Origin: Ruficoccus amylovorans
GTDB lineage: Bacteria > Verrucomicrobiota > Verrucomicrobiia > Opitutales > Cerasicoccaceae
Length of the DNA stretch: 64,000 bases
Direction: 5' to 3'
NCBI RefSeq assembly: GCF_014230085.1
Contig: NZ_JACHVB010000020.1
Span: 372,001 to 436,000, forward strand
Shown here: one piece after another, positions 1-64,000 of the stretch
Layout: each line of letters opens with the position of its first letter
Numbering within the stretch: position 1 is the stretch's first letter
Notes under the pieces: model-generated
Told to the model about the DNA's origin: nothing
Database searches by the model: none
The model's input: only the letters and a program-made list of their open reading frames with translations
Translations under genes and position numbers: made by a program

Positions 1-484
1 CCATCACGCCCCAGACCGTCCCGAGCAGCCCGAGAAACGGCGCCCCCGTCACAATCGACCCCAGCAGGATCATTTTCGATTCGTACTTGATCGTCTGCTG
101 GGCGACGCCGCGCTGAAGCGCGTTCTCCACGTGGCCCATCCGCACGCGCAGGCTGCGCTCGCTGCCAGCCCCCTCGTAGCGGTGAAAGGCGTCCACCGCG
201 CTCTCCACCAGCACGGCGTAGGGGCCGAGGGCTTCGGACTTGCGCCCGAGGTTGAGCTTGAGCAGGCCCTTGCTCTGCGCCAGCCGCGATTCGAAGCTCA
301 GGTTGAGCGAGCGCAGGCGCGAAAGGTCGAGGTACTTGCCGATCATGACCGTCCACGCGATCAGGCTGAAGACCACCAACGCGATCACGATGGCCTTGCC
401 CGCGACGTTGGACTCGCCGAAATAGGTAAAAATGGTGGGCTCCTCGACTTGCGCCAGCAGGAGCCATGCGGTGGGTAAATTCAT
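1..484 (-). CDS. MotA/TolQ/ExbB proton channel family protein (3' end cut by window)
   Basis: The gene reads leftward from ATG at 484 and runs off the left edge, so about 161 residues are visible. There is a membrane segment near residues 30-50, a charged cytoplasmic stretch, and the start of a second membrane segment with the family motif GAPFLGLLGTVWGVM near residues 147-161, typical of ExbB/TolQ. Such proteins form the inner-membrane proton channel that energises TonB- or Tol-dependent outer-membrane processes with an ExbD/TolR partner; the partner would lie beyond the left edge. Whether it is ExbB or TolQ cannot be told from this fragment. Confidence 0.88.
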   Translation of the reverse strand, partial: MNLPTAWLLLAQVEEPTIFTYFGESNVAGKAIVIALVVFSLIAWTVMIGKYLDLSRLRSLNLSFESRLAQSKGLLKLNLGRKSEALGPYAVLVESAVDAFHRYEGAGSERSLRVRMGHVENALQRGVAQQTIKYESKMILLGSIVTGAPFLGLLGTVWGVM

Positions 485-786
485 GGCTGGAGAGAATCAG
501 GGGCCGCCGATCGACCCGCTCACATAAGGGAAAAGCGAAAATGCCGAAGGTTTCAAGCAATCCCTCGTTTACGGCAAATTAATCTCCCCCATCCCCACCA
601 AAATCCCTAACAGGGATATAATCGCTTACGTATTGCGTGAAGGTTCCGCCACTTTCTATAAATCCAAGGCTCGGACCCCGTCCGCCTCCGGTCATGCCCT
701 GCCCGACCGTGCTAAAGATTTAGCCGGGCCGGTGCGAAGTGCTTGCTTTTGCCGGGCCGGTGTCGCAATTTGCCTGCGCACAGACT
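485..786. other. Divergent intergenic region
   Basis: About 300 bases separate the leftward ExbB-type gene from the rightward PfkB kinase and should hold both promoters. The stretch at 540-640 is AT-richer than its surroundings. No confident sigma-70 pair, operator or RNA structure was recognised. The motif GCCGGGCCGGTG occurs twice just before the kinase (about 724-735 and 753-764). Confidence 0.4.
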
Positions 787-1908
787 ATGGATTACCTCGA
801 AAAAACCTTGAAAGAACTGGCCGACAAGGCCGCTTCCGCTTCCTCACGCCATGCCGTTGTCGGCTTCGACGGTTTCGTGGACAAGATCGTCCACCCGGTG
901 GACCAGCGCTTCGGCCCCGGTGACGATTACCAGGCCATCGAGACCATCGCCGAATTCGGCAGCCGCATCTCGGCCGCCGCCGGCAAGAGCGCCAACATCG
1001 AGATGTACCAGGAAATGGAAAAGCTCGGCGGCAACGGCCCGATCATGGCCAACGCCGTGCTCAGCGCCGGATTCCAGACCCGCTACATCGGCGCGCTGGG
1101 CAAGCTGGCCATTCACCCGGTTTTCGAGGAGTTCGCGAAAAAGACCGAAGCGGTCTCAATCACTGATCCGGGCATCACTACCGCCGCCGAGTTCAAGGAC
1201 GGCAAGATCATGCTCGGCAACATGGCCGCGCTCGACGAAGTCACCTACCCGAACATGGTCGCCGCCATGGGCGAAGGCCCGCTGTTGGACATGTTCTCCC
1301 GCGCCGACCTCATCGCCATGGTCAACTGGACCATGCTGCCCTACCTGACCAACGCCTTTAACGACCTGCTCGAAAAGGTCTTCCCGAACCTCGGGCCGCA
1401 CGAGAACCGCCGCTTCTTCTTCGACCTGGCCGACCCGGCCAAGCGCTCCGAAGGCGACATTCGCACCGTCATCAAGATCATCAGCCGCTATCAGGCCCAC
1501 GGGGCTGTCACCCTCGGACTCAATCTGAGCGAGGCGCAGCAGATTTTCAAGGTCCTCAGCCACTCCAAGGTCGGCACCGACGAGCGCGACCTCAAGCTCA
1601 TGGCCCAGACCATCCGCCAGGAGCTGGACATTTCCTGCGTCGTCGTCCACCCGACCCGCTGCGCGGCCTGCGCCACCCGCGACGGCCTCTACTTCGTCGA
1701 AGGCCCGTACTGCGAGCACCCGAAGATCACCACCGGCGCGGGCGACCACTTCAACGCCGGGTTCTGCGTCAGCCAGGTGCTCGGCCTCTCGCCCGAAGCC
1801 TGCCTGACCGTCGCGGTCAGCTTCTCGGGCTCCTATGTGCGCACCGCCAAGAGCCCCAGCCTGAGCGACGTTGCCAACTTCATCCACGGCTGGGCCAGTC
1901 ACGAATAA
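787..1908 (+). CDS. PfkB-family carbohydrate kinase
   Basis: A 373-residue ribokinase/PfkB-type sugar kinase. The PfkB C-terminal signature TTGAGDHFNAGF near residues 315-326 supplies the anion hole and the catalytic Asp. The N-terminal VVGFDGFVDKIV is the substrate-side opening strand, and LGGNGPIMANAV resembles the sugar-binding glycine-rich loop. An in-frame start at 739 would add 16 residues, but ATG 787 (MDYLEKTL) places the kinase fold directly at the N-terminus and is preferred. It sits 2 bases upstream of tmk and probably heads that operon. The substrate cannot be predicted from sequence. Confidence 0.85.
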   Translation: MDYLEKTLKELADKAASASSRHAVVGFDGFVDKIVHPVDQRFGPGDDYQAIETIAEFGSRISAAAGKSANIEMYQEMEKLGGNGPIMANAVLSAGFQTRYIGALGKLAIHPVFEEFAKKTEAVSITDPGITTAAEFKDGKIMLGNMAALDEVTYPNMVAAMGEGPLLDMFSRADLIAMVNWTMLPYLTNAFNDLLEKVFPNLGPHENRRFFFDLADPAKRSEGDIRTVIKIISRYQAHGAVTLGLNLSEAQQIFKVLSHSKVGTDERDLKLMAQTIRQELDISCVVVHPTRCAACATRDGLYFVEGPYCEHPKITTGAGDHFNAGFCVSQVLGLSPEACLTVAVSFSGSYVRTAKSPSLSDVANFIHGWASHE

Positions 1909-1910
1909 TC

Positions 1911-2546
1911 GTGAGCGGACGCTTCATCACCTTCGAGGGCACGGAGGGCTGCGGTAAATCCACCCAGCTCTCCCTGCTCGCGGGGCGGCTCCGTGCCGGG
2001 GGCGCGGAGGTGCTCGAAACCCGCGAGCCCGGCGGCACCCCGCTGGGGGAAGACATCCGCCACCTGCTCATCCACGCCGCTTCCGGCCAGGGTATGTGCC
2101 CGCAGGCCGAAGTCCTGCTCTTCGCCGCCAGCCGCGCCCAGCATGTGCGCGAGGTCATCCGGCCCGCCCTCGCGGAGGGCAAGACCGTCCTGTGCGACCG
2201 TTTCCTGGACTCGACCACCGTCTATCAGGGCGCGGCCCGCCAGCTCCCGTCCAAAGAGGTCAACGCGCTCAACGCCTTTGCCGTGGACGGCTGTCTGCCG
2301 GACCTGACCCTCGTGCTGGACATCCCCGCCGAGGTCGGCCTCCAGCGCGCCCGCCAACGCGCCTCCGACGCCCCCGACCGCATGGAGCAGGAGGAGCTTG
2401 CCTTCTACCAGGCCGTGCGGCAGGGTTTTCTGGACTTGGCCCGCGCCGAGCCGGAGCGCTTCGCTGTCATCGACGGCACCTCCAGCGTTGAGGCCGTGAC
2501 CACCGCCATCCAATCCGTAATCGCCGAAAGATTCCCCGAAAAATGA
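1911..2546 (+). CDS. tmk: Thymidylate kinase
   Basis: A 211-residue dTMP kinase (dTMP + ATP to dTDP + ADP) in the dTTP supply pathway. The Walker A loop is FEGTEGCGKST near residues 8-18, the DR motif is CDRFLDSTTVYQG, and the LID region contains APDRMEQE. It starts with GTG directly after the kinase stop and overlaps holB by 4 bases (ATGA), so the two are translationally coupled. The tmk-holB pairing is widely conserved in bacteria and supports both calls. Confidence 0.96.
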   Translation: MSGRFITFEGTEGCGKSTQLSLLAGRLRAGGAEVLETREPGGTPLGEDIRHLLIHAASGQGMCPQAEVLLFAASRAQHVREVIRPALAEGKTVLCDRFLDSTTVYQGAARQLPSKEVNALNAFAVDGCLPDLTLVLDIPAEVGLQRARQRASDAPDRMEQEELAFYQAVRQGFLDLARAEPERFAVIDGTSSVEAVTTAIQSVIAERFPEK

Positions 2547-3472
2547 GCATCCTCGCCGACCTCCCGCCCGAACTGGCCGAAAGCCGCCCGGCCGGAGTCC
2601 TGCGCCAGTCGCTCGAACGCGGACGCCTCCCCCACGCCATCCTCCTGCAAGGCGCTTCGCTGGAGGGCCTGGAGGCGATTTGCCTGGCCTTCGCCGGGGA
2701 GCTTCTCCAGAGCGAACACCCGCAGCGGCACCCGGACTTTTTCAGCATTCGCCCGGCCAACAAGATGCGCCAGATCAACGCCGAAGGCACCCGCGCCCTG
2801 ATCCGCGACATCCAGCACTCCTCCAATCAGGGCGGGCGCAAGGTGGCCGCCGTTTACGAGGCCGACCGGATGAACACCGCCGCCGCCAACGCCTTTCTCA
2901 AGACGCTGGAGGAGCCGCCCGCCGACACCACGATTTTCCTCCTCTCGACCCGCCCCTACGACCTGCTGCCAACCATCCGCAGCCGCTGCGTCTCCCTGCG
3001 CCTGCCGCTGGAGCTAGACCGCGTGAGCGCCCCCGACTGGCAGCAATGGCTGGCCGACTACACCGAGTGGCTGGATATGGTCAGTTCGGGCCACGCGGCC
3101 CGGGGCGGAGCCGCCGAGTGCCTGATCGCCGCCTACGGGCTGGTCACGCGCTTCAGTGGGATCTTGCAGCAAATGTCCACCGAAGCGTGGAAGCAATACC
3201 GGGAAACCCTCCCCGACGGCCTGACCGACGAGCAGGTGACCGCGCTGGAAACCGGCTACCTCAAGGGCCTGCGGGGCCGCCTGCTGGCCGAAATCGAGAC
3301 CCAGACCCGGCACTTTGCCCTGAAGAAGCCTTCAGAAATCCCTTCGGTCAAGCTCGCCCAAAGCGTCGCCGCCCTGGAAAAAGCCGCCGGACTGCTCGAA
3401 CTCAACTTCAACGAATCCGCCGCCATCGAAGCGTTTCTGCTCCAGTCCCTGCGCCTCTGGGCCAGAGCCTAG
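2543..3472 (+). CDS. holB: DNA polymerase III delta' subunit
   Basis: A 309-residue clamp-loader delta' protein of the AAA+ fold. It shows HAILLQGAS at the position of a degenerate P-loop, the stretch VYEADRMNTAAANAFLKTLE, which is the family's sensor/Walker-B-like region, and the IRSRC (SRC) motif near residue 150. There is no complete Walker A and no N-terminal zinc-binding cysteine cluster, so it probably does not hydrolyse ATP, as is usual for delta'. It overlaps the upstream tmk by 4 bases. Its role is to load the sliding clamp at replication forks. Confidence 0.92.
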   Translation: MSILADLPPELAESRPAGVLRQSLERGRLPHAILLQGASLEGLEAICLAFAGELLQSEHPQRHPDFFSIRPANKMRQINAEGTRALIRDIQHSSNQGGRKVAAVYEADRMNTAAANAFLKTLEEPPADTTIFLLSTRPYDLLPTIRSRCVSLRLPLELDRVSAPDWQQWLADYTEWLDMVSSGHAARGGAAECLIAAYGLVTRFSGILQQMSTEAWKQYRETLPDGLTDEQVTALETGYLKGLRGRLLAEIETQTRHFALKKPSEIPSVKLAQSVAALEKAAGLLELNFNESAAIEAFLLQSLRLWARA

Positions 3473-3506
3473 TGTGGCGTTAGCTTAGTATCTTGCACTA
3501 ATTTTT

Positions 3507-3615
3507 GGGGGCTGTGCGCCCCCAAACCCCGCAGCAGGCATAGCCTGCACTTTCGATGCTACGCATCGCGTCAGGGATTACGGCTTTCAGTTTCACTGAA
3601 AGCCGTAATCCCTGA
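3507..3615. repeat. Array of four consecutive hairpins (REP-like)
   Basis: Four perfect inverted repeats follow one another after holB: 3507-3523 (GGGGGC/GCCCCC), 3534-3548 (GCAGGC/GCCTGC), 3554-3568 (CGATGC/GCATCG) and 3571-3615, whose two arms of 20 bases flank a 5-base loop. The last one starts TCAGGGATTAC. A similar array lies at 52194-52302. The array could end tmk-holB transcripts or be a mobile REP-type element. It has no T-tract of a classical terminator. Confidence 0.75.
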
Positions 3616-3716
3616 GAGGCATCCAAACTGAGTTGCACCCCCCAATTTATGCCAGGAACTTGGCTAACACCACACGAGGGTCTATTTAAAAATTCCTTTT
3701 CGCGGCGGCATCGGTT

Positions 3717-4088
3717 TCACCGGTACCGGAACCAATCCCGTACAATCATCAGCACCGTCCGCAGCGCGAACCACAACCCCGGCATGAGCAGCAGGATGGT
3801 GAGCGGATTCGGCAAACGGGCCAGGCTCCGCCAGCGGGCATCATTAAAGACGATCAGCAGAAACACCCCGATGAGCGCGGTCACAGCCCCGCAGAATCCG
3901 TAAAGCATAATCGGGGCGTTGAGGACAAAGCCCGGCCCGCCCTCGAAACGCTCCGGCGGCAGTGTGACAAGCACGCGGTAAGCGGTATAAGTCACCACGC
4001 ACGCCCCGAACGACACCCCCGCCACCGCCAGACACACACAGCGCAGCAGAAAAGCGGAGAAATCATCAATCGGGGGCGGCCTTCTCAC
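3717..4088 (-). CDS. Small membrane protein of unknown function
   Basis: A 123-residue protein starting at GTG 4088, with three hydrophobic segments at about residues 10-38, 54-80 and 92-115. The first is AFLLRCVCLAVAGVSFGACV. No family was recognised. It lies convergent to holB and downstream of, but well separated from, rlmN. Translation without interruption and a clear membrane pattern support a real gene; function is unknown. Confidence 0.6.
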   Translation of the reverse strand: MRRPPPIDDFSAFLLRCVCLAVAGVSFGACVVTYTAYRVLVTLPPERFEGGPGFVLNAPIMLYGFCGAVTALIGVFLLIVFNDARWRSLARLPNPLTILLLMPGLWFALRTVLMIVRDWFRYR

Positions 4089-4287
4089 AGCAAGAGTTTG
4101 CGCAGATAAGCCGCCCCGCGCAAGCCCATCCGGCCGCTCCGGGCAAATCGGCGTTCCATTCAGCCAATATCAAAACGCGATCCGTCTTTCGGGACAGGAG
4201 CCTTTCTCGACTCCCTCAGGGCGATTGCGGGTCCAATCGCCCCACCCTTTACCTGCCTACGCTGGCTACCCGCCGGCGAACCGTTTG

Positions 4288-5436
4288 TCACGCGCCCGCG
4301 GGGGCGCTTCGGCGGGCCGGGACCGGTTCAATGGTGCCTTCGGCGCGTTCGGTCTGGAGCCGGAGCTGGCCGCAGGCCGCGTTGATGTCGTGGCCCTTCT
4401 CACGCCGGATCGTGACCGAGACCCGCGCCTGCCGCAAAACGTCCGCGAAGGCGTCCTGCCGGGGGATTTCGGGGCGCACCCAGGGCAGGCCCTCCACCTT
4501 ATTGTAAGGGATGAGATTGACGTGGGCGTGCAGGTCGCGGGCGATCCGGGCCAGCGCCCGCGCCTGCTCCAGCGTGTCGTTGATCTCGCGGATGAGGATA
4601 AACTCCAGCGTAATCATGCGCCCGTGCCGCTCGGCAAAAGCCTTGGCGGCGGGCAAGAGCTTTTCCAGCGGGTACTTGCGGTTGACCGGCATGATCTGCT
4701 GGCGCACCTCGTCCGTCGCCCCGTGCAGGCTGATGGCCAGCCGCAGCCCGATGGGCTCCTCGGACAAGCGGACGATCTGCGGGGCCAGGCCGCTGGTCGA
4801 GACCGTGATGCGCCGCGCCCCGACGTTGAGCCCCCACTCGGCGTTGACGATGCCCAGCGCGCGCAGGAGATTGTCGTAGTTGGCCAGTGGTTCGCCCATG
4901 CCCATGACCACGATATTGTCAAAAGAGGCCAGTTCCTCGCTGGCGCGGGGGGTGTCCGGGTCCTCCTGATGGCAGACCTGGATCAACTGATGGACAATCT
5001 CCCCGGCCGACAGGTCGCGCTTCCAGCCCGCCAGGCCCGAGGCGCAGAACTTGCAGCCATAGGCGCAGCCGACCTGAGTCGAAATACAGACCGTCTTGCG
5101 CGAGCGGTCCTGCCCCACCCCTTCCTGCGGGGCGCGGATGATGACCGTCTCGATGAGCGAATGATCCCGCAGGCGCAGCAGGAACTTGTCCGTCACGTCG
5201 GAGGACGTTTTCGCGCCCAGCCGCGAGGTCGGGGCGAAGTCGTAGGTCTCCTCCAGCCAGGTGCGCAGGGGCTTGGACAGGTTGGTCATTTCCTGCGGCC
5301 CGGCAGCGCGTTTTTTATACAGCCAATCAAGGATCTGCCGGGCACGGAACGGCTTCTCGCCGCGTTCGGCCAGGGTGGCGGCGAGCGAGTCGAGCGTCTC
5401 GCCGTGAATCGGCGGTTTCCCGGTAAATCCCTTCAT
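4288..5436 (-). CDS. rlmN: Dual-specificity RNA methyltransferase RlmN
   Basis: A 382-residue radical-SAM enzyme that methylates C2 of A2503 in 23S rRNA and A37 in some tRNAs. The 4Fe-4S motif CAYGCKFC occupies residues 124-131 (C124, C128, C131). The resolving C-terminal cysteine of GHDINAACGQ is C355. The N-terminal helical domain (ARQILDWLYKK) is also typical. The frame stays open to 5571, but ATG 5436 (MKGFTGKPP) fits the family's N-terminus and length. It stands alone and is transcribed leftward. Confidence 0.95.
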   Translation of the reverse strand: MKGFTGKPPIHGETLDSLAATLAERGEKPFRARQILDWLYKKRAAGPQEMTNLSKPLRTWLEETYDFAPTSRLGAKTSSDVTDKFLLRLRDHSLIETVIIRAPQEGVGQDRSRKTVCISTQVGCAYGCKFCASGLAGWKRDLSAGEIVHQLIQVCHQEDPDTPRASEELASFDNIVVMGMGEPLANYDNLLRALGIVNAEWGLNVGARRITVSTSGLAPQIVRLSEEPIGLRLAISLHGATDEVRQQIMPVNRKYPLEKLLPAAKAFAERHGRMITLEFILIREINDTLEQARALARIARDLHAHVNLIPYNKVEGLPWVRPEIPRQDAFADVLRQARVSVTIRREKGHDINAACGQLRLQTERAEGTIEPVPARRSAPAGA

Positions 5437-5667
5437 CCGCCTATCAAGAGCGCATCGCCCGCCGGGGCGCAATAACGAATGAACCCGCCCCCGCGCAAAA
5501 GCCGCGCTTAACCCCTGCTGCAAGCCCCCTAATAGCGTCTGCAACAGCTTCCCGCGCTGTCGCCGTGGCATTTTTCCTGCTAATTTTCAGACGAGCCAGG
5601 CCAGATGCGATCTGGGATTATTGGCAGGTACAACCGAAGACCGGGACACCTTTAAACGCTACGCGAT

Positions 5668-5889
5668 ATGTCCAAAGCAAACGTGGAAAAACTCCTGACA
5701 GACGGCTGGACCGACAAGGCCCTCCGCGCCAAGTACAATGTCATCGAGACGAAAGAAGATTTCGTCGCCTCGGCCAATACCGACGGCTACGACTTCACCC
5801 TTGAGGAACTCGACGCCGTGCTCAAAGAGGAAGAACTCGACTTCTCCTCCTCCGGCAACCCGCGCTCCCGCGCCATCTGGCTGCACTGA
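5668..5889 (+). CDS. Nif11-domain small protein
   Basis: A 73-residue protein. Residues 1-48 match the Nif11 pattern, ending in DFVASANTDGYDFTLEELDA, where the GYDFTLEEL core is diagnostic. Nif11 domains occur as stand-alone proteins of unknown role and as leader regions of some ribosomally made natural products. Here the C-terminal part is only about 20 residues and ends GNPRSRAIWLH. It has no GG/GA cleavage site or Cys-rich core, and no modifying enzyme is visible nearby. It is convergent with the HTH gene at 5900 (10-base gap). Confidence 0.75.
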   Translation: MSKANVEKLLTDGWTDKALRAKYNVIETKEDFVASANTDGYDFTLEELDAVLKEEELDFSSSGNPRSRAIWLH

Positions 5890-5899
5890 CCGGGCCGAC

Positions 5900-6226
5900 T
5901 CAGTCCAGCCAGCGACGAAGGCTGCGCTTCTCCTCCGGGGTGCAGTGACTGAGGAGTTCGCCCACCTGCGCGAGGAAGTCCTCCGGCTCGTAGTTGGCGG
6001 TGCGCAGCAGGTACAGCAGCACGCCCTCGCGGTGGATCTGGTAACGCTGGCGTTTCTCATGGCGGAGTCCGGCCCGGCCGTTGGCGGTGTGTCCGAGGAT
6101 TTTCTGGTTCAGGAAGCAGTCCCGCACAAACTGGTCGGTCTTGCCGATAACGGCGGCCACCTCTTTGGGGCTGAACCATTCCTGCCCCGGCGGCAGCAGG
6201 CGCTCGAAGTGCGCGTTCATTCTCAT
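5900..6226 (-). CDS. Helix-turn-helix protein (excisionase/MerR-like)
   Basis: A 108-residue protein. The segment FSPKEVAAVIGKTDQFVRDC at residues 18-37 looks like a winged-helix/MerR- or excisionase-type HTH, followed by a basic wing (RHEKRQRY) and a helical C-terminus. Such proteins usually bind DNA in mobile elements or regulate nearby genes. It is the last gene of a leftward trio (RHH protein, unknown protein, this one), 12 bases after the stop of the middle gene. ATG 6226 and ATG 6220 are both possible starts. Confidence 0.65.
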   Translation of the reverse strand: MRMNAHFERLLPPGQEWFSPKEVAAVIGKTDQFVRDCFLNQKILGHTANGRAGLRHEKRQRYQIHREGVLLYLLRTANYEPEDFLAQVGELLSHCTPEEKRSLRRWLD

Positions 6227-6238
6227 GGCGGGACGGAC

Positions 6239-6577
6239 TTAAAGGACACGGGAAAAGCCTGCCCGCGGCCTGCGCCGCTGCCGGGCATCGCGGTAGCCCT
6301 GCTGGTAGGCTTCGCGGCGGGCCTGTTCGACGGCATCGCCGAGACGCTCGCCGAGGCGGTTGGCCATCATCTGGGCGTGAAAGACATCGCTGCAAAAGAC
6401 CTTGGCGTAGGCTTGCCAGGTCTTGCCGCTGCGTAGCGGCAGTCCGGTGTCGATCACCAGTTCGGCACAGCGGCCATCGGGCTGCACCCGGATCAGCGGA
6501 GTGGCTCCGGCGCGAGGATCGGCGGGAGCGGGAAAAGTGGCCGCAAAGGCCCGGGAAGTAGATTCGGTCGTGGTCAT
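6239..6577 (-). CDS. Unknown protein between RHH and HTH genes
   Basis: A 112-residue protein with a proline/alanine-rich N-terminus, a central mixed region (AELVIDTGLPLRSGKTWQAY) and an Arg-rich helical C-terminus (AVEQARREAYQQGYRDARQR). No family was recognised. The start at 6577 has a good ribosome-binding site (AGGAAAA just upstream). Its place between two DNA-binding proteins on the same strand suggests a shared transcript. The basic C-terminus could bind nucleic acid, but that is only a guess. Confidence 0.6.
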   Translation of the reverse strand: MTTTESTSRAFAATFPAPADPRAGATPLIRVQPDGRCAELVIDTGLPLRSGKTWQAYAKVFCSDVFHAQMMANRLGERLGDAVEQARREAYQQGYRDARQRRRPRAGFSRVL

Positions 6578-6638
6578 ATTTTTTCCTGGTTGAGGATGAC
6601 TGGTCAGTGTTTGGTCGGATAGCGGGAAGCAGCACGCA

Positions 6639-6842
6639 TCAGTGGCGCGGGACGGGTACGCAGTCGGTTTCGGCGTCGAGGTAACCCTCGCTGCGGAGGT
6701 GTTTTTTCAGGGCGCAAGCCACAAGGCTTGAGACCGAACGGTTGTCGTCAAAAGCCGCCTGGCGGGCGATCTCCCGCAAGTGTGGAGGCAGGCTCACTGA
6801 GACGTTGACAGTCGATATGGTTTTCACTTTCATAGTGAACAT
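6639..6842 (-). CDS. Ribbon-helix-helix family protein
   Basis: A short protein of 67 residues from ATG 6842; an upstream TTG at 6854 and an ATG at 6833 are also in frame. VNVSVSLPPHLREIARQAAF followed by NRSVSSLVACALKKHL has the beta-strand / helix / turn / helix pattern of RHH (CopG/Arc) repressors or antitoxins. It diverges from the RHH-nuclease gene at 6949 across an AT-rich gap holding a tandem repeat. It probably regulates this divergent pair, as RHH proteins usually repress their own promoters. Confidence 0.7.
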   Translation of the reverse strand: MFTMKVKTISTVNVSVSLPPHLREIARQAAFDDNRSVSSLVACALKKHLRSEGYLDAETDCVPVPRH

Positions 6843-6887
6843 AAGATCACTCAAACACCCTCCATTCGCAAGTTGATTTTCAGCTTT

Positions 6888-6913
6888 TTACTATTTTACT
6901 ATTATTTATTATT
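6888..6913. promoter_or_regulatory. Tandem TTACTATT repeat in divergent promoter region
   Basis: TTACTATT occurs twice back to back (6888-6895 and 6896-6903) and continues as ATTTATTATT. The stretch is very AT-rich within a GC-rich chromosome. It lies between two divergent genes that both encode RHH domains, and RHH proteins commonly bind short tandem repeats cooperatively, so it is a candidate operator overlapping the promoters. This is inference; no clear -35/-10 pair was assigned. Confidence 0.45.
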
Positions 6914-6948
6914 CATCGCCATTTATCAGCCACTTAGCCGTTCCATCC

Positions 6949-7569
6949 ATGTCAGAAGACCAGAAACACAAAACCGTGGGCGTCAGCTTTCCGCCCGAAC
7001 TGCGCCAGCGCGCCTCCGAACGGGCTCGGGGGCTGGGCTTGTCTTTTTCCAAGTACGTGACGCTCTGTGTCGAGGCCGAAGTCAGCGGCAAGCCGCCCCA
7101 ACTGGTCATGGAAAACCTGCTCCCGGCGGGCGCGCCCCCGCTCAACCTTGAAGCGGCCCTCGAAGAAGGCTCCGACTACGGCGCGATGAAAGCGGCCTCC
7201 ATCGGCTTCGAGGACGATATAGAGGAAATCCTGCGCCAGGAGGACATCTGCTACAGCCGTTTCGCCCAGGTGGCGCATCTGCGCACGGACTTCCTCGTCC
7301 AGCACGTGGACCCGGCCACGGGCCGCAACCTGCGCATCGCTCTGGAGTGCAAATACAATGTGCGCAAGCGCGCGACCGTCACCCTCGGCCAGTGCATTAT
7401 CCTCAAAAGCCTGCCCGGCGTGGATGCCGTCATGCTGTGCGTGCCGTACCTGAAGCACTTTGACCCGCACCTGAGCGACACCTTTGCCCAGCAGGGCATC
7501 CCCATCGTCACCCCCGACTCACTCAACCCCGGACTCGAATCGCTGCTGGCCAGTCTCGCCCCGGCTTGA
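6949..7569 (+). CDS. RHH domain fused to a PD-(D/E)XK nuclease-like domain
   Basis: A 206-residue protein. Residues 8-45 (TVGVSFPPELRQRASERA, then FSKYVTLCVEAEV) form an RHH-type DNA-binding region. Residues 95-200 have the order of a PD-(D/E)XK nuclease fold: D114 in RTDFLV, E133-x-K135 in ALECK, Q148 in the following helix, then strands DAVMLCVP and GIPIVTPDSL. A sequence-specific or methyl-independent endonuclease is plausible; loss of activity is possible too. It diverges from the RHH repressor-like gene. No obvious Shine-Dalgarno precedes ATG 6949. Confidence 0.65.
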   Translation: MSEDQKHKTVGVSFPPELRQRASERARGLGLSFSKYVTLCVEAEVSGKPPQLVMENLLPAGAPPLNLEAALEEGSDYGAMKAASIGFEDDIEEILRQEDICYSRFAQVAHLRTDFLVQHVDPATGRNLRIALECKYNVRKRATVTLGQCIILKSLPGVDAVMLCVPYLKHFDPHLSDTFAQQGIPIVTPDSLNPGLESLLASLAPA

Positions 7570-7593
7570 TTCGCCTCTGGCGAGCCAGAGGGC

Positions 7594-8034
7594 TTACGGC
7601 TGGGCTGGCATCGCCATTCCGTTGGAGTAATAGAACAGAAAAAGCGGCACGAAAACAACCAGCCCGAGCACAAAAGACAGGCCGCTCACAATGAGGTTGA
7701 CGAGCAGCCCCTTGGCAAAGCCGATCGGATGGTGGTTGCGCGTGAACCAGATCCCAAACAAGTAGGAGTACAGCAACAGCCAGATCAGGAAACTCAGCGG
7801 AGCCGTCACATAGACCAGGGAATCGCTCAATTGAGCCAGTTGCCCCAAAATCACGTTAATCACCGTTCCGATCAGCGTGATTTTGAACACGATAACATAT
7901 GCTTTACCGTAGGCGGGCATGCGCCTGACCACGATCTTCATGGCCCACTGCGCGAACAGGGCAGTCATAAGGCAGACCAAGGCGCAAATACCGACCGCAA
8001 TCAACAGCCCGAGAATCAATCCTATCGCTTCCAT
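7594..8034 (-). CDS. Four-helix membrane protein of unknown function
   Basis: A 146-residue protein with four hydrophobic segments, roughly residues 4-32, 45-67, 73-97 and 108-138. Residues between the second and third segments are uncharged and loops are short. No family was recognised. It is convergent with the RHH-nuclease gene and has its own upstream region of about 280 bases (8035-8318), in which nothing else was seen. Confidence 0.6.
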   Translation of the reverse strand: MEAIGLILGLLIAVGICALVCLMTALFAQWAMKIVVRRMPAYGKAYVIVFKITLIGTVINVILGQLAQLSDSLVYVTAPLSFLIWLLLYSYLFGIWFTRNHHPIGFAKGLLVNLIVSGLSFVLGLVVFVPLFLFYYSNGMAMPAQP

Positions 8035-8318
8035 CGAAAAAGAACGTCCATCTGAATAGGCAATTCTCCCTATTTACAAGCTGTAAATTCACTCTTTTAC
8101 TCCGTGCTTAAATACCCTCCACCCCCAGGAAAAGCCCGCAACATCAAGAGGGCCCAGTGACAGATACTCCGCTTACCTCACGGCATCATACATAGCCTTA
8201 TCTTCGTGTCCGGCCAGAAGTTCACCACGGGCGAGAAGATCATCCCGGCACGAGCTGACTGTTTTCGCAAAATAAAATTGCCCCGCCGGGGTGGTTCGGT
8301 GTTGCTTGTGCGGCATCC

Positions 8319-9761
8319 ATGCCGGTCAAAATCCACGACACCCTCAGCAAGACCAAACAACCGCTGGCCCCCGCCGACGGCCAAACTTTCCGTTTCTACT
8401 GCTGCGGACCGACCGTTTACGGCCCGGCCCACATCGGCAACTTCCGCACCTTCCTCGTGCAGGACGTCCTGCGCCGCACCCTGGAGGTTGACGGGCTGAG
8501 CCTGCGCCACGTGCGCAATATCACCGACGTGGACGACAAGACTATCCGCCAGAGCCAGGCCGAAGGCCGCACCCTGTCCGAGTTCACCACGCACTGGACG
8601 GACAAGTTTCATGCTGACTGCTCCGCGCTCAACCTCCTGCCCCCGCACGAGGAGCCCCGTGCCACCGCCCACATCGCCGAACAGATCGCCATGATCGAGC
8701 AGCTCGTCGCCGGGGGCCACGCCTACGCCGCAGCCGACGGCTCGGTGTACTTCAAGGTCTGCTCCTGCGAGCACTACGGCGAACTCTCCGGCCTCGACCG
8801 CTCCAGCCTGCGCACGCAGCATGTCAACAGCGCGGGCGACGCCAACGACGCCGACGAGTACGACCGCGAGAGCGTGAGCGACTTTGCCCTCTGGAAGGCC
8901 CGCAAGCCCGAGGACGGTGAGAATTTCTGGTCCAGCCCCTGGGGCGAAGGCCGCCCCGGCTGGCACATCGAGTGCTCGGCCATGAGCGTAAAGTACCTCG
9001 GCGAGGGCTTCGACCTGCATGGCGGCGGGATCGATTTGTGCTTCCCGCACCACGAGAACGAGATCGCCCAGAGCGAGTGCGCCACCGGCACCCGGCCCTT
9101 TGCCCGCCTGTGGTTCCACAGCGCGCACCTCATGGTCGAGGGCAGCAAGATGTCCAAAAGCCTCGGCAACCTCTACACGCTCGAAGACCTCTTGCAAAAG
9201 GGCTTCCGGCCGATGGATATCCGCTACGCGCTGATCTCCGGCCACTACCGCCAGCAGCTCAACTTCACGCTCAACGGCCTGAAGGCCGGCCGTTCCGCGC
9301 TGGAGAAGATGGAAAAAACCCTCCGTCCGATCCTCGGCCGCCTCGGGGTTTCCGAAGAAGACTTCCGCCACTGGATCAAGCCCTCCCCGCTCGTCACGAC
9401 GGGGATGTTTGCCCGGGCCTGGGAGAAGCTTTCAGACGACCTCAATGTGCCCGCCGCCCTTGGGGAAATCTTTTCCGTGCTCGGCGACCTGGCCGACCCG
9501 ACGCTCGACTCCGCCGCCGTCGCCGGGCAGGTGGAGTCCTTCGGGGCGCTGCTCTACGCGCTCGGGCTCGATCTCTTCACCGCGCAGGATGCCCCCGCCG
9601 CCGCCGACATCCCCGAGTCCGTGGCCAACCTGGCCGAGGCCCGCTGGGAAGCAAAAAAAGCCCGCGACTGGGCCAACGCCGACGGCCTGCGCGACGAGCT
9701 TCTCCAGCTCGGCTGGAAGATCCTCGACCGCAAGGACGGCTACGATCTGGAAAAGGTGTAG
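8319..9761 (+). CDS. cysS: Cysteinyl-tRNA synthetase
   Basis: A 480-residue class I aminoacyl-tRNA synthetase that charges tRNA-Cys. The HIGH motif appears as HIGN (residues 38-41) and the KMSKS loop is residues 277-281. Zinc ligands C29, C219 and the His pair in FPHHENE (near 244) are present, as is the terminal LDRKDGYDLE sequence typical of CysRS. Length is normal for the family. It is a single gene with its own promoter region; a tRNA-Cys gene occurs at 45.2 kb. Confidence 0.97.
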   Translation: MPVKIHDTLSKTKQPLAPADGQTFRFYCCGPTVYGPAHIGNFRTFLVQDVLRRTLEVDGLSLRHVRNITDVDDKTIRQSQAEGRTLSEFTTHWTDKFHADCSALNLLPPHEEPRATAHIAEQIAMIEQLVAGGHAYAAADGSVYFKVCSCEHYGELSGLDRSSLRTQHVNSAGDANDADEYDRESVSDFALWKARKPEDGENFWSSPWGEGRPGWHIECSAMSVKYLGEGFDLHGGGIDLCFPHHENEIAQSECATGTRPFARLWFHSAHLMVEGSKMSKSLGNLYTLEDLLQKGFRPMDIRYALISGHYRQQLNFTLNGLKAGRSALEKMEKTLRPILGRLGVSEEDFRHWIKPSPLVTTGMFARAWEKLSDDLNVPAALGEIFSVLGDLADPTLDSAAVAGQVESFGALLYALGLDLFTAQDAPAAADIPESVANLAEARWEAKKARDWANADGLRDELLQLGWKILDRKDGYDLEKV

Positions 9762-9832
9762 CACGCGCGCGCTTTATCCAGGGGCCGCCCTGAAGAGCAT
9801 TGAGAAGGCCCGCGGAAACTGACCCGCCGATA

Positions 9833-9869
9833 CAAAAAAGACCGGGCATGCGCCCGGTCTCTACCTTTT
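9833..9869 (-). terminator. Rho-independent terminator, mainly for the leftward PEP-CTERM gene
   Basis: A 9-base-pair stem AGACCGGGC/GCCCGGTCT (9839-9847 with 9852-9860) has an ATGC loop. On the minus strand it is followed directly by TTTTTT. On the plus strand a T-tract follows after four bases, so it may also end cysS. Confidence 0.85.
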
Positions 9870-9902
9870 TCAGGTGATTTGACAGCGGTAGTATATCGAA
9901 AG

Positions 9903-10529
9903 TCAGCGGCTCAGACGGCGGCGGGCAAAAGCCCAGGCGAACACCAAGAGGCCCAATCCGAGAGCCACGGTTGAGGGCTCGGGAACTGGCGTGAGGTCGG
10001 CGGTGGCGAAAGTCACACCGTCCGACTGAATGGCCTGAAGCACAAGCCATTGGTCGTCGATCTGTTGCGCGTTAAGCCTGACCGTCGTACCCGGCGTTCC
10101 GCCCGCGTAGCGTCCGGTGATAACCAGCGCGAAACCGTCCTCGGTCCCGGCCGGGGAGGATATCTGAGTGGTCGTAGTGGAGCTTCCGCTGTGGTTGGTT
10201 CCCATCCAGAAGCCCGCGAATTGGCCGTTGTAGGAGGAGACGATGACCGCCACCTCTTCAAGCGCGATGTTGGTATTGGTGATGCTGAACGCGTCCAGGC
10301 TGCTCAGGTAGAACTGCCCCGCCCCGGACTGGGCGAAGTCCGCCGTATCCACCGTAAAGGCGTAGCTGCCGCTGGTCGAGGACGGGGCGTACGAAGCGTA
10401 CTGAACGGAGAAATCCCCGTAAAAAGTGCCCGAAATCTGGACCAGCTCAGCCCGTGAGGACACGGCTAAACCGCTCATGACCAGCCCCGCCAGGGCCAGT
10501 GTTTTTAAACGCACAGAGAGTCGCTGCAT
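9903..10529 (-). CDS. PEP-CTERM sorting domain protein
   Basis: A 208-residue exported protein. The N-terminus LKTLALAGLVMSGLAVSSRA is a signal peptide. The body is Ser/Thr-rich and beta-strand-like. The C-terminus has VPEPSTVALG, a hydrophobic span and a basic ARRRLSR tail, the PEP-CTERM signal processed by exosortase. The mature part has no recognised domain. ATG 10529 is chosen because it begins the signal peptide, although the frame is open to 10601. It lies downstream of the LuxR-type regulator on the same strand. Confidence 0.85.
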   Translation of the reverse strand: MQRLSVRLKTLALAGLVMSGLAVSSRAELVQISGTFYGDFSVQYASYAPSSTSGSYAFTVDTADFAQSGAGQFYLSSLDAFSITNTNIALEEVAVIVSSYNGQFAGFWMGTNHSGSSTTTTQISSPAGTEDGFALVITGRYAGGTPGTTVRLNAQQIDDQWLVLQAIQSDGVTFATADLTPVPEPSTVALGLGLLVFAWAFARRRLSR

Positions 10530-10600
10530 AGTTGTTAGCAAGGGAGGATACGGAAGCGGCCGAAAACACCTTGTCTCCGGTCGGAGTGAGAAGGGCCGCA

Positions 10601-11458
10601 TTATACCCGTAAACGCCGCGCATGACTATGGGCAATATTACCACCACCGAGCAGTTCGGGGATCGTCAGCCAGGGCGCGTAGCGGGCGATGACCCGCGTA
10701 CGGCAGTCGATCCCGAGCTTTGTCAGGACCGCGCTGACGAACTTGTCCACCGTCCGGGTGGAGACGCCCATGCGGGTCGAAATCTCCGCGTTGCTCATCC
10801 CCTGGCAGATCCATTCGAGCGTCTCGAATTCCCGTCCTGTGAGCTGGCGGCGCAGCCGGGCGCTGACCGCTTCGGCCTCCCGGAACAGCGCGTTGTAGCG
10901 GTTCTGCATGGCGTGATACTTCGCCACCAGATGCGCGCGCACGATAGACGCCTTCAGGCACTCAAGCTCGGAAAAGGGCCGGTCGGAGTGGAAAACGAGC
11001 ATAATGCCGTTGCCCTCTTCCACGATGATCTGCATGACCAACTGGTCTTCGATCCCGAGCTTCGATCCGACCTCCTGGTAAAAGGGCGATTGGTGATACT
11101 CCTCCGGCGTAATGAAGTCGAGCGTGCGCTCGATCCCTCCGAAGCGCCGCACCTGTCCGGTCTCGAAATCCACACACCGCCCGAAAAGCGGATGCGTCGG
11201 CAAGGTGCGGTTAAGGCTCTCCACCAGCGGTTTCACCCGGTTATCGAACTCGGGCGAATTGACCACCTCCAGCATGACCATCCCGGGGTCGTGGAGATTC
11301 CAGCTCGCGAAGCGCGCCCCGATAAAACGCGTGACCGGCCCCAGCACGAAATCCTCGAACTCGCCGCCCGATTCGATCTCGTGCAGTTCCCGCGTCAGCT
11401 CGTCAAGCTGTGCCCAGTCTTCCTGCAGTAGCATATGCTCAAGTCCTTGAAAATCCAA
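10601..11458 (-). CDS. LuxR-type transcriptional regulator
   Basis: A 285-residue protein with a C-terminal LuxR/GerE helix-turn-helix at residues 205-260: LTGREFETLEWICQGMSNAE, then ISTRMGVSTRTVDKFVSAVL. Residues 30-165 form an unassigned sensor-like domain (FVLGPVTRFIGARFASWN) with no receiver phosphorylation site seen. It precedes the PEP-CTERM gene by about 70 bases on the same strand, so the two may be one transcript and the regulator may control that surface protein. The signal sensed is unknown. Confidence 0.82.
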   Translation of the reverse strand: MDFQGLEHMLLQEDWAQLDELTRELHEIESGGEFEDFVLGPVTRFIGARFASWNLHDPGMVMLEVVNSPEFDNRVKPLVESLNRTLPTHPLFGRCVDFETGQVRRFGGIERTLDFITPEEYHQSPFYQEVGSKLGIEDQLVMQIIVEEGNGIMLVFHSDRPFSELECLKASIVRAHLVAKYHAMQNRYNALFREAEAVSARLRRQLTGREFETLEWICQGMSNAEISTRMGVSTRTVDKFVSAVLTKLGIDCRTRVIARYAPWLTIPELLGGGNIAHSHARRLRV

Positions 11459-11757
11459 CCCTTCACGAGCGTCGGAATACGCCTGTCCTTTTCACATAAG
11501 AATCTGCCTGAGACGTTCAAGTCCACCGTTGGCTTAAGTCAATCTTTTACAGTCGATTAGCGAAGCAACCATACTCCATGTTTGCGGGCGAAAAAACATT
11601 GCCCGGACATCGGGGGCGAACCGGCACCTTTTTCCCCCTTCAAGAACGCCTACCCCGCTGCAGAGATGCAGGTTTCCTTTTGACACTGGGTCTAAAAACG
11701 GCACGATGATCCGTTTTCGGATACGGCATTTCCGCCCCCCGAAGCCCAGATTTTGCC
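11459..11757. other. Divergent intergenic region
   Basis: About 300 bases lie between the leftward LuxR-type gene and rightward thrS. An in-frame TGA at 11707 limits any upstream extension of thrS to 17 residues. No leader peptide, T-box or other RNA structure was recognised. Confidence 0.4.
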
Positions 11758-13587
11758 ATGAAAGCGATGACTCCGCTCGAAGAACTCCGCCACTCCACCT
11801 CACACGTGCTGGCCACGGCCGTGCTGCGTCTCTTCCCCGAGACCAAGCTCGACATCGGCCCCCCCACTGACAGCGGCTTTTACTACGACTTCGACCTGGA
11901 GCACAAGTTCACCGCCGAGGACCTCGAAGCCCTCGAAGCGGAGATGAAAAAGGTCATCAAGGAAAACCAGCGGTTCGAGCGCATGGAGTGCTCGCGCGAG
12001 GAGGCCGAGAAGATCATCCGCGACTTCGGCCAGGCCGAGTACAAGCTCGGACGCCTCGCCGACATCCCCGAGGGCGAAGCCATCTCGTTCTACAAGAACG
12101 GCGACTTCATCGACCTGTGCGCGGGCACGCACGTCAACTATACCAAGAAGATCAAGGCCTTTAAACTGCTCAGCGTGGCCGGGGCCTACCACCGCGGCGA
12201 CGAGAACAACAAGCAGCTCCAGCGCATTTACGGCACCGCCTTCGAGACGAAGGACGAGCTGGAACAGTACCTCAAGAACCTCGAAGAAGCCCGCAAGCGC
12301 GATCACCGCAAGGTCGGACGCGAGATGGGGCTGTTCGAGATCAGCGAAGCCGTCGGCCAGGGCCTGATCCTGTGGAAACCGGCGGGCGCGGTCATCCGCC
12401 AGGAGCTTCAGGACTTTATCTCCGAGGAGCTGCGCAAGGGCGGCTACAGCCAGGTCTTCACGCCGCATATCGGTCGCCTCGGCCTTTACCGCACCAGCGG
12501 GCACTTCCCGTACTACCAGGACTCGCAGTTCACCCCGCTGGTGGACCGCGAGGAGATGGAGCACCTCGGCCACGAGGGCTGCTCCTGCGCCGAGCTTTCC
12601 AACAAGCTCAACGAAGGCGAGGCTGACGGCTACCTGCTCAAGCCGATGAACTGCCCGATGCACATCGAGATTTTCAAGAGCAGCCCCCACAGCTACCGCG
12701 ACCTGCCGGTGCGCCTGGCCGAGTTCGGCACGGTGTACCGCTGGGAAAAGTCCGGCGAGCTCAACGGCATGACCCGCGTGCGCGGCTTCACCCAGGACGA
12801 CGCCCATATCTTCTGTACCGAGGACCAGGTCCGCGACGAAATCCTCTCCTGTCTCGACCTGGTGAAGACGGTCTTTAACACACTCGGAATGAAGGACTAC
12901 CGCGTGCGCGTCGGCCTGCGCGACCCCGACAGCAGCAAATACGTTGGCGAGGCCGACAAGTGGGACAAGGCCGAGAACGCCCTGCGCGAAGTCGCCCAGA
13001 CCCTGGGCGTGCCCTTCACCGAGGAGCAGGGCGAAGCCGCCTTCTACGGCCCGAAGATCGACTTCGTGGTCAAGGACGTGATCGGGCGCGAGTGGCAACT
13101 CGGCACCGTGCAGGTGGACTACAACCTGCCCGAACGCTTCAAGATCGAGTACACCGGCGCGGACAACCAACCGCACCGCCCCGTCATGCTCCACCGCGCC
13201 CCCTTCGGCTCGATGGAACGCTTTGTCGGGGTGCTGATCGAACACTTCGGCGGAAACTTCCCGCTCTGGCTAGCCCCGGAGCAGGTGCGCGTGCTGCCGA
13301 TCTCGGAAAAGGTCAACGACTACGCCAACGAGGTCGTCAACCAGCTCAAGGCCGCCGGGATGCGCGCCGGGCTCGACCGCCACGACGAAAAGCTCGGCGC
13401 CAAGATCCGCCGGGCCGAACTGGACAAGGTGCCCGTCATGCTCATCTGCGGTGAAAAGGAAGCCGAAGCCGGCCAGGTCTCACTCCGCTCGCGTGTGGGC
13501 AAGGACCTCGAAGGCACCGCCTCCGTCGCCGACACCGTGGCCAAGCTCAAGGCCGAGATTGACGCCAAGTCTCTTCCGCGGGCTTAG
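11758..13587 (+). CDS. thrS: Threonyl-tRNA synthetase lacking the TGS domain
   Basis: A 609-residue class II synthetase. The protein starts almost directly at the editing domain: HSTSH (residues 12-16) and CAGTH (C121, H125) are the zinc/editing motifs. These are followed by the catalytic core, including MNCPMHIEIF and the motif 2 region, and by the anticodon-binding domain (QVRVLPISEKVNDYA). The approximately 60-residue N-terminal TGS domain of E. coli ThrRS is absent, and a stop at 11707 rules out a missed upstream start. Editing of Ser-tRNA should be retained. Confidence 0.95.
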   Translation: MKAMTPLEELRHSTSHVLATAVLRLFPETKLDIGPPTDSGFYYDFDLEHKFTAEDLEALEAEMKKVIKENQRFERMECSREEAEKIIRDFGQAEYKLGRLADIPEGEAISFYKNGDFIDLCAGTHVNYTKKIKAFKLLSVAGAYHRGDENNKQLQRIYGTAFETKDELEQYLKNLEEARKRDHRKVGREMGLFEISEAVGQGLILWKPAGAVIRQELQDFISEELRKGGYSQVFTPHIGRLGLYRTSGHFPYYQDSQFTPLVDREEMEHLGHEGCSCAELSNKLNEGEADGYLLKPMNCPMHIEIFKSSPHSYRDLPVRLAEFGTVYRWEKSGELNGMTRVRGFTQDDAHIFCTEDQVRDEILSCLDLVKTVFNTLGMKDYRVRVGLRDPDSSKYVGEADKWDKAENALREVAQTLGVPFTEEQGEAAFYGPKIDFVVKDVIGREWQLGTVQVDYNLPERFKIEYTGADNQPHRPVMLHRAPFGSMERFVGVLIEHFGGNFPLWLAPEQVRVLPISEKVNDYANEVVNQLKAAGMRAGLDRHDEKLGAKIRRAELDKVPVMLICGEKEAEAGQVSLRSRVGKDLEGTASVADTVAKLKAEIDAKSLPRA

Positions 13588-13604
13588 GATCTGTTTTGAA
13601 AATC

Positions 13605-13633
13605 CCTTTCCGGGGCTGCACGCCCCGGAAAGG
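13605..13633. repeat. 12-bp hairpin after thrS
   Basis: CCTTTCCGGGGC and its exact complement flank a 5-base loop (TGCAC). The inner GGGGCTGCACGCCCC resembles GGGGGCTGTGCGCCCCC in the array after holB. There is no T-tract. It could protect or end the thrS transcript. Confidence 0.6.
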
Positions 13634-13695
13634 CGGCAGGCAAATTGCTGGTCCATCCGCTTGACAGGGACGCGCTTTGCCTTTCCCTGAACGCC

Positions 13696-14019
13696 ATGTG
13701 TCCGGTAAAAGCCATTCACCGCCTGCGCGTCGTGGGTCTGATCGAAGGAATCTCCTTTCTCGTCCTGCTGGGGATCGCCATGCCCCTTAAATATTTCGGT
13801 GACATGCCGGAGGCGGTCAAGGTCGTGGGCTGGGCGCACGGGCTGCTTTTCATCGGGTTTGTGGCCCTGCTGCTGACGGCGATGATCCTCGCTGAGTGGA
13901 GCCTGCGGCGGGCGGCGGTATTCTTCGCCGCCGCGCTGGTGCCCTTTGGCCCCTTTCTGGTGGACAAGCACCTGCGCCGCTGCGCCGAACAAGCCGGAGC
14001 GGCTACCGCCCAGGCCTGA
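13696..14019 (+). CDS. DUF3817 family membrane protein
   Basis: A 107-residue protein starting MCPVKAIHRLRVVGLIEGIS, a pattern typical of DUF3817 small integral membrane proteins, with three hydrophobic segments. The motif AHGLLFIGF in the middle also fits the family. The frame extends to 13645, but ATG 13696 matches the family's N-terminus. Function is unknown. It lies about 60 bases after the thrS hairpin and 91 bases before the HdeD-like gene. Confidence 0.72.
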   Translation: MCPVKAIHRLRVVGLIEGISFLVLLGIAMPLKYFGDMPEAVKVVGWAHGLLFIGFVALLLTAMILAEWSLRRAAVFFAAALVPFGPFLVDKHLRRCAEQAGAATAQA

Positions 14020-14110
14020 GCCACAGGGGTTTTAAAAACCGGGTCAGCCGGCCCGTGACAGGACATAATAAGACTTCCCCAGCCAAGGGAAAACTGTATA
14101 TCGTGGGCGC

Positions 14111-14698
14111 ATGTCAGAAAACGCATCCCCTCAACCTCCTGTGCTGAAGTTCCTCGGGCTCGACCCCGAAAAATCCCAGAAATACGCCGGTTGGCTGAAG
14201 TTCGAGGCCATCCTGTTCATCATTCTCGGCGTGGCGGCCATTATGCTGCCGGGGCTGTTTTCGTTGGGGCTGAGCCTGTTTCTGGGCTGGCTGTTCCTGT
14301 TCGGAGGCATTTTCGCGACGGTGGGAGCCTTCCAGGCCGCCAAATCGAAGGGCTTCTTCTGGCGGCTGGCCTCGGGCGTGCTGACCGTGGTGGTCGGGGT
14401 CATGGTCATTTCCAAGCCGATGGAGTGGATGGCCATTCTCACGCTGATCGTGGCCGGGTTCTTCCTCGTGGACGGGATTTTTAAAATCATCTACGGGTTC
14501 CAGTCGATGGGCGTCCCCGGCGCGGGCATGGCTATCGTGAATGGCATTTTCGGCCTCATCATCGCCTGGATCGTGTATTCGCGCTGGCCGCTGTCCTCGG
14601 AGTGGTTCCTCGGGCTGCTCATTGGGATCAATCTGCTCATGGCGGGGCTTTTCCTGCTGCGCGTCTCCGGCGGCATCAACAAGCACGTCTCCCAGTAA
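14111..14698 (+). CDS. HdeD/DUF308 family membrane protein
   Basis: A 195-residue protein with six hydrophobic segments in three pairs, such as EAILFIILGVAAIMLPGLFS and VLTVVVGVMVIS, with Gly-rich turns typical of HdeD-like (DUF308) proteins. The family is linked to acid resistance in enteric bacteria, but its role here is unknown. It is followed directly by an intrinsic terminator, so it ends the transcription unit. Confidence 0.75.
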   Translation: MSENASPQPPVLKFLGLDPEKSQKYAGWLKFEAILFIILGVAAIMLPGLFSLGLSLFLGWLFLFGGIFATVGAFQAAKSKGFFWRLASGVLTVVVGVMVISKPMEWMAILTLIVAGFFLVDGIFKIIYGFQSMGVPGAGMAIVNGIFGLIIAWIVYSRWPLSSEWFLGLLIGINLLMAGLFLLRVSGGINKHVSQ

Positions 14699-14716
14699 AC
14701 CTTTTTTTTTTCGCCG

Positions 14717-14745
14717 GGCCGGGTCGCAAAACCCGGCCTTTTTTG
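14717..14745 (+). terminator. Rho-independent terminator after the HdeD-like gene
   Basis: An 8-base-pair stem GGCCGGGT/ACCCGGCC with loop CGCAAA (14717-14738) is followed by TTTTTT. It lies 18 bases after the stop codon. Confidence 0.88.
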
Positions 14746-14747
14746 TT

Positions 14748-15035
14748 GCCCGCGAAACCACGCGAAGGAGCGCGAAGAGGATGAAGAGAGGACGAAGAGA
14801 TTTAACAGGAAGGCCGCAAAGGGCAGAAAGAAATACCGATAAAAACGTTTCCCATAAAAAACCAGTGTTACGTTACTCTTTAACCACGGATTTCACGGAT
14901 GAGCGCACATTCTTTATAATACAGATGCCCGTGTTTGCCCGGCCTTCCTTCACGTGGCCTAATCTACCGCTCTTTCCGGCCTTCCTGTTAAATCTCTCAT
15001 CCTCTTCGCGTTTCTTCGCGTGACTTCGCGGGTAA
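14748..15035. repeat. Long interrupted inverted repeat of the CGCGAAG type
   Basis: The left arm (14748-14816) and right arm (about 14971-15034) are imperfect reverse complements, with an insertion of about 11 bases in the left arm. The middle contains a separate short repeat at 14880-14910 (TAACCACGGATTTCACGGAT). The right arm shares 31 identical bases with 33579-33609, and the left arm shares 21 with 33363-33383. The gap 14746-15225 holds no gene. This is a dispersed intergenic repeat. Confidence 0.75.
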
Positions 15036-15225
15036 ACCTCTTCCCAAATATTTTTGGCCCATCGGGCGTCGCTTTTTTGTTAAAATCGCCAGTTTTTAGA
15101 GTTTTTCGGTGATTTTTGGCCATTTTCAAGGCTCAAACGGGCAAAACCGAGGTCAGCAGGGCTTGGGGAGACGGGGCTGCACCGAACATTGACGTCGGGC
15201 GGTTGGACCGTCACGCTGGAAGAGA

Positions 15226-15714
15226 ATGAACTTTTTGCATTCGTATTGGCGCATGCCCTACATCGAGGTTCCCAAGCCGGAAGGCGGGGAGCACAATCCT
15301 TTCGTGTCGATCCCACTGGAGGAGGACGACCGCAAGGTCTTGATCGTGCTCCGCTCCAGCCTGTGCTATCTGGTGTTGAACAAATTCCCCTACAATGCCG
15401 GGCACCTGCTGGTGGTCCCGTACCGGGAAGTCAGCCGTCTGGATGAATTGACAGCGGAGGAAAAAGCGGATTTCTTCGAGACCATCATCAAGGGGCAGCA
15501 GATACTCGAACAAGCCATCCGCCCGGACGGCTTCAACGTGGGCTTCAACCTCGGCCGCGCCGCGGGCGCGGGCATCCCCTCGCACATCCATTGCCACATC
15601 GTTCCGCGCTGGAACGGGGACACCAATTTCATGCCCGTTCTGGGAGAGACCAAGGTTTTACCCGAATCGCTCGACGCCATGTGGCAGCGTCTGCGGCAAT
15701 TCGTCACCGAGTAA
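15226..15714 (+). CDS. HIT family nucleotide hydrolase/phosphorylase-like protein
   Basis: A 162-residue histidine-triad protein. The HxHxH motif is SHIHCHIVPRW with H120, H122 and H124. LNKFPYNAGHLLVVPYR near residues 51-67 is the conserved nucleotide-binding strand. The length and the NPFVSIP start resemble the Ap4A phosphorylase-like branch common near metabolic genes. The substrate is probably a dinucleoside polyphosphate or AMP conjugate. It is followed after about 70 bases by the phoH operon. Confidence 0.88.
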   Translation: MNFLHSYWRMPYIEVPKPEGGEHNPFVSIPLEEDDRKVLIVLRSSLCYLVLNKFPYNAGHLLVVPYREVSRLDELTAEEKADFFETIIKGQQILEQAIRPDGFNVGFNLGRAAGAGIPSHIHCHIVPRWNGDTNFMPVLGETKVLPESLDAMWQRLRQFVTE

Positions 15715-15786
15715 TGCGCGCTGTCCGACACGGCATCCGCCCTGCTTACACCACCCGAGAGACTCACGCGCGCACGCATTTCGTGT

Positions 15787-16761
15787 ATGGCCACTGAAAC
15801 CCTCACTTTCCCGAGCCCGCGGCATCTGGCCCAGCTCTACTGCTCCAACGACGAAAACCTCGCCAAGGCCGAACGGGCGCTCGACGTGACCCTGGTCTCC
15901 CGCGAGGACTGGCTCAAGATCGAGGGCGAGGAGGCCGCAGTGGCCGCCGCCGTCGAGCTGTTCCAGCTCCTGGACAAGCTCCGCGGTCAGGGCATCCAGA
16001 TCGGTCGCTCGGACTTCGACAACATGCTCTCCGCCATCGCCCGGGGCGAGGCCGACGACATGCGCGAGGTTTTCAATAACCCGCTCGTGATCCAGTTGCG
16101 CCGCAAGAGCATCGTCCCCAAGACGATCAACCAGAAGCGCTACCTCCAGTTTATCAACAAGAACGACATCGTCTTCGGGATCGGCCCCGCCGGCACCGGC
16201 AAGACCTATCTGGCGATGGCCGCCGCCCTCCAGGCCCTACAGGAGAAAAAAGTCCAGAAGCTCATCATCACCCGGCCCGCCGTCGAGGCCGGGGAGGCCC
16301 TGGGCTTCCTGCCCGGCGACCTCAAGGAAAAGCTCCTGCCCTACCTGCGCCCCATTTACGACGCGCTCAACGAGATGGTCGGCCCCGAAGAGACCGAGCG
16401 CATGGCCGAAAAAGGCCTGATCGAAATCGCCCCGCTGGCCTACATGCGCGGGCGCACGCTTTCCAACGCCTACATCATCCTCGACGAGGCCCAGAATACC
16501 TCGCCCGAGCAGATGATGATGTTCCTCACGCGCCTGGGCGACAGCAGCCGGATGATCGTCACCGGCGACATCACCCAGGTGGACCTGCCCCGCGCCCAGC
16601 AATCCGGGCTCAAGCAGGCCGTCGAAATCCTCGCCTCGGTGGAGGGGATCAAGCTCTTCTACTTCGACCATGCCGACGTGGTTCGGCACCCGCTGGTCAG
16701 CCGGATCATCCATGCTTACGAAAAGCATCTGAACGACGACCGTCCAAAGAAGTCCAAGTAA
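15787..16761 (+). CDS. phoH: PhoH-like P-loop ATPase
   Basis: A 324-residue protein. An N-terminal KH-like region (residues 15-105) is followed by the PhoH ATPase with Walker A GIGPAGTGKT (131-140) and Walker B AYIILDEAQNT. PhoH/YbeZ proteins act with YbeY in RNA metabolism. Here ybeY lies two genes downstream, in the classic phoH - 7TM-HD - ybeY order, which supports the assignment. The gap to the next gene is 58 bases. Confidence 0.93.
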   Translation: MATETLTFPSPRHLAQLYCSNDENLAKAERALDVTLVSREDWLKIEGEEAAVAAAVELFQLLDKLRGQGIQIGRSDFDNMLSAIARGEADDMREVFNNPLVIQLRRKSIVPKTINQKRYLQFINKNDIVFGIGPAGTGKTYLAMAAALQALQEKKVQKLIITRPAVEAGEALGFLPGDLKEKLLPYLRPIYDALNEMVGPEETERMAEKGLIEIAPLAYMRGRTLSNAYIILDEAQNTSPEQMMMFLTRLGDSSRMIVTGDITQVDLPRAQQSGLKQAVEILASVEGIKLFYFDHADVVRHPLVSRIIHAYEKHLNDDRPKKSK

Positions 16762-16819
16762 TTCAGCTTAGAGATCAATAAGGGCTCGCCCGCCCCAGGC
16801 GACCCGAGCCTTTTCCATT

Positions 16820-19246
16820 ATGGTATTCAAGAAAAAGACCAAGAAGGAGCAGACCGTAGAAGCCCGGCGTCGTCGCCGGGACGAGGCCCGCCCCACCAAC
16901 GTCCGCGAAGCCATCGACTCGAACCAATGGGTCGCCACCGGGCTGATGGTCGCCCTGACCCTGGCCATCGTGCTCATCTGTTTCGTGGGCCGCTCGCCGA
17001 CGGGGCCGCGCGTCCTGCCCGGCCAGACGGCGCGTATCCGGGTCACAGCCGAGATCCCGTTCACCTACACCAGCCAGATCCAGACCAACCGCCTGATCGA
17101 ACAGCGCAAGCTCCAGATCGGTCCCTATTACCAGATCAACCCGGATGTTTTCCAAAGCTTCAGCCAGCGTATCGACCAGCTCGAAACCGGCATCAAGGAA
17201 GAACTGCTGCCCGAGTTGCAGGAGCTTCCCGCCGAGGACCGCAAGCTCGCCATCGACACCTTTACCCAGCAGTTCAACCAGTTGACCGGGATGGGCGTGA
17301 GCAGCGAGGACATCACCCTGCTCATTGACCGCTGCACCCCCGAGCAGCTCACCCGCTACCTCAACGAGGGCAAGCTCATCCTGCGCGACATTCTGCGCGA
17401 CGGTATTTACCAGCCCAGCCTGCTCCAGCCGTCCACCACGAACGCGGACGGAATCGTCTCCTACGAGATCATCGAGCGGGCACAGGGCACACGGCTCCAG
17501 TCCGAGGAGGACGCCGGACGCCTCCTGCGCATCAATCTCGCCGGACTTGATGCGGACACCGGGCTCTCGCGGGCGCTTTACCGGATTTTCAGCAAGGGTC
17601 TGCGCCCCAACCTCGAATACGACGAAAAGCGCACCTCCGAACGCAAGGAAGCCGCCGCCGCCAAGGTGCAGCCGGTCGTGATCAAATTCGCCGCCGGAGA
17701 CGTGCTGACCGAGCCGGGCACGAAGCTGACCGCCGAACAGGTCGAGGCGCTCAACGCCTACCGTCAGGCCCTGAGCAAGAGCGAGCGCATGATCTGGGGC
17801 TTCAACCTCACGCTGGCCGAGCAGACCGGCCTGACCTTTATCCTCATCCTGGCCACCATGATCTACATCCAGGTGGCCATGCCCGAGTTCCGCCGCTCCA
17901 ACCGCCGTATCCTGCTCACCGCCCTGATCCTGCTGGTTAACCTGGTCCTGATCCGCATTGTCAACATGATCGGCGACCTCGACTTCCTCAGCCGCAGCCC
18001 GACCATCCAGGCCACCGTCACCTACCTGGCCCCCGTGGCCTTCGCCGGGATCGTCCTTTCCATGCTGATTGGGGCGCGCGCCGCCGTCATGGTGTCACTG
18101 CTCATTTCCGCGCTCTTCGGCATGATGGAGGGTAACTCCATGGAGGCGTTCCTGATCTCCATGCTTTCGTCACTGGCCGGGATTCACTACTGCCGGGATA
18201 TCCGCCTGCGGGCCAAGGTCGTCAAGGCCGGGGCTATGGCCGGGGTGGCCGTCGCCGTCGGCGCGCTTTTCTTCGGGCTGATGGACGACCTGAGTACCCG
18301 CACCCTTATCCAGCAGGCGGTGGCCGCGTGTCTGGTCGGCGTGCTTACCGGGATGCTCGCCATCGGCGTCTTACCGCTGCTGGAGCATACCTTCCGCTTT
18401 ACCACGGACATCACGCTGCTGGAGATGACGGACTTCAACCACCCGCTCCTGCGCAAGCTCCAGATCGAGGCCCCCGGCACCTATCACCACAGCCTCATGG
18501 TGGCCAACCTCTCCGAGCGTGCCGCTCTGGAGATCGGGGTCAACCCGCTGCTTTGCCGGGCGACCTGCCTCTTTCACGACATCGGCAAGATAGCCAAGCC
18601 GGAGTACTTCGTCGAGAACCAGCAGGATGGGTACAACCCGCACGATGACCGCAACCCGACCATGTCCGCGCTCATCATCAAGAACCACGTCAAGGAAGGC
18701 GCGGAAATGGCCCGCGAGGCGAAACTGCCCGCCGTTTTTCTCGACGTGATCCGCCAGCACCACGGCACCACGCTGATCAAGTTTTTTTACAACAAGGCGC
18801 TCAACCAGAAGCAGCAACCCTCGCTCCCGCTGGGCGGCGGCAGCAACCCGCCCATGCCCGATCCGACCGAGATCGACGAGAGCAGCTTCCGCTATGACGG
18901 CCCCCGCCCCCGCAGCAAGGAGGCGACGATCATCTTCTTCGCCGACGCCATTGAGGCCGCCTCGCGCAGCCTGAAAAAAGTCACCCCGCAGAACGTCGAG
19001 GACCTCGTCAACGCGATCATCAACGAGCGCATCGAAGACGGCCAGCTCGACGAGTCCCCGCTCACCCTGCAAGAGATCAGCCGCATCCGTGACAGCTTCA
19101 TTTTCACCATCCTGAACATGCTCCACAGCCGGGTCGAGTACCCGAAAATGGCCAAAAAAGAGGCCCCCCGGCGCGATTCCCACACCCAGCCACCCATTCC
19201 GCCACGCGATGCCAAGACAGATCCAGCTAAGTCAGCCTTCGTCTGA
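16820..19246 (+). CDS. 7TM-HD (PgpH-type) phosphodiesterase
   Basis: An 808-residue protein. An N-terminal membrane anchor (about residues 36-58) precedes a large extracytoplasmic 7TMR-HD-type domain to about 320. A multi-helix membrane block follows to about 525, then an HD domain with CLFHDIGKIAKPEYF near residues 580-595. Family members such as Listeria PgpH hydrolyse cyclic di-AMP. No diadenylate cyclase is in the window, so that substrate is inferred. The 3' end overlaps ybeY by 38 bases, which indicates translational coupling. Confidence 0.9.
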   Translation: MVFKKKTKKEQTVEARRRRRDEARPTNVREAIDSNQWVATGLMVALTLAIVLICFVGRSPTGPRVLPGQTARIRVTAEIPFTYTSQIQTNRLIEQRKLQIGPYYQINPDVFQSFSQRIDQLETGIKEELLPELQELPAEDRKLAIDTFTQQFNQLTGMGVSSEDITLLIDRCTPEQLTRYLNEGKLILRDILRDGIYQPSLLQPSTTNADGIVSYEIIERAQGTRLQSEEDAGRLLRINLAGLDADTGLSRALYRIFSKGLRPNLEYDEKRTSERKEAAAAKVQPVVIKFAAGDVLTEPGTKLTAEQVEALNAYRQALSKSERMIWGFNLTLAEQTGLTFILILATMIYIQVAMPEFRRSNRRILLTALILLVNLVLIRIVNMIGDLDFLSRSPTIQATVTYLAPVAFAGIVLSMLIGARAAVMVSLLISALFGMMEGNSMEAFLISMLSSLAGIHYCRDIRLRAKVVKAGAMAGVAVAVGALFFGLMDDLSTRTLIQQAVAACLVGVLTGMLAIGVLPLLEHTFRFTTDITLLEMTDFNHPLLRKLQIEAPGTYHHSLMVANLSERAALEIGVNPLLCRATCLFHDIGKIAKPEYFVENQQDGYNPHDDRNPTMSALIIKNHVKEGAEMAREAKLPAVFLDVIRQHHGTTLIKFFYNKALNQKQQPSLPLGGGSNPPMPDPTEIDESSFRYDGPRPRSKEATIIFFADAIEAASRSLKKVTPQNVEDLVNAIINERIEDGQLDESPLTLQEISRIRDSFIFTILNMLHSRVEYPKMAKKEAPRRDSHTQPPIPPRDAKTDPAKSAFV

Positions 19247-19673
19247 ACTGCTAACTTATGACGAAGAGGCCGTCGCCGGCCTCTTCCACCGTCTGGATCA
19301 ATGGCCCGCCCACCGGGTCCCCGACGGTGAGATTTCCGTCGCCTTTCTGGAGCACACGGCCATGGCCGAGGTCCACGGGCAGTTCCTCGACGACGCCACT
19401 CCGACCGACGTGATTACCTTTGACGGCGACCCGGAAATGGACTTCGGCGGCGAGATCTGCGTCGGTGCCGAGCAGGCTATGGAAACCGGCCCCGAGCACG
19501 GGAACACGCTTTCGCAAGAGCTGTCCCTCTACCTCGTCCACGGCTGGCTGCACCTGGCCGGGCTCGACGACCGCAACGAAGCAGACCGCGCCCAAATGCG
19601 CCTGGCCGAGAGCCAGGCCCTCGCTTACCTGGAGTCCACCGGCGGGCTGCCGGAGTTCAGGCCCATTCTTTAG
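19209..19673 (+). CDS. ybeY: YbeY endoribonuclease with an altered zinc motif
   Basis: A 154-residue protein of the YbeY family, involved in 16S rRNA 3' maturation and ribosome quality control. TPTDVITFD (near residues 74-82) and HGWLHLAGLDD (about 110-120) are the family signatures. The usual zinc motif HGxLHLxGYDH ends in His; here the third ligand position is Asp. Aspartate can bind zinc, so activity is likely but not certain. The start at 19209 lies inside the 3' end of the upstream gene. Confidence 0.88.
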   Translation: MPRQIQLSQPSSELLTYDEEAVAGLFHRLDQWPAHRVPDGEISVAFLEHTAMAEVHGQFLDDATPTDVITFDGDPEMDFGGEICVGAEQAMETGPEHGNTLSQELSLYLVHGWLHLAGLDDRNEADRAQMRLAESQALAYLESTGGLPEFRPIL

Positions 19674-19682
19674 CACCCATTC

Positions 19683-20393
19683 ATGTACCGTCGCTTACGC
19701 AATTCTTTTATCGCAGGCCTTGTCCTGCTGGCCCCGCTCGGAGTCACGCTTTTTGTGCTGGATTTCCTGCGCTCGAAAATCGGCTCCCGCGTCACCGCGA
19801 TGATCCCCGCGAACATCCTGCCCCCGGAAATCCGGCGGCTGCCCATCGTGGACTTCGGACTGGATATGGCGGCGGTTGTCATCGTCGTGCTGGCCATCAC
19901 CCTGCTGGGGCTTTTCTCCAACTACTTTTTGGGCAAGGTCTTGATTATCGGCACCGAGCGGGTGATCGACCGCGTGCCCTTCGTCAACACCGTGTACCGC
20001 ACGGTCAAGCAGATCGTCGAGACCTTCAGCAAGCAGCAGAAGGCGGTTTTCCAAAAGGTCGTCTTGACCGAATACCCGCGCAAGGGCGTTTACGTACTGG
20101 GCTTTGTCACCAGCGTGGCCAAAGGCGAGGTGCAGGACAAAACCGGGGCCGAAGTCATCAATGTCTTTGTGCCAACGACACCGAATCCGACCAGCGGCTT
20201 TCTGCTCATGGTGCCCAAGGACGAGATCATCGAGCTGAACATGACCGTAGCCGACGGGATGAAGCTCATCGTCTCCGGCGGCGCGGTCATCCCCAACCAC
20301 ACCCAGCGCCCTCCGCAGATCGCCGCCGAGCCGGTCACCATCAGCAACCCCCGCGCCGCGGACATCCCACCCGCCTCTGGCGATGCCGGCTGA
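19683..20393 (+). CDS. DUF502 family membrane protein
   Basis: A 236-residue protein with two membrane segments (about residues 8-32 and 58-85), followed by the family's conserved soluble part: VPFVNTVYRTVKQIVETFS and FVPTTPNPTSGFLLMVPKDE, both typical of DUF502. The family's function is unknown. The gene sits 9 bases after ybeY and overlaps the RecO-like gene by 11 bases, so it is part of the phoH operon. Confidence 0.88.
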   Translation: MYRRLRNSFIAGLVLLAPLGVTLFVLDFLRSKIGSRVTAMIPANILPPEIRRLPIVDFGLDMAAVVIVVLAITLLGLFSNYFLGKVLIIGTERVIDRVPFVNTVYRTVKQIVETFSKQQKAVFQKVVLTEYPRKGVYVLGFVTSVAKGEVQDKTGAEVINVFVPTTPNPTSGFLLMVPKDEIIELNMTVADGMKLIVSGGAVIPNHTQRPPQIAAEPVTISNPRAADIPPASGDAG

Positions 20394-20994
20394 GAGCGTT
20401 CAGTTGGAGGCGCTCGTGCTCGGGCGCGAGCAAACCGGTGAGAACCACCTGCGCTTCTCCCTGCTGGACCCCGAATCTGGCCGTCGCGAAGCCTTTTACC
20501 GACAGACACAAGCGGGCAAAGGCACCCCGCCCGACCTCTTCGACCGGGGGGAGTTCCACCTGGAGGCCGCCCGCAGCGGCAACGCCTGGTTCGTGCGCGA
20601 GTTCCGGCTCCGGCAGCGTCTCAGCGGCATCAGCCGCCACTACGCCAATTTTCAGGCCGCTGCCGAGTGGGCACTGTTTTTGCGCCACAACGCCGTCCAC
20701 TGCCACATGCCCGCCACCGTCTTCGACATCGCCCAAAAAACCTTTTCAGCCCTCGAAAACACCGCCCAACCCGAGGCCGCACTGCTGAAGGGCTTCTATC
20801 TTTTCGCCCGCCAGGAGGGGTGGCCCGTGCGCGAGGAGTGGCTGCGCAACCTCCCCACCACCGAACGCGACAGTGCCGCCCACATCCTCAACTCTCCGCT
20901 TGAGGTGCTTGCCGCCAGCCCCGAAACCGCCCGCCGGCTCGCCCGCACACTCAAGAATTGGCTCGCCGCCCGCGACGAGGTGCGCCTAAGTTAA
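20383..20994 (+). CDS. RecO-like DNA repair protein
   Basis: A 203-residue protein. The N-terminus (QLEALVLGREQTGENHLRFS, then LLDPESGRREAFYRQ) resembles the OB fold of RecO, and the rest is helical (ALLKGFYLFARQEGWPVREE). It is shorter than typical RecO (about 240) and lacks the four-cysteine zinc finger. Location downstream of phoH/ybeY, a neighbourhood where recO often occurs, supports the call. If correct, it would help RecR load RecA at gaps. A different OB-fold protein cannot be excluded. Confidence 0.55.
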   Translation: MPAESVQLEALVLGREQTGENHLRFSLLDPESGRREAFYRQTQAGKGTPPDLFDRGEFHLEAARSGNAWFVREFRLRQRLSGISRHYANFQAAAEWALFLRHNAVHCHMPATVFDIAQKTFSALENTAQPEAALLKGFYLFARQEGWPVREEWLRNLPTTERDSAAHILNSPLEVLAASPETARRLARTLKNWLAARDEVRLS

Positions 20995-20999
20995 CCGAC

Positions 21000-21881
21000 A
21001 TGCTGCCGGCCTTTTCATCCGCGTCCCGGACTGCCCGGTGGGCCGCGTTTTTGCTCGCTTCGTTCGCGGCGGGATGGCCGTTTGCGAACGGGATCGAAGG
21101 CGAAAGTAATGCGCGCGACACGGCCAGCGCAGCCAACGCCCCCGACCCGCGTCTGGTCGAGCCCATCCCCGCCGCCACCGACGCGGGTTCGCGCAAGGTT
21201 ATTGAATACCACTTGAAAGCCCTCGGTGGGCAGGAAGCGCTTGAAGCCATCCACGCCGTCCGCACCGTCCAGCAGATCAGCACGGGACGGCAGGAGTTCG
21301 AGCTGGAAACGGTCGAGGCCGCCCACCCGCACCGCTTTTACGCCAAACGCTCGCAAACCCTTCTGGGCAAAACCACCAGCAGCTTCGAGGGCTTTGACGG
21401 GGAAACCTACTGGACCCGCGAGAGCGAACAGAAAAACGTACGCCCCGTAGCCGTCACCGGGGAAAAGCCCGCCCGCGCCCGCGAATCCTTTTTCCTGGAC
21501 CCATGCCTGGACTGGGAGGCCAACGGCTACACCTTCGAGTATCAGGGCGAGGCCAAGTCCAAAGGCCGCAAGCACTACCTGCTCAAGCTCTACTACCCCT
21601 CCGGGCTCACGGCCTACCTGTACTTCGACGCCAAGACCCTGATGATTACGCGCCTGAGTTCGGAAATCGTGCTCAAGGGCACCATCGTGGAGATGGACAT
21701 TTACAACACCGGCTTTGAGAAGGTTGACGGCGTGTGGTTTCCCACCGCACTGGAGACCTGGATCGGCGGGCAGAAGCTGGGCGAGGCGAAAACCTCGCTC
21801 GTCGAGTTCAACCCGCCGGTCGAACCCGGCCTGTTTGAGATGCCCAAGGTCACGGAGCGCTGGCTGCGCCAGCAACAGTAA
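21000..21881 (+). CDS. Secreted LolA-like (outer-membrane lipoprotein-sorting fold) protein
   Basis: A 293-residue exported protein. Residues 8-35 look like a signal sequence (ARWAAFLLASFAAGWPFANG). From about 60, the pattern of alternating strands with FEGFDGETYWTRES, YLYFDAKTLMITRLS and YNTGFEKVDGVWFPTALE is typical of the LolA/LolB/LppX-like beta-sheet fold that binds lipids. The frame is open from 20958, but ATG 21000 starts just before the signal peptide. Its cargo is unknown. It lies 5 bases after the RecO-like gene. Confidence 0.7.
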   Translation: MLPAFSSASRTARWAAFLLASFAAGWPFANGIEGESNARDTASAANAPDPRLVEPIPAATDAGSRKVIEYHLKALGGQEALEAIHAVRTVQQISTGRQEFELETVEAAHPHRFYAKRSQTLLGKTTSSFEGFDGETYWTRESEQKNVRPVAVTGEKPARARESFFLDPCLDWEANGYTFEYQGEAKSKGRKHYLLKLYYPSGLTAYLYFDAKTLMITRLSSEIVLKGTIVEMDIYNTGFEKVDGVWFPTALETWIGGQKLGEAKTSLVEFNPPVEPGLFEMPKVTERWLRQQQ

Positions 21882-21916
21882 GTCATGCGCGCAGGGGTAT
21901 CGGGGGGCAAGCAGTC

Positions 21917-24268
21917 ATGATGGTGCACGAGGAAGAGCGGCGCGCCAGCCTTGGCATATCCGAATTTGCGCAGTTCCGGCTGGGCCCGCGCGGCAACCGC
22001 GCCGGAGCCGGGGGCCTGTGGCGCATGCGCACCGGCCTGACCTGGCACCAGAATATCCAGCAGGCAGATGAAGCCGCCCGCTCCGGTGTCAGCTCGGAGA
22101 TCGCAATCTCGGGCCTTTGGATGCAGGACGGCTGGACGCTCCACCTGCACGGGCGTATCGACCAGGTGGAGGAGACAATGGTGGGCTGGACCCTGCGCGA
22201 GATAAAAACCCTCGAAAGCCGCCTCCCCCAGCCCGCCGCCGACCTGCGCGAGCGTTACCCGGCCTACTTCTGCCAACTCGCCGCCTACGTACGGCTGGCC
22301 CGCGTGCTGCCGGAGTTCCGGGGGCTGCCCGTCAAGGGTGAGCTGGTCTTCGTCGAGATCAGCGAAGGGCTGCGCCAGGTCGTCCCGCTCGAAGGCCACG
22401 ACGAGGGCATCTTTGATCGGCAGGTCGAGACCGTCTGCGCCTTCCTCAACGAGCGCCGCGAATCCGCCCGCCGTCGTCACAGCCTGAGCTTCGCGCCCGC
22501 CTTCGAGACTTTCCGGCCCGAGCAGGTCCGCGCCCTCGACACCCTCAGCGCAAAGGCCGCCAGCGCCCGCACGCTTTTATTGGAGGCCCCCACCGGCTTC
22601 GGCAAGACCGGGCTCGTACTCCAGTACGCGCTGGGCCAGCTCCGCGACGGCCTTTTTGACAAGGTCATTTACTGCACCGGCAAATCCACCGGCCAACTCC
22701 AGGTGGACCGCCAACTGCGCCGCATGGCGCAGGACCCGGAAGCGTTGCGAACGCTCGTCTTCCGCAACCGCTCCGAGCACGCCATCGCCACCGCCCGGCA
22801 CACCTGCGACGCCACCGGCGGCAGTTGTCACGAGGGTATCGAGGAGGCCTGGGCCGCCAGCGGCATTGTCCCGTGGGAACTCTGGGCCGAGGGCCAGCCC
22901 GACCTCGAACGGGTCCGGCTGCTGGGGGCGCGCACCGGCGTCTGCCCCTACGAAATCTCCAAAAGCCTCCTGCCCCACGCCGATGTCTGGGTGGGTGACT
23001 ACAATTACGTTTTCTCACCTTGGCACCAGCAGGTTTTCCTCGAAAGCGCGGGCTTCGACCCCGCTCGCACCCTGCTCATCGTGGACGAGGCCCACAACCT
23101 CGCCTCCCGCGTGTCCGCGCTGTTTTCCTTTGGCGAAACTGCCGCCGGGGCGCGTTACCAGTTCGACAGCCTGCGCTACCTCGACTGCTCGGCCCGCTTT
23201 CTGGCCCAGTGCGAGGAGTGGGTCGATCTGCTCGACAGCCTGCGCCCGCGCGACGCGCTCGACATCAGCACCGAGTACGAGATCGCGGACCAGCTTGAGC
23301 GCCTCGCCCGCAGCGTCTATAGCGAACGCCTCCCCTGGGACGACCTGAGCCCGGCGCTGGCCGAGTCCCTGCACCGACTCCCGCGCCTGCACGCCATTAT
23401 CAGCTCAGAGGGGCTTGACCGGCTCTGCTGGTCGCCCGCCCGGGGCGAGCTACGCGTCTCCTGCCTCGACGCCGCCGGGGAAATCGCCGCCCGGCTGGAG
23501 AGCTTCGGCCAAAGCCTGCTCATGTCGGCCACCCTCAGCCCGCTGGAGGATTTTTGCGCGGAAACCGGACTGGAACCGTCGGCGGTAACGGCTATCCGTG
23601 CCGACGCCCCCTGGCGCGACCACGCCTACCGCGTGGCCGTCGATGCCCGCGTCGATACCCGCCTGAATACCCGTGGCCGTCACATGACAACCACCGCCAC
23701 CACCATCGACGCGCTCTGCGCCGCCGACTCGCGCCCGACCGCAGTGTTTTTTCCCAGCTACCAGTACGCCGAAACCATCCGCGCCTACCTGGAGCAAATC
23801 AACCCGCAACGGGTCGTGGCCATGCAGCCGCGCGGGATCGACCTGGACGGCCAACTCCACTTCATCGAGGAAAGCCTCCTGTGCGCCCATGCCGTGTTTT
23901 TCGTGCTCGGGAGCGGATTCAGCGAAGGCATCGACGAGCTTGGGGGCCGCATCGGACAAGCCATGATTGTCGGCCCCGCCCTGCCCGAGGTCAACGCCGA
24001 GCAAAAGGCCCGCCTGGCCCGCTTCGAGCACCTGGGTAGGCCGGAGGCGTTCCGGCGCGTTTACCAGCTCCCGGCCATGCGCAAAATCAACCAGGCGCTC
24101 GGGCGACTCGTGCGCGGCCCCGGCCAGCAAGCCCGCGTGCTCCTGCACTGCCGCCGCTTCGCCGACTCCTCCTACCAGCGACTGCTGGACCCGGTTTTTA
24201 TACCCGAGGAGACACTCAACACCGACCAGGCCCTGCGCGAGTGGATCGAAACCACTTCGATGGCCTGA
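21917..24268 (+). CDS. RecB-type nuclease fused to XPD/DinG-type helicase
   Basis: A 783-residue protein. The N-terminal 185 residues carry the RecB/Cas4-type PD-(D/E)XK signature: H44, D82 (GRID), E95-x-K97 (REIKT), and Q120..Y124. A superfamily 2 helicase of the XPD/DinG type follows with Walker A EAPTGFGKT (223-231) and DEAH box VDEAHN (390-393). Cysteines C297, C304 and C343 lie in the iron-sulfur domain position; a clear fourth was not seen. It probably unwinds and cuts DNA ends or flaps in repair. Confidence 0.85.
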   Translation: MMVHEEERRASLGISEFAQFRLGPRGNRAGAGGLWRMRTGLTWHQNIQQADEAARSGVSSEIAISGLWMQDGWTLHLHGRIDQVEETMVGWTLREIKTLESRLPQPAADLRERYPAYFCQLAAYVRLARVLPEFRGLPVKGELVFVEISEGLRQVVPLEGHDEGIFDRQVETVCAFLNERRESARRRHSLSFAPAFETFRPEQVRALDTLSAKAASARTLLLEAPTGFGKTGLVLQYALGQLRDGLFDKVIYCTGKSTGQLQVDRQLRRMAQDPEALRTLVFRNRSEHAIATARHTCDATGGSCHEGIEEAWAASGIVPWELWAEGQPDLERVRLLGARTGVCPYEISKSLLPHADVWVGDYNYVFSPWHQQVFLESAGFDPARTLLIVDEAHNLASRVSALFSFGETAAGARYQFDSLRYLDCSARFLAQCEEWVDLLDSLRPRDALDISTEYEIADQLERLARSVYSERLPWDDLSPALAESLHRLPRLHAIISSEGLDRLCWSPARGELRVSCLDAAGEIAARLESFGQSLLMSATLSPLEDFCAETGLEPSAVTAIRADAPWRDHAYRVAVDARVDTRLNTRGRHMTTTATTIDALCAADSRPTAVFFPSYQYAETIRAYLEQINPQRVVAMQPRGIDLDGQLHFIEESLLCAHAVFFVLGSGFSEGIDELGGRIGQAMIVGPALPEVNAEQKARLARFEHLGRPEAFRRVYQLPAMRKINQALGRLVRGPGQQARVLLHCRRFADSSYQRLLDPVFIPEETLNTDQALREWIETTSMA

Positions 24269-24381
24269 AAAGCTTACGCGCGAAACACATCACCAAAGGG
24301 CAAAAAAACATCGTCTCCGAGTGGTAATCTTCCCCGGACTGCCTAAGATAAGTCCCGACTCCCGTTTTCACGGCAGCACAC

Positions 24382-24837
24382 ATGAGAAATTTCCCCATCT
24401 ATTTTGCCTTCGTCGCGGTCACACTTGGCGGCGGCCTCCTCATCGGCTACGCCTGCCGCCCCGGCGAATGGTACGACCAACTGGAGAAGCCTTCGTTCAA
24501 CCCGCCGGGTTGGGTTTTCGCACCGGTATGGAGCCTCCTTTACATCTTGATCGGAGTGGCCGGAGCGCGTGTGTTCCTGCGACCGGGGTTGACTGCGGCC
24601 CGCGCGCTCTGGGTCGGGCTGCTGATTCTGAATTTCCTGTGGACACCGACCTTCTTCGGTCTGAACTGGCCCGGCGTTTCCCTCGGCATCACGGTACTGA
24701 TGGTCGCGGGCATCCTGCTCTTCATCGCTGCCTGCTGGGGCCGCGAACGTCCCAGCTCCTGGCTTTTCGCCCCCTACGCACTGTGGACGTCCTTCGCGTT
24801 TGTGCTAAACGGAGCTATCGTCCACCTGAATCCCTGA
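24382..24837 (+). CDS. tspO: TspO/MBR family membrane protein
   Basis: A 151-residue protein with five hydrophobic helices and the Trp/Pro-rich TspO signatures: WYDQLEKPSFNPPGWVFAPV near residues 30-50, then WSLLYILIGVAGA, FLWTPTFFGLNWPG and YALWTSFAFVLN. TspO proteins bind porphyrins and take part in tetrapyrrole or redox responses; the bacterial role varies. It stands as a single gene after the helicase, with no clear intrinsic terminator. Confidence 0.93.
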   Translation: MRNFPIYFAFVAVTLGGGLLIGYACRPGEWYDQLEKPSFNPPGWVFAPVWSLLYILIGVAGARVFLRPGLTAARALWVGLLILNFLWTPTFFGLNWPGVSLGITVLMVAGILLFIAACWGRERPSSWLFAPYALWTSFAFVLNGAIVHLNP

Positions 24838-24897
24838 TTCCGGCCTTGTCTGCCCACTTTCCTCGTGGGGAAACCCACGGACCGGGTTAAAAAATAA

Positions 24898-24973
24898 TGG
24901 AGCCATCCATCGGACTCGAACCGACGACCTGCTCATTACGAGTGAGCTGCTCTACCAACTGAGCTAGGATGGC
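24898..24973 (-). tRNA. tRNA-Thr (CGT anticodon)
   Basis: A 76-base cloverleaf on the minus strand. Acceptor GCCATCC pairs with GGATGGC, the anticodon loop is CTCGTAA with anticodon CGT (reads ACG), the T-arm contains GGTTCGAGTCC, and CCA is encoded. The D-arm is AGCTCAGTTGGTAGAGCA. T-rich sequence follows its 3' end. Confidence 0.96.
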
Positions 24974-25172
24974 CCGTTTAAAGAACGGGTAATCAAACGC
25001 TCCCGGCGCAGGCGTGCAAGCCCTTTTTCATAAAGAATGCCGGGAGTTATCATTAGGCCTGCCCTCCGTCAACCCGCCTTGCAAGTCTGACGGGCGAGCC
25101 ATGACAACCGTGGGAATCAACCGCCGGGTACGCCTCCCCGAACTCCTTCTCCCCTCTCCCCGATTCCAAACA

Positions 25173-25210
25173 AAATGACGCCGGCTGCACGAGGGCGAAC
25201 CGGCGTCACT
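25173..25210 (-). terminator. Rho-independent terminator of the sdhCAB operon
   Basis: On the minus strand a 9-base-pair stem TGACGCCGG/CCGGCGTCA (25200-25208 with 25176-25184) is followed by TTTTG. It lies about 25 bases beyond the sdhB stop. Confidence 0.8.
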
Positions 25211-25235
25211 TGTCTGGGGTAAAGTTTGCTAAAAC

Positions 25236-25997
25236 CTAGATAGCCTTGCCGAAGAAATGGCGGATGCGCGCCCCCGCGTAGTCGCGGTTCATCTTGGCGA
25301 TGAAGTCGAGTGTGATCTCCTTCGGGCAAACGGCCTGACACTCACCGTAGTTCGTGCAGTTGCCGAAGCCTTCGGCGTCCATGGCCTTGACCATGGCCAG
25401 GGTACGGCGATCCTTCTCCGGCTGGCCTTGCGGAAGCAAGTTGAGCTGCGAACACTTGGCCGAGGTGAAGAGCATGGCCGCACCGTTCGGGCAAGCCGCC
25501 ACGCACGCGCCACAACCGATGCAGGCCGCCGCGTCCATCGCCTTGTCCGCAATGGGCTTGGAGATGAGCTGCTGGTTGGCGTCCTGCGCGCTGCCGGTAC
25601 GGGCCGTGATGAAGCCACCCGCCTGGATGATGTGGTCGAAGGCGGTACGGTCCACGATCAGGTCCTTCACGACCGGGAACGGCTTGGCGCGCCAGGGCTC
25701 GATCGTGATGGTGTCGCCGTCACTGTAGTGGCGCATGTGCAATTGGCAGACCGTGGTGGCCCGCTCGGGACCGTGGGCCATGCCATTGATGACGAGCGAG
25801 CACATCCCGCAGATACCTTCACGGCAGTCGTGGTCGAAGGCCACCGGCTCATCGCCCTGCTCGATCAGTTGCTCGTTGAGGATGTCGAGCATCTCCAAAA
25901 ACGAAGAATCCTCGCTCACGCCCTTAAGCTCGTAATTGGCGAACTTACCGGGCTCGTCGCTGTTTTTCTGTCTCCAGACTCTCAGGTGCAGATCCAT
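25236..25997 (-). CDS. sdhB: Succinate dehydrogenase/fumarate reductase iron-sulfur subunit
   Basis: A 253-residue electron-transfer subunit of complex II. The N-terminal plant-type ferredoxin domain has its 2Fe-2S cysteines in [18 protein letters not shown], with a later Cys in TTVCQLHM. The C-terminal part has [15 protein letters not shown] and a further Cys-rich segment (CQAVCPKE) for the 4Fe-4S and 3Fe-4S clusters. It passes electrons between the SdhA flavin and the quinone site in SdhC. It is the last gene of sdhCAB, 29 bases after sdhA. Confidence 0.96.
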
Positions 25998-26026
25998 AGC
26001 TAAATACTTGGCTGATGATTAATGCC

Positions 26027-27976
<1,950 letters not shown>

Positions 27977-27978
27977 GC

Positions 27979-28803
27979 TTAGCGTCCTTCGTTCAAAGTT
28001 ACGAACTGCGTGTTGGCGGCCTGCGCGTCATTGACGGAGACCTCAACCGGGGCCTTGGCCCACTCGGCTTCCTTCTCGGCCAGGTAAGCCTTTCCGTGGC
28101 CGAAGAAGAGCACGGAGGCCGGGATCGAGGCGAAACCGATAAAAATGAACAGCCCGTAGGCCGAGGCGAGGCACTTGAGGCGACCGCGCCAGACTTCGTT
28201 GCGGAAGCCCAGGGACTGGAACATGCTCGTGACCCCGTGGGTCAGGTGCATGCACAGCAGGCCGACGGCGATGATGTAGAAGATGGAGACCACCGGACTG
28301 GAAAAGCCCTTGGCCATCATCGCGTAAACGTCAAAGTACTCCAGATGCACGTGGGAGACCTCGATCGGGGCCTGCCCGATGGTTTCGTTGTAGTGCTCGG
28401 GCACTACGCGGGCCGTGTACTGCAGGATGTGGAAGATGATAAAGGCCAGGATAATCAGCCCGCTCATCGGCATCGTACGCGCGGCGTAGTCGGTTTCACG
28501 GAAACCCTGCTTGGCGTAGTTTTGGGGGCGGGCTTCCCGGTTTTCCTTCACCAGCAGGACTGCCATGGCAATGTGGACGACCACACACGCGAGCAGGAAA
28601 AGCCGGATCAGCCACAGCGTGACCGGCGCTCCGGGCAGGTGATGCAGATGGTAGGCATAGGCGTTGATCATTTCCGGGGGACCGAAGAATTGCAGGTTGC
28701 CCAGCATGTGTCCGAGGACGAACAACACCAATATGATGCCTGATCCAGCCATCAGGTATTTTTTGACCAGTGAAGGGAGAATTACTTTCTTGGCAGCACT
28801 CAT
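27979..28803 (-). CDS. sdhC: Succinate dehydrogenase cytochrome b subunit (B. subtilis-type)
   Basis: A 274-residue membrane anchor with five hydrophobic segments and spaced histidines suited to two hemes, for example [31 protein letters not shown] and [10 protein letters not shown]. It holds the quinone site and fixes SdhAB to the inner face of the membrane. ATG 28803 is used; ATG 28821 and a further in-frame start at 28881 exist. It is the first gene of sdhCAB, and there is no separate SdhD, as expected for this type. Confidence 0.92.
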
Positions 28804-29333
28804 GGTTCTCGCGACGGCCATGGGCGCATCCCATAACCTTTGCTTATGCTGCAACTTGAACGACACATCCAGTGGATGCAACTGTACTCAAGCAATCAGG
28901 TTCGGTATAAGTTTATAATTTTCACAGGATTAGATACGTTAATCAAAACCCAGCATTAGAAACGCGAATGGGTCTCAATTCTATCTTCACCCGACTCCCG
29001 GCGAAGCAAATTCCCGTGCGGGGTGGACAGCGGTCAGCCGCAAAAAATCCTGAAAAAGACATGCCGTTCAGATGAACTCGATCCGCCCTCGTCCCCGATA
29101 TATAATAAGCAAACGCGATAATCGCCCCGTCAAATGAAGCTTGAAAAATTCTAATATTACGCAGCAATTCGGAACACAACAAATGTCCGTTATTCCGGCT
29201 TCACCGACTTCGCATCCACGCGATCCAAAGAAGCGTCAAAAATCCGGCCGCAAAAAACGGCAACTACGCTTGTCAGCAAAAAACACGTCAGGATGGCTGA
29301 AAGTTCAAAACGAATGCCAGCTCACGGGCATTT
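28804..29333. other. Intergenic region upstream of sdhC
   Basis: About 530 bases precede sdhC on its 5' side and also lie 3' of the gene at 29334. The region is AT-richer than the genes (for example 28905-28940 and 29095-29160), fitting a promoter region for the sdh operon. A 91-codon open frame beginning with TTG at 29141 has no family-like features and is not called. No RNA structure was recognised. Confidence 0.4.
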
Positions 29334-29804
29334 TCAGCGACGTTTCATGGCTCTGGCACTCTCCCCCGAGAGGGTGGATGAATCTTCGAAGCTGGCCACC
29401 TTCCAGGCGGAGTTGACCTTCATCAGCGTGACGTAATGCCGGTCGCGGCGGTCCTCCTTCCCCCAGTACGTGTCCTCACCTTCGGGATCAACCCGCACAT
29501 GGCACAAAACCACGAGCTGCACGGTTTTGCCATCCGGCGACTCTTTACGGCTGATGAACTCGTACCAGATCAGTCGGGGTGTCCCGCCCAGGTGCTGCAT
29601 GCGCTCAGCATGCGTATCGAAAGCGCGCAAGGCCTCATCATTGACAATATCCCCCCGCGCCTGCGAACGGTCCCCTTCGATCAGTGCGGAGACGTAGCTC
29701 TTGTAAGCCAGCGCCGGTTGGCTGAAATGTGTCGTGACGTAGCCATAAAACAAGTAGCATGTCGCCCCAAGCAGGAGCAGGAGTATCAGGGTCTTGAGTT
29801 TCAT
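29334..29804 (-). CDS. Membrane-anchored small protein of unknown function
   Basis: A 156-residue protein with an N-terminal hydrophobic anchor or signal (LKTLILLLLLGATCYLFYGY). A soluble part follows that begins SQPALAYKSYVSALIEGDRS and ends in YVTLMKVNSAWKVASFED. That pattern resembles NTF2-like/DUF4878 lipoprotein domains, but the match is weak. It lies between the sdh and hisS transcription units and is probably transcribed alone. Confidence 0.55.
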   Translation of the reverse strand: MKLKTLILLLLLGATCYLFYGYVTTHFSQPALAYKSYVSALIEGDRSQARGDIVNDEALRAFDTHAERMQHLGGTPRLIWYEFISRKESPDGKTVQLVVLCHVRVDPEGEDTYWGKEDRRDRHYVTLMKVNSAWKVASFEDSSTLSGESARAMKRR

Positions 29805-30038
29805 TGGGGTATTCAGGCAGGCATCTCTAAAATAGCATTTTTTTGGGAAAAATGCCTATCGGGACTATTAGCGACAACTGCCGGTATTATCCGTTAGGCG
29901 TCGCGGGGGCAAACCACCTAAAATTAGTAGTCAAAAATCCGTACCCTTACAAGCCACAACATCCCCGATGTGTAGCCGCAGCAAGTCGCGCGGAGCTACG
30001 CACGACGGAAGCGGAAGGTGTGAAAACCGCCCCGTCTC

Positions 30039-31355
30039 TCAGCCCTGAAGCATGCGGCTGGCGGCTTCGTCCGCAGTAAGGAGGCTCTCCTCGCCGCTGA
30101 CCAGGTCACGCAGCTTGAGCTTGCCTTCGGCAACTTCCACCTCGCCGTAAATCAGCGCGAAGCGGGCCCCGGACTGTCCGGCCGTTTTGAACTGCTTACC
30201 GAAGCCTTGCTGCTTGAGCGGGCGGTCGATCTTGAGTCCTTTCGCCCGGAGCGCGGCCACATCGCGAAGCGCAGCGCGGGCCTCGTTCTCACCGCCCGCC
30301 ACGACCACGTAGCCGTCGAGTTCGGGTTTCGGGTCGGGCAGGAGCTTCTGGTCTTCGAGCAGGTCACGCAGGGTCACGTCGCCCATACCGAAACCCACTG
30401 CCGGCATGGCCTGGAAGCCGAGTTTTTCCACCAGGTGGTCGTAGCGTCCGCCGCCGGCCAGTGCCCTGCCCTTGCCCACCGTCTGGAAGGCTTCGAAGAC
30501 AAAGCCGGTGTAGTAGGCCAGCCCGCGGACAATGCCCAGGTCCACCCGGATAAAGCCGCCCAGTCCCATCGCATGGAGATGACCGAGCAACTCGCGCCAC
30601 TGATCCAGGCGGGAGGAAACCCGCTCGCCGGTGACGACGTTGTTCTCACGCCCGGCAAAAAAGCTCTCCACCGCTTCGAGCGAGGTGCACTCGACCAGCT
30701 TACTGGCATCGGCCAGCACGGCCTCGGCACCGGGGACGTGCTTTTCGCCCATCATCTTGAGCAGCGACTCGGGCGACTCCCGCTCCATCTTGTCGATGAC
30801 GTTGAGCGCGCCCGTGGCGATGTCGCCCGTCAGCCCGTGCTGTTCCAGCAGCAGCAACCACAGGTCACGGTCGCTCAGGCGCAGGACAAATTCCTTCTCG
30901 CTCAGGCCAAAGGAGCACAACGCCGTGATGAGCAGGGCGATGATCTCGGCGTCAGCCGCAGGCGAGGATTCGCCCAAAATGTCGGCGTTGAACTGGTAGT
31001 GCGAGCGCAGACGGCCCTTCTGGGGTTTTTCGTAACGGAAATTCTCGGCGATCCCGAACCACTTGACAGGGCGCTTGATGCTTCCGGCCTTGGCGCCGAC
31101 GAGGCGGGCCAGGGTCGGGGTCAGCTCGGGACGCAGGGTGACGGCGCGGCCGCCCTTGTCCTCGAAGTTGAAGAGCTGGCTGACAATCTCATCGCCGGAC
31201 TTGGCCGTGATCAGTTCCAGCGGCTCCAGCAGCGGACCGTCGAACTCCTGAAAAGCGAAGCGCAGGGCCGACTGACGCCACTGGCCGAAGATGTAATTGC
31301 GGATGGCGCAATCCTCCGGATAAAACTCACGAAAACCGGGCAAGGTCTGAAACAT
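30039..31355 (-). CDS. hisS: Histidyl-tRNA synthetase
   Basis: A 438-residue class II synthetase. Motif 2 and its neighbours are present (RPELTPTLARLVGA and FRYEKPQKGRLRSHYQFN), as are the histidine-specific signature GLAYYTGFVFEAF and motif 3 region GGRYDHLVEKLG. The C-terminal anticodon-binding domain (LDGYVVVAGGENEARAAL) is complete, which separates it from the HisZ regulator. It charges tRNA-His. It is a single gene transcribed leftward. Confidence 0.96.
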   Translation of the reverse strand: MFQTLPGFREFYPEDCAIRNYIFGQWRQSALRFAFQEFDGPLLEPLELITAKSGDEIVSQLFNFEDKGGRAVTLRPELTPTLARLVGAKAGSIKRPVKWFGIAENFRYEKPQKGRLRSHYQFNADILGESSPAADAEIIALLITALCSFGLSEKEFVLRLSDRDLWLLLLEQHGLTGDIATGALNVIDKMERESPESLLKMMGEKHVPGAEAVLADASKLVECTSLEAVESFFAGRENNVVTGERVSSRLDQWRELLGHLHAMGLGGFIRVDLGIVRGLAYYTGFVFEAFQTVGKGRALAGGGRYDHLVEKLGFQAMPAVGFGMGDVTLRDLLEDQKLLPDPKPELDGYVVVAGGENEARAALRDVAALRAKGLKIDRPLKQQGFGKQFKTAGQSGARFALIYGEVEVAEGKLKLRDLVSGEESLLTADEAASRMLQG

Positions 31356-31473
31356 AGCGCTTCAAAGCATGCCGCCACCGAGGGTTTGGCAACGGTAAAA
31401 ATCGCCCAATCTCAAGCCAACCCACCAATGCCGTTCAGGCAACGTACGCCCTCTACTGTCCTCCTGCGCGCGA

Positions 31474-32376
31474 TCACGCACCACGGACACGGCGGCGCAG
31501 CAGGACAACGCGCCCGAGGACGAGTACGCCCAGAATCAGGGCGACGAGCGAAGGCTCGGGCACCATTGGCAGGACAAACATGTCCATGTCGCCGACAAAC
31601 CACCCGGTATAAGTCACATCGGGATTGGACGTGTGGGCGTCCCCGAGCAGCCAGCCGTTGAAAGAGTTGTCCCAGTACACATCGACGAGGAAGTTGCTCT
31701 CGACCCCGGAGTCGGAATCGGAGATCCAGATGCCCGTCAGTGTGTCGTCCACCATCTCGTAGCCCCAGACCGGAATGGCGTGAGCGTCGCCGGCATTGGT
31801 AAAGATACCCAGCGCGGCCAGATAATTCATCCCCACCAGGTCGTCCAGCCAGTCGGTGAATAGCGACGCCTCAACCGGCATCTCGTCATTGTAAAGATCC
31901 GTGTGGGAGAAAATCTCGTCCTTGTCCAGCCCCAGGTCGATCCAGTAGGCACCGCCGGTCGCGCCCGGTTTCAGTTCCGACGAATCCGCTAAATAGGTGT
32001 ACGAGTCGGTGTACCACCACTGCATGCCGATGTAGCTCTCGCCGCCAGCATTCGTCCAGTTGTTGACAAAGGTCGCGAACACATCCGTCGAATACGCTAT
32101 CTGCGTCACCATTCCGTTCGGCGTCCCGGCGGGGATCGTGCCACCGTTTTGCAGCCAGCGGTCCTGCCAGTTCTGGATCAGGTTACTGGCCGTGGCCGCC
32201 CAGCACAGATCGTCGTCGTTACCGTCAAAGAGCTTCTGCACCGCATAGCGGGTATCCCCGGCAAAGGTGCTGCTGACTAGATACGTCTCTGCCCGGAGCG
32301 CGGGAAGCGCCAACACCCCGATCAGGGCCACCAGAGCAAAACTTCTGACCTTTTTTGCACGCTCAGACATACACAT
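31474..32376 (-). CDS. IdeS/Mac-like cysteine peptidase (C66) with PEP-CTERM signal
   Basis: A 300-residue exported protein. A signal peptide occupies residues 11-29. The mature part matches the streptococcal IgG-cleaving peptidase IdeS: DDDLCWAATASNLIQNW (catalytic C58, compare DDLLCGAATAGN), GDAHAIPVWGYE (H199) and WISDSDS (Asp 220 or 222). The spacing from His to Asp is close to that of IdeS. The C-terminus has VPEPS (272-276), a hydrophobic span and an RRRVRGA tail. It is probably anchored or exported by exosortase; the substrate is unknown. Confidence 0.85.
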   Translation of the reverse strand: MCMSERAKKVRSFALVALIGVLALPALRAETYLVSSTFAGDTRYAVQKLFDGNDDDLCWAATASNLIQNWQDRWLQNGGTIPAGTPNGMVTQIAYSTDVFATFVNNWTNAGGESYIGMQWWYTDSYTYLADSSELKPGATGGAYWIDLGLDKDEIFSHTDLYNDEMPVEASLFTDWLDDLVGMNYLAALGIFTNAGDAHAIPVWGYEMVDDTLTGIWISDSDSGVESNFLVDVYWDNSFNGWLLGDAHTSNPDVTYTGWFVGDMDMFVLPMVPEPSLVALILGVLVLGRVVLLRRRVRGA

Positions 32377-32562
32377 GCGCGAAAATTGAGAAACTTATCC
32401 TGCAAAAGCAATGGCAATATCCGTCCCTTGATTTGCGCGTTTGTTTCATGCCACCCAAAGAGCAAACCAGCTTTTGAAACCCAATCTCAATCAACAACTT
32501 AATCTACTTCAAACGCAATCGAAATCTTGCCATTGACCTGCCGTGGTTGACAATATCTCTCC

Positions 32563-32985
32563 ATGAAAAAAGCCCTCCGCATCATTATCTCCCTGCTCAT
32601 TCTTGCCTTTATCGGCATCCAGTTTATCCCGGTCGCCCGGACAAATCCCCCCGTCCAGGTGGAGCCGACCTGGAACTCGCCGCGCACGAAGGAGCTTTTC
32701 ACCCGCGCATGCGCCGACTGCCACAGCAACGAAACCGTCTGGCCGTGGTATTCGAAAGTTTACCCTGTCTCAGCCTGGATAGCCCACCATGTCGAAGAGG
32801 GACGCGAGCATTTCAACATCAATGAAAAGGGCTTCGGGCGCGGCTACGACGAGGCCGCCGAGGCCGTCGAAAAAGGCTGGATGCCCCTCGAAAGCTACCT
32901 GCCCATGCACCCCGAGGCCAAGCTGACCCCGGAGGAAAAAGAAGAGCTCGCCGCCGGACTCAAGGCCACCTTCGACCTGCATTAA
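32563..32985 (+). CDS. Haem-binding domain protein (Haem_bd family)
   Basis: A 140-residue protein with an N-terminal anchor (residues 5-22) and a c-type haem motif CADCH (C50, C53, H54). The following NETVWPWYSKVYPVSAWIAH is the conserved Haem_bd sequence. Such proteins are periplasmic or membrane-anchored and take part in electron transfer or haem binding. It lies 22 bases upstream of the DUF167 gene and probably forms an operon with it. Confidence 0.88.
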   Translation: MKKALRIIISLLILAFIGIQFIPVARTNPPVQVEPTWNSPRTKELFTRACADCHSNETVWPWYSKVYPVSAWIAHHVEEGREHFNINEKGFGRGYDEAAEAVEKGWMPLESYLPMHPEAKLTPEEKEELAAGLKATFDLH

Positions 32986-33007
32986 GAGCCTGAATTTTAA
33001 AAGAGTC

Positions 33008-33289
33008 GTGTCCGCCTCGCCCGGCCCTGTCCGCCTGCCCGTCAAGGTGGTGCCTTCCTCCTCCCGTAACGCACCGGCGGGCTGGCTGGGCGAGTCGTTC
33101 AAGATAAAAGTCCAGGCTCTGCCCGAGCGCGGCAAGGCAAACAAGGCGGTAACCACCCTGCTGGCCCAGTGGCTCGGTGTATCCGAATCTTCAATACGCC
33201 TGGTCAGCGGCGACACCTCCCCGGCCAAGGTCTTTGAAATCACTGGGCTCACCCCAGAAACGATCCGCCAGCGCCTCGACCAGGCGTAA
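33008..33289 (+). CDS. DUF167 (YggU) family protein
   Basis: A 93-residue protein from GTG 33008. VKVVPSSSRNAP, then FKIKVQALPERGKANKAVTT and LVSGDTSPAKVFEITG are the family's conserved segments. YggU proteins are small alpha/beta proteins of unknown function. It is followed by the repeat-rich gap before priA. Confidence 0.92.
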   Translation: MSASPGPVRLPVKVVPSSSRNAPAGWLGESFKIKVQALPERGKANKAVTTLLAQWLGVSESSIRLVSGDTSPAKVFEITGLTPETIRQRLDQA

Positions 33290-33303
33290 ACGTGGCGGGC
33301 GAT

Positions 33304-33668
33304 AAAATACGGTCACAAAGCGCACGAAGGAGACACGCAGCGCACGAAGGCCCGGATGCTAAAGAGATTTAACAGGAAGGCCGGGAAGAGCGGAAATGGC
33401 TTTTTTTATGCACTTCGCAGTCAATGCTAATTTGCCTACAAGAATAATAGGCCCTCAGATGAGGTGAGCGGACTTCGTTTGGGTTGGCGACAATCATCGC
33501 TGCCCATGCCACTGCCTTAGCGGTGGCATCAGTGATCCGATAGGATCACAGGTGCAGGACCGCGTCCTGCCGCTCCCCCTCTTCGCGTTTCTTCGCGTGA
33601 CTTCGCGGGCAAGTTCTTACTCAAAGAAACTTCGTGCTCTTCGTGTCTCCTTCGTGCCCTTTGTGACC
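33304..33668. repeat. Composite intergenic repeat with outer inverted arms
   Basis: This 380-base gap between DUF167 and priA has no gene. The outer arms (33311-33352 and about 33625-33668) are imperfect reverse complements built from CACGAAGGAGACACG-like units. Inside are a 21-base stretch (33363-33383) identical to one at 14796-14816 and a 31-base stretch (33579-33609) identical to 15002-15032, so it belongs to the same dispersed repeat family as 14748-15035. Confidence 0.75.
33506..33570. repeat. Array of three consecutive hairpins
   Basis: Three inverted repeats follow one another: 33506-33529 (ATGCCAC/GTGGCAT), 33532-33549 (GTGATCC/GGATCAC) and 33554-33570 (GCAGGAC/GTCCTGC). The arrangement is like the arrays at 3507, 39602 and 52194. 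It lies inside the composite repeat before priA. Confidence 0.65.
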
Positions 33669-33672
33669 GCAT

Positions 33673-35928
33673 TCAAACCAGGTCCACCGGGTCCACGTCG
33701 AGCACATCGACGACATCCTCGTCCATCGGGAAGTCTTTGCGCAGGGCGACGATGTCGGGCAGGATACGCGAGACGTTGCCGACAAAATACCAGAGGTGGA
33801 AGCGGTAGGTGTCCTTGATTTTTTCCAGCGGGGCGGCCACGGGGCCGCGGATTTCGACGTTGTGGCCGAGTTTTTCCAGCCGCTCCTCCAACTGCCGGGA
33901 CCATTGCTCGGCGAAGAAGGCGACCTTTTCCGGGTTGCGCCCTCGAAACAAGTGCCGCACCAGGTGCCGGAACGGCGGGTAGTGAAACTCGCGGCGCTGC
34001 TCCAGTTCCTCCTGTAAAAAGCCCTCGAAATCAGCCCGCCGCGCGTACTGGATCGGCGGGCTGTGCGGCATAAAAGTCTGCACCACGACCTCCCCCGCCT
34101 TGTCGCCGCGTCCGGCGCGCCCGGCCACCTGCACGAGCAACTGAAAAGTCCGCTCGGCGGCCCGGAAGTCTGGCACATGCAGCGCAATGTCCGCATCGAC
34201 CATGCCCACGAGCGTGACGTTGGGGAAGTCCAGTCCCTTGGCCAACATCTGCGTGCCCACGAGAATATCGAGCTTGCCGGTGCGGAAGTCGGAGAGGATT
34301 TTCCGAAACAGGTGCTTCTTGCTCATCGTGTCCGTGTCCAGTCGCATGATGCGGGCGCGGGGGACGATTTTCTGCACCGTCTCCTCGATCCGCTGCGTGC
34401 CGAAGCCGATGCCCCGGTACTTGGCCGAGCCGCACTTGGGGCAGCCCTTGGTCGGTCGCTCCTGATAGCCGCAGATGTGGCACTTCAGGCGATTGTCGGT
34501 GCGGTGGTAAGTCAGCGTCACGCTGCAATGCGGGCACTCCGCCACGTAGCTGCAATCCGGGCAAATCATGCGCGTAGAGTAGCCGCGGCGGTTGAGAAAG
34601 AGGATCGACTGCTCCTGCTTCTCGAAGCGCTCCAGCAGCTTGTCCGCGAGAATGCTGGAAATCGTGGCCGCTCCCTGCGGGCTGAGGCGTTCGCGCTTCA
34701 TGTCCACGATGTGGACGCTGGGAAGCTGGCGGTCGTCCACGCGCTTGCTCAGGCGGTTGAGCCGGTAGCTCTTGGTCTCGACGTTGTAGAGCGACTCCAG
34801 GGCGGGCGTGGCCGAGCCCAGCAGACAGACTGCCCCGCACAGCATCGAACGATAAACAGCCACGTCGCGGCCGTGGTAGCGTGGCGACTCGGCCTGCTTG
34901 TAGGCGGGCTCGTGCTCCTCGTCCACGATGATGAGTTTCAAATTTTTCAACGGAGCGAAAATCGCCGAACGCGCTCCGACCACCACCCTCGCCTCCCCCC
35001 GGGCCATAGCCATCCAGCCGTCAGCCCTCTCGCCCGCGCTCAAGTGGCTGTGCCAGACGACAACACGCTCCCCGCGCTTGCTCAGACGCGAGCGCAGCCG
35101 CCCGACCGTCTGCGGGGTCAGGGCCACCTCGGGCACCAGAAAGATCACGCTCCCGCCCTCGTCCACCACCCGCTCCAGCGCGCGCAGGTAAATCTCCGTC
35201 TTGCCCGAGCCGGTGACGCCGTGGATCAGGTGCGGGCGGAACTCGTTCGCGTCGAGGCTCAGCTCAATGTCGGCCAGCGCCGCCGCCTGCTCCTCGGTCA
35301 AGGTGACTTCCTTTGTCGGCAGTGCCTCCTCCTCGCCAAGATCGTCCGTATAGACCTCCCTCGCATCCTCCTGCACCACCTCCTTGAGCAGGCCCTTTTT
35401 CACCAGTGCATCGCAGGAGGGAGAAGAAAGTTTCAGGCGGCTCATCAGCAGCGAACGCGGAACCGGCCCCTGCTGCTGCTCCAGAAAGCGCACGAGGTCG
35501 GCCTGGCGTGGAGCGCGGCGCACGAGCGCATCCATTTCCTCCGGCGTCGGCGTGTGGGCCAGCGCGAGCAGGCGGGTCGTTCTCGGGGCCATGATGGCCC
35601 GCACCGGCGCGGGCACAATCGTCTCCAGCACGCTTTCCAGGCTGGCCGCGTAGTAACGCGAGAGCCAGAGCGCGAGCTTGAGCAGGTCCGGCGAAACTAC
35701 CGGCTCGTCGTAAAGCGCGTCGTGGACGAACTTGAGCCGGGCCGGGTCAATCTCTTCGCTCAGTCCCTCGCAAACCAGACCGAGACGAGAGCGGTTTAGC
35801 AGTGGGACGCGGACCAACGCGCCGGGAGCCGTGCAACCCTTAAGCCGGGCCGGGACCGCGTAGGCGAGCGGTTTTTCCGGGCCTCCGATGGGCAGGACTT
35901 CGATGATGTGGGCGGAGGCCTCGGGCAT
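33673..35928 (-). CDS. priA: Primosomal protein N' (PriA helicase)
   Basis: A 751-residue replication-restart helicase. An N-terminal DNA-binding domain precedes the SF2 core, with Walker A HGVTGSGKTEIYLRAL near residues 230-245 and the DEEH box VDEEHEPAYK. Zinc-binding cysteines lie in ICPDCSYVAECPHCSVTL and CHICGYQERPTKGCPKCG. Helicase motifs V/VI are LVGTQMLAKGLDFPNVTLVG and VAGRAGRG. The frame is open to 36072, but ATG 35928 (MPEASAHIIEV) fits the family start. It reloads the replisome at stalled forks. Confidence 0.96.
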   Translation of the reverse strand: MPEASAHIIEVLPIGGPEKPLAYAVPARLKGCTAPGALVRVPLLNRSRLGLVCEGLSEEIDPARLKFVHDALYDEPVVSPDLLKLALWLSRYYAASLESVLETIVPAPVRAIMAPRTTRLLALAHTPTPEEMDALVRRAPRQADLVRFLEQQQGPVPRSLLMSRLKLSSPSCDALVKKGLLKEVVQEDAREVYTDDLGEEEALPTKEVTLTEEQAAALADIELSLDANEFRPHLIHGVTGSGKTEIYLRALERVVDEGGSVIFLVPEVALTPQTVGRLRSRLSKRGERVVVWHSHLSAGERADGWMAMARGEARVVVGARSAIFAPLKNLKLIIVDEEHEPAYKQAESPRYHGRDVAVYRSMLCGAVCLLGSATPALESLYNVETKSYRLNRLSKRVDDRQLPSVHIVDMKRERLSPQGAATISSILADKLLERFEKQEQSILFLNRRGYSTRMICPDCSYVAECPHCSVTLTYHRTDNRLKCHICGYQERPTKGCPKCGSAKYRGIGFGTQRIEETVQKIVPRARIMRLDTDTMSKKHLFRKILSDFRTGKLDILVGTQMLAKGLDFPNVTLVGMVDADIALHVPDFRAAERTFQLLVQVAGRAGRGDKAGEVVVQTFMPHSPPIQYARRADFEGFLQEELEQRREFHYPPFRHLVRHLFRGRNPEKVAFFAEQWSRQLEERLEKLGHNVEIRGPVAAPLEKIKDTYRFHLWYFVGNVSRILPDIVALRKDFPMDEDVVDVLDVDPVDLV

Positions 35929-36052
35929 AGCACACCATGAATGGACGGCAGGCGGGTCTTCAACCCTATTCCTTGGCGGAACGCTTTCACCGGCGCGAAT
36001 CTTCTCATTCCGGCTACGAGTCGCATTGAGGGTTATGCGAGAGGGTGATTTT

Positions 36053-36087
36053 TGAAAAAAAAGAGCCCGCACAGTTGTGCGGGCTCT
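36053..36087 (-). terminator. Rho-independent terminator of the OmcB-like gene
   Basis: A 12-base-pair perfect stem AGAGCCCGCACA/TGTGCGGGCTCT (36062-36073 with 36076-36087) is followed on the minus strand by a run of T residues. It lies 25 bases after the stop codon. Confidence 0.92.
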
Positions 36088-36111
36088 CGGAAACTTGGGT
36101 GACGTTCGATC

Positions 36112-37764
36112 TTAGTAGATCGTGGTCGATTCCTGGTCGAGGATCGGGTCGTCGCGGAAGTTGGTCATGGTTTCCACCTTCGTGGTGACCGTTCCGGCGC
36201 TGACAGCCTGGACCGTGATCGAGCGGGTGACTTCCTTACCCGGGGCCAGGGAGACCTGCGGGAAGGTGACCGTCTGACCGGAGATGACACCGCCGGCGCT
36301 GACCGAGATGATCTTCAGCTGGCTCGGGATGCTAACCTTCTGGCTGGTGACGCTGAAGGTCTCATACGAGGACTGGTTCAGGGCGTTCAGCGTGTAGGTG
36401 GTTTCCTGGCCGACCTGGATCGGGTCGATCGAGTCACGGATGGAGCTGTGGATACCCGGGACAGCGCGCCACACGGTGACGGCCTGAGCGGATTCCTTGA
36501 TCTCGCCGGTGCTGGCGGTCACGTTGTTGGTCGTGGTGATCGGACGGGTGGCATAGCCATTGACCGTGAAGCTCTTGGAAGCTCCGGGGGCCAGGGTGTC
36601 GATGGTCCACTCAATCACGTCAGCCGAGTCGTCGGTCTGCGGATTGGTGCTGCCCGGGCGCCAGTAGCCCCAGACATTGCGGGTCGGGTCCATCGAGGGG
36701 ACGATCGTGCGGCCGCCATTGTCAATGTCCTTGACGGTGGCGCTCTTGGCGAGCTGACCTTCGATGACGAAGCTGTCGGTCGGCAGCGTGTCAACCACGA
36801 GGATGTTGTTCAGCGTGGTGTCGCCGTCGTTGGTGACGGTGATGGTGTACGGCACGTCAGAGAAGATGTAGCCGTTAGCCGGGCCGGTCTTGGTGACCTT
36901 GAGGCTGGACTGCTGGACGAGAACCGGAGCGGTGGCCACGACGGGTTCGCCCTGGGCGAAGGTCGAGGTCGCGGTGTTGACGAACTTGCCGGGCTTGGTA
37001 GCGGTGGCAACAACGGTCATGGTGGCGGTCTGACCCGGGTCGAGGCTGCCGACGTTCTTGGAAAGCGGGCTCTTGGCGGTCCAGCCTTCGGGCAGCTTGT
37101 CGGTGATCACGACATTGTCAGCGTAGGCATTACCGGTGTTCTTGGCGGTAATGGTCCAGCTGGCGTCCTTGCCGAGTTCAACCGCGGCGGGACCAACCTT
37201 GGCCAGCGTGATTTCCGGCTTGCCGACGAAAATCGGCAGGCAGACCATCGGGTCGGCGCGGACGACGCTGCACACTTCGAAGTTGCCGATCTTGGAGGGA
37301 ACCACCGTGACGGTGATGTCCTTCTGATCGCCAGCCTTCATGGCTTCGAGATCCCAGGAGGGCATCCCGAACTGGTCCATGCTGGCCTTCGGGTCGGAGC
37401 TCTGGAACTTGATCTCAGCCGGGAGCATTTCGCTCACCACGACATTGGTGACGGGCTGCTTGGCCTTGACGTTGATCTTGTAGGTGAAAGGCGAACCGGC
37501 CATGGAACCGGACAGGTACTGTTTGCTGACAACGACGAGGTCATCTTCGTAGATGATCGACTTGTCGGCAGCCTTGGAGCTGTCGGCCTTGGTTTGGACA
37601 GCCTTGCCCTCGACTTGGGAATAGCCGTGGACATTACCTTCGGGACCGGCGGAAGCCTCAGGACCCGAAACGGTCTTGGTGGATTCGCAACCAGTAAGGA
37701 GAAGTGCGGCTGACAGTACCCCGGGAACCCAGAGGGACTTCAGCAGTGTGAGTGACAATTTCAT
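36112..37764 (-). CDS. DUF11-repeat lipoprotein, OmcB-like
   Basis: A 550-residue protein. A lipoprotein signal with lipobox LLLTGCES (Cys 26) anchors it to a membrane. Several DUF11-type beta-sandwich repeats follow, for example KPEITLAKVGPAAVELGKDA, WTITAKNTGNAYADNVVITD and YTITVTNDGDTTLNNILVVD. This layout resembles the chlamydial cysteine-rich envelope protein OmcB, but it has few cysteines. ATG 37764 begins the signal peptide; the frame is open to 37818. It is probably an abundant envelope protein, as it has a strong terminator. Confidence 0.82.
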   Translation of the reverse strand: MKLSLTLLKSLWVPGVLSAALLLTGCESTKTVSGPEASAGPEGNVHGYSQVEGKAVQTKADSSKAADKSIIYEDDLVVVSKQYLSGSMAGSPFTYKINVKAKQPVTNVVVSEMLPAEIKFQSSDPKASMDQFGMPSWDLEAMKAGDQKDITVTVVPSKIGNFEVCSVVRADPMVCLPIFVGKPEITLAKVGPAAVELGKDASWTITAKNTGNAYADNVVITDKLPEGWTAKSPLSKNVGSLDPGQTATMTVVATATKPGKFVNTATSTFAQGEPVVATAPVLVQQSSLKVTKTGPANGYIFSDVPYTITVTNDGDTTLNNILVVDTLPTDSFVIEGQLAKSATVKDIDNGGRTIVPSMDPTRNVWGYWRPGSTNPQTDDSADVIEWTIDTLAPGASKSFTVNGYATRPITTTNNVTASTGEIKESAQAVTVWRAVPGIHSSIRDSIDPIQVGQETTYTLNALNQSSYETFSVTSQKVSIPSQLKIISVSAGGVISGQTVTFPQVSLAPGKEVTRSITVQAVSAGTVTTKVETMTNFRDDPILDQESTTIY

Positions 37765-38046
37765 CGCGATCTTGGTTTGATTTAGGATTAGGTTTAAAGA
37801 AGCCTGAGCGCTAGACATAGCACACGGCTACGTAATTAGCAATCAAGCCCTTGATAACTAGGACTGTCAACTCCCAAAATGATGATGCATAGTGGCCTGC
37901 AGCATCCAGGGAGCGACAAAACGGGGAATCAATCGGCCGGAACCCCACACGCTTAATTCCTGAACGTCAGAAAAAAAACATCGCACAGGCCAATTACCGT
38001 TTGACCCACCCCCGCGCCTGTGTCAATTTAGTCTCATTTAAAAAAG

Positions 38047-38535
38047 ATGACCGTGCTAAACGAGCAAACCGTCGAAATCGAGAACCCCCGGGATACCTTT
38101 AAAAAGTTCCTGGTCAGCAAGGGCTTACGCGTCACCAATCAGCGTATGGCGATTTTTGATGCCGCCTTCGAGTTGAATGACCACTTCACGGCGGAGGATC
38201 TGCTCGACCGTTCCCGGCAGCTTGACGATTCGGTCTCGCGGGCCACGGTTTACCGTTCGTTGCCCATCTTGACCGAGAGCGGATTGATCCGTGAAATCGA
38301 CGTGGGCCACGATAATAAATACTATCACTCCAACCGTCAGGCCCGTACTTTTCAGGCCCAGGTGATTTGTGAAGATTGTGGTAAAATTTTCGAAGTGGAC
38401 GCGCCATTCATGGAATGGTACGGCAAAACCGTCTGTGACAAGCTCAACATGAAGCCCGAGTCACAGCGCCTTCAGGTCAACGCCCACTGCCTGTTTCGCG
38501 CCGAAACCGGCGTCTGCGAACGCGCCGCCAAGTAA
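38047..38535 (+). CDS. Fur family transcriptional regulator
   Basis: A 162-residue regulator with a Fur winged helix ([20 protein letters not shown], then [20 protein letters not shown]). The structural zinc motif [11 protein letters not shown] is present, and a second Cys pair lies near the C-terminus ([11 protein letters not shown]). The second metal-binding residues, for example in [10 protein letters not shown], also look conserved. It may sense iron, zinc or peroxide; the sequence does not decide. It precedes nadA by 78 bases on the same strand. Confidence 0.9.
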
Positions 38536-38613
38536 GCAGGGCCCCCTGCCCGCTTGCCGATATTTATTCTCTCCCGGTATTGACTGCACACCGGCGCTGA
38601 CAAATCTTTACCT

Positions 38614-39600
<987 letters not shown>

Positions 39601-39601
39601 T

Positions 39602-39658
39602 CCGGGTTGCACCCGGTGGCATTGAAGGGCTACGCCCCTACGCGGCCAGAAAGGCCGC
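39602..39658. repeat. Three small consecutive hairpins
   Basis: Between nadA and the convergent esterase lie CCGGGT/ACCCGG (39602-39616), an imperfect GGG-CCC hairpin (about 39626-39639) and GCGGCC/GGCCGC (39642-39658). None has a T-tract. The layout resembles the hairpin arrays at 3507 and 33506. Confidence 0.55.
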
Positions 39659-39695
39659 TACCCCGAGCAGTGGTGCCGCAGCCCAGGGGCGATAA

Positions 39696-41249
39696 TTACT
39701 CCTGTGCGACAACGAACGGGGCCAGCGGCAGGCCGTCGGTATTGAAGACGCTGGCCAAGGGTTTCGCCCACGGGGTGTAGAGGTAACGCACGCCGGTAAA
39801 CTTGCCGCTGACTTCCGGGCGCACGATCACGGAATCTCCTGAAACCTCCGCGTGAGCGGGTTTCCACGTGCCATCGGCGGCGAGGACTTCAAAGCCTGTC
39901 GCGGCGGAAACCGGGCGCAGGTGCGAACCGTCGAGGTCGAAAGCCAGCACCGCCGTTTTTCCCTGAAAATCCACCTCCTCGATCAAGGGGCCGTAGGCGT
40001 TGATGTCGGTGCGGCCATAGACATCCTTCAACGCGATCCGCTCCATGCGCCGCCCCACAACGGTTTTGTTCTTCGGGTGAATGTCCTTCTCCTCGCCTTC
40101 GTCGATGAGGACGACCATCCCGATATGCTCACCGTTCTGAAAGACCGCTGTCTGCTTCTGGCGCACCTCTTCCCACTCCGACGAATCGTACGAAGGCAAT
40201 TGCGCGAAAATAAACGGCAGGGACTCGTCCCCCCAGGCACGCCGCCATGCCCCGATCAGACCCTTCAACTGCGCGTCAAAGGTTGCCGATGAGGGGGCCT
40301 TGGCGTCATTTTCCCCCTGGTACCAGAGGAAGCCCCGGACGGTGTAGCCTGCGGCCGGGGCCACTTTCCCGTTGAACAGGTAAGCGGGCGTGCGGAAGGC
40401 ATCCGGGCTGTCCGGCCAGGGCTTGTGCAGTTCGGAGATCGAGAACGGCCTCGGGGGAAGCGGTTTACCCGCGGCCTTGGCAGCGGCCACCTTTGCTTCG
40501 TAGTCGGCACGGGTGCGCTCCACCTGCTTCAGCGCGGCCTCATAGTCGTAGGCATCACGGCGCTTGAGAAAGTCTTCCCAGATAGCCCGAAAATCTTCCG
40601 ACTCCGATACGGTCTGCTGATCGACCCAGGCCCGCATCGGCGTGCCGCCGTGCGCGCTCGAAATCATCCCCACCGGCGTATCGAGGTCCTTCATCAGCGC
40701 CTCGGCGAAATACACCGCGACAGAGTGAAAACGGTACTTTTCCAGATTTTCCGGCGTGCAGACCAGCCATTTGCTTTCGGGGTTGAAGTCCTCCTGCGGT
40801 TCAGCCGCCACCGTCGTGCGCGGTTGCCAGAAGTAGCGAATCAGCGGATAATCTCCCTCTGTCTTGATTCGTTGCCAGTCGGAGGTCGATGGGATACCCA
40901 ACTCCATGTTCGACTGCCCGCCGGTCATCCAGACTTCGCCCACCAGGACATTGGCGATCTCAACCCCCGTCTCGCCATTTTCGTCAATACGCATGACCGC
41001 GGGAGCCTTGCTCGCGGTAAGCGGCCCCAACTCGACGCTCCACCGGCCCTCGTCATCGGCCACGGCGGACGCCTCGTCTTCCCCCAAGCGGACGCTTATC
41101 CCGGCTCCGGCAGTTGCACGGCCCCAGATTTTAACAGGTTCGCCGGCCTGGAGCACCATGTTGTCCGAAAAAATACGCGGCAGCTTGAGCACCGCGTGCG
41201 CACTGGCACCGCAAACACAAATCAGGAGCAGGCTAATCAGTTTCTTCAT
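39696..41249 (-). CDS. Sialate O-acetylesterase-like SGNH hydrolase
   Basis: A 517-residue exported protein. The signal peptide is residues 1-19 (KKLISLLLICVCGASAHA). WMTGGQSNMELGI near residue 110 carries the catalytic Ser of the sialate O-acetylesterase family; VRGFLWYQGENDAK supplies the second block, and the Asp/His region lies in KDIHPKNKTVVG. It removes O-acetyl groups from sialic acid or from plant/algal glycans. Divergent from the MFS transporter, with which it may act in glycan use. Confidence 0.9.
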   Translation of the reverse strand: MKKLISLLLICVCGASAHAVLKLPRIFSDNMVLQAGEPVKIWGRATAGAGISVRLGEDEASAVADDEGRWSVELGPLTASKAPAVMRIDENGETGVEIANVLVGEVWMTGGQSNMELGIPSTSDWQRIKTEGDYPLIRYFWQPRTTVAAEPQEDFNPESKWLVCTPENLEKYRFHSVAVYFAEALMKDLDTPVGMISSAHGGTPMRAWVDQQTVSESEDFRAIWEDFLKRRDAYDYEAALKQVERTRADYEAKVAAAKAAGKPLPPRPFSISELHKPWPDSPDAFRTPAYLFNGKVAPAAGYTVRGFLWYQGENDAKAPSSATFDAQLKGLIGAWRRAWGDESLPFIFAQLPSYDSSEWEEVRQKQTAVFQNGEHIGMVVLIDEGEEKDIHPKNKTVVGRRMERIALKDVYGRTDINAYGPLIEEVDFQGKTAVLAFDLDGSHLRPVSAATGFEVLAADGTWKPAHAEVSGDSVIVRPEVSGKFTGVRYLYTPWAKPLASVFNTDGLPLAPFVVAQE

Positions 41250-41492
41250 GTTTCTTGTCGCTGAATATCAAAAGCCGGGTTCTGCGCGGCACCGTTCGGC
41301 CATGTTGCCATTCCAATGCAGCGTAATAACACTAAGCCGCCCCAACTCATGCTTTAAAAGCAAAAAATCAAAATAACAGAGCCGGGCAATCATCTCTCCT
41401 GCCGCCCCCCCGCGAGCCACTTTCTTGCATTCCGCATTGCCGGGCGGATACAGGTGTGCCAGCATGACCGGTTGATTCAACCCTGATCCGCC

Positions 41493-42731
41493 ATGCCTGC
41501 CGAGCCCATTCCCGCCCCCCTGCCCATTGACGGGGCGGACCGGGAAGCGGCCAGGCAGACGTATTTCTACGACCGCTGGCGGGGCTTTTTCTACGGGCTG
41601 CTGGAGCCGGGCTGGGTGACGTTTTCGCTCATCATCGCGATCCGGCATTTCGACATGCCCGACTACCTCAAGGCGCTGCTGCCGGCGGCGGCCTTTATCG
41701 GGCTGTTTTTCAACATACTCACGGTTTCGGCCTGCGGGCGTACGCAGAAAAACGCTTCACGCCTGATCTCGTACATCATGCTGACCTGCGCGGCCTGCAT
41801 CACCGGGGCGATGCTCTCACCCTCGCTGGCGCTGTTTCTGGGCTTCTTCATCGCGGCCAATATCATGTATGTGCAAAACCCCCCGCTGCTGATCCAGATC
41901 TACTCGGCCAACTACCGACCCGGCGAGCGCGGCGGCAAAGTCTCCACCGTGTTGATCCTGCTTTCGCTGGGCGGGATCACTGCGGGTTGGCTCGGAGGCA
42001 AGGCACTCGACCACGACATTACGATTTATCCGTTCATTCTGGCGGGGATGGCGGCGGCATGCGTAATCAGCGCGGCCATCGTGCGCCGTATCCCTTCCCA
42101 GCAGCTCGACCCAAAGTCCAACGCCAACCCGATCAAAAGCCTGTCCGTCATATGGCAGGACAAGCTCTTCGGCTGGCTGCTGCTGTGCTGGATGCTGATG
42201 GGCGCGACCAACCTGATGACGATCCCGGTGCGCATCGAGTACATGGCCGATCCCAAGTACGGCATCAACGCAAGCAACTTCGAGATCTCGCTCATCACGT
42301 TCATCGTCCCGATGACCTCCCGCATGCTCAGCACCAAGGTCTGGGGCTTCCTCTTCGACCGGATGAACTTCATCTCCTGGCGTATCCTGATCAACTGCTG
42401 CTTCATGGCCTCGTTCCTGATCTACTACAACAGCCATTCGCTGTTTTTCCTCGGGCTGGGCATGGCCTTTATCGGGATGGCCATGGGCGGGGGCAACATC
42501 GCCTGGACCCTCTGGGTAACGAAGCTCGCCCCAACCAACAAGGTCTCCACCTACATGAGTGCCCACACCGCCCTGACCGGCGTTCGCGGCACGGCGGCTC
42601 CCTTCATCGGCTACTGGGTGCTGGCGCATTTTACCGCGCCCGGCATCGGCCTGCTCTGCGCCGGGCTCATGGTGCTGGCCAGCTTCATGTTCGCCGCCGC
42701 CTGGAAATCGCCCCGTATGCGCGGAAATTGA
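41493..42731 (+). CDS. MFS transporter
   Basis: A 412-residue inner-membrane protein with about 12 hydrophobic segments in two halves, as in the major facilitator superfamily. The linker between halves (RRIPSQQLDPKSNANPIK) is charged, and Gly-rich pairs such as LFLGLGMAFIGMAMGGGN suit MFS helices. The substrate cannot be predicted. Divergent from the sialate esterase gene (243-base gap), which hints at sugar uptake. Confidence 0.8.
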   Translation: MPAEPIPAPLPIDGADREAARQTYFYDRWRGFFYGLLEPGWVTFSLIIAIRHFDMPDYLKALLPAAAFIGLFFNILTVSACGRTQKNASRLISYIMLTCAACITGAMLSPSLALFLGFFIAANIMYVQNPPLLIQIYSANYRPGERGGKVSTVLILLSLGGITAGWLGGKALDHDITIYPFILAGMAAACVISAAIVRRIPSQQLDPKSNANPIKSLSVIWQDKLFGWLLLCWMLMGATNLMTIPVRIEYMADPKYGINASNFEISLITFIVPMTSRMLSTKVWGFLFDRMNFISWRILINCCFMASFLIYYNSHSLFFLGLGMAFIGMAMGGGNIAWTLWVTKLAPTNKVSTYMSAHTALTGVRGTAAPFIGYWVLAHFTAPGIGLLCAGLMVLASFMFAAAWKSPRMRGN

Positions 42732-42737
42732 GCCGGG

Positions 42738-42765
42738 CAAAAAAGCGAGCCTCATTCATGAGGCT
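42738..42765 (-). terminator. Probable terminator of the gene at 42752
   Basis: An 8-base-pair stem AGCCTCAT/ATGAGGCT (42748-42755 with 42758-42765) is followed on the minus strand by CGC and TTTTTT. It overlaps the last codons of the leftward gene. Confidence 0.6.
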
Positions 42766-43414
42766 GGCCATCCGCAGCGGCGTGCATCTGCCGACACGGG
42801 CCCTGCCGGCGCTTCGCAACCCAGGCATTGACCGTCTTGTAAAACACGACTGGCAGGACAAACGGAAGCAGGTGGGCAATCAACCGCCAGATCCCGATGT
42901 CCTCCGCTTTTAGAGGACGCTCTTTAATCGTGAGCTGAATCAGCAGAATGAACAGCGCCAGAGACACGAAGAAAAGGTACTCTTTGGTCATCAAGTCAAT
43001 CAGTCCCACCCGCGTGCCGGTTTCCCGGTTGATGAGAGTTTTACAGCAGAAAAGGTAACCCGCCAGAAACACCCCCATGCTCAAGGCCAACGCGAGCATC
43101 GGCCCACCGCCCAGCGTAAAAAATGCCTTCGAGAAACTCCCGATCGTCCAAAAAATCCCCGTGTAAGCCAGGACACCGACGGTCCATTTGATGTTGTCCG
43201 GTTGCGGACGCTTCAACAGGCGAACCGCATAGACAAGCCCAACGGCCATCGGGACCGCGAATAAAAGAGGGGCCAAAGACAACAACAGCGCCTCAAATTC
43301 GAGCCCCTGACTCAACAGCGTATGGACGATCCCGAACAAGACCAGCGCCAGCCAACAGCCGTTTAAGGCAATGGCAAGCCAGGCAACGTAAAACGAAATC
43401 GAACGGGCTCTCAT
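42752..43414 (-). CDS. Multi-pass membrane protein of unknown function
   Basis: A 220-residue protein with about six hydrophobic segments, for example FYVAWLAIALNGCWLALVLF and MLALALSMGVFLAGYLFC. No family was recognised. It is convergent with the MFS transporter and separated from the M23 peptidase gene by about 115 bases; it probably forms its own unit, ended by the hairpin at 42738. Confidence 0.6.
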   Translation of the reverse strand: MRARSISFYVAWLAIALNGCWLALVLFGIVHTLLSQGLEFEALLLSLAPLLFAVPMAVGLVYAVRLLKRPQPDNIKWTVGVLAYTGIFWTIGSFSKAFFTLGGGPMLALALSMGVFLAGYLFCCKTLINRETGTRVGLIDLMTKEYLFFVSLALFILLIQLTIKERPLKAEDIGIWRLIAHLLPFVLPVVFYKTVNAWVAKRRQGPCRQMHAAADGQPHE

Positions 43415-43530
43415 TGGGCCCTTTTACCATTAACGATGATGACGCCAGGATTCAATATAATTCACTATTCCCTCCCACAGTCCCGAACTGCTGGCAGACA
43501 TCCAATAGATACGTCTTTTCTGTCCCCGCA

Positions 43531-44565
43531 TCAGCGAAAGCCGAAGATCAACTGGAGGCTGTTCTTGAGGCCGGAGCCGAGCGAGGGCTTGCCGTTTTTA
43601 ATGAGGAGGGTGTCGCGGTTGTTGTGGGAGAGGGCTTCCTCGTTGTAATTGAGCAGGGCGATGTCGCCCTCTCGGCGGGTGCCGACATCTTCCGACGTGA
43701 GCGGTGTCCAGCGGATCGGCATGCCTTCGGAGGTGTAGTCGATCTCCCATCCGGTCAGGCCCTGTGCCGGGATGGGCTGAGTCAGCAGCGCCGGGTAGCG
43801 CGTGATAAAGTCCGGTGCCTGCCGGGTTGAAACCTGCAAGGTAAAGGCCACCGGCTGCGACTGGATCAGCTCGCGCATGCTGGTGAGCCGTCCGGTGCGC
43901 GCCCGCTCGAAGAACCGCAGCGGGTCCATGCCGGTGAGGTTGATGCCGTTGTAGTTGCCGTGCTGGTTTTTGCCGCCGTAGCGCTTGTAGTTATAAAAAT
44001 CCTGAAAGCGGTTCGAGTCGCGCAGGCCAATCTCAAAGTGCAGGTGCGAGCGGCTCTTGGGGATGGAATAGCCCCCGGCAGAGCGCCCCATCCGGCCCAG
44101 CCGCCCTCCGGCCTCGACCTGGACCCCGGCCTGAATCCGCGAGTCGATGTCGGCCATGTGCGCGTAAAGGGTGTAAACGGGCACATCCAGCTGCGTATGC
44201 TCGATCACGACATAACGGCCGTAGCCGCTGTTCCCGGCGATGCGGTTAACATAGGCCACGCGCCCGGCCATCGCGGCGTAGATCGGGTCGGTGGCCTCGC
44301 CGTTGCGGTCGCGGCCCATCGGTTTGAGGTCGATCCCCTCGTGGAAGCGCGTGCCTCCGTTGCGCACGAGCCCGTAAAGGCCGCTCTCGGGACGGCCCGA
44401 TGCGGTCGGCTGAAGCAGCGGCATGATGTCGCCGGTCTGAAAATACTCCCCGTCCGGCGTCGGCCAATAGACGGGAATCAGGTTCCCCTGCTGCGCCCAG
44501 GCACTGCCGCAGGCCAGCAGGAACAGGAGCGCGAAACCGGCCCGGAGGCGCTTGTCCATCCCCAT
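43531..44565 (-). CDS. M23-family metallopeptidase (secreted)
   Basis: A 344-residue exported protein. The signal peptide is residues 6-24 (LRAGFALLFLLACGSAWAQQ). The peptidase M23/LytM domain has zinc ligands in FHEGIDLKP and SRSHLHFEIGL, joined by VVIEHTQLDVPVYTLYAHM. It may cut peptidoglycan cross-links or act as an activator of amidases. The C-terminal 130 residues are unassigned. It begins 8 bases after the upstream lipoprotein, so the two form an operon. Confidence 0.88.
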   Translation of the reverse strand: MGMDKRLRAGFALLFLLACGSAWAQQGNLIPVYWPTPDGEYFQTGDIMPLLQPTASGRPESGLYGLVRNGGTRFHEGIDLKPMGRDRNGEATDPIYAAMAGRVAYVNRIAGNSGYGRYVVIEHTQLDVPVYTLYAHMADIDSRIQAGVQVEAGGRLGRMGRSAGGYSIPKSRSHLHFEIGLRDSNRFQDFYNYKRYGGKNQHGNYNGINLTGMDPLRFFERARTGRLTSMRELIQSQPVAFTLQVSTRQAPDFITRYPALLTQPIPAQGLTGWEIDYTSEGMPIRWTPLTSEDVGTRREGDIALLNYNEEALSHNNRDTLLIKNGKPSLGSGLKNSLQLIFGFR

Positions 44566-44573
44566 GATTCGGA

Positions 44574-45077
44574 TCAGTCCCGCTTCATCTGGTTAATCTT
44601 TTTGATGGCCTCCTGCATCTTGGGCAGCAGCTCCATCGCCTCCTCGTCTGTCAGTTCCGTGAAGGTGTAGAAAAGCCCGCCCTGCATGGGACCGTCGATC
44701 TGGCGGGCACCGATGGGTTTGCCGTCGATCACCGTGACGATCATGCGCCCCATGTTGGTGACGGAGGTGCGGTACAGTTCGCGCTGCCCCTCGTCGTCGA
44801 AGTAAAAGCGGAAGGCCAGCTTGCCCGAATCGACCTTGACCAGTTCGGCATTGAGCACGTTCCAGGGTTGGATGATCGGCTGGGCGAAGACCGTGTAGCG
44901 CAGGCCGCTCTTGTCGAGCGACATTTCCATGCCCTTGTCCAGCGTGTTGTAGGAGTTCCCCATCTCCAGGTAAAAGCTGGGGGCACCCTCGACGTTCTCA
45001 TCGCAGGCGGCGATGAAAACAAAAGGCACGAGCAGGAGCGCGCGTAAAAGGAAGCGGCGGACAGAGCGTTTTGACAT
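44574..45077 (-). CDS. Lipoprotein of unknown function
   Basis: A 167-residue protein with a lipoprotein signal (FLLRALLLVPFVFIAACDE; lipobox IAAC). The soluble part (FYLEMGNSYNTLDKGMEMSL and TFTELTDEEAMELLPKMQ) belongs to no family recognised here. ATG 45077 begins the signal peptide; the longer frame to 45263 crosses the tRNA-Cys gene and is rejected. It precedes the M23 peptidase gene by 8 bases, which suggests a related envelope role. Confidence 0.75.
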   Translation of the reverse strand: MSKRSVRRFLLRALLLVPFVFIAACDENVEGAPSFYLEMGNSYNTLDKGMEMSLDKSGLRYTVFAQPIIQPWNVLNAELVKVDSGKLAFRFYFDDEGQRELYRTSVTNMGRMIVTVIDGKPIGARQIDGPMQGGLFYTFTELTDEEAMELLPKMQEAIKKINQMKRD

Positions 45078-45202
45078 AACCCCATGCTTTGCGCGGCAGC
45101 GGCGGCAGGCAAGGCGATTTTCAAGAAAGCCCGCAACCAGACAGAAAGGGGTTCGCTTTTTCCGCGAGGGGCTTGGCCCTTTCCGGCACACGGGTAAAAA
45201 AT

Positions 45203-45277
45203 TGGAGGTGCGGGGCGGAATCGAACCGCCGTATAGGAGTTTTGCAGACTCCGGCCTTACCACTTGGCTACCGCACC
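45203..45277 (-). tRNA. tRNA-Cys (GCA anticodon)
   Basis: A 75-base cloverleaf on the minus strand. Acceptor GGTGCGG pairs with CCGCACC, the anticodon loop is CTGCAAA with anticodon GCA, the T-arm is GGTTCGATTCC, and CCA is encoded. A T-run follows its 3' end. Confidence 0.95.
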
Positions 45278-45406
45278 CCGTGCGAAAAACAGGTTAGTCT
45301 GCGTAAACATCGCAACCTTTCAAGCGGTTTTTCACCGAAACGAGCAAAATGTTTGCCAAGGGGCGGTTTCAGCCAGAATCTGGCCCCACTAATTTCCCCC
45401 TCCGAT

Positions 45407-46186
45407 ATGAGCTGTACCGTATTTTCCATCGCCAACCAGAAAGGCGGAGTCGGCAAGACCACCACCGCGATCAATCTCGGCTGGGCCCTGGCCGAACGCA
45501 AAGTCCCCACCCTGCTGATCGACCTCGACCCGCAGGCCAACGCCACCAGCGCTCTGGGCTTCGAGAAGACGCCCGGCTCCAGCCTCTACGGCGCGCTGCA
45601 CGGGGACGGAGCCGCCGAAGAGCGCGTTATCGAGACCCGCCAGAAAGATCTTTTCCTCATCGGCAGCGAGGTGGACCTCGCCGCCATCGAGATCGAACTG
45701 GGACAGCAGGAGGACTACCTCGTACGCCTGCGCGAAGTCCTCAAGCCCCTGCGCGAGAGCGGCAAGTACCGCGCCATCATCCTGGACTGCCCGCCCGCCC
45801 TGGGCATGATTTCCATGAACGGTCTGGCCGCCGCCGACTACCTGCTGGTCGCGCTCCAGTGCGAGTACCTAGCGATGGAGGGCCTCGGGCAGATCATGGG
45901 CGTGGTTGACCAACTCACCAGCGCGGGCGTCAACCCCAACCTGGCCGTGGGCGGCATCCTCATGACCATGTACGACAAGCGCACCAACCTCTCCCGCCAG
46001 GTCGTGCAGGAAGTCAAGGAACACCTGGGCGAACTGGTCTTCGACACCCACATCCCGCGCACCGTCCGCCTCTCCGAGGCCCCCAGCTTCGGGCAGTCGA
46101 TCTTCGAGTACGAACGCCTCGGAGCCGGTTCGCACGCCTACAAGAAATTCGCCAAGGAGTTTATCAAGCGCTTCGGGCTAAAGTGA
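45407..46186 (+). CDS. parA: ParA family ATPase
   Basis: A 259-residue deviant-Walker ATPase. The loop FSIANQKGGVGKTTTAINLG at residues 5-24 carries the ParA-type KGGVGKT. ALLIDLDPQANATSALGF-like Walker A' (TLLIDLDPQANATSA) and IILDCPPALGMISMNGL follow. It matches chromosomal Soj/ParA, which helps segregate replication origins. No parB lies in the window. The frame is open from 45089 but crosses tRNA-Cys on the other strand, so ATG 45407 is preferred. Confidence 0.9.
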   Translation: MSCTVFSIANQKGGVGKTTTAINLGWALAERKVPTLLIDLDPQANATSALGFEKTPGSSLYGALHGDGAAEERVIETRQKDLFLIGSEVDLAAIEIELGQQEDYLVRLREVLKPLRESGKYRAIILDCPPALGMISMNGLAAADYLLVALQCEYLAMEGLGQIMGVVDQLTSAGVNPNLAVGGILMTMYDKRTNLSRQVVQEVKEHLGELVFDTHIPRTVRLSEAPSFGQSIFEYERLGAGSHAYKKFAKEFIKRFGLK

Positions 46187-46200
46187 GTTTTCTTGATTTA

Positions 46201-46240
46201 AACCACAGGGGACACAGAGAACACAGAGGAAGAAAAGGGT
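46201..46240. repeat. CACAG-type dispersed repeat
   Basis: The sequence AACCACAGGGGACACAGAGA, then ACACAGAGGAAG, lies between parA and rnc. It is the same style as 14880-14910 and 62908-62975 (CCACAGATGACACAGATG). Such CACAG/CACGG repeats are scattered between genes. No coding role is seen. Confidence 0.6.
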
Positions 46241-46331
46241 TAATGGTTGAAGCGAGGAAGGATGCGGCCATTAAACAATGAACCATTTAACAATTCAGCC
46301 TCTGCGGTTAATCCAAGTGAGCTAAATCCCC

Positions 46332-47039
46332 ATGTCCGACGACCTCCAACACTTCCAGGAACGCATCGGTTATCACTTCCGTGATACCGGGCTGCTGGAG
46401 CGTGCGCTGACCCACCCTTCGCTGCTGGCGGACGGCTCCGGCTGGCACAACCAGCGACTGGAGTTCCTCGGGGACTCGGTGTTGGCGCTGGTCCTGGCCG
46501 AACAGTTGTTCAAGCTCTTCCCCGGCGAACGCGAAGGCCACCTGGCGCGGGCACGTTCGGCGCTGGCCAAGGGCGAGCACCTGGCGGCGATTGCTCGCGA
46601 ACTGGGCCTGCACGAGGTCCTGCGCCTGAGCGAGCAGGAGGAGAAAGCCGGGGGCCGCGAACGTATCTCCAGCCTAGAGGACGCGCTGGAGGCCGTGGTG
46701 GCGGCGATCTACCTGGACAGCGATTTCCAGACCGCCCGGCGCACCGTCCTGCCCTGGTATGGCGATGTCAAAGCCCGCACCGAGGAACTCCTCTCTGACG
46801 ACAACCCCAAGGGCCGGTTGCAGGAACACATCCAGCGGGAAAACCCGGACACGCCCATCGAGTACGACCTGGTCCACGCCGAGGGCCCCGACCACAGCAA
46901 AACCTTTATCATGGAACTGCGCATCGGGGGCCGGGTCTTCGGCATGGGCCGGGGCCGCTCCAAAAAGGACGCCGAGGAAAACGCCGCCCGCGAAGCCCTG
47001 CAAAAGCTGGTAAAAACGCCCGCCGAACCGGTTTCGTAG
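46332..47039 (+). CDS. rnc: Ribonuclease III
   Basis: A 235-residue double-strand-specific endoribonuclease. The catalytic signature RLEFLGDSVLALVLAEQLF is at about residues 40-60, and the second acidic pair is in EDALEAVVAAIYLDSD near 112-127. A C-terminal dsRNA-binding domain ends DAEENAAREALQKLV. It processes rRNA precursors and some mRNAs. It starts about 145 bases after parA. Confidence 0.96.
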   Translation: MSDDLQHFQERIGYHFRDTGLLERALTHPSLLADGSGWHNQRLEFLGDSVLALVLAEQLFKLFPGEREGHLARARSALAKGEHLAAIARELGLHEVLRLSEQEEKAGGRERISSLEDALEAVVAAIYLDSDFQTARRTVLPWYGDVKARTEELLSDDNPKGRLQEHIQRENPDTPIEYDLVHAEGPDHSKTFIMELRIGGRVFGMGRGRSKKDAEENAAREALQKLVKTPAEPVS

Positions 47040-47143
47040 CTGGACTCTTGCCCCAATGAACGCACGATGGGAGGGATGACTGGTCTCATCCGCAGACAGG
47101 CGTCCCGACGGAACGGACGCTTAACGCTCCCATCACCAGCATC

Positions 47144-47659
47144 ATGACCCACGCCCGCACATCCGTTTTTTGTTATAAAAAGCTGTCGCTGACCGCCGTA
47201 GCCCTCGCCTCTGCTAGCCTTTTCGCCACTCCCTCCGCGCACGCGAAGACCAGCTACAACATCCCTGTTTTCACCCAGCAACTCGTAATCGAGGGCGGGC
47301 CGGACAGGGTCGAGATCGCACCGGTCTTCGGGGACAAGGCCTGGGCCTTCACCGCCCGCTGGGACGACAACAACGCCAACAGCCTGAATATGCACGCCGC
47401 CGTGGCCGACATCGAGATGCCCGCTGCCGGTTCCTTAACGATCGCCAGTGGCTTCCCCGTGATTTTCGCCGCCGTGGATGGCGAGGAGGTCAAACTCTCC
47501 GGCGGCCAAACGCCGCCGTTCACCGCTGGTCAACACCGCGTGCTCATGGTCTTCGACACTGAGGGCAAGCACGCCTTCAGCCGGGAGTTCCCGCAAGCCC
47601 TACGGTTCACCGTCGAAGACCAGCCCGTCACCTGGCTGCCCGCTCCCGCCATTGAATGA
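47144..47659 (+). CDS. Secreted protein of unknown function
   Basis: A 171-residue protein with a signal peptide (YKKLSLTAVALASASLFATP, cleavage probably after AHA). The mature part (YNIPVFTQQLVIEGGPDRVE, then IFAAVDGEEVKLSGGQ) looks beta-rich. No family was recognised. It overlaps the start of mfd by 4 bases (ATGA), so it is translated from the same transcript, but a link in function is not evident. Confidence 0.65.
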   Translation: MTHARTSVFCYKKLSLTAVALASASLFATPSAHAKTSYNIPVFTQQLVIEGGPDRVEIAPVFGDKAWAFTARWDDNNANSLNMHAAVADIEMPAAGSLTIASGFPVIFAAVDGEEVKLSGGQTPPFTAGQHRVLMVFDTEGKHAFSREFPQALRFTVEDQPVTWLPAPAIE

Positions 47660-50600
47660 AGCCCGTCTGCCTGCCCGATTCCCTTAAAACCCTGCTTGTC
47701 ACCGGCGCGGCGGATGCCGCCGTGCCCGCGCTGACCGAGGAGTTGCTGGCCCGCGACCCGGTCCCCGTTACCGTCCTGCTCGCCCACGAATGGCGGGCGA
47801 TTGAAAGCTGGATGGACGCGCTGGAGCTGTTTGCCAAGTGGAGCGGGCGCCCCGCACCCCGGCTGGAGCGCCTGCCCGACCTCGGAGGCCTGGAAGACGA
47901 CGACCCGCGCGCCTTTGAACTGCGCTGCGACGTGATCGCCGCCCTCACCTCCCTGCGCGAAGCCGCCCCGCGCCAAAACCCGCTGGAGGAACCGGCCAGC
48001 CCCATCGTAATCGCGGCTACCCCCGCGGCGCTGCTCCAGGCCTGCCCCGACCCCAAGGCAATGGCCCGGGGCCAAATTAAGCTCCGGCCCGGCCAGCGCG
48101 TCTCTCTGACCGGCCTGGCCGAGCGGCTCGGCGCCGAGCTGGGCTACGACTCCGAAGCCATCTGCGAAACGCCGGGGCAGTTTTCCGTTCGCGGCGGATT
48201 GATCGACATTTACCCGCTCAACGCCACCGCCCCGCTGCGAATCGACTTCTTCGGGGACGAGATCGAGTCCATCCGCACCTTTGACCCGACCACCCAGCGC
48301 TCCGAGGAAACGGTGCCGAGCCTCGTCATCGCCTCGGCCCAGGCCGGACTCGACACGCACCGCAAGGGCACCTTGCTCGACTACCTGCCGGCCCGCGTCC
48401 GCTGGATACTGCGCCAGCCCGACAAGCTGGAGAGCGCCTTTGCCGACCTGTTCCAGATCCCGGAAAACATCGCCGCGCCCGCCCGCAGTTTCCAGACCGT
48501 GATCAAGCGCCGCGCCGGGCAGGACGACGAGTGGCTCGGCCTGACCGACGTGGAGGCCCGCCAGAACCTTTTTCCGGAAAGCACCCCCACCCGCGCCGTC
48601 GCCTCGGAGTCGCTGGAGGGCTACCGGACCTTTGCCGACACGGACAAGCTCGGCGTTGTCCGCCTGGAGGCCGGGAACACGTCCCGGGAAAAATTCCTTG
48701 CCCAAATCACCGACTGGCAGACCCAGGGCCACCGGGTGCATTTCGTTTGTCGCACCGAGGGCGAGGAAACCCGCCTGCGGGAAATTCTGGCCGAGTCGCC
48801 CACCGCGAAAAGGATCAAGGCCGACTTTTTACAAGGGAACCTGCCCGAAGGCTTCCGGCTGGCCGACGGCGAGGAAAAGCACGTCTATGCGACCGAATCC
48901 GAGATCGCGGGCCGCCAGCGGCTCTACGTCAGCCGCCGCCGCCGCAAGCTGCCCGAGCGCCAGCAGGTGGACCAGTTGCTGGACTTCTCGGAGCTGGCCA
49001 ACGGCGACTACCTCGTGCACCTCCAGCACGGTGTCTGCATTTTCCGGGGCCTGCAACGGCTCAACACCGGGAGCAAGGAAGAGGAAGTCATCTCGCTGGA
49101 GTTTGACGAGGGGATCACCCTGCACGTGCGCCTGCACGAGAGCCACCTGCTCAGCCGCTATGTCGGCCTGACCAAGCGCTCTCCCAAACTTGGTCGCCTC
49201 GGCACTAACGCCTGGGACAAAACCCGCCGCGCCGCCGAACGCGCCACCCTCGACCTCGCCGCCCAATTACTCTCGCTCCAGGCCGAGCGCAATTCGCGGC
49301 CCGGCTACGCCTTTTCCTCCGACCAGCCCTGGCAGCACGCCTTTGAGGACGCCTTCCCTTTCCGCGAGACGCCCGATCAGCTCACCGCCATCGACCAGAC
49401 CAAGGCCGACATGGAAAAGCCCTTGCCGATGGACCGCCTCATCTGCGGCGACGTCGGTTTCGGCAAAACCGAGGTGGCCCTGCGCGCCGCCATGAAGGCC
49501 GTGCTCGACGGCAAACAGGTCGCCGTCATGCTCCCGACCACGGTGCTGTGCCAGCAGATGTTCACCAACTTCAAGGAGCGCTTCGCCGACTACCCGATCG
49601 CGGTCGAAATGCTCAGCAGCTTCCGCACCGCCCGGCAACAGAGCGAAATCAAACGCCAGCTCAAGCAGGGCGACATCGACATCGTGGTCGGCACCCACAG
49701 CCTGCTCGGTAGTTCCGTAAAATTCCGCGACCTCGGACTGCTCGTGATCGACGAGGAGCACCGCTTCGGCGTGCGCCAGAAGGAGAAGCTCAAGATCATG
49801 CGGCACGACATCGACGTGCTCAGCATGAGCGCCACCCCCATCCCGCGCACCCTCTACTTCGCGCTGGTCGGAGCCCGCGAAATGAGCGTGATCGAGACGC
49901 CCCCACGCGACCGCCTGCCCATCCAGACCATTGTCAAAGCCTACGACCCCAAGCTGGTTCAGGAGGCCATCGAGTTCGAGGTCCGGCGCGGCGGCCAGGT
50001 CTTTTACCTCCACAACCGCGTCACCACCATCGACGTGGTGGCCCGCCGCCTGCAGGAGATGATGCCCGACCTGCGCATCGGCGTCGGCCACGGCCAGATG
50101 GAGCAAGGCGAACTGGAAAAGGTCATGACGCGCTTCGTGGCGGGCGAGTTCGACGTGCTCGTCTCCACCACCATTATCGAGTCCGGCCTCGATATCCCCA
50201 ACTCCAACACCATCATCATCGAGGGGGCGGACCGCTTCGGGCTCTCGCAGCTTTACCAGCTCCGGGGGCGCGTCGGGCGCTTTAACCGCCAGGCCTACGC
50301 CTACCTCCTGCTCCACCGCCACACCCGTCTGCTCGACGTGGCCCGCAAGCGCCTCGGCGCGATCCGGCAGTTCAACCAGCTCGGGGCCGGGTTCCGCATC
50401 GCCATGCGCGACCTGGAGCTGCGCGGCGCGGGCAACATCCTCGGCGCCCAGCAGAGCGGCCACATCGCCGGGGTCGGGTTTGATTTATACTGCCAACTGC
50501 TGCGCCAGAGCGTGGCCCGGCTCAAGGGCGACAGCACCGCCGCCCTCATCCGCGCCAACGTACGGCTCGACTTCGTGCTCGTGGGCGAGTACCGCGACGG

Positions 50601-51045
50601 CGAGGACCCAGCCGAGACACCCGACCGCTTTCACGCGCTCAAGGCCGACGAGCTGGCCGATCAGCGCGGCGAAGTCGTCGAGGCCTTCATCCCCGTCAGC
50701 TACATCGGGGAGGCACGCCTGCGCATCGACTTCTACCGCCGCCTCGCCCTGGCTTCCAGCCTGGAGCAGATCTCCGAGGCCGCCGCCGAGATGAAGGACC
50801 GCTTCGGCCCCGTGCCCGCGAGCGTGGACTACCTGCTCAAAATGACGGAAATTCGCTGCCTGGCTGAACGAAAAGGCATCAGCCTCGTCGAAACAGAAGG
50901 GAACCGCCTCAAATGCCGCCTGGCGGGTTCGCGTGAACCGGCTTTTGTAAAAGTCGGTAACCGCTTTCCCCGCTTGACCGCGAAAAAACCGCTCCCTAAG
51001 TTGAACGAAATTAGAACATTTCTTAAAACCTGCCAGCTTACCTGA
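47656..51045 (+). CDS. mfd: Transcription-repair coupling factor
   Basis: A 1129-residue SF2 DNA translocase. A UvrB-homology N-terminal region (QFSVRGGLIDIYPLNATAPL) is followed by the RNA polymerase-interacting domain (ELANGDYLVHLQHGVCIFRG). The RecG-like motor has Walker A ICGDVGFGKTEVALRAA and DEEH box LLVIDEEHRFGVRQKEK, then TRG and C-terminal domains. It removes stalled RNA polymerase at DNA lesions and recruits UvrA. Length is normal for Mfd. Confidence 0.97.
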   Translation: MKPVCLPDSLKTLLVTGAADAAVPALTEELLARDPVPVTVLLAHEWRAIESWMDALELFAKWSGRPAPRLERLPDLGGLEDDDPRAFELRCDVIAALTSLREAAPRQNPLEEPASPIVIAATPAALLQACPDPKAMARGQIKLRPGQRVSLTGLAERLGAELGYDSEAICETPGQFSVRGGLIDIYPLNATAPLRIDFFGDEIESIRTFDPTTQRSEETVPSLVIASAQAGLDTHRKGTLLDYLPARVRWILRQPDKLESAFADLFQIPENIAAPARSFQTVIKRRAGQDDEWLGLTDVEARQNLFPESTPTRAVASESLEGYRTFADTDKLGVVRLEAGNTSREKFLAQITDWQTQGHRVHFVCRTEGEETRLREILAESPTAKRIKADFLQGNLPEGFRLADGEEKHVYATESEIAGRQRLYVSRRRRKLPERQQVDQLLDFSELANGDYLVHLQHGVCIFRGLQRLNTGSKEEEVISLEFDEGITLHVRLHESHLLSRYVGLTKRSPKLGRLGTNAWDKTRRAAERATLDLAAQLLSLQAERNSRPGYAFSSDQPWQHAFEDAFPFRETPDQLTAIDQTKADMEKPLPMDRLICGDVGFGKTEVALRAAMKAVLDGKQVAVMLPTTVLCQQMFTNFKERFADYPIAVEMLSSFRTARQQSEIKRQLKQGDIDIVVGTHSLLGSSVKFRDLGLLVIDEEHRFGVRQKEKLKIMRHDIDVLSMSATPIPRTLYFALVGAREMSVIETPPRDRLPIQTIVKAYDPKLVQEAIEFEVRRGGQVFYLHNRVTTIDVVARRLQEMMPDLRIGVGHGQMEQGELEKVMTRFVAGEFDVLVSTTIIESGLDIPNSNTIIIEGADRFGLSQLYQLRGRVGRFNRQAYAYLLLHRHTRLLDVARKRLGAIRQFNQLGAGFRIAMRDLELRGAGNILGAQQSGHIAGVGFDLYCQLLRQSVARLKGDSTAALIRANVRLDFVLVGEYRDGEDPAETPDRFHALKADELADQRGEVVEAFIPVSYIGEARLRIDFYRRLALASSLEQISEAAAEMKDRFGPVPASVDYLLKMTEIRCLAERKGISLVETEGNRLKCRLAGSREPAFVKVGNRFPRLTAKKPLPKLNEIRTFLKTCQLT

Positions 51046-51087
51046 CTGGCCTGTAACTTTCCCGGCACGATTGCCATTTCCCAACCG

Positions 51088-52155
51088 ATGAAAATTTCCA
51101 CCCTCACCCTTGGCGCCTGCCTCATGTTAACGGCGCTCGGGCTGCACGCGCAATTGATCGCCCCCCAAAAGAAGGAGTGGGACGTCCAGTTCACCAACGG
51201 CATCGCCGCTCAGGTCGAAGACAAGATCATCACCCTGGAGGAACTGCGTAAGGAGGTCACCCCGCTCATCCCGCAGATCCGGATGAATTCGCGTACGCGC
51301 ACCGACTTCGATAAAAACATCGCCGTCGTCACCCGCGAAATCCTCCAGAACCTCGTGGACCGCATCCTCATCATCCGCGACTTCTACGACAAGGGTGCCC
51401 ACATCCCCGACACTTACCTGCAAAAGGAGTTCGACGACTACATCACCAAGGAGTTCAACGGCGACCGCTCGGCCTTCCTTGAGTTCCTCCGCCTTCAGGG
51501 CAAGAGTGAGATGGACTTCCGCGACGAGTTGAAGGACGACATCATCGTCTCCTACATGCGCATGCAGTCCCTGCCATCGCAGACCGCCGTCAGCCCCCGC
51601 AAGATCGAGGAGTATTACCAGAAGAACAAGAGCCGCTACTTCGAGGAGGAAGGCGTCAACCTGGGCTTGATCATGCTCGTGCCCATCGCCGACGAAAACC
51701 CCGACCTGCTCAACCAGACCGCCAACGAGATCGTTCAGAAGCTCGAAGCGGGCGAGTCGTTCTCCGAACTGGCCAAGACCTACAGCCAGGACGACAAGCG
51801 GGACGAGGGCGGCGACTGGGGTTGGATCAGCCGCGACGACCTTATCCCGGCCCTGGCCGAACAGGCCTTCGCGCTTGAGGAGGGCCAGCACTCCCAGCCC
51901 ATCGCGGTCGGCGACTACATTTACATCCTGGAGGTGAAGGAAAAACGCACCGCCGGGATCAAGGAGCTGGAAAAAGTCCGCGGCGAAATCGAACAGGAAA
52001 TCACCGCGCAGCTCTCCCGCCAGGCCCAGCAACGCTGGATCGAACGCCTGCGCAAGAACGCCTATATCAAGTACTTCCTCAAGGAAGCCGGCGGCATGAA
52101 GAGCTCCCCCGGCACCATGCAGATGAAGCTCGGTGCCAACGAAAGCGACAGCTAA
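51088..52155 (+). CDS. SurA-like peptidyl-prolyl isomerase
   Basis: A 355-residue exported protein. The signal peptide ends at LGLHAQ (about residue 21). A SurA-type N-terminal helical domain (ITLEELRKEVTPLIPQIRMN, LQNLVDRILIIRDFYDKGA) is followed by one parvulin domain at about residues 185-285 (GESFSELAKTYSQDDKRDEG and GDWGWISRDDL). It probably chaperones outer-membrane proteins in the periplasm. It lies 42 bases after mfd on the same strand. Confidence 0.87.
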   Translation: MKISTLTLGACLMLTALGLHAQLIAPQKKEWDVQFTNGIAAQVEDKIITLEELRKEVTPLIPQIRMNSRTRTDFDKNIAVVTREILQNLVDRILIIRDFYDKGAHIPDTYLQKEFDDYITKEFNGDRSAFLEFLRLQGKSEMDFRDELKDDIIVSYMRMQSLPSQTAVSPRKIEEYYQKNKSRYFEEEGVNLGLIMLVPIADENPDLLNQTANEIVQKLEAGESFSELAKTYSQDDKRDEGGDWGWISRDDLIPALAEQAFALEEGQHSQPIAVGDYIYILEVKEKRTAGIKELEKVRGEIEQEITAQLSRQAQQRWIERLRKNAYIKYFLKEAGGMKSSPGTMQMKLGANESDS

Positions 52156-52193
52156 GCCGCACCTGTCCCCCCAGGCTTTTCGCCGCAATATTC

Positions 52194-52302
52194 GCGGGCT
52201 TACGCAGCCCGCACCCGCGGTGCGTGTCCGCACTCGACATTTTTGCTGCGCATCGTGTCAGCGATTACTGAAAACAGAGCCTCTGTTTTCAGTAATCGCT
52301 GA
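52194..52302. repeat. Array of consecutive hairpins with a 22-bp palindrome
   Basis: In the 313-base gap between the SurA-like gene and ndk there are three inverted repeats: 52194-52212 (GCGGGCT/AGCCCGC), 52220-52233 (GTGCG/CGCAC) and 52258-52302, whose perfect 22-base arms flank one base. The last begins TCAGCGATTAC and is preceded by CTGCGCATCGTG, close to the last hairpin at 3571 (TCAGGGATTAC after CTACGCATCGCG). No gene lies in the gap. Confidence 0.75.
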
Positions 52303-52375
52303 GCAAAGCATCAAAACTGGGCCAGCCAATGATGGTTTTGCCCTTTGTGGCAGGAAAGGCATGCAACGAAGGCAC

Positions 52376-52409
52376 AAAAAACCGGCGTCGTTCACACTGA
52401 CGCCGGTTG
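52376..52409 (-). terminator. Rho-independent terminator of ndk
   Basis: A 9-base-pair stem ACCGGCGTC/GACGCCGGT (52381-52389 with 52399-52407) is followed on the minus strand by TTTTTT. It lies about 60 bases beyond the ndk stop. Confidence 0.85.
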
Positions 52410-52468
52410 AAAAGAGATTTTGAAAAGGGACGCAAATCACGAGCAAAGCTGCTGCCGCCCGCAGGGTC

Positions 52469-52885
52469 TTATTCAAAAATCGGGTCGCCGCCAAAGAAGC
52501 GTTCGATTTCGGCTTCCGCCGCCTCGGGGCTGTCGGAGGCGTGGACGAGATTGAACATCTTGTCCGCACCCATATCGCCGCGGATGGTGCCAGCCGGGGC
52601 AGCTTTGGAGTCGGTCGGCCCGAGGATAGAACGCACACGGCTGATCGCTTCGGGTCCCTTCAGAATCATGGCGATCACGGGACGCGAGCTCATGAAGTTC
52701 TCAATTTCCGGGAAAAACGGCTTGTCCGCGATATGGGAGTAGTGCTCGCGCAGGACGGCCTGGTCCAGCTTCATCATTTTGCAGGCGACGATATCGAGAT
52801 CCACCTTGGCGAAACGGTCCAGCACGATGCCCCAGAGCTTGCGCTCCATGCAGTCGGGTTTCAGAATAATCAGGGTCTTTTGCAT
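52469..52885 (-). CDS. ndk: Nucleoside diphosphate kinase
   Basis: A 138-residue enzyme that equilibrates (d)NTPs through a phosphohistidine. The catalytic H115 lies in NLVHASDSPEAAEAEI, and the N-terminus QKTLIILKPDCMER holds the conserved KPD. Length is normal. It is a single gene with a terminator, transcribed leftward. Confidence 0.96.
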   Translation of the reverse strand: MQKTLIILKPDCMERKLWGIVLDRFAKVDLDIVACKMMKLDQAVLREHYSHIADKPFFPEIENFMSSRPVIAMILKGPEAISRVRSILGPTDSKAAPAGTIRGDMGADKMFNLVHASDSPEAAEAEIERFFGGDPIFE

Positions 52886-53129
52886 AGTTTTACAATATGG
52901 CTATCCCGCCGTGTATGGGCAAAAGCAGGCCCCTTGACAAGCCCTTATGTCCTTTAAATACGCACCCTCGCCCAACTGTCACCGGAAGGAAACATTACTG
53001 GCGGATCAATAGACTCCGGCCAGGGCAGTCTCGTCGCGTAAATTTTCTGACTGAGTTCTTTAATATTCTTCGCAGGCTTTGCCTTGACCTTCGGCCCAAC
53101 ACTCCTCATACGTGTTCTCTTTCATTCGT

Positions 53130-53205
53130 GGGGCCGTAGCTCAGTTGGAAGAGCGCGTCGTTCGCAATGACGAGGTCGTCGGTTCGATCCCGATCGGCTC
53201 CACCA
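53130..53205 (+). tRNA. tRNA-Ala (CGC anticodon)
   Basis: A 76-base cloverleaf. Acceptor GGGGCCG pairs with CGGCTCC (one G-U), the anticodon loop is TTCGCAA with anticodon CGC (reads GCG), and the T-arm is GGTTCGATCCC. CCA is encoded. A strong terminator follows after 9 bases, and a decayed IS66 element lies beyond. Confidence 0.95.
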
Positions 53206-53214
53206 TCACTTTTC

Positions 53215-53241
53215 GCCCTCCCTGCCCGGGAGGGCTTTTTT
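53215..53241 (+). terminator. Rho-independent terminator of tRNA-Ala
   Basis: An 8-base-pair stem GCCCTCCC/GGGAGGGC with a 5-base loop (53215-53235) is followed by TTTTTT. Confidence 0.92.
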
Positions 53242-53349
53242 ATGCCTTAATCGCAAGCGCCCATTGAGCATCCCTCTTGATTTCGATTGGTAATGTTCGG
53301 CATCTCTCGTTGGTTACCATTGGGGCTTCTCGCTGGTAACGATTGGGGT

Positions 53350-53906
53350 TTATGATGGTGACCATTTTGCTGGTGACAGAGCACTGATGTCGTCCTGATT
53401 GGTCATGTTTGGGAGGCGTGAGAGGACGTCGGGTTCGATGTTGTGGCGCTGGCAGAAGACGACGATGGAGTAGATGATGGCGGAGCGTTGGCCGGCCTCT
53501 GGGTGACCGATGAAGAATGTGGCCGAGACTTTTTCCTGGCGGTAAAGCGGCTGGTGCTGCACGTATTTGCTCAAAACGATCCAGGCCAACAGGCCCGCCG
53601 AGGCGTAGCTGCCGTTCATCAGCATCGTAAGCGCCGCCGGGGTGATCGCCAGCTTGCTCGAGTCGCTGCCGATCGGCCAGCTCAGCCGCCCCTGCTCGAT
53701 GCGCTTGGCAAACACCCACACCCCTGTCCTGTCAAAGTACAGCAGTTTTAGGCGGTTGCGCGTCTTGTTCGAACAGCGCCCCGCCTTTGGGGTCTTCGCC
53801 CAAGTGATCCCGCGCCACCGCCCACAGCCCGTCACACTGCTTGCGCATGTCCGCCGGCTCCACCGCCGCGAAGACACGAAGCTGATGGGGCAGGCTCAGC
53901 ATCGCA
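53350..53906 (-). pseudogene. IS66 tnpB-tnpC remnant (frameshift and deletion)
   Basis: Reading leftward from about 53906, MLSLPHQLRVFAAVEPADM begins TnpB (IS66 Orf2). A frameshift near 53770 moves to the frame of LKLLYFDRTGVWVFAKRIEQ, which continues TnpB. In that same frame come GLLAWIVLSKYVQHQPLYRQ (from TnpC) and then, without the central catalytic part, IGHPEAGQRSAIIYSIVVFC and ISALSPAKW, the IS66 TnpC C-terminal region. So the transposase lost its core through a deletion. No functional protein is expected. Confidence 0.75.
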
Positions 53907-54182
53907 ACGCCTTGACCAACGCCGCCAGCGACTGCGCATCGCCCCCGCGCAAGACCAGCCCGTCCGGCAAACACACCTCCTGCAAAGAGGCGGCACAGGT
54001 CGGCACCGTCACCTCATCGAAAAGAGGTTTAGACTCGCCGCCTCCACCTGCCTGACTGCGCTCGCGACGCTGCTTGAGCCAGTACACAAGCGTGTTATAG
54101 GCCACTCCCTCGCGCCGGGCAAAGCCCTTCCGCGTCAACCCGCTCCCATCGTAGCTCGCAAGCAAGCGATCACGGTAAGGTT
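53896..54182 (-). pseudogene. IS66 tnpA remnant
   Basis: The frame YRDRLLASYDGSGLTRKGFA, then RREGVAYNTLVYWLKQRR, has the helix-turn-helix of IS66 TnpA (Orf1), followed by the family's variable tail. It lacks a good start: the open frame ends at an in-frame TAA near 54181 and only TTG 54165 is available, so the 5' end is lost. It overlaps the first codons of the tnpB remnant. Confidence 0.65.
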
Positions 54183-54200
54183 AACGGAAGTGGCCTAAAC

Positions 54201-56198
54201 TCAATCAGGATGCTTATCCCCTCCCGTCCGTGTGGCAACGGCCTCGTCGAGGTTCTGATGGCCGACCACGGTCCCGTCATCGAGTTCGTTTACGACTTGT
54301 GTTTTCAGATGCTGAAAGAGCCGAAAAATATCGCGCGTGCCGCCCCAGGTAAACCAAACCGCCGTAACCAGTGACATGACCACCGGGATGCCGATCCCGA
54401 CCACGTGCCAGAACGTTTTCCAGGTCTCCACGGACCAGGGATCGAGCAGGTTCCAGGTGATCCCCACGGCGAAGATGGCGAACCAGATCACGCCCCACAG
54501 CAGCAGGCTCACGGCGATCCACTTGTCCCCACGGGTGAAGTTCTCGTCGATACCAACGGCGCGGGCCAGCAGGCCGCGGGGGCGATTGGGCGTGCTGGCA
54601 CGGGTTTCGCCGACCTTTTCCCCCAGCTGCTCGTACGCCCCGCGGTGGAGCATCCGCTCCATATTGTAGTCCTCTTGGCACGTCAGCAGTGAGACCACCA
54701 CATACACCCCGATGGCGATCAGGCTGGAGGAAAAGGAAATCTGCATCCCGTTGAGCGGAAAGTCCCCCTGGAGCACCGTGCGGGTAATGATCCCCCCCAC
54801 ACTCAGGGTCGACCCGGTGAGCAGGGCCGCCCAGGCGCCCGCCGTCGTTCCCTTTTTCCAGTAGAGCCCGCCGATGATGACGGCTCCGGCCCCGCCGACA
54901 TAGATCGCCATCGTGATCGACCACCACATCACGATGAACTCCGTCTGCGGAAAGACCGCGCCGAAGATGAAGACAAACACCGCCACCGCCGCGATGGAGC
55001 GGCGCAACACCCGGATGTGCTGCTTCGGGCCGAAGGGCCGCTTGCGCAAAGGGACGAGCACATCCTGCACGAACAGACTCCCCCAGGAGTGCAGGTGGGT
55101 TGAGTCGCAGCCGAAGATGCCCATGATCAATATCGCGCAGAAGGCGCCCTTGACCCCGACGGGCAGCATGTGCGAAACTGCCAGCGGGATGCGCATCTGC
55201 GATTGCGACTGCTCTCCGGGGATGAGCGAGAGCTCGTGCATGACCTGCCGGGCCTGCTCGGCGAAGTCCGGGTGCAGCAGGTATGTCATCGCGCAGATGG
55301 CCAACAGGTACACCAGCGCCTGCTTCCCGTACTCGCGCCAGCGCCCCAGGATATTGCCCATGCGGTTCTCGTGCGGCGTCAGTCCGGCGGAGTTGTATGC
55401 GCTTTGGTTCTGCCAGGCCATCGTCCCGTACACGCTGGTAAAGGCTGCCATCAGGACGTACCAGAGGTTGAAGTCCTCCAGGCTCATCGAGTCGAAGGGG
55501 TTCAGCAGCGAGTGACCGGCGGGCCGGTCTGCCAGCACGTCCGTAATCTCCGACCAACTGAACATGTAAATCAGGCTGCCGATGATGAGCAGGTAGAGTA
55601 CCTGCGAGAGCATGCCCTCGATACAGTCCGTCACCATGACCGTGATCTGTCCCCCGGCCAAGGTCAGAAACAATGTGATGGACAATAGCAACGCCATCAC
55701 CAGCAGGTGCGTTCCGACCTCAAGCCCCATGAAAGGCATCACCGGCGGCAGTCCCACGTACGTCGTGATAAACCTTGCTCCGATCACCGGGATGATTCCG
55801 AAATTGATCAGCCCGGCAAAAAAGCCCAAAAAACCGGTAAAAACCCGGAAGCGCTTGCTATAACGGATTTCAAAAAACTGGGCCAGCGTCATCGCCCGCG
55901 TCTCGCGGTAGCGGTACACGACAAAGCCTGTCGTCGCCACCAGCAGGCCCACCGGGATGTTGATCCACTGCCACCAGGTCCAGGTAAAGCCCGCCCGGGC
56001 AATGACCTCGAAGCTCGCGGCGAAAACGACGGCCCCGGCCTGCATCTCACCCTTGGAGACAGCCAGCAGATAACGGCCCGCCACACGCCCGCCGGACATG
56101 AAGTCCGCCACACTGCGCATGTAACGTTGGGTAAAAATGCCAATCCCCAAAACAATCAACAAGGAGATGGTAACAAAAATCCAATCAATCGTGTGCAT
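54201..56198 (-). CDS. Sodium:solute symporter (SSS family)
   Basis: A 665-residue transporter with about 13-15 hydrophobic helices (DWIFVTISLLIVLGIGIFTQ at the start). MRSVADFMSGGRVAGRYLLA is the conserved cytoplasmic segment after the first helix of the SSS family. A charged cytoplasmic region lies near residues 520-570, and two further helices follow. The substrate could be a sugar, polyol or acid. It is the last gene after the FAD oxidoreductase (134-base gap) and probably imports the substrate of this catabolic block. Confidence 0.87.
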   Translation of the reverse strand: MHTIDWIFVTISLLIVLGIGIFTQRYMRSVADFMSGGRVAGRYLLAVSKGEMQAGAVVFAASFEVIARAGFTWTWWQWINIPVGLLVATTGFVVYRYRETRAMTLAQFFEIRYSKRFRVFTGFLGFFAGLINFGIIPVIGARFITTYVGLPPVMPFMGLEVGTHLLVMALLLSITLFLTLAGGQITVMVTDCIEGMLSQVLYLLIIGSLIYMFSWSEITDVLADRPAGHSLLNPFDSMSLEDFNLWYVLMAAFTSVYGTMAWQNQSAYNSAGLTPHENRMGNILGRWREYGKQALVYLLAICAMTYLLHPDFAEQARQVMHELSLIPGEQSQSQMRIPLAVSHMLPVGVKGAFCAILIMGIFGCDSTHLHSWGSLFVQDVLVPLRKRPFGPKQHIRVLRRSIAAVAVFVFIFGAVFPQTEFIVMWWSITMAIYVGGAGAVIIGGLYWKKGTTAGAWAALLTGSTLSVGGIITRTVLQGDFPLNGMQISFSSSLIAIGVYVVVSLLTCQEDYNMERMLHRGAYEQLGEKVGETRASTPNRPRGLLARAVGIDENFTRGDKWIAVSLLLWGVIWFAIFAVGITWNLLDPWSVETWKTFWHVVGIGIPVVMSLVTAVWFTWGGTRDIFRLFQHLKTQVVNELDDGTVVGHQNLDEAVATRTGGDKHPD

Positions 56199-56332
56199 CG
56201 CTTACTTTCCATACCCCGGACGCGCCCCTGAACGGGAAATGCATCCAAGGTATTTAAATAATTTAAGTCATTTTATCTTATTAATATCATCCATGGCGAC
56301 GAAATCGTCTCTGCGCCCGCAATGAGATCAAG

Positions 56333-57700
56333 CTAACAGGCTGCGACAGGGATATCTTCCAGCAAAACGCCGTCTGAGATCAGCGCACGCTGGAGCCGCT
56401 CGATCTCCACGCGGTTGAGGTCGCCGCCGTTCTCGAGACTGAGGGCCGCGGCGGTACCGACCCCCTGCCCCATCATCATGCAGTGCGTTTGGAGGCGCAC
56501 CGAGGCATGCCCTTCGTGGGTAGAGGAGGCACAGCGTCCGGCCACGGCGAGGTTTTCAAAGCGGTCGTTCAGGCACATCCCAAAGGGGACGTGATAGCTC
56601 TTGCCAGCGGGCACATGGTGCGAGTGGTCGCCCTCGGACCAGGTCGTGTAGCCGGTGCCCTTGGGGTCGTGGATATCGATCATCCACACACCGTGGCCGA
56701 TCGCGTCGGGCTGTTTCCGGGCACCGAGTACCATCTCGCGATCGAGGGTGGAGCGGCCCTGGATGCGGCGGCTCTCGCGCACACCCAGGCACGCCGCCGT
56801 CTGCTCAATCTGTGCGTGCGCATAGCCGGGGATGCACGCACGCCATCGCTCAAGGTAGCGCGGCAGAAAGGCCCGCGCACGCATCATCATGTGGGTGAGT
56901 TCCTCCTCGTCCACGGGGTTCCCAGCCGCCGGTGCGATGTTAAAGGGATAGTGGTTGCCCGCGTGCCCGGCGAGGTTGATCTCGAGCACCTTGTTGTTAA
57001 AAGGCGGGAAGCGCCCCTGCGCCGCCTCCAGCTCCATGTGCCGGACCTCACGCGCGATCCGAACCGGGTCGGCGCGGCGGTTCGCCTCCACGTCCACCCC
57101 CTCCAGCGTGAACATCAGCGTGGCCCCCTGCACACAGCCATCTTCCGGACGTCCATAGTGGTAAGGCACGCCGGCGTTGGCCGCGATGTCGCCGTCGCCG
57201 CTGGCATCGACAAAGACTTGCCCGAGCACGGCTCGCCGGCCGCGCTTGGTATCGACGAGCACGGCCTGTACGCGTCCTGCCTCGACCACGGTCTCCACCG
57301 GCATGACATTGCAGACGACACGCACCCCCGCTTCACGCAAGGCGGATTCAAAAACGAGCCGCATCACCTCGGGGTCAAACCAGTGGGTGTCCGGACGGTC
57401 GGGAAAATCTTCATAGCGGTGCACGCCCTCGCCCCCGCGCTCGATCATCTCCTGTACCAGTCCGAAGATGACCTGCCGGGTGCAGTCGCTGGTGTGCCAG
57501 ATATTGACGAGCCCGTTCGTGGCCATGCCGCCGACCGTCGGCATCTTCTCCAGCAGGAGGACATCTGCGCCGTGGCGCGCCGCCGAGATGGCCGCAGTGA
57601 TACCGGCGACGCCTCCGCCGCAGACAACGACATCGGCCTGCGTCCAAACCGGGACACGCGAGGCAGGGATATTCAGATGTTTCATAGGGACACTTTTCAT
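56333..57700 (-). CDS. FAD-dependent oxidoreductase (PF12831-type)
   Basis: A 455-residue flavoprotein. The Rossmann FAD loop is VVVCGGGVAGITAAISAARH near residues 26-45. GGMATNGLVNIWH, FVDASGDGDIAANAGVPYHY and LAVAGRCASSTHEGHASVRL are segments of the FAD-dependent dehydrogenase family common in Verrucomicrobia and Planctomycetes. The reaction is unknown. ATG 57700 is listed; ATG 57685 also fits. It lies between the regulator and the symporter on one strand, and is paralogous to the gene at 59199. Confidence 0.85.
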   Translation of the reverse strand: MKSVPMKHLNIPASRVPVWTQADVVVCGGGVAGITAAISAARHGADVLLLEKMPTVGGMATNGLVNIWHTSDCTRQVIFGLVQEMIERGGEGVHRYEDFPDRPDTHWFDPEVMRLVFESALREAGVRVVCNVMPVETVVEAGRVQAVLVDTKRGRRAVLGQVFVDASGDGDIAANAGVPYHYGRPEDGCVQGATLMFTLEGVDVEANRRADPVRIAREVRHMELEAAQGRFPPFNNKVLEINLAGHAGNHYPFNIAPAAGNPVDEEELTHMMMRARAFLPRYLERWRACIPGYAHAQIEQTAACLGVRESRRIQGRSTLDREMVLGARKQPDAIGHGVWMIDIHDPKGTGYTTWSEGDHSHHVPAGKSYHVPFGMCLNDRFENLAVAGRCASSTHEGHASVRLQTHCMMMGQGVGTAAALSLENGGDLNRVEIERLQRALISDGVLLEDIPVAAC

Positions 57701-58109
57701 GGATTCAGGGAGCGAGACCGCGGTTTCCGTCGTGCGTGGGCTGTTCCTGCACCGTCACTTCATCCCCCCTCAATGACCTCGCCACCCGAACCCCATGCGC
57801 AGCCGTCATGCTCGGACGGATACATCATAAAACGGTTCAGCGGTAATGGCACAGGGGTATCACGCGGAAATGAGGTTAAAGAACGCGACCGACGGCCGTT
57901 CACGCATCATAATCTTCCATCCTGCTCCGCTCTAGTCTGCACCCATCGGGCTTTTAGTCGGATTTCAACATCCATTGAGCATTTACCGGTATCCCCTCCC
58001 GGCAACGGGTGCGTCGCCCTGCGCCCCCGACACACGCGCATAGAGGGGCTCCCCGCGAGGCCTCCTCACCGTCCATGCTCAGTACAGCCCAGGCGACGAC
58101 AAGGGGGGC
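57701..58109. other. Intergenic region between the AraC regulator and the FAD oxidoreductase
   Basis: About 410 bases contain no convincing gene. The stretch is likely to hold the promoter of the oxidoreductase-symporter pair. CATCATAA occurs twice (about 57822 and 57908), which could be part of a regulator site, but this is weak. No terminator for the AraC gene was recognised. Confidence 0.35.
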
Positions 58110-59126
58110 CTAGAGGCTGTTGACGTGGCTCAGCAAGGGAGTGGAGAGGCTCAGGCTGACGGGCGGCTCTCCGGCCCGGCAGTGCTCGCGGAAGGCATTC
58201 GGGGTCATGCCGACGAAATGCCGAAAAACCTTGCCGAAGTGACTCTGGTCCTGAAACCCGACGAAATAGCAGATCTCTCCCACACTGAAACGGTCCATGA
58301 TCAGGAGCTGAATGGCGTGGTCAATACGCACACGCTTGATGTACTCAGCCAGGCCGAAGCCGACGTTTTCCTTAAACGTCCGGCTGAGGTAGGTCGGGTG
58401 GCACTTGAGGCTCTGCGCGATCCCCTCCACCGAGAGCTCATCCTCGTAGTGCCGGTGCACATGGCGCATGGCCGACTGCACGAGCGGGGAGAAGGAATGG
58501 TGGTTGTTGAGAAACTGCGTGTTCATCTCCGTGCGGTAGCGCGACAGGGGCAGCCCGCTGGCCTTGACCGTACTGAGGGTGAAATCACAGACCAGTCGCA
58601 GTCTTTCCCGATAAACCGGCACACTCTCGGGCGTAATCTCCGGCAGGTGGTTAAGCTCGTGAAGGTAGGCGTCGGGAGAGAACTGCCGGCGCTGGCAATA
58701 CTTCATAATCCGGCGGCGGGCCAGCTCACGGGTCCCCCGGAGCAGCACGGAGCCGTAGTAAAAGACGCCCATCAGCCGGTCGCAGAAAAACAGGGGCTCG
58801 ACCATATCGGTGACGCCCAGGTGGCACTGGCCGACGAAGCCCTGCCCACGCTTACGCGCCAGCGTGTTGGTCAGGATTTTGTTCTTGATGCAGTCGGCGT
58901 GGCTTTGGCGCGTATGCCGGGCCTGATTGCAGAACGCGCAGTTATGCATCCGGAAGCGCGAGGTCAGGCGCAGTTCCGGGATGTCGAATGTGATCCCGGT
59001 GAGGTCCTCGAAATTAAGCCGGAGCACCCCGGCATCCTCGACGAGCACACAGAGCCGCTCCAGCAGGGACTCTCCCGCAGCCAACTTGGACTGGCGTTTA
59101 TCGGTGGTATCTGAGGTCGGACTCAC
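58110..59126 (-). CDS. AraC-family regulator with PocR sensory domain
   Basis: A 338-residue regulator from GTG 59126. Residues about 15-165 match the PocR ligand-binding domain, with FEDLTGITFDIPELRLTSRF and the cysteine-rich CNQARHTRQSHADC. The C-terminal AraC DNA-binding domain (225-325) has SVEGIAQSLKCHPTYLSRTF and FSVGEICYFVGFQDQSHFGK. It probably senses a small catabolite and turns on the neighbouring transporter, oxidoreductases, sulfatase and esterase. It is divergent from the second FAD oxidoreductase. Confidence 0.9.
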   Translation of the reverse strand: MSPTSDTTDKRQSKLAAGESLLERLCVLVEDAGVLRLNFEDLTGITFDIPELRLTSRFRMHNCAFCNQARHTRQSHADCIKNKILTNTLARKRGQGFVGQCHLGVTDMVEPLFFCDRLMGVFYYGSVLLRGTRELARRRIMKYCQRRQFSPDAYLHELNHLPEITPESVPVYRERLRLVCDFTLSTVKASGLPLSRYRTEMNTQFLNNHHSFSPLVQSAMRHVHRHYEDELSVEGIAQSLKCHPTYLSRTFKENVGFGLAEYIKRVRIDHAIQLLIMDRFSVGEICYFVGFQDQSHFGKVFRHFVGMTPNAFREHCRAGEPPVSLSLSTPLLSHVNSL

Positions 59127-59198
59127 AGCAAGCAGAGACTAATAAGGGGAAATTTACAGACTATCTGAATCGGGGTGGCCGGTGTAAAGTCTAAAGGC

Positions 59199-60530
59199 AT
59201 GCCGCAGCACAAGCAGAGCCTGAAGACTGACGTTCTCGTCGCCGGCGGAGGCTGTGCCGGCTTGGCCGCCGCCCTCGCCGCCGCCCGTAAAGGTTGCGAC
59301 GTGATTTTGGTCGAGCGAGCGCCTTTCGCGGGGGGGATTGTCACCGCCGTGGGTCTGCCCTACCTCGACGGGCTTGTCGATCCGGACAGCGGCGCGATCG
59401 TCACGCGTGGCATCCCCGTGGAAATACTCAGCCGCATGGGGGGCTGCGCCCCCGACGCGCAACGGGCGACGGACATATCCCCCCGCTTACGCGAAGAGCA
59501 CTCCCCAGCCGCCGTGCTGATCCCCAGCACCGAGCAGTTCAAGCGAGTGGCCGATGCCATGCTGACCGAATGTGGCCCGCGTCTGCGCATCCTCTACACC
59601 GGCACGGTCTGTGACGCAACCGTGCGCGAAGGCCGTATTGCCCGTGTATCCGTCGCCGCCAAGACTGGGCTGTATCCGATTGAGGCGCGGAGCTATATCG
59701 ACGCCACGGGGGACGCCGACCTGGCCTGGCTCGCGGAGTGCGCGGTGGAAAAATCCACGCCGCTGATGCCAATGACCCTGCACTTTCGCATCGGCAACGT
59801 ACACCCCCACCCCAGCATGAAAGCGCAGATGCAGACTGTCTGTGAGCAGGCGGCCCGGTCCGGGGAACTCAAGGCCTTTTACGGCCCGCACTTCGAGTGC
59901 CACTACGCCCCGGACGAGATCGACGTGCATGCCATTCGCATCAACGGCGATGCCAGCGATGCTTTTGACCTCAGCCGGGCCGAGATCGAAGGTCGCCGCG
60001 ACAGTTGGCTCATGTTTGAGCGCTGGAAAAAAGACGTCCCCGGTTTCGAGGATGCGTACTTCGTCACCTCCGGTCCCTTCATCGGTGTGCGCGAAACCCG
60101 GCGCCTGCAAGGCCGCTACCGTCTGCACGAGGACGATATCCTCGGGCACACCGTTTTCGACGATGCCGTGGCGACGGGCACCTGGTACATGGACGTGCAT
60201 CCAAACTCCGCCACCCCCGGCGATTTCCAGGACTACAAGCCCTACTGGCCGGGCCCCTACCAGATCCCCTACCGCAGCCTGCTTCCAATTGAAGTCAACA
60301 ATCTTCTGGTCGCCGGGCGCTGCCACTCCGCCACCCGCCAGGCGGCGGCCTCCAGCCGTGTTACCGCCACCGCCATGTCCATGGGGCAAGCTGCCGGGCA
60401 CGCCGCAGCCCTCGCCCAGAGTCGCCGCCAAGACGTCGGTGACCTGCACGGGGAGACCGTGGGTAACGCGCTTGCCGAGAACGGCGCGGGCATCTACATT
60501 CCGGAGCGCCGCCCCGCCGGCACCCGTTAG
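59199..60530 (+). CDS. FAD-dependent oxidoreductase (PF12831-type), second copy
   Basis: A 443-residue flavoprotein. The FAD loop is VLVAGGGCAGLAAALAAARK near residues 13-32, with GGIVTAVGLPYLDGLVDP, RSYIDATGDADLAWLAE, GVRETRRLQGRYRLHEDD and LLVAGRCHSATRQAAASSRV as family segments. It is paralogous to the copy at 56333 and in the opposite direction. GTG 59175 is an alternative start. The sulfatase follows 33 bases after its stop, so the two probably form an operon. Confidence 0.85.
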   Translation: MPQHKQSLKTDVLVAGGGCAGLAAALAAARKGCDVILVERAPFAGGIVTAVGLPYLDGLVDPDSGAIVTRGIPVEILSRMGGCAPDAQRATDISPRLREEHSPAAVLIPSTEQFKRVADAMLTECGPRLRILYTGTVCDATVREGRIARVSVAAKTGLYPIEARSYIDATGDADLAWLAECAVEKSTPLMPMTLHFRIGNVHPHPSMKAQMQTVCEQAARSGELKAFYGPHFECHYAPDEIDVHAIRINGDASDAFDLSRAEIEGRRDSWLMFERWKKDVPGFEDAYFVTSGPFIGVRETRRLQGRYRLHEDDILGHTVFDDAVATGTWYMDVHPNSATPGDFQDYKPYWPGPYQIPYRSLLPIEVNNLLVAGRCHSATRQAAASSRVTATAMSMGQAAGHAAALAQSRRQDVGDLHGETVGNALAENGAGIYIPERRPAGTR

Positions 60531-60563
60531 AAAACGACCAGCCAAGCCCGTCCGTTACCGCCT

Positions 60564-62021
60564 ATGCGCCCCGACGCCCCGAACATCCTTTTCATCACCT
60601 GTGACCAACTGCGCAGGGACGCGCTCGGCTGCTACGGCAACCCGGTCATCCGCACGCCCAACATCGACCGCCTGGCGGCGCAGTCGATCCAGCTCGACGA
60701 CATGCACGTGGCCTGCCCCGTCTGCGCGCCCAACCGCGCCAGTTGGGCTACCGGGCGCATGCCCTCGGCCCACGGGTTGAAAGCCAACGGCACGGTTCTG
60801 CCTCTGCACGAGTTGACCTTTATGGAGGTCCTGCGGCGCAACGGCTACCACACGGGCGCGGCGGGCAAACTCCACTTTCGCCCCCAGTGGAACTACCGCC
60901 CCGGCGACAAGGCTGGCGTGCTCAAAGCCGCCTCGGGCGAAGGTGCCGCCGATCCGCAGCCGCCCCTGTGGGAGCTGCCGTTCTACGGGCTGGAGAGCTG
61001 CATGCTCGTCGAGGATCATAACGCAGGCCCCTACGGCGAAATGCTCCGCGCCCACGGCTTCGACCCTTGGGAGGATCCGCACAGCTTCACCTACCCGCAG
61101 CACACCACCCGGCAGTCCCGTTACCCCGCTCACCTGAGCAAGACGAGCTGGATCACAGATCGCTCGCTGGAGTTTCTGGATCGGCAGGACGCAGTCCGTC
61201 CGTTTTTCCTGTGGACCTCGTACGTCCACCCGCATCATCCCTTCGTCGTGCCCGCGCCCTTTGACACGCTCTACGATCCGGCCGAGATGCCGCTGCCACA
61301 GTGGCGCCCGGGCATGGACGCGGACTTCCCCGAGCGCTACCGGCGTAAGTATCTCGCCGAAGGCGCCTCACACGAGGCCATCGGCATGCACAAGCTCAGC
61401 GACGAAGACTGGCAGCGCATCAAGGCCTACTATTACGGCATGATCAGCCACATCGATGAGCAGGTCGGCCGTTTGCTCGATTGGCTGAAGGAGCATGACC
61501 AACTCGAGCGCACCTTGGTCGTTTTCTCTTCCGACCATGGAGAGCTTTTGGGCGACTACCACCTGCTATTCAAGGCCACTCATCACGGCTGCGTCACCTC
61601 CGTGCCCTGCCTGTGGAAACTGCCCGGCGCGCCCGCCAGCAACCGCCGGCTTGAGGCCTTGGGCAGCTGCACCGACCTGATGCCGACCCTGCTCGACCTC
61701 GCGGGCATGGACATCCCGGAGGGCGTGCAGGGGCGCAGCCTGCGCCCGCTCTTCGCAGACGGCAGCGCGCCGACACGCGAGGAACTTCTGATCGAGGACC
61801 AGACCCACCTGCGCACCCTGCTGACCCGACGCTGGCGCTTCACCTGGCACGGCCACGGCGAGCGCGGAGAGCTATTCGACCGCCAGAGCGACCCCCACGA
61901 ACTGCACAATCGCTGGGACGACCCGGAGCACGCAGCCACCCGCCGCGAGCTGACCGCCCGCCTCATGGACACCCTCATCGCCAATCTCGACCCCCTCCCG
62001 CCCAAGACCGCCTTATGCTGA
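60564..62021 (+). CDS. Sulfatase (arylsulfatase-type)
   Basis: A 485-residue type I sulfatase. The signature CAPNRASWATGR starts at C54, the residue converted to formylglycine. A metal-binding Asp is in ITCDQLRRDALGCYG and another in VFSSDHGELLGDY. No signal peptide is obvious at the N-terminus, which suggests a cytoplasmic or unusually exported enzyme. It removes sulfate esters, probably from a glycan or small sugar. It overlaps the downstream esterase by 7 bases. Confidence 0.92.
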   Translation: MRPDAPNILFITCDQLRRDALGCYGNPVIRTPNIDRLAAQSIQLDDMHVACPVCAPNRASWATGRMPSAHGLKANGTVLPLHELTFMEVLRRNGYHTGAAGKLHFRPQWNYRPGDKAGVLKAASGEGAADPQPPLWELPFYGLESCMLVEDHNAGPYGEMLRAHGFDPWEDPHSFTYPQHTTRQSRYPAHLSKTSWITDRSLEFLDRQDAVRPFFLWTSYVHPHHPFVVPAPFDTLYDPAEMPLPQWRPGMDADFPERYRRKYLAEGASHEAIGMHKLSDEDWQRIKAYYYGMISHIDEQVGRLLDWLKEHDQLERTLVVFSSDHGELLGDYHLLFKATHHGCVTSVPCLWKLPGAPASNRRLEALGSCTDLMPTLLDLAGMDIPEGVQGRSLRPLFADGSAPTREELLIEDQTHLRTLLTRRWRFTWHGHGERGELFDRQSDPHELHNRWDDPEHAATRRELTARLMDTLIANLDPLPPKTALC

Positions 62022-62863
62022 CCCGCTTACACGTCGCCTGCTTTTTCCTGGCCCTGCTCACACCTGCTTTCGAGCCTCTGTATGCTTCGAGCGAGGCCGA
62101 TGAAGCCCGCATCCGCCACCATAGCTTCACCAGCCGGGCGCTGGACAAAAGCATGGCCTACACGGCCATCGTCCCGGAGGGCTATGACGAGAGCCGCGGC
62201 GATTGGCCCGTCCTCTTTTTCCTCCACGGACTGGGCCGTAACGAAAACAGCCTGACCGATGACCCCACCTGCCGCCAGTTACTGTTGAGGCAACCCTACG
62301 TGATCATCCTTCCGCGCGGTGAAGGTGGCTGGTACATCAACTCCCCTGTCAATCCCGCGGCTCGTTACGCCGACTACCTGGACGAGGTGTTTAAACGTAC
62401 GGCGAAGGATTACCGCCTCTCCACCGATCCGGCCCGGCGCGGCATCGGCGGCTGGTCAGCGGGCGGCTACGGCAGTGTGCAGACCGTGCTGCGGCATCCG
62501 GGTGCATTCACCGCACTGGCCACGATCATCGGTGTGGTCGATTACCCGCGCGAAGACACGCCGGAAAATCCGCTCAAGTTCGCTGTCATCACCGGCGTGT
62601 TCGGGACAGACCCGGAGCTTTGGCAAGCATACAACCCTCTGCTTAGTGCGAAGGAGCTCCAGAACGTCGATGTGCTTGTCGTGATCGGCGACCGCGCCTT
62701 TGACCGGGAGATGAACGAGCGCTTTGTCGCCGAGCTGGAGGCCGCGGATGTTCCTGTGACGGTCGCCCACGTCCCCCCAGGGCACACCTTCGCCGCCATT
62801 GAGCAGGGGCTTCCCTACGTGCTGAACTTCATGCGCGCGCACATCACGGCGGATCGCAATTAG
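62015..62863 (+). CDS. Secreted esterase of the alpha/beta-hydrolase (esterase D-like) fold
   Basis: A 282-residue exported hydrolase. The signal peptide is residues 4-24 (LHVACFFLALLTPAFEPLYA). The nucleophile elbow GGWSAGGYGSV gives S148, and DWPVLFFLHGLGRNE is the oxyanion-hole region. The catalytic His is probably in HVPPGHTFAA near residue 252. It may remove acyl or acetyl groups from glycans. It overlaps the sulfatase by 7 bases, indicating coupled translation. Confidence 0.87.
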   Translation: MLTRLHVACFFLALLTPAFEPLYASSEADEARIRHHSFTSRALDKSMAYTAIVPEGYDESRGDWPVLFFLHGLGRNENSLTDDPTCRQLLLRQPYVIILPRGEGGWYINSPVNPAARYADYLDEVFKRTAKDYRLSTDPARRGIGGWSAGGYGSVQTVLRHPGAFTALATIIGVVDYPREDTPENPLKFAVITGVFGTDPELWQAYNPLLSAKELQNVDVLVVIGDRAFDREMNERFVAELEAADVPVTVAHVPPGHTFAAIEQGLPYVLNFMRAHITADRN

Positions 62864-62899
62864 CAACTCATCCCCTTTCGCCTTAGAAATGAGAGGTTT

Positions 62900-62980
62900 A
62901 CTTTTATCCACAGATGACACAGATGGGCACAGATTTTTCTGCGTAAAATAATCCGCGTTCATCCGTGGCTAAATAATCAC
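62900..62980. repeat. CACAG-type dispersed repeat with inverted halves
   Basis: CCACAGATGACACAGATGGG followed by CACAGATTTTTCTGCG and then CCGCGTTCATCCGTGGCTAA forms an imperfect inverted repeat between the esterase and the SGNH hydrolase. It is the same style as 14880-14910 and 46201-46240. It contains no gene. Confidence 0.6.
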
Positions 62981-63003
62981 CTCAAAGCAGAGAAGAAGGG
63001 GTA

Positions 63004-64000
63004 TCACATCAAGCAGCCCGCCCCCCGTTCTGGGCTGAGCGCAGCCCCTTTCTGACCCAGGAGGGGGCCCAGCCGAACGGCCAGCCGCTCCGCGATCACC
63101 GCCTGCCCCAGGTCCGTGGGGTGCAGCAGGTCGGCCTTCAGCAACGACAGCTCGGGCAGTAGCTCTCGGCCCTCGATCAGCACGACGCCCTCAGCGTCAA
63201 ACTCACGCGCGAGTCCGTGCAGACAGGCATTGTAGGCCAGCTCGCGACGCCCCAGCTCGGGCTCGGCACCGGGCAGGCAAGCACCGTTCGGCAGGATCGT
63301 GATCAGCACCACGGGCTTTCCCCTGCCCGCCGTCACGCATGTTTCAATAAACGCACGGCTGCGCCGGGCGAACTCGTCTGCGCCGAAGTGGCCGCGCATG
63401 TTGATGCCCAGTTCGAGCGTCAACAGGCCCCAGTGGCAGTTTTCGCAGAAGCACCGCGCCAGCGCAGGCTCGGCGAAGCATCCTCCGCTCAGCCCCTTGT
63501 TTTGTACATCGACAGCAAGCCGTCGCCCAGCCTGCGCCGGATAGCCGGCCAACGAGGAATGGGTGATGGACGATCCGTAGGCCAACCATTGCCAGGCAGG
63601 CTTTTCGGCGGCGACCGGGGGGCGAACCTCGCCCCCAAGACTGTCGAAATCATGCAGGACGATGCGGGCTCGCCCGAAGATCACGCGCCAGAGCGACGCG
63701 GCAAAAACGCGCCCGCTGATCTTCTCGGCCTCGCGCAGTTGCCCGACGCGTTCTTCCTCCACCAACTCCAACGTCTGAACCGTTCCCGCCCTCAACAGGC
63801 AGGAGCGGACGAAATAATCCCCCCGGTACAGATGGACCTCTGTGTCGGCCTCGAGCGACTGGAGGCGCAGGTGGACCCGAGCGTCATGGGCCACAAAACG
63901 CAGCTCACCGCCGGTGGCCTCTTCGGCGGCGGCCCGTCCGTTATCGGTCAGGTAATGGCGGACGGAAGCGGGCAGGCGCGGCAGCAACCAACCCCCGAAA
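63004..64000 (-). CDS. SGNH/GDSL hydrolase (5' end cut by window)
   Basis: The frame is open to the right edge without a convincing start, so the N-terminus lies beyond the window. The visible part shows a beta-rich N-terminal region (FVAHDARVHLRLQS, then EVHLYRGDYFVRSCLL), then block I YGSSITHSS, block III-like LGINMRGHFGADE and block V LLHPTDLGQAV, typical of SGNH hydrolases with an N-terminal beta-sandwich. It is probably a carbohydrate esterase. It is convergent with the esterase operon. Confidence 0.8.
   Translation of the reverse strand, partial: FGGWLLPRLPASVRHYLTDNGRAAAEEATGGELRFVAHDARVHLRLQSLEADTEVHLYRGDYFVRSCLLRAGTVQTLELVEEERVGQLREAEKISGRVFAASLWRVIFGRARIVLHDFDSLGGEVRPPVAAEKPAWQWLAYGSSITHSSLAGYPAQAGRRLAVDVQNKGLSGGCFAEPALARCFCENCHWGLLTLELGINMRGHFGADEFARRSRAFIETCVTAGRGKPVVLITILPNGACLPGAEPELGRRELAYNACLHGLAREFDAEGVVLIEGRELLPELSLLKADLLHPTDLGQAVIAERLAVRLGPLLGQKGAALSPERGAGCLM

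Follow-up and report, generated by a model that had tools for sequence, protein, structure and literature searches.

An RHH-like head on a PD-(D/E)XK-fold domain in Ruficoccus amylovorans, and its XRE-headed sister clade before anti-phage genes

RHH repressor units that carry a functional C-terminal domain are known from the RHH-enzyme fusion PutA and the RHH sensor NikR, where this domain is an unrelated enzyme or a ligand-binding fold, unlike in the protein described here. Fusions of HTH and PD-(D/E)XK domains are already known as well: examples are archaeal COG1395, NaeI, TnsA, winged-helix endonucleases and HARE-HTH proteins beside BREX (PMC1189080, PMC11037411, PMC12839542). In COG1395 (PAB2104), an Xre HTH stands between a PD-(D/E)XK domain and an inactive PD-(D/E)XK domain. 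These proteins resemble ours in that an Xre-type HTH is joined to PD-(D/E)XK in proteins annotated as putative transcription regulators. However, their domain order is another one, they have two nuclease-fold domains and they are archaeal; the section that describes them includes no RHH version (PMC1189080). The winged-helix/PD-(D/E)XK modification-dependent endonucleases likewise combine a DNA-binding domain with PD-(D/E)XK. However, their winged helix lies behind the nuclease domain, they sense adenine methylation, and they are restriction enzymes and not genes before other systems (PMC11037411).

Among defence regulators, BrxR/CapW comes closest in its genomic setting. It is a DNA-binding regulator co-localised with many unrelated defence systems (PMC9122601, PMC9122588, PMC9122589), as is the XRE-headed clade described below, and its second domain is thought to bind a ligand (PMC9122601). 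However, BrxR/CapW consists of wHTH and WYL, whereas here an XRE or RHH head is joined to a PD-(D/E)XK fold, and the RHH member in our window does not lie beside defence genes. RptR and CapK/CapS are also regulators encoded upstream of defence genes (PMC12255303, PMC13373217). In contrast to our proteins, RptR is a single four-helix domain (PMC12255303) and CapK/CapS a kinase-repressor pair (PMC13373217), and the available parts of both sources describe no nuclease fold.

The open-access literature that we searched describes no RHH-PD-(D/E)XK protein, where absence there is not absence from print. It also describes no XRE-PD-(D/E)XK protein before defence operons, the nearest precedent being COG1395 above (PMC1189080). 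What is new here is that the same domain, with an XRE head, stands in a sister clade directly before anti-phage genes in 15 of the 19 loci that could be judged.

A predicted two-domain protein and its homologues

The gene, here called RHH-PD, lies in a window of 64,000 nucleotides, which is the whole stretch of DNA that was analysed. Its two parts are given below.

6949..7569, + strand: RHH-PD gene, ATG start, 206 aa and stop (stop within the coordinates)
6970..7083, + strand: RHH-like unit, residues 8-45 (modelled helices, weak family matches, profile match to the small RHH protein)
7147..7566, + strand: predicted PD-(D/E)XK-fold domain, residues 67-206 (AlphaFold2, PDB structure comparison, homologues)

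Nine of the ten genomes of the family carry RHH-PD, the window's own counted, which marks it as a true gene rather than a chance reading frame. In the other eight the protein is 86, 87 and 76% identical (three congeners) or 61-67% identical (five more). Searched alone against genome contigs, the window protein found five loci, all from close relatives (Cerasicoccus arenae, C. frondis, C. maritimus, Verrucomicrobiota bacterium JB024 and an Opitutales MAG); at NCBI, the Cerasicoccus lineage reads Verrucomicrobiota, Opitutia, Puniceicoccales, Cerasicoccaceae. The open reading frame matched no family of Pfam, PHROGs or PADLOC at E up to 1, and the PDB gave nothing below E 0.34 by sequence. The Pfam family PF18741 (REase_MTES_1575) does not match the window protein and is found below its cutoff in relatives (best in L038, E 2.3e-5, 24.8 bits vs cutoff 38.2). 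Rfam gave nothing at gathering scores over 5000-9000.

An origin of RHH-PD in a mobile element or phage was considered and set aside. The window protein had no plasmid or phage match (tblastn, E 0.1), and none of the seven viral-contig stretches that fit a pattern encodes a relative. The XRE member L040 gave no plasmid match at E 0.001, and its matches in 3 of 50,697 phage records (E 0.04-0.05) were taken as chance.

The initial annotation, made from the sequence alone, had proposed an RHH unit followed by a restriction-like domain with D114, E133-x-K135 and Q148 in the order of such nucleases, and then two strands. The translation indeed reads D, E, K and Q at residues 114, 133, 135 and 148. 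The AlphaFold2 monomer model, built on an alignment of 10 members (mean pLDDT 75.7, pTM 0.59), shows the restriction-like core and an RHH-like pair of helices. Two predicted N-terminal helices (16-28 and 33-46) are RHH-like, and the monomer model does not resolve the expected ribbon strand, residues 1-11 being at pLDDT <50. The C-terminal part is modelled as a helix (67-97), three strands (101-108, 111-120 and 127-134), a helix (139-154), a strand (160-164) and two further helices (173-181 and 189-203). This alpha-beta-beta-beta-alpha-beta order is that of the PD-(D/E)XK core, as had been assumed. Here D114 falls on the second strand. E133 lies where the third strand ends, K135 directly follows that strand, and the helix behind contains Q148; an acid on core strand 2 and a (D/E)X(K) on strand 3 are both present (D114, E133, K135). 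Of the two strands expected after the Q148 helix only the one at 160-164 is clear, and the second is only two residues long.

The best PDB matches of the model are PD-(D/E)XK proteins by Foldseek as well as by VIA-align, which is the outcome the initial annotation would have expected. Foldseek gave modest E-values, the best being 2.1e-3 and none reaching 0.001. XisH, Can2, an archaeal repair endonuclease, VC1899, MspJI, PaqCI and Card1 hold the top ranks, BamHI stands at rank 20, and unrelated folds are mixed into the list, e.g. retroviral integrases from rank 17. VIA-align gave Z 11.8 for Can2 (7bdv_A; rmsd 2.4, 113 aligned) and Z 9.3-11.1 for VC1899, Cdn1, BsaWI, XisH and EndoMS; its rows span residues 69-206 only and are thus silent on the RHH part. 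A viral structure library returned four matches at E up to 0.001, of which two are nameless, one is uncharacterised and one is a DUF2726 protein.

For the head, the NCBIfam family YlcI_YnfO_N matches residues 8-45 below its cutoff (E 0.0026, 17.8 bits vs cutoff 30), and the window's own N-terminus gave nothing in Pfam at E up to 1. When 12 N-termini were compared with Pfam, seven families matched weakly: a NikA-like family (five members, best E 0.019, the best of all), CopG_antitoxin, CcdA, a FitA-like RHH family, HicB and RHH_1 (one each), and one unrelated family. The first six we take to be RHH-type families. In addition, a comparison of the head profile with the profile of the small RHH protein encoded next to it gave E 2.8e-5 at a probability of 74%. 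This sequence evidence is weak, yet one-sided and consistent, and the head likely belongs to the RHH type. Together with the model, this speaks for the predicted architecture, in which an RHH-like head precedes a PD-(D/E)XK fold.

A profile of the C-terminal domain matched in 29 of the 273 genomes sampled from the order, and in 12 of the 387 genomes of a phylum sample, all within the window's order. A second profile was run on a phylum sample of 213 genomes, and all phylum-sample matches of both profiles fell in this order, by which we mean the grouping used by the genome search. By their N-termini, the homologues are of two kinds, with 16 proteins of the RHH kind and 15 of an XRE-type HTH kind. 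Pfam HTH_3 matched all five of the 15 XRE rows that were scanned (2.3e-9 to 1.1e-6). L025, counted among the XRE rows, has no clear XRE head by eye; L026, another of these rows, and the additional locus L172 lie at contig ends, where their open frame shows no head. Mean identity is 24% (18-34) between the kinds, 49% within the RHH kind and 35% within the XRE kind, and one branch with support 100/100 separates the two in a tree of all 31 rows. The XRE profile retrieves the RHH member of genome G142 at 5.2e-18, and the RHH-rich profile retrieves XRE members. Judged by these comparisons, both clades are homologous over the C-terminal domain.

The divergent module and its intergenic region

RHH-PD is part of a module in which the other genes are read in the opposite direction.

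6639..6854, - strand: small RHH gene, 71 aa as listed (aligned part from the ATG at 6833), divergent partner (Pfam, synteny)
6239..6577, - strand: orf6239, 112 aa; predicted strands, then a long helix (model pLDDT 65.8)
5900..6226, - strand: hth5900, 108 aa, HTH_17-like (weak match, E 0.17; alignment, synteny)
6835..6948, no strand: divergent intergenic/5' region with blocks conserved across families (alignment of 11 loci)
6835..6850, no strand: GTGAACATAAGATCAC, imperfect palindrome over the small RHH start region, candidate operator (alignment of 11 loci)
6877..6905, + strand: promoter-like site for RHH-PD, TTTTCA-17-TATTAT (consensus match only)
6901..6929, - strand: promoter-like site for the divergent genes, CTGATA-17-AATAAT (consensus match only)

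The layout, with RHH-PD on one side and the small RHH gene, often orf6239, and a wHTH gene divergent from it, is conserved within the order and preserved though the outer neighbourhood varies. The small RHH protein falls just under the cutoff of Pfam RHH_5 (E 3.4e-5, 23.9 bits vs 26). In the 15 RHH-form loci fetched from outside the window, the wHTH gene adjoins in 14, the small RHH gene in 12 and orf6239 in 7; the sole locus without wHTH, L058, breaks off where its contig ends, and another contig of the same genome (G471) carries the three partners. RHH-PD itself occurs in 16 of the 273 order genomes. The small RHH gene was found at E < 1e-20 in 14, all among these 16 (it is missing in G006 and G142), and 29 more genomes gave only weaker matches (E 2e-8 or above). 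For orf6239 there were ten genomes at E < 1e-30 and one at 1e-3; nine have RHH-PD, and in one, G423, orf6239 sits on a contig of 3,078 bases that stops directly after it. G005, the only family genome without RHH-PD, also misses the small RHH gene and orf6239. The hypergeometric figure for this co-occurrence, 1e-21, ignores ancestry and is a guide only.

The wHTH family is broader: at E up to 0.001 it has matches in 79 of the 273 genomes, some of which measure 0.7-1.1 Mb. A second wHTH copy in the window's genome (L114, 6494-7033) lies divergent from a gene that looks by eye like an XRE regulator, and the wHTH proteins of L050, L051, L052 and L053 have a C-terminal extension ending in (T/L)GTC. 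A small Nif11-domain protein adjoins the module in the window (5668-5889, + strand, Pfam E 1e-13), and an 88% identical copy exists in G007.

The wider surroundings appear housekeeping-like by eye and vary by genus: here they include rlmN, cysS and thrS, and in Cerasicoccus genes that resemble panC and oligoribonuclease. None of the three scanned neighbours in the window matched a PADLOC family at E up to 1e-5. Among ten genes near RHH-PD from six loci (three in the window, two each in L050 and L054, one each in L051, L055 and L059), one had a PADLOC match, a DEDDh exonuclease (E 4.7e-8) that is oligoribonuclease-like. By PADLOC on these ten neighbours, and by eye in the wider view, the RHH form lies away from defence genes.

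Four blocks are conserved across 11 loci in the intergenic region. One, GTGAAC...TCAC, lies over the small RHH gene's start; the others are GCAA, a stretch rich in A+T and one that resembles ATCAA-n-GACTTA. The first is a perfect 5-6-5 inverted repeat in G481 and G461, and the window copy has one mismatched arm. This imperfect palindrome was seen by eye; an automated short-repeat search of 6835-6960 reported none. Without mismatches, 6835..6850 is the sole site of GTGAACATAAGATCAC in the genome. With up to 2 mismatches there are 16 operator-like places (9 forward, 7 reverse) vs 1 in a backward control, and seven of the 16 share a single sequence variant, spread over seven contigs. We propose that the palindrome may serve as operator, and part of its conservation may be coding. 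Promoter-like sites are present on both strands, four in 2.8 kb vs 0.6 in shuffles. Elsewhere in the genome, two identical perfect 5-6-5 palindromes that resemble the candidate operator, GTGAACATTTTTTCAC, were observed at G000:C20:233286-233301 and G000:C60:136822-136837.

XRE-headed relatives before defence genes

The XRE-headed form (XRE-PD) was followed at 21 loci. Two of them were left unjudged because of contig ends (L180, and L062 with one same-strand ORF before the end), which leaves 19. A defence call required a PADLOC family at E up to 1e-5 among the same-strand genes directly behind XRE-PD, in ORF maps that are greedy longest-ORF maps and not gene calls. This was the case at 15 of the 19 loci, a count on the XRE-PD loci themselves, to be set beside the ten genes near RHH-PD. 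The PADLOC matches behind XRE-PD were:

L170: type I R-M
L171: type III R-M
L172: type II/IIG
L175: LmuB-like SMC and SIR2
L176, L182: BrxC/PglY
L179: DrmD-like helicase
L181: HmaB-like methylase
L183: PDC-S46, with three further genes without match
L063: BrxA and BrxC
L061, L066: HmaA (a fragment in L066)
L185: type II methylase and endonuclease
L186: HmaA/HmaB
L187: DUF499/DUF1156

The pattern was first seen by reading the neighbours of the XRE form and then tested with PADLOC. Three loci on viral contigs were found in a later scan, after the idea had formed, and two of these, L186 and L187, have nearly identical regulators. The next ORF overlaps XRE-PD or abuts it within 22 bases at 13 of the 15 loci, the gaps in the other two being 244 (L186) and 141 bases (L187). 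The PADLOC match sits one to four genes further along the same-strand run in L172, L175, L176, L181 and L182, and the gene adjoining XRE-PD in L181 (912 aa) has no PADLOC match. XRE-PD is not always the first gene of its run: in L179 and L182 it is preceded, at about 75-100 bases, by another ORF on its own strand. The four loci without a defence gene behind by eye (L173, L174, L177 and L178, 4 of 19) form one subclade, L177 offering only about 880 bases behind the gene. In its role this subclade may come nearer to the RHH form.

The pair L186 and L187, both on phage-like contigs, gives a closer view of the gene's border. Two stretches, 95.5 and 95.9% identical, reach base 6548 inside the 3' end of XRE-PD, and beyond it the loci are unlike: L186 carries Hma-type genes, L187 DUF499/DUF1156 genes. 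Since the similarity stops there, the end of the regulator gene marks the joint between a shared backbone and its cargo in this pair. A gene upstream in L186 matches phage exonucleases, and L185 carries phage-type helicase, Sak4-like and integrase genes.

What the nuclease-fold domain may do

Conservation of the predicted active site bears on every reading of RHH-PD. The relevant codons and their states in the 31 aligned homologues are:

7288..7290, + strand: D114 codon, D in 31/31
7345..7353, + strand: E133-C134-K135 codons, E in 30/31 (D in one), C in 31/31, K in 21/31 or R in 10/31
7357..7359, + strand: N137 codon, N in 31/31
7390..7392, + strand: Q148 codon, Q in 16/16 RHH rows and 0/15 other rows

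Over 127 aligned columns of these rows the mean top-residue frequency is 0.47. Homologues that lack D114 and E133, which would have spoken against the initial annotation, are not what the alignment holds: D114 is invariant and E133 gives way once, to D. Its K135 stands in most rows and is R in the rest. Lysine is found in the nine RHH members of the window's family and arginine in the seven from other families, and the K/R state requires at least five changes on the tree. From these counts, the acids are strongly constrained and a positive charge at 135 is always kept, while the lysine itself is not. A superfamily survey (2005) highlights putative catalytic Lys and Arg together and lists Asn, Gln and acidic replacements of the Lys (PMC1189080). 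Catalysis by RHH-PD is, on its sequence, plausible but unproven, and in our judgement the K/R alternation would suit nucleic-acid contact better than strict catalysis.

The initial annotation had offered a site-directed cut or a fold kept only for binding. Both are compatible with the sequence. We prefer a third reading, because the XRE sister clade stands directly before anti-phage genes: chances are about even that RHH-PD is a DNA-binding regulator of two domains, the second being a nuclease-derived sensor or effector. For this regulator we infer the following mechanism. The RHH unit would dimerise and bind an operator in the divergent intergenic region, and so control its own gene and the opposite small RHH-(orf6239)-wHTH genes, which the layout suggests as the most likely targets. 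The PD-(D/E)XK domain, with its metal-binding acids kept, would sense or process DNA, for example broken or single-stranded ends, and this would change the activity of the regulator. The protein belongs to a single lineage that combines this domain either with an XRE head, before many unrelated anti-phage genes, or with an RHH head, in a stable chromosomal module. This reading is favoured by the position of the XRE clade before unrelated defence systems, by the exchangeable heads and by the tolerance for K or R. It is further backed by the pair L186 and L187, where one phage-like backbone and regulator go with different cargo, and for the RHH form by the stable divergent layout, the co-occurrence with the small RHH gene and the conserved intergenic region. 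However, D114 and E133 are kept more strictly than a pure sensor would need, and for the RHH form, without a nearby defence system, regulation by analogy with the XRE form is an indirect argument. On the same side count the four XRE loci that lack a defence gene by eye, the two in which XRE-PD is not first in its run, the scores of the RHH head, which stay under curated cutoffs, and the candidate operator, which has a single perfect copy and may be conserved in part as coding sequence; the co-occurrence counts also take no account of ancestry.

Because D and E are so strongly conserved, an active nuclease, perhaps itself the sensor, stands close behind. In this reading, a sequence-directed enzyme would be guided by its RHH or XRE head to specific or modified sites, where a working PD-(D/E)XK dimer would cut; we consider it less likely than the regulator, yet a strong competitor. 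The near-invariant acids and the ever-present basic residue at 135 (31/31) fit such an enzyme, and the top fold matches include the nucleases Can2, Cdn1, BsaWI and EndoMS. Precedents exist in the winged-helix/PD-(D/E)XK endonucleases (PMC11037411), in NaeI and TnsA (PMC1189080) and in PD-(D/E)XK proteins, some of them HARE-HTH-fused, that are auxiliary effectors beside BREX (PMC12839542). Against it stand the repeated change from K to R, the restriction enzymes that several systems behind the XRE form bring of their own (L171, L172 and L185), and the surroundings of the RHH form, which hold no methyltransferase or defence system by eye and by PADLOC on the ten neighbours. Moreover, the window protein has no match in the plasmid and phage records searched.

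It is improbable that the domain has lost catalysis and is kept in an RHH repressor just to bind DNA or to dimerise, even though the survey gives a model for this in the degenerate PD-(D/E)XK domain that accompanies an Xre-type HTH in archaeal COG1395 (PMC1189080). K135R in 10 of the 31 rows would agree with a dead fold, but the D and E columns rank with the best conserved, far above the mean given before. Dead nuclease domains usually lose precisely these catalytic residues. Finally, we see very little room for a toxin-antitoxin-like pair of RHH-PD as toxin and the small divergent RHH protein (or orf6239) as antitoxin: the two RHH genes are near-strictly linked and RHH units are typical DNA-binding parts of antitoxins, but the genes are divergent and not co-directional, the module has further conserved genes, RHH-PD, present in nine of ten family genomes, is not patchy there, and no toxin-antitoxin family of Pfam or NCBIfam matched above its cutoff.

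Returning to a regulator with a nuclease-derived domain, we tentatively suggest, though we would not call it probable, that the order holds an undescribed lineage of regulators built from one PD-(D/E)XK-derived domain and exchangeable heads. The XRE form would be a general control element before unrelated anti-phage operons that marks the point of cargo exchange in phage-like elements, and the RHH form would have been domesticated into a fixed four-gene chromosomal module. The domain would bind or trim DNA that is foreign or broken, sense it in this way and so switch transcription. How anti-phage operons are controlled, i.e. kept quiet and switched on, is poorly known. A nuclease-fold domain as part of a defence regulator would, if true, mean direct sensing of DNA under attack, and the RHH form would be the same part reused away from defence. 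If RHH-PD is an active nuclease instead, a site-targeted nuclease within a regulatory module would also be unusual. With its XRE and RHH forms and its natural K/R variants of the active site, the family is a set in which these ideas can be tested.
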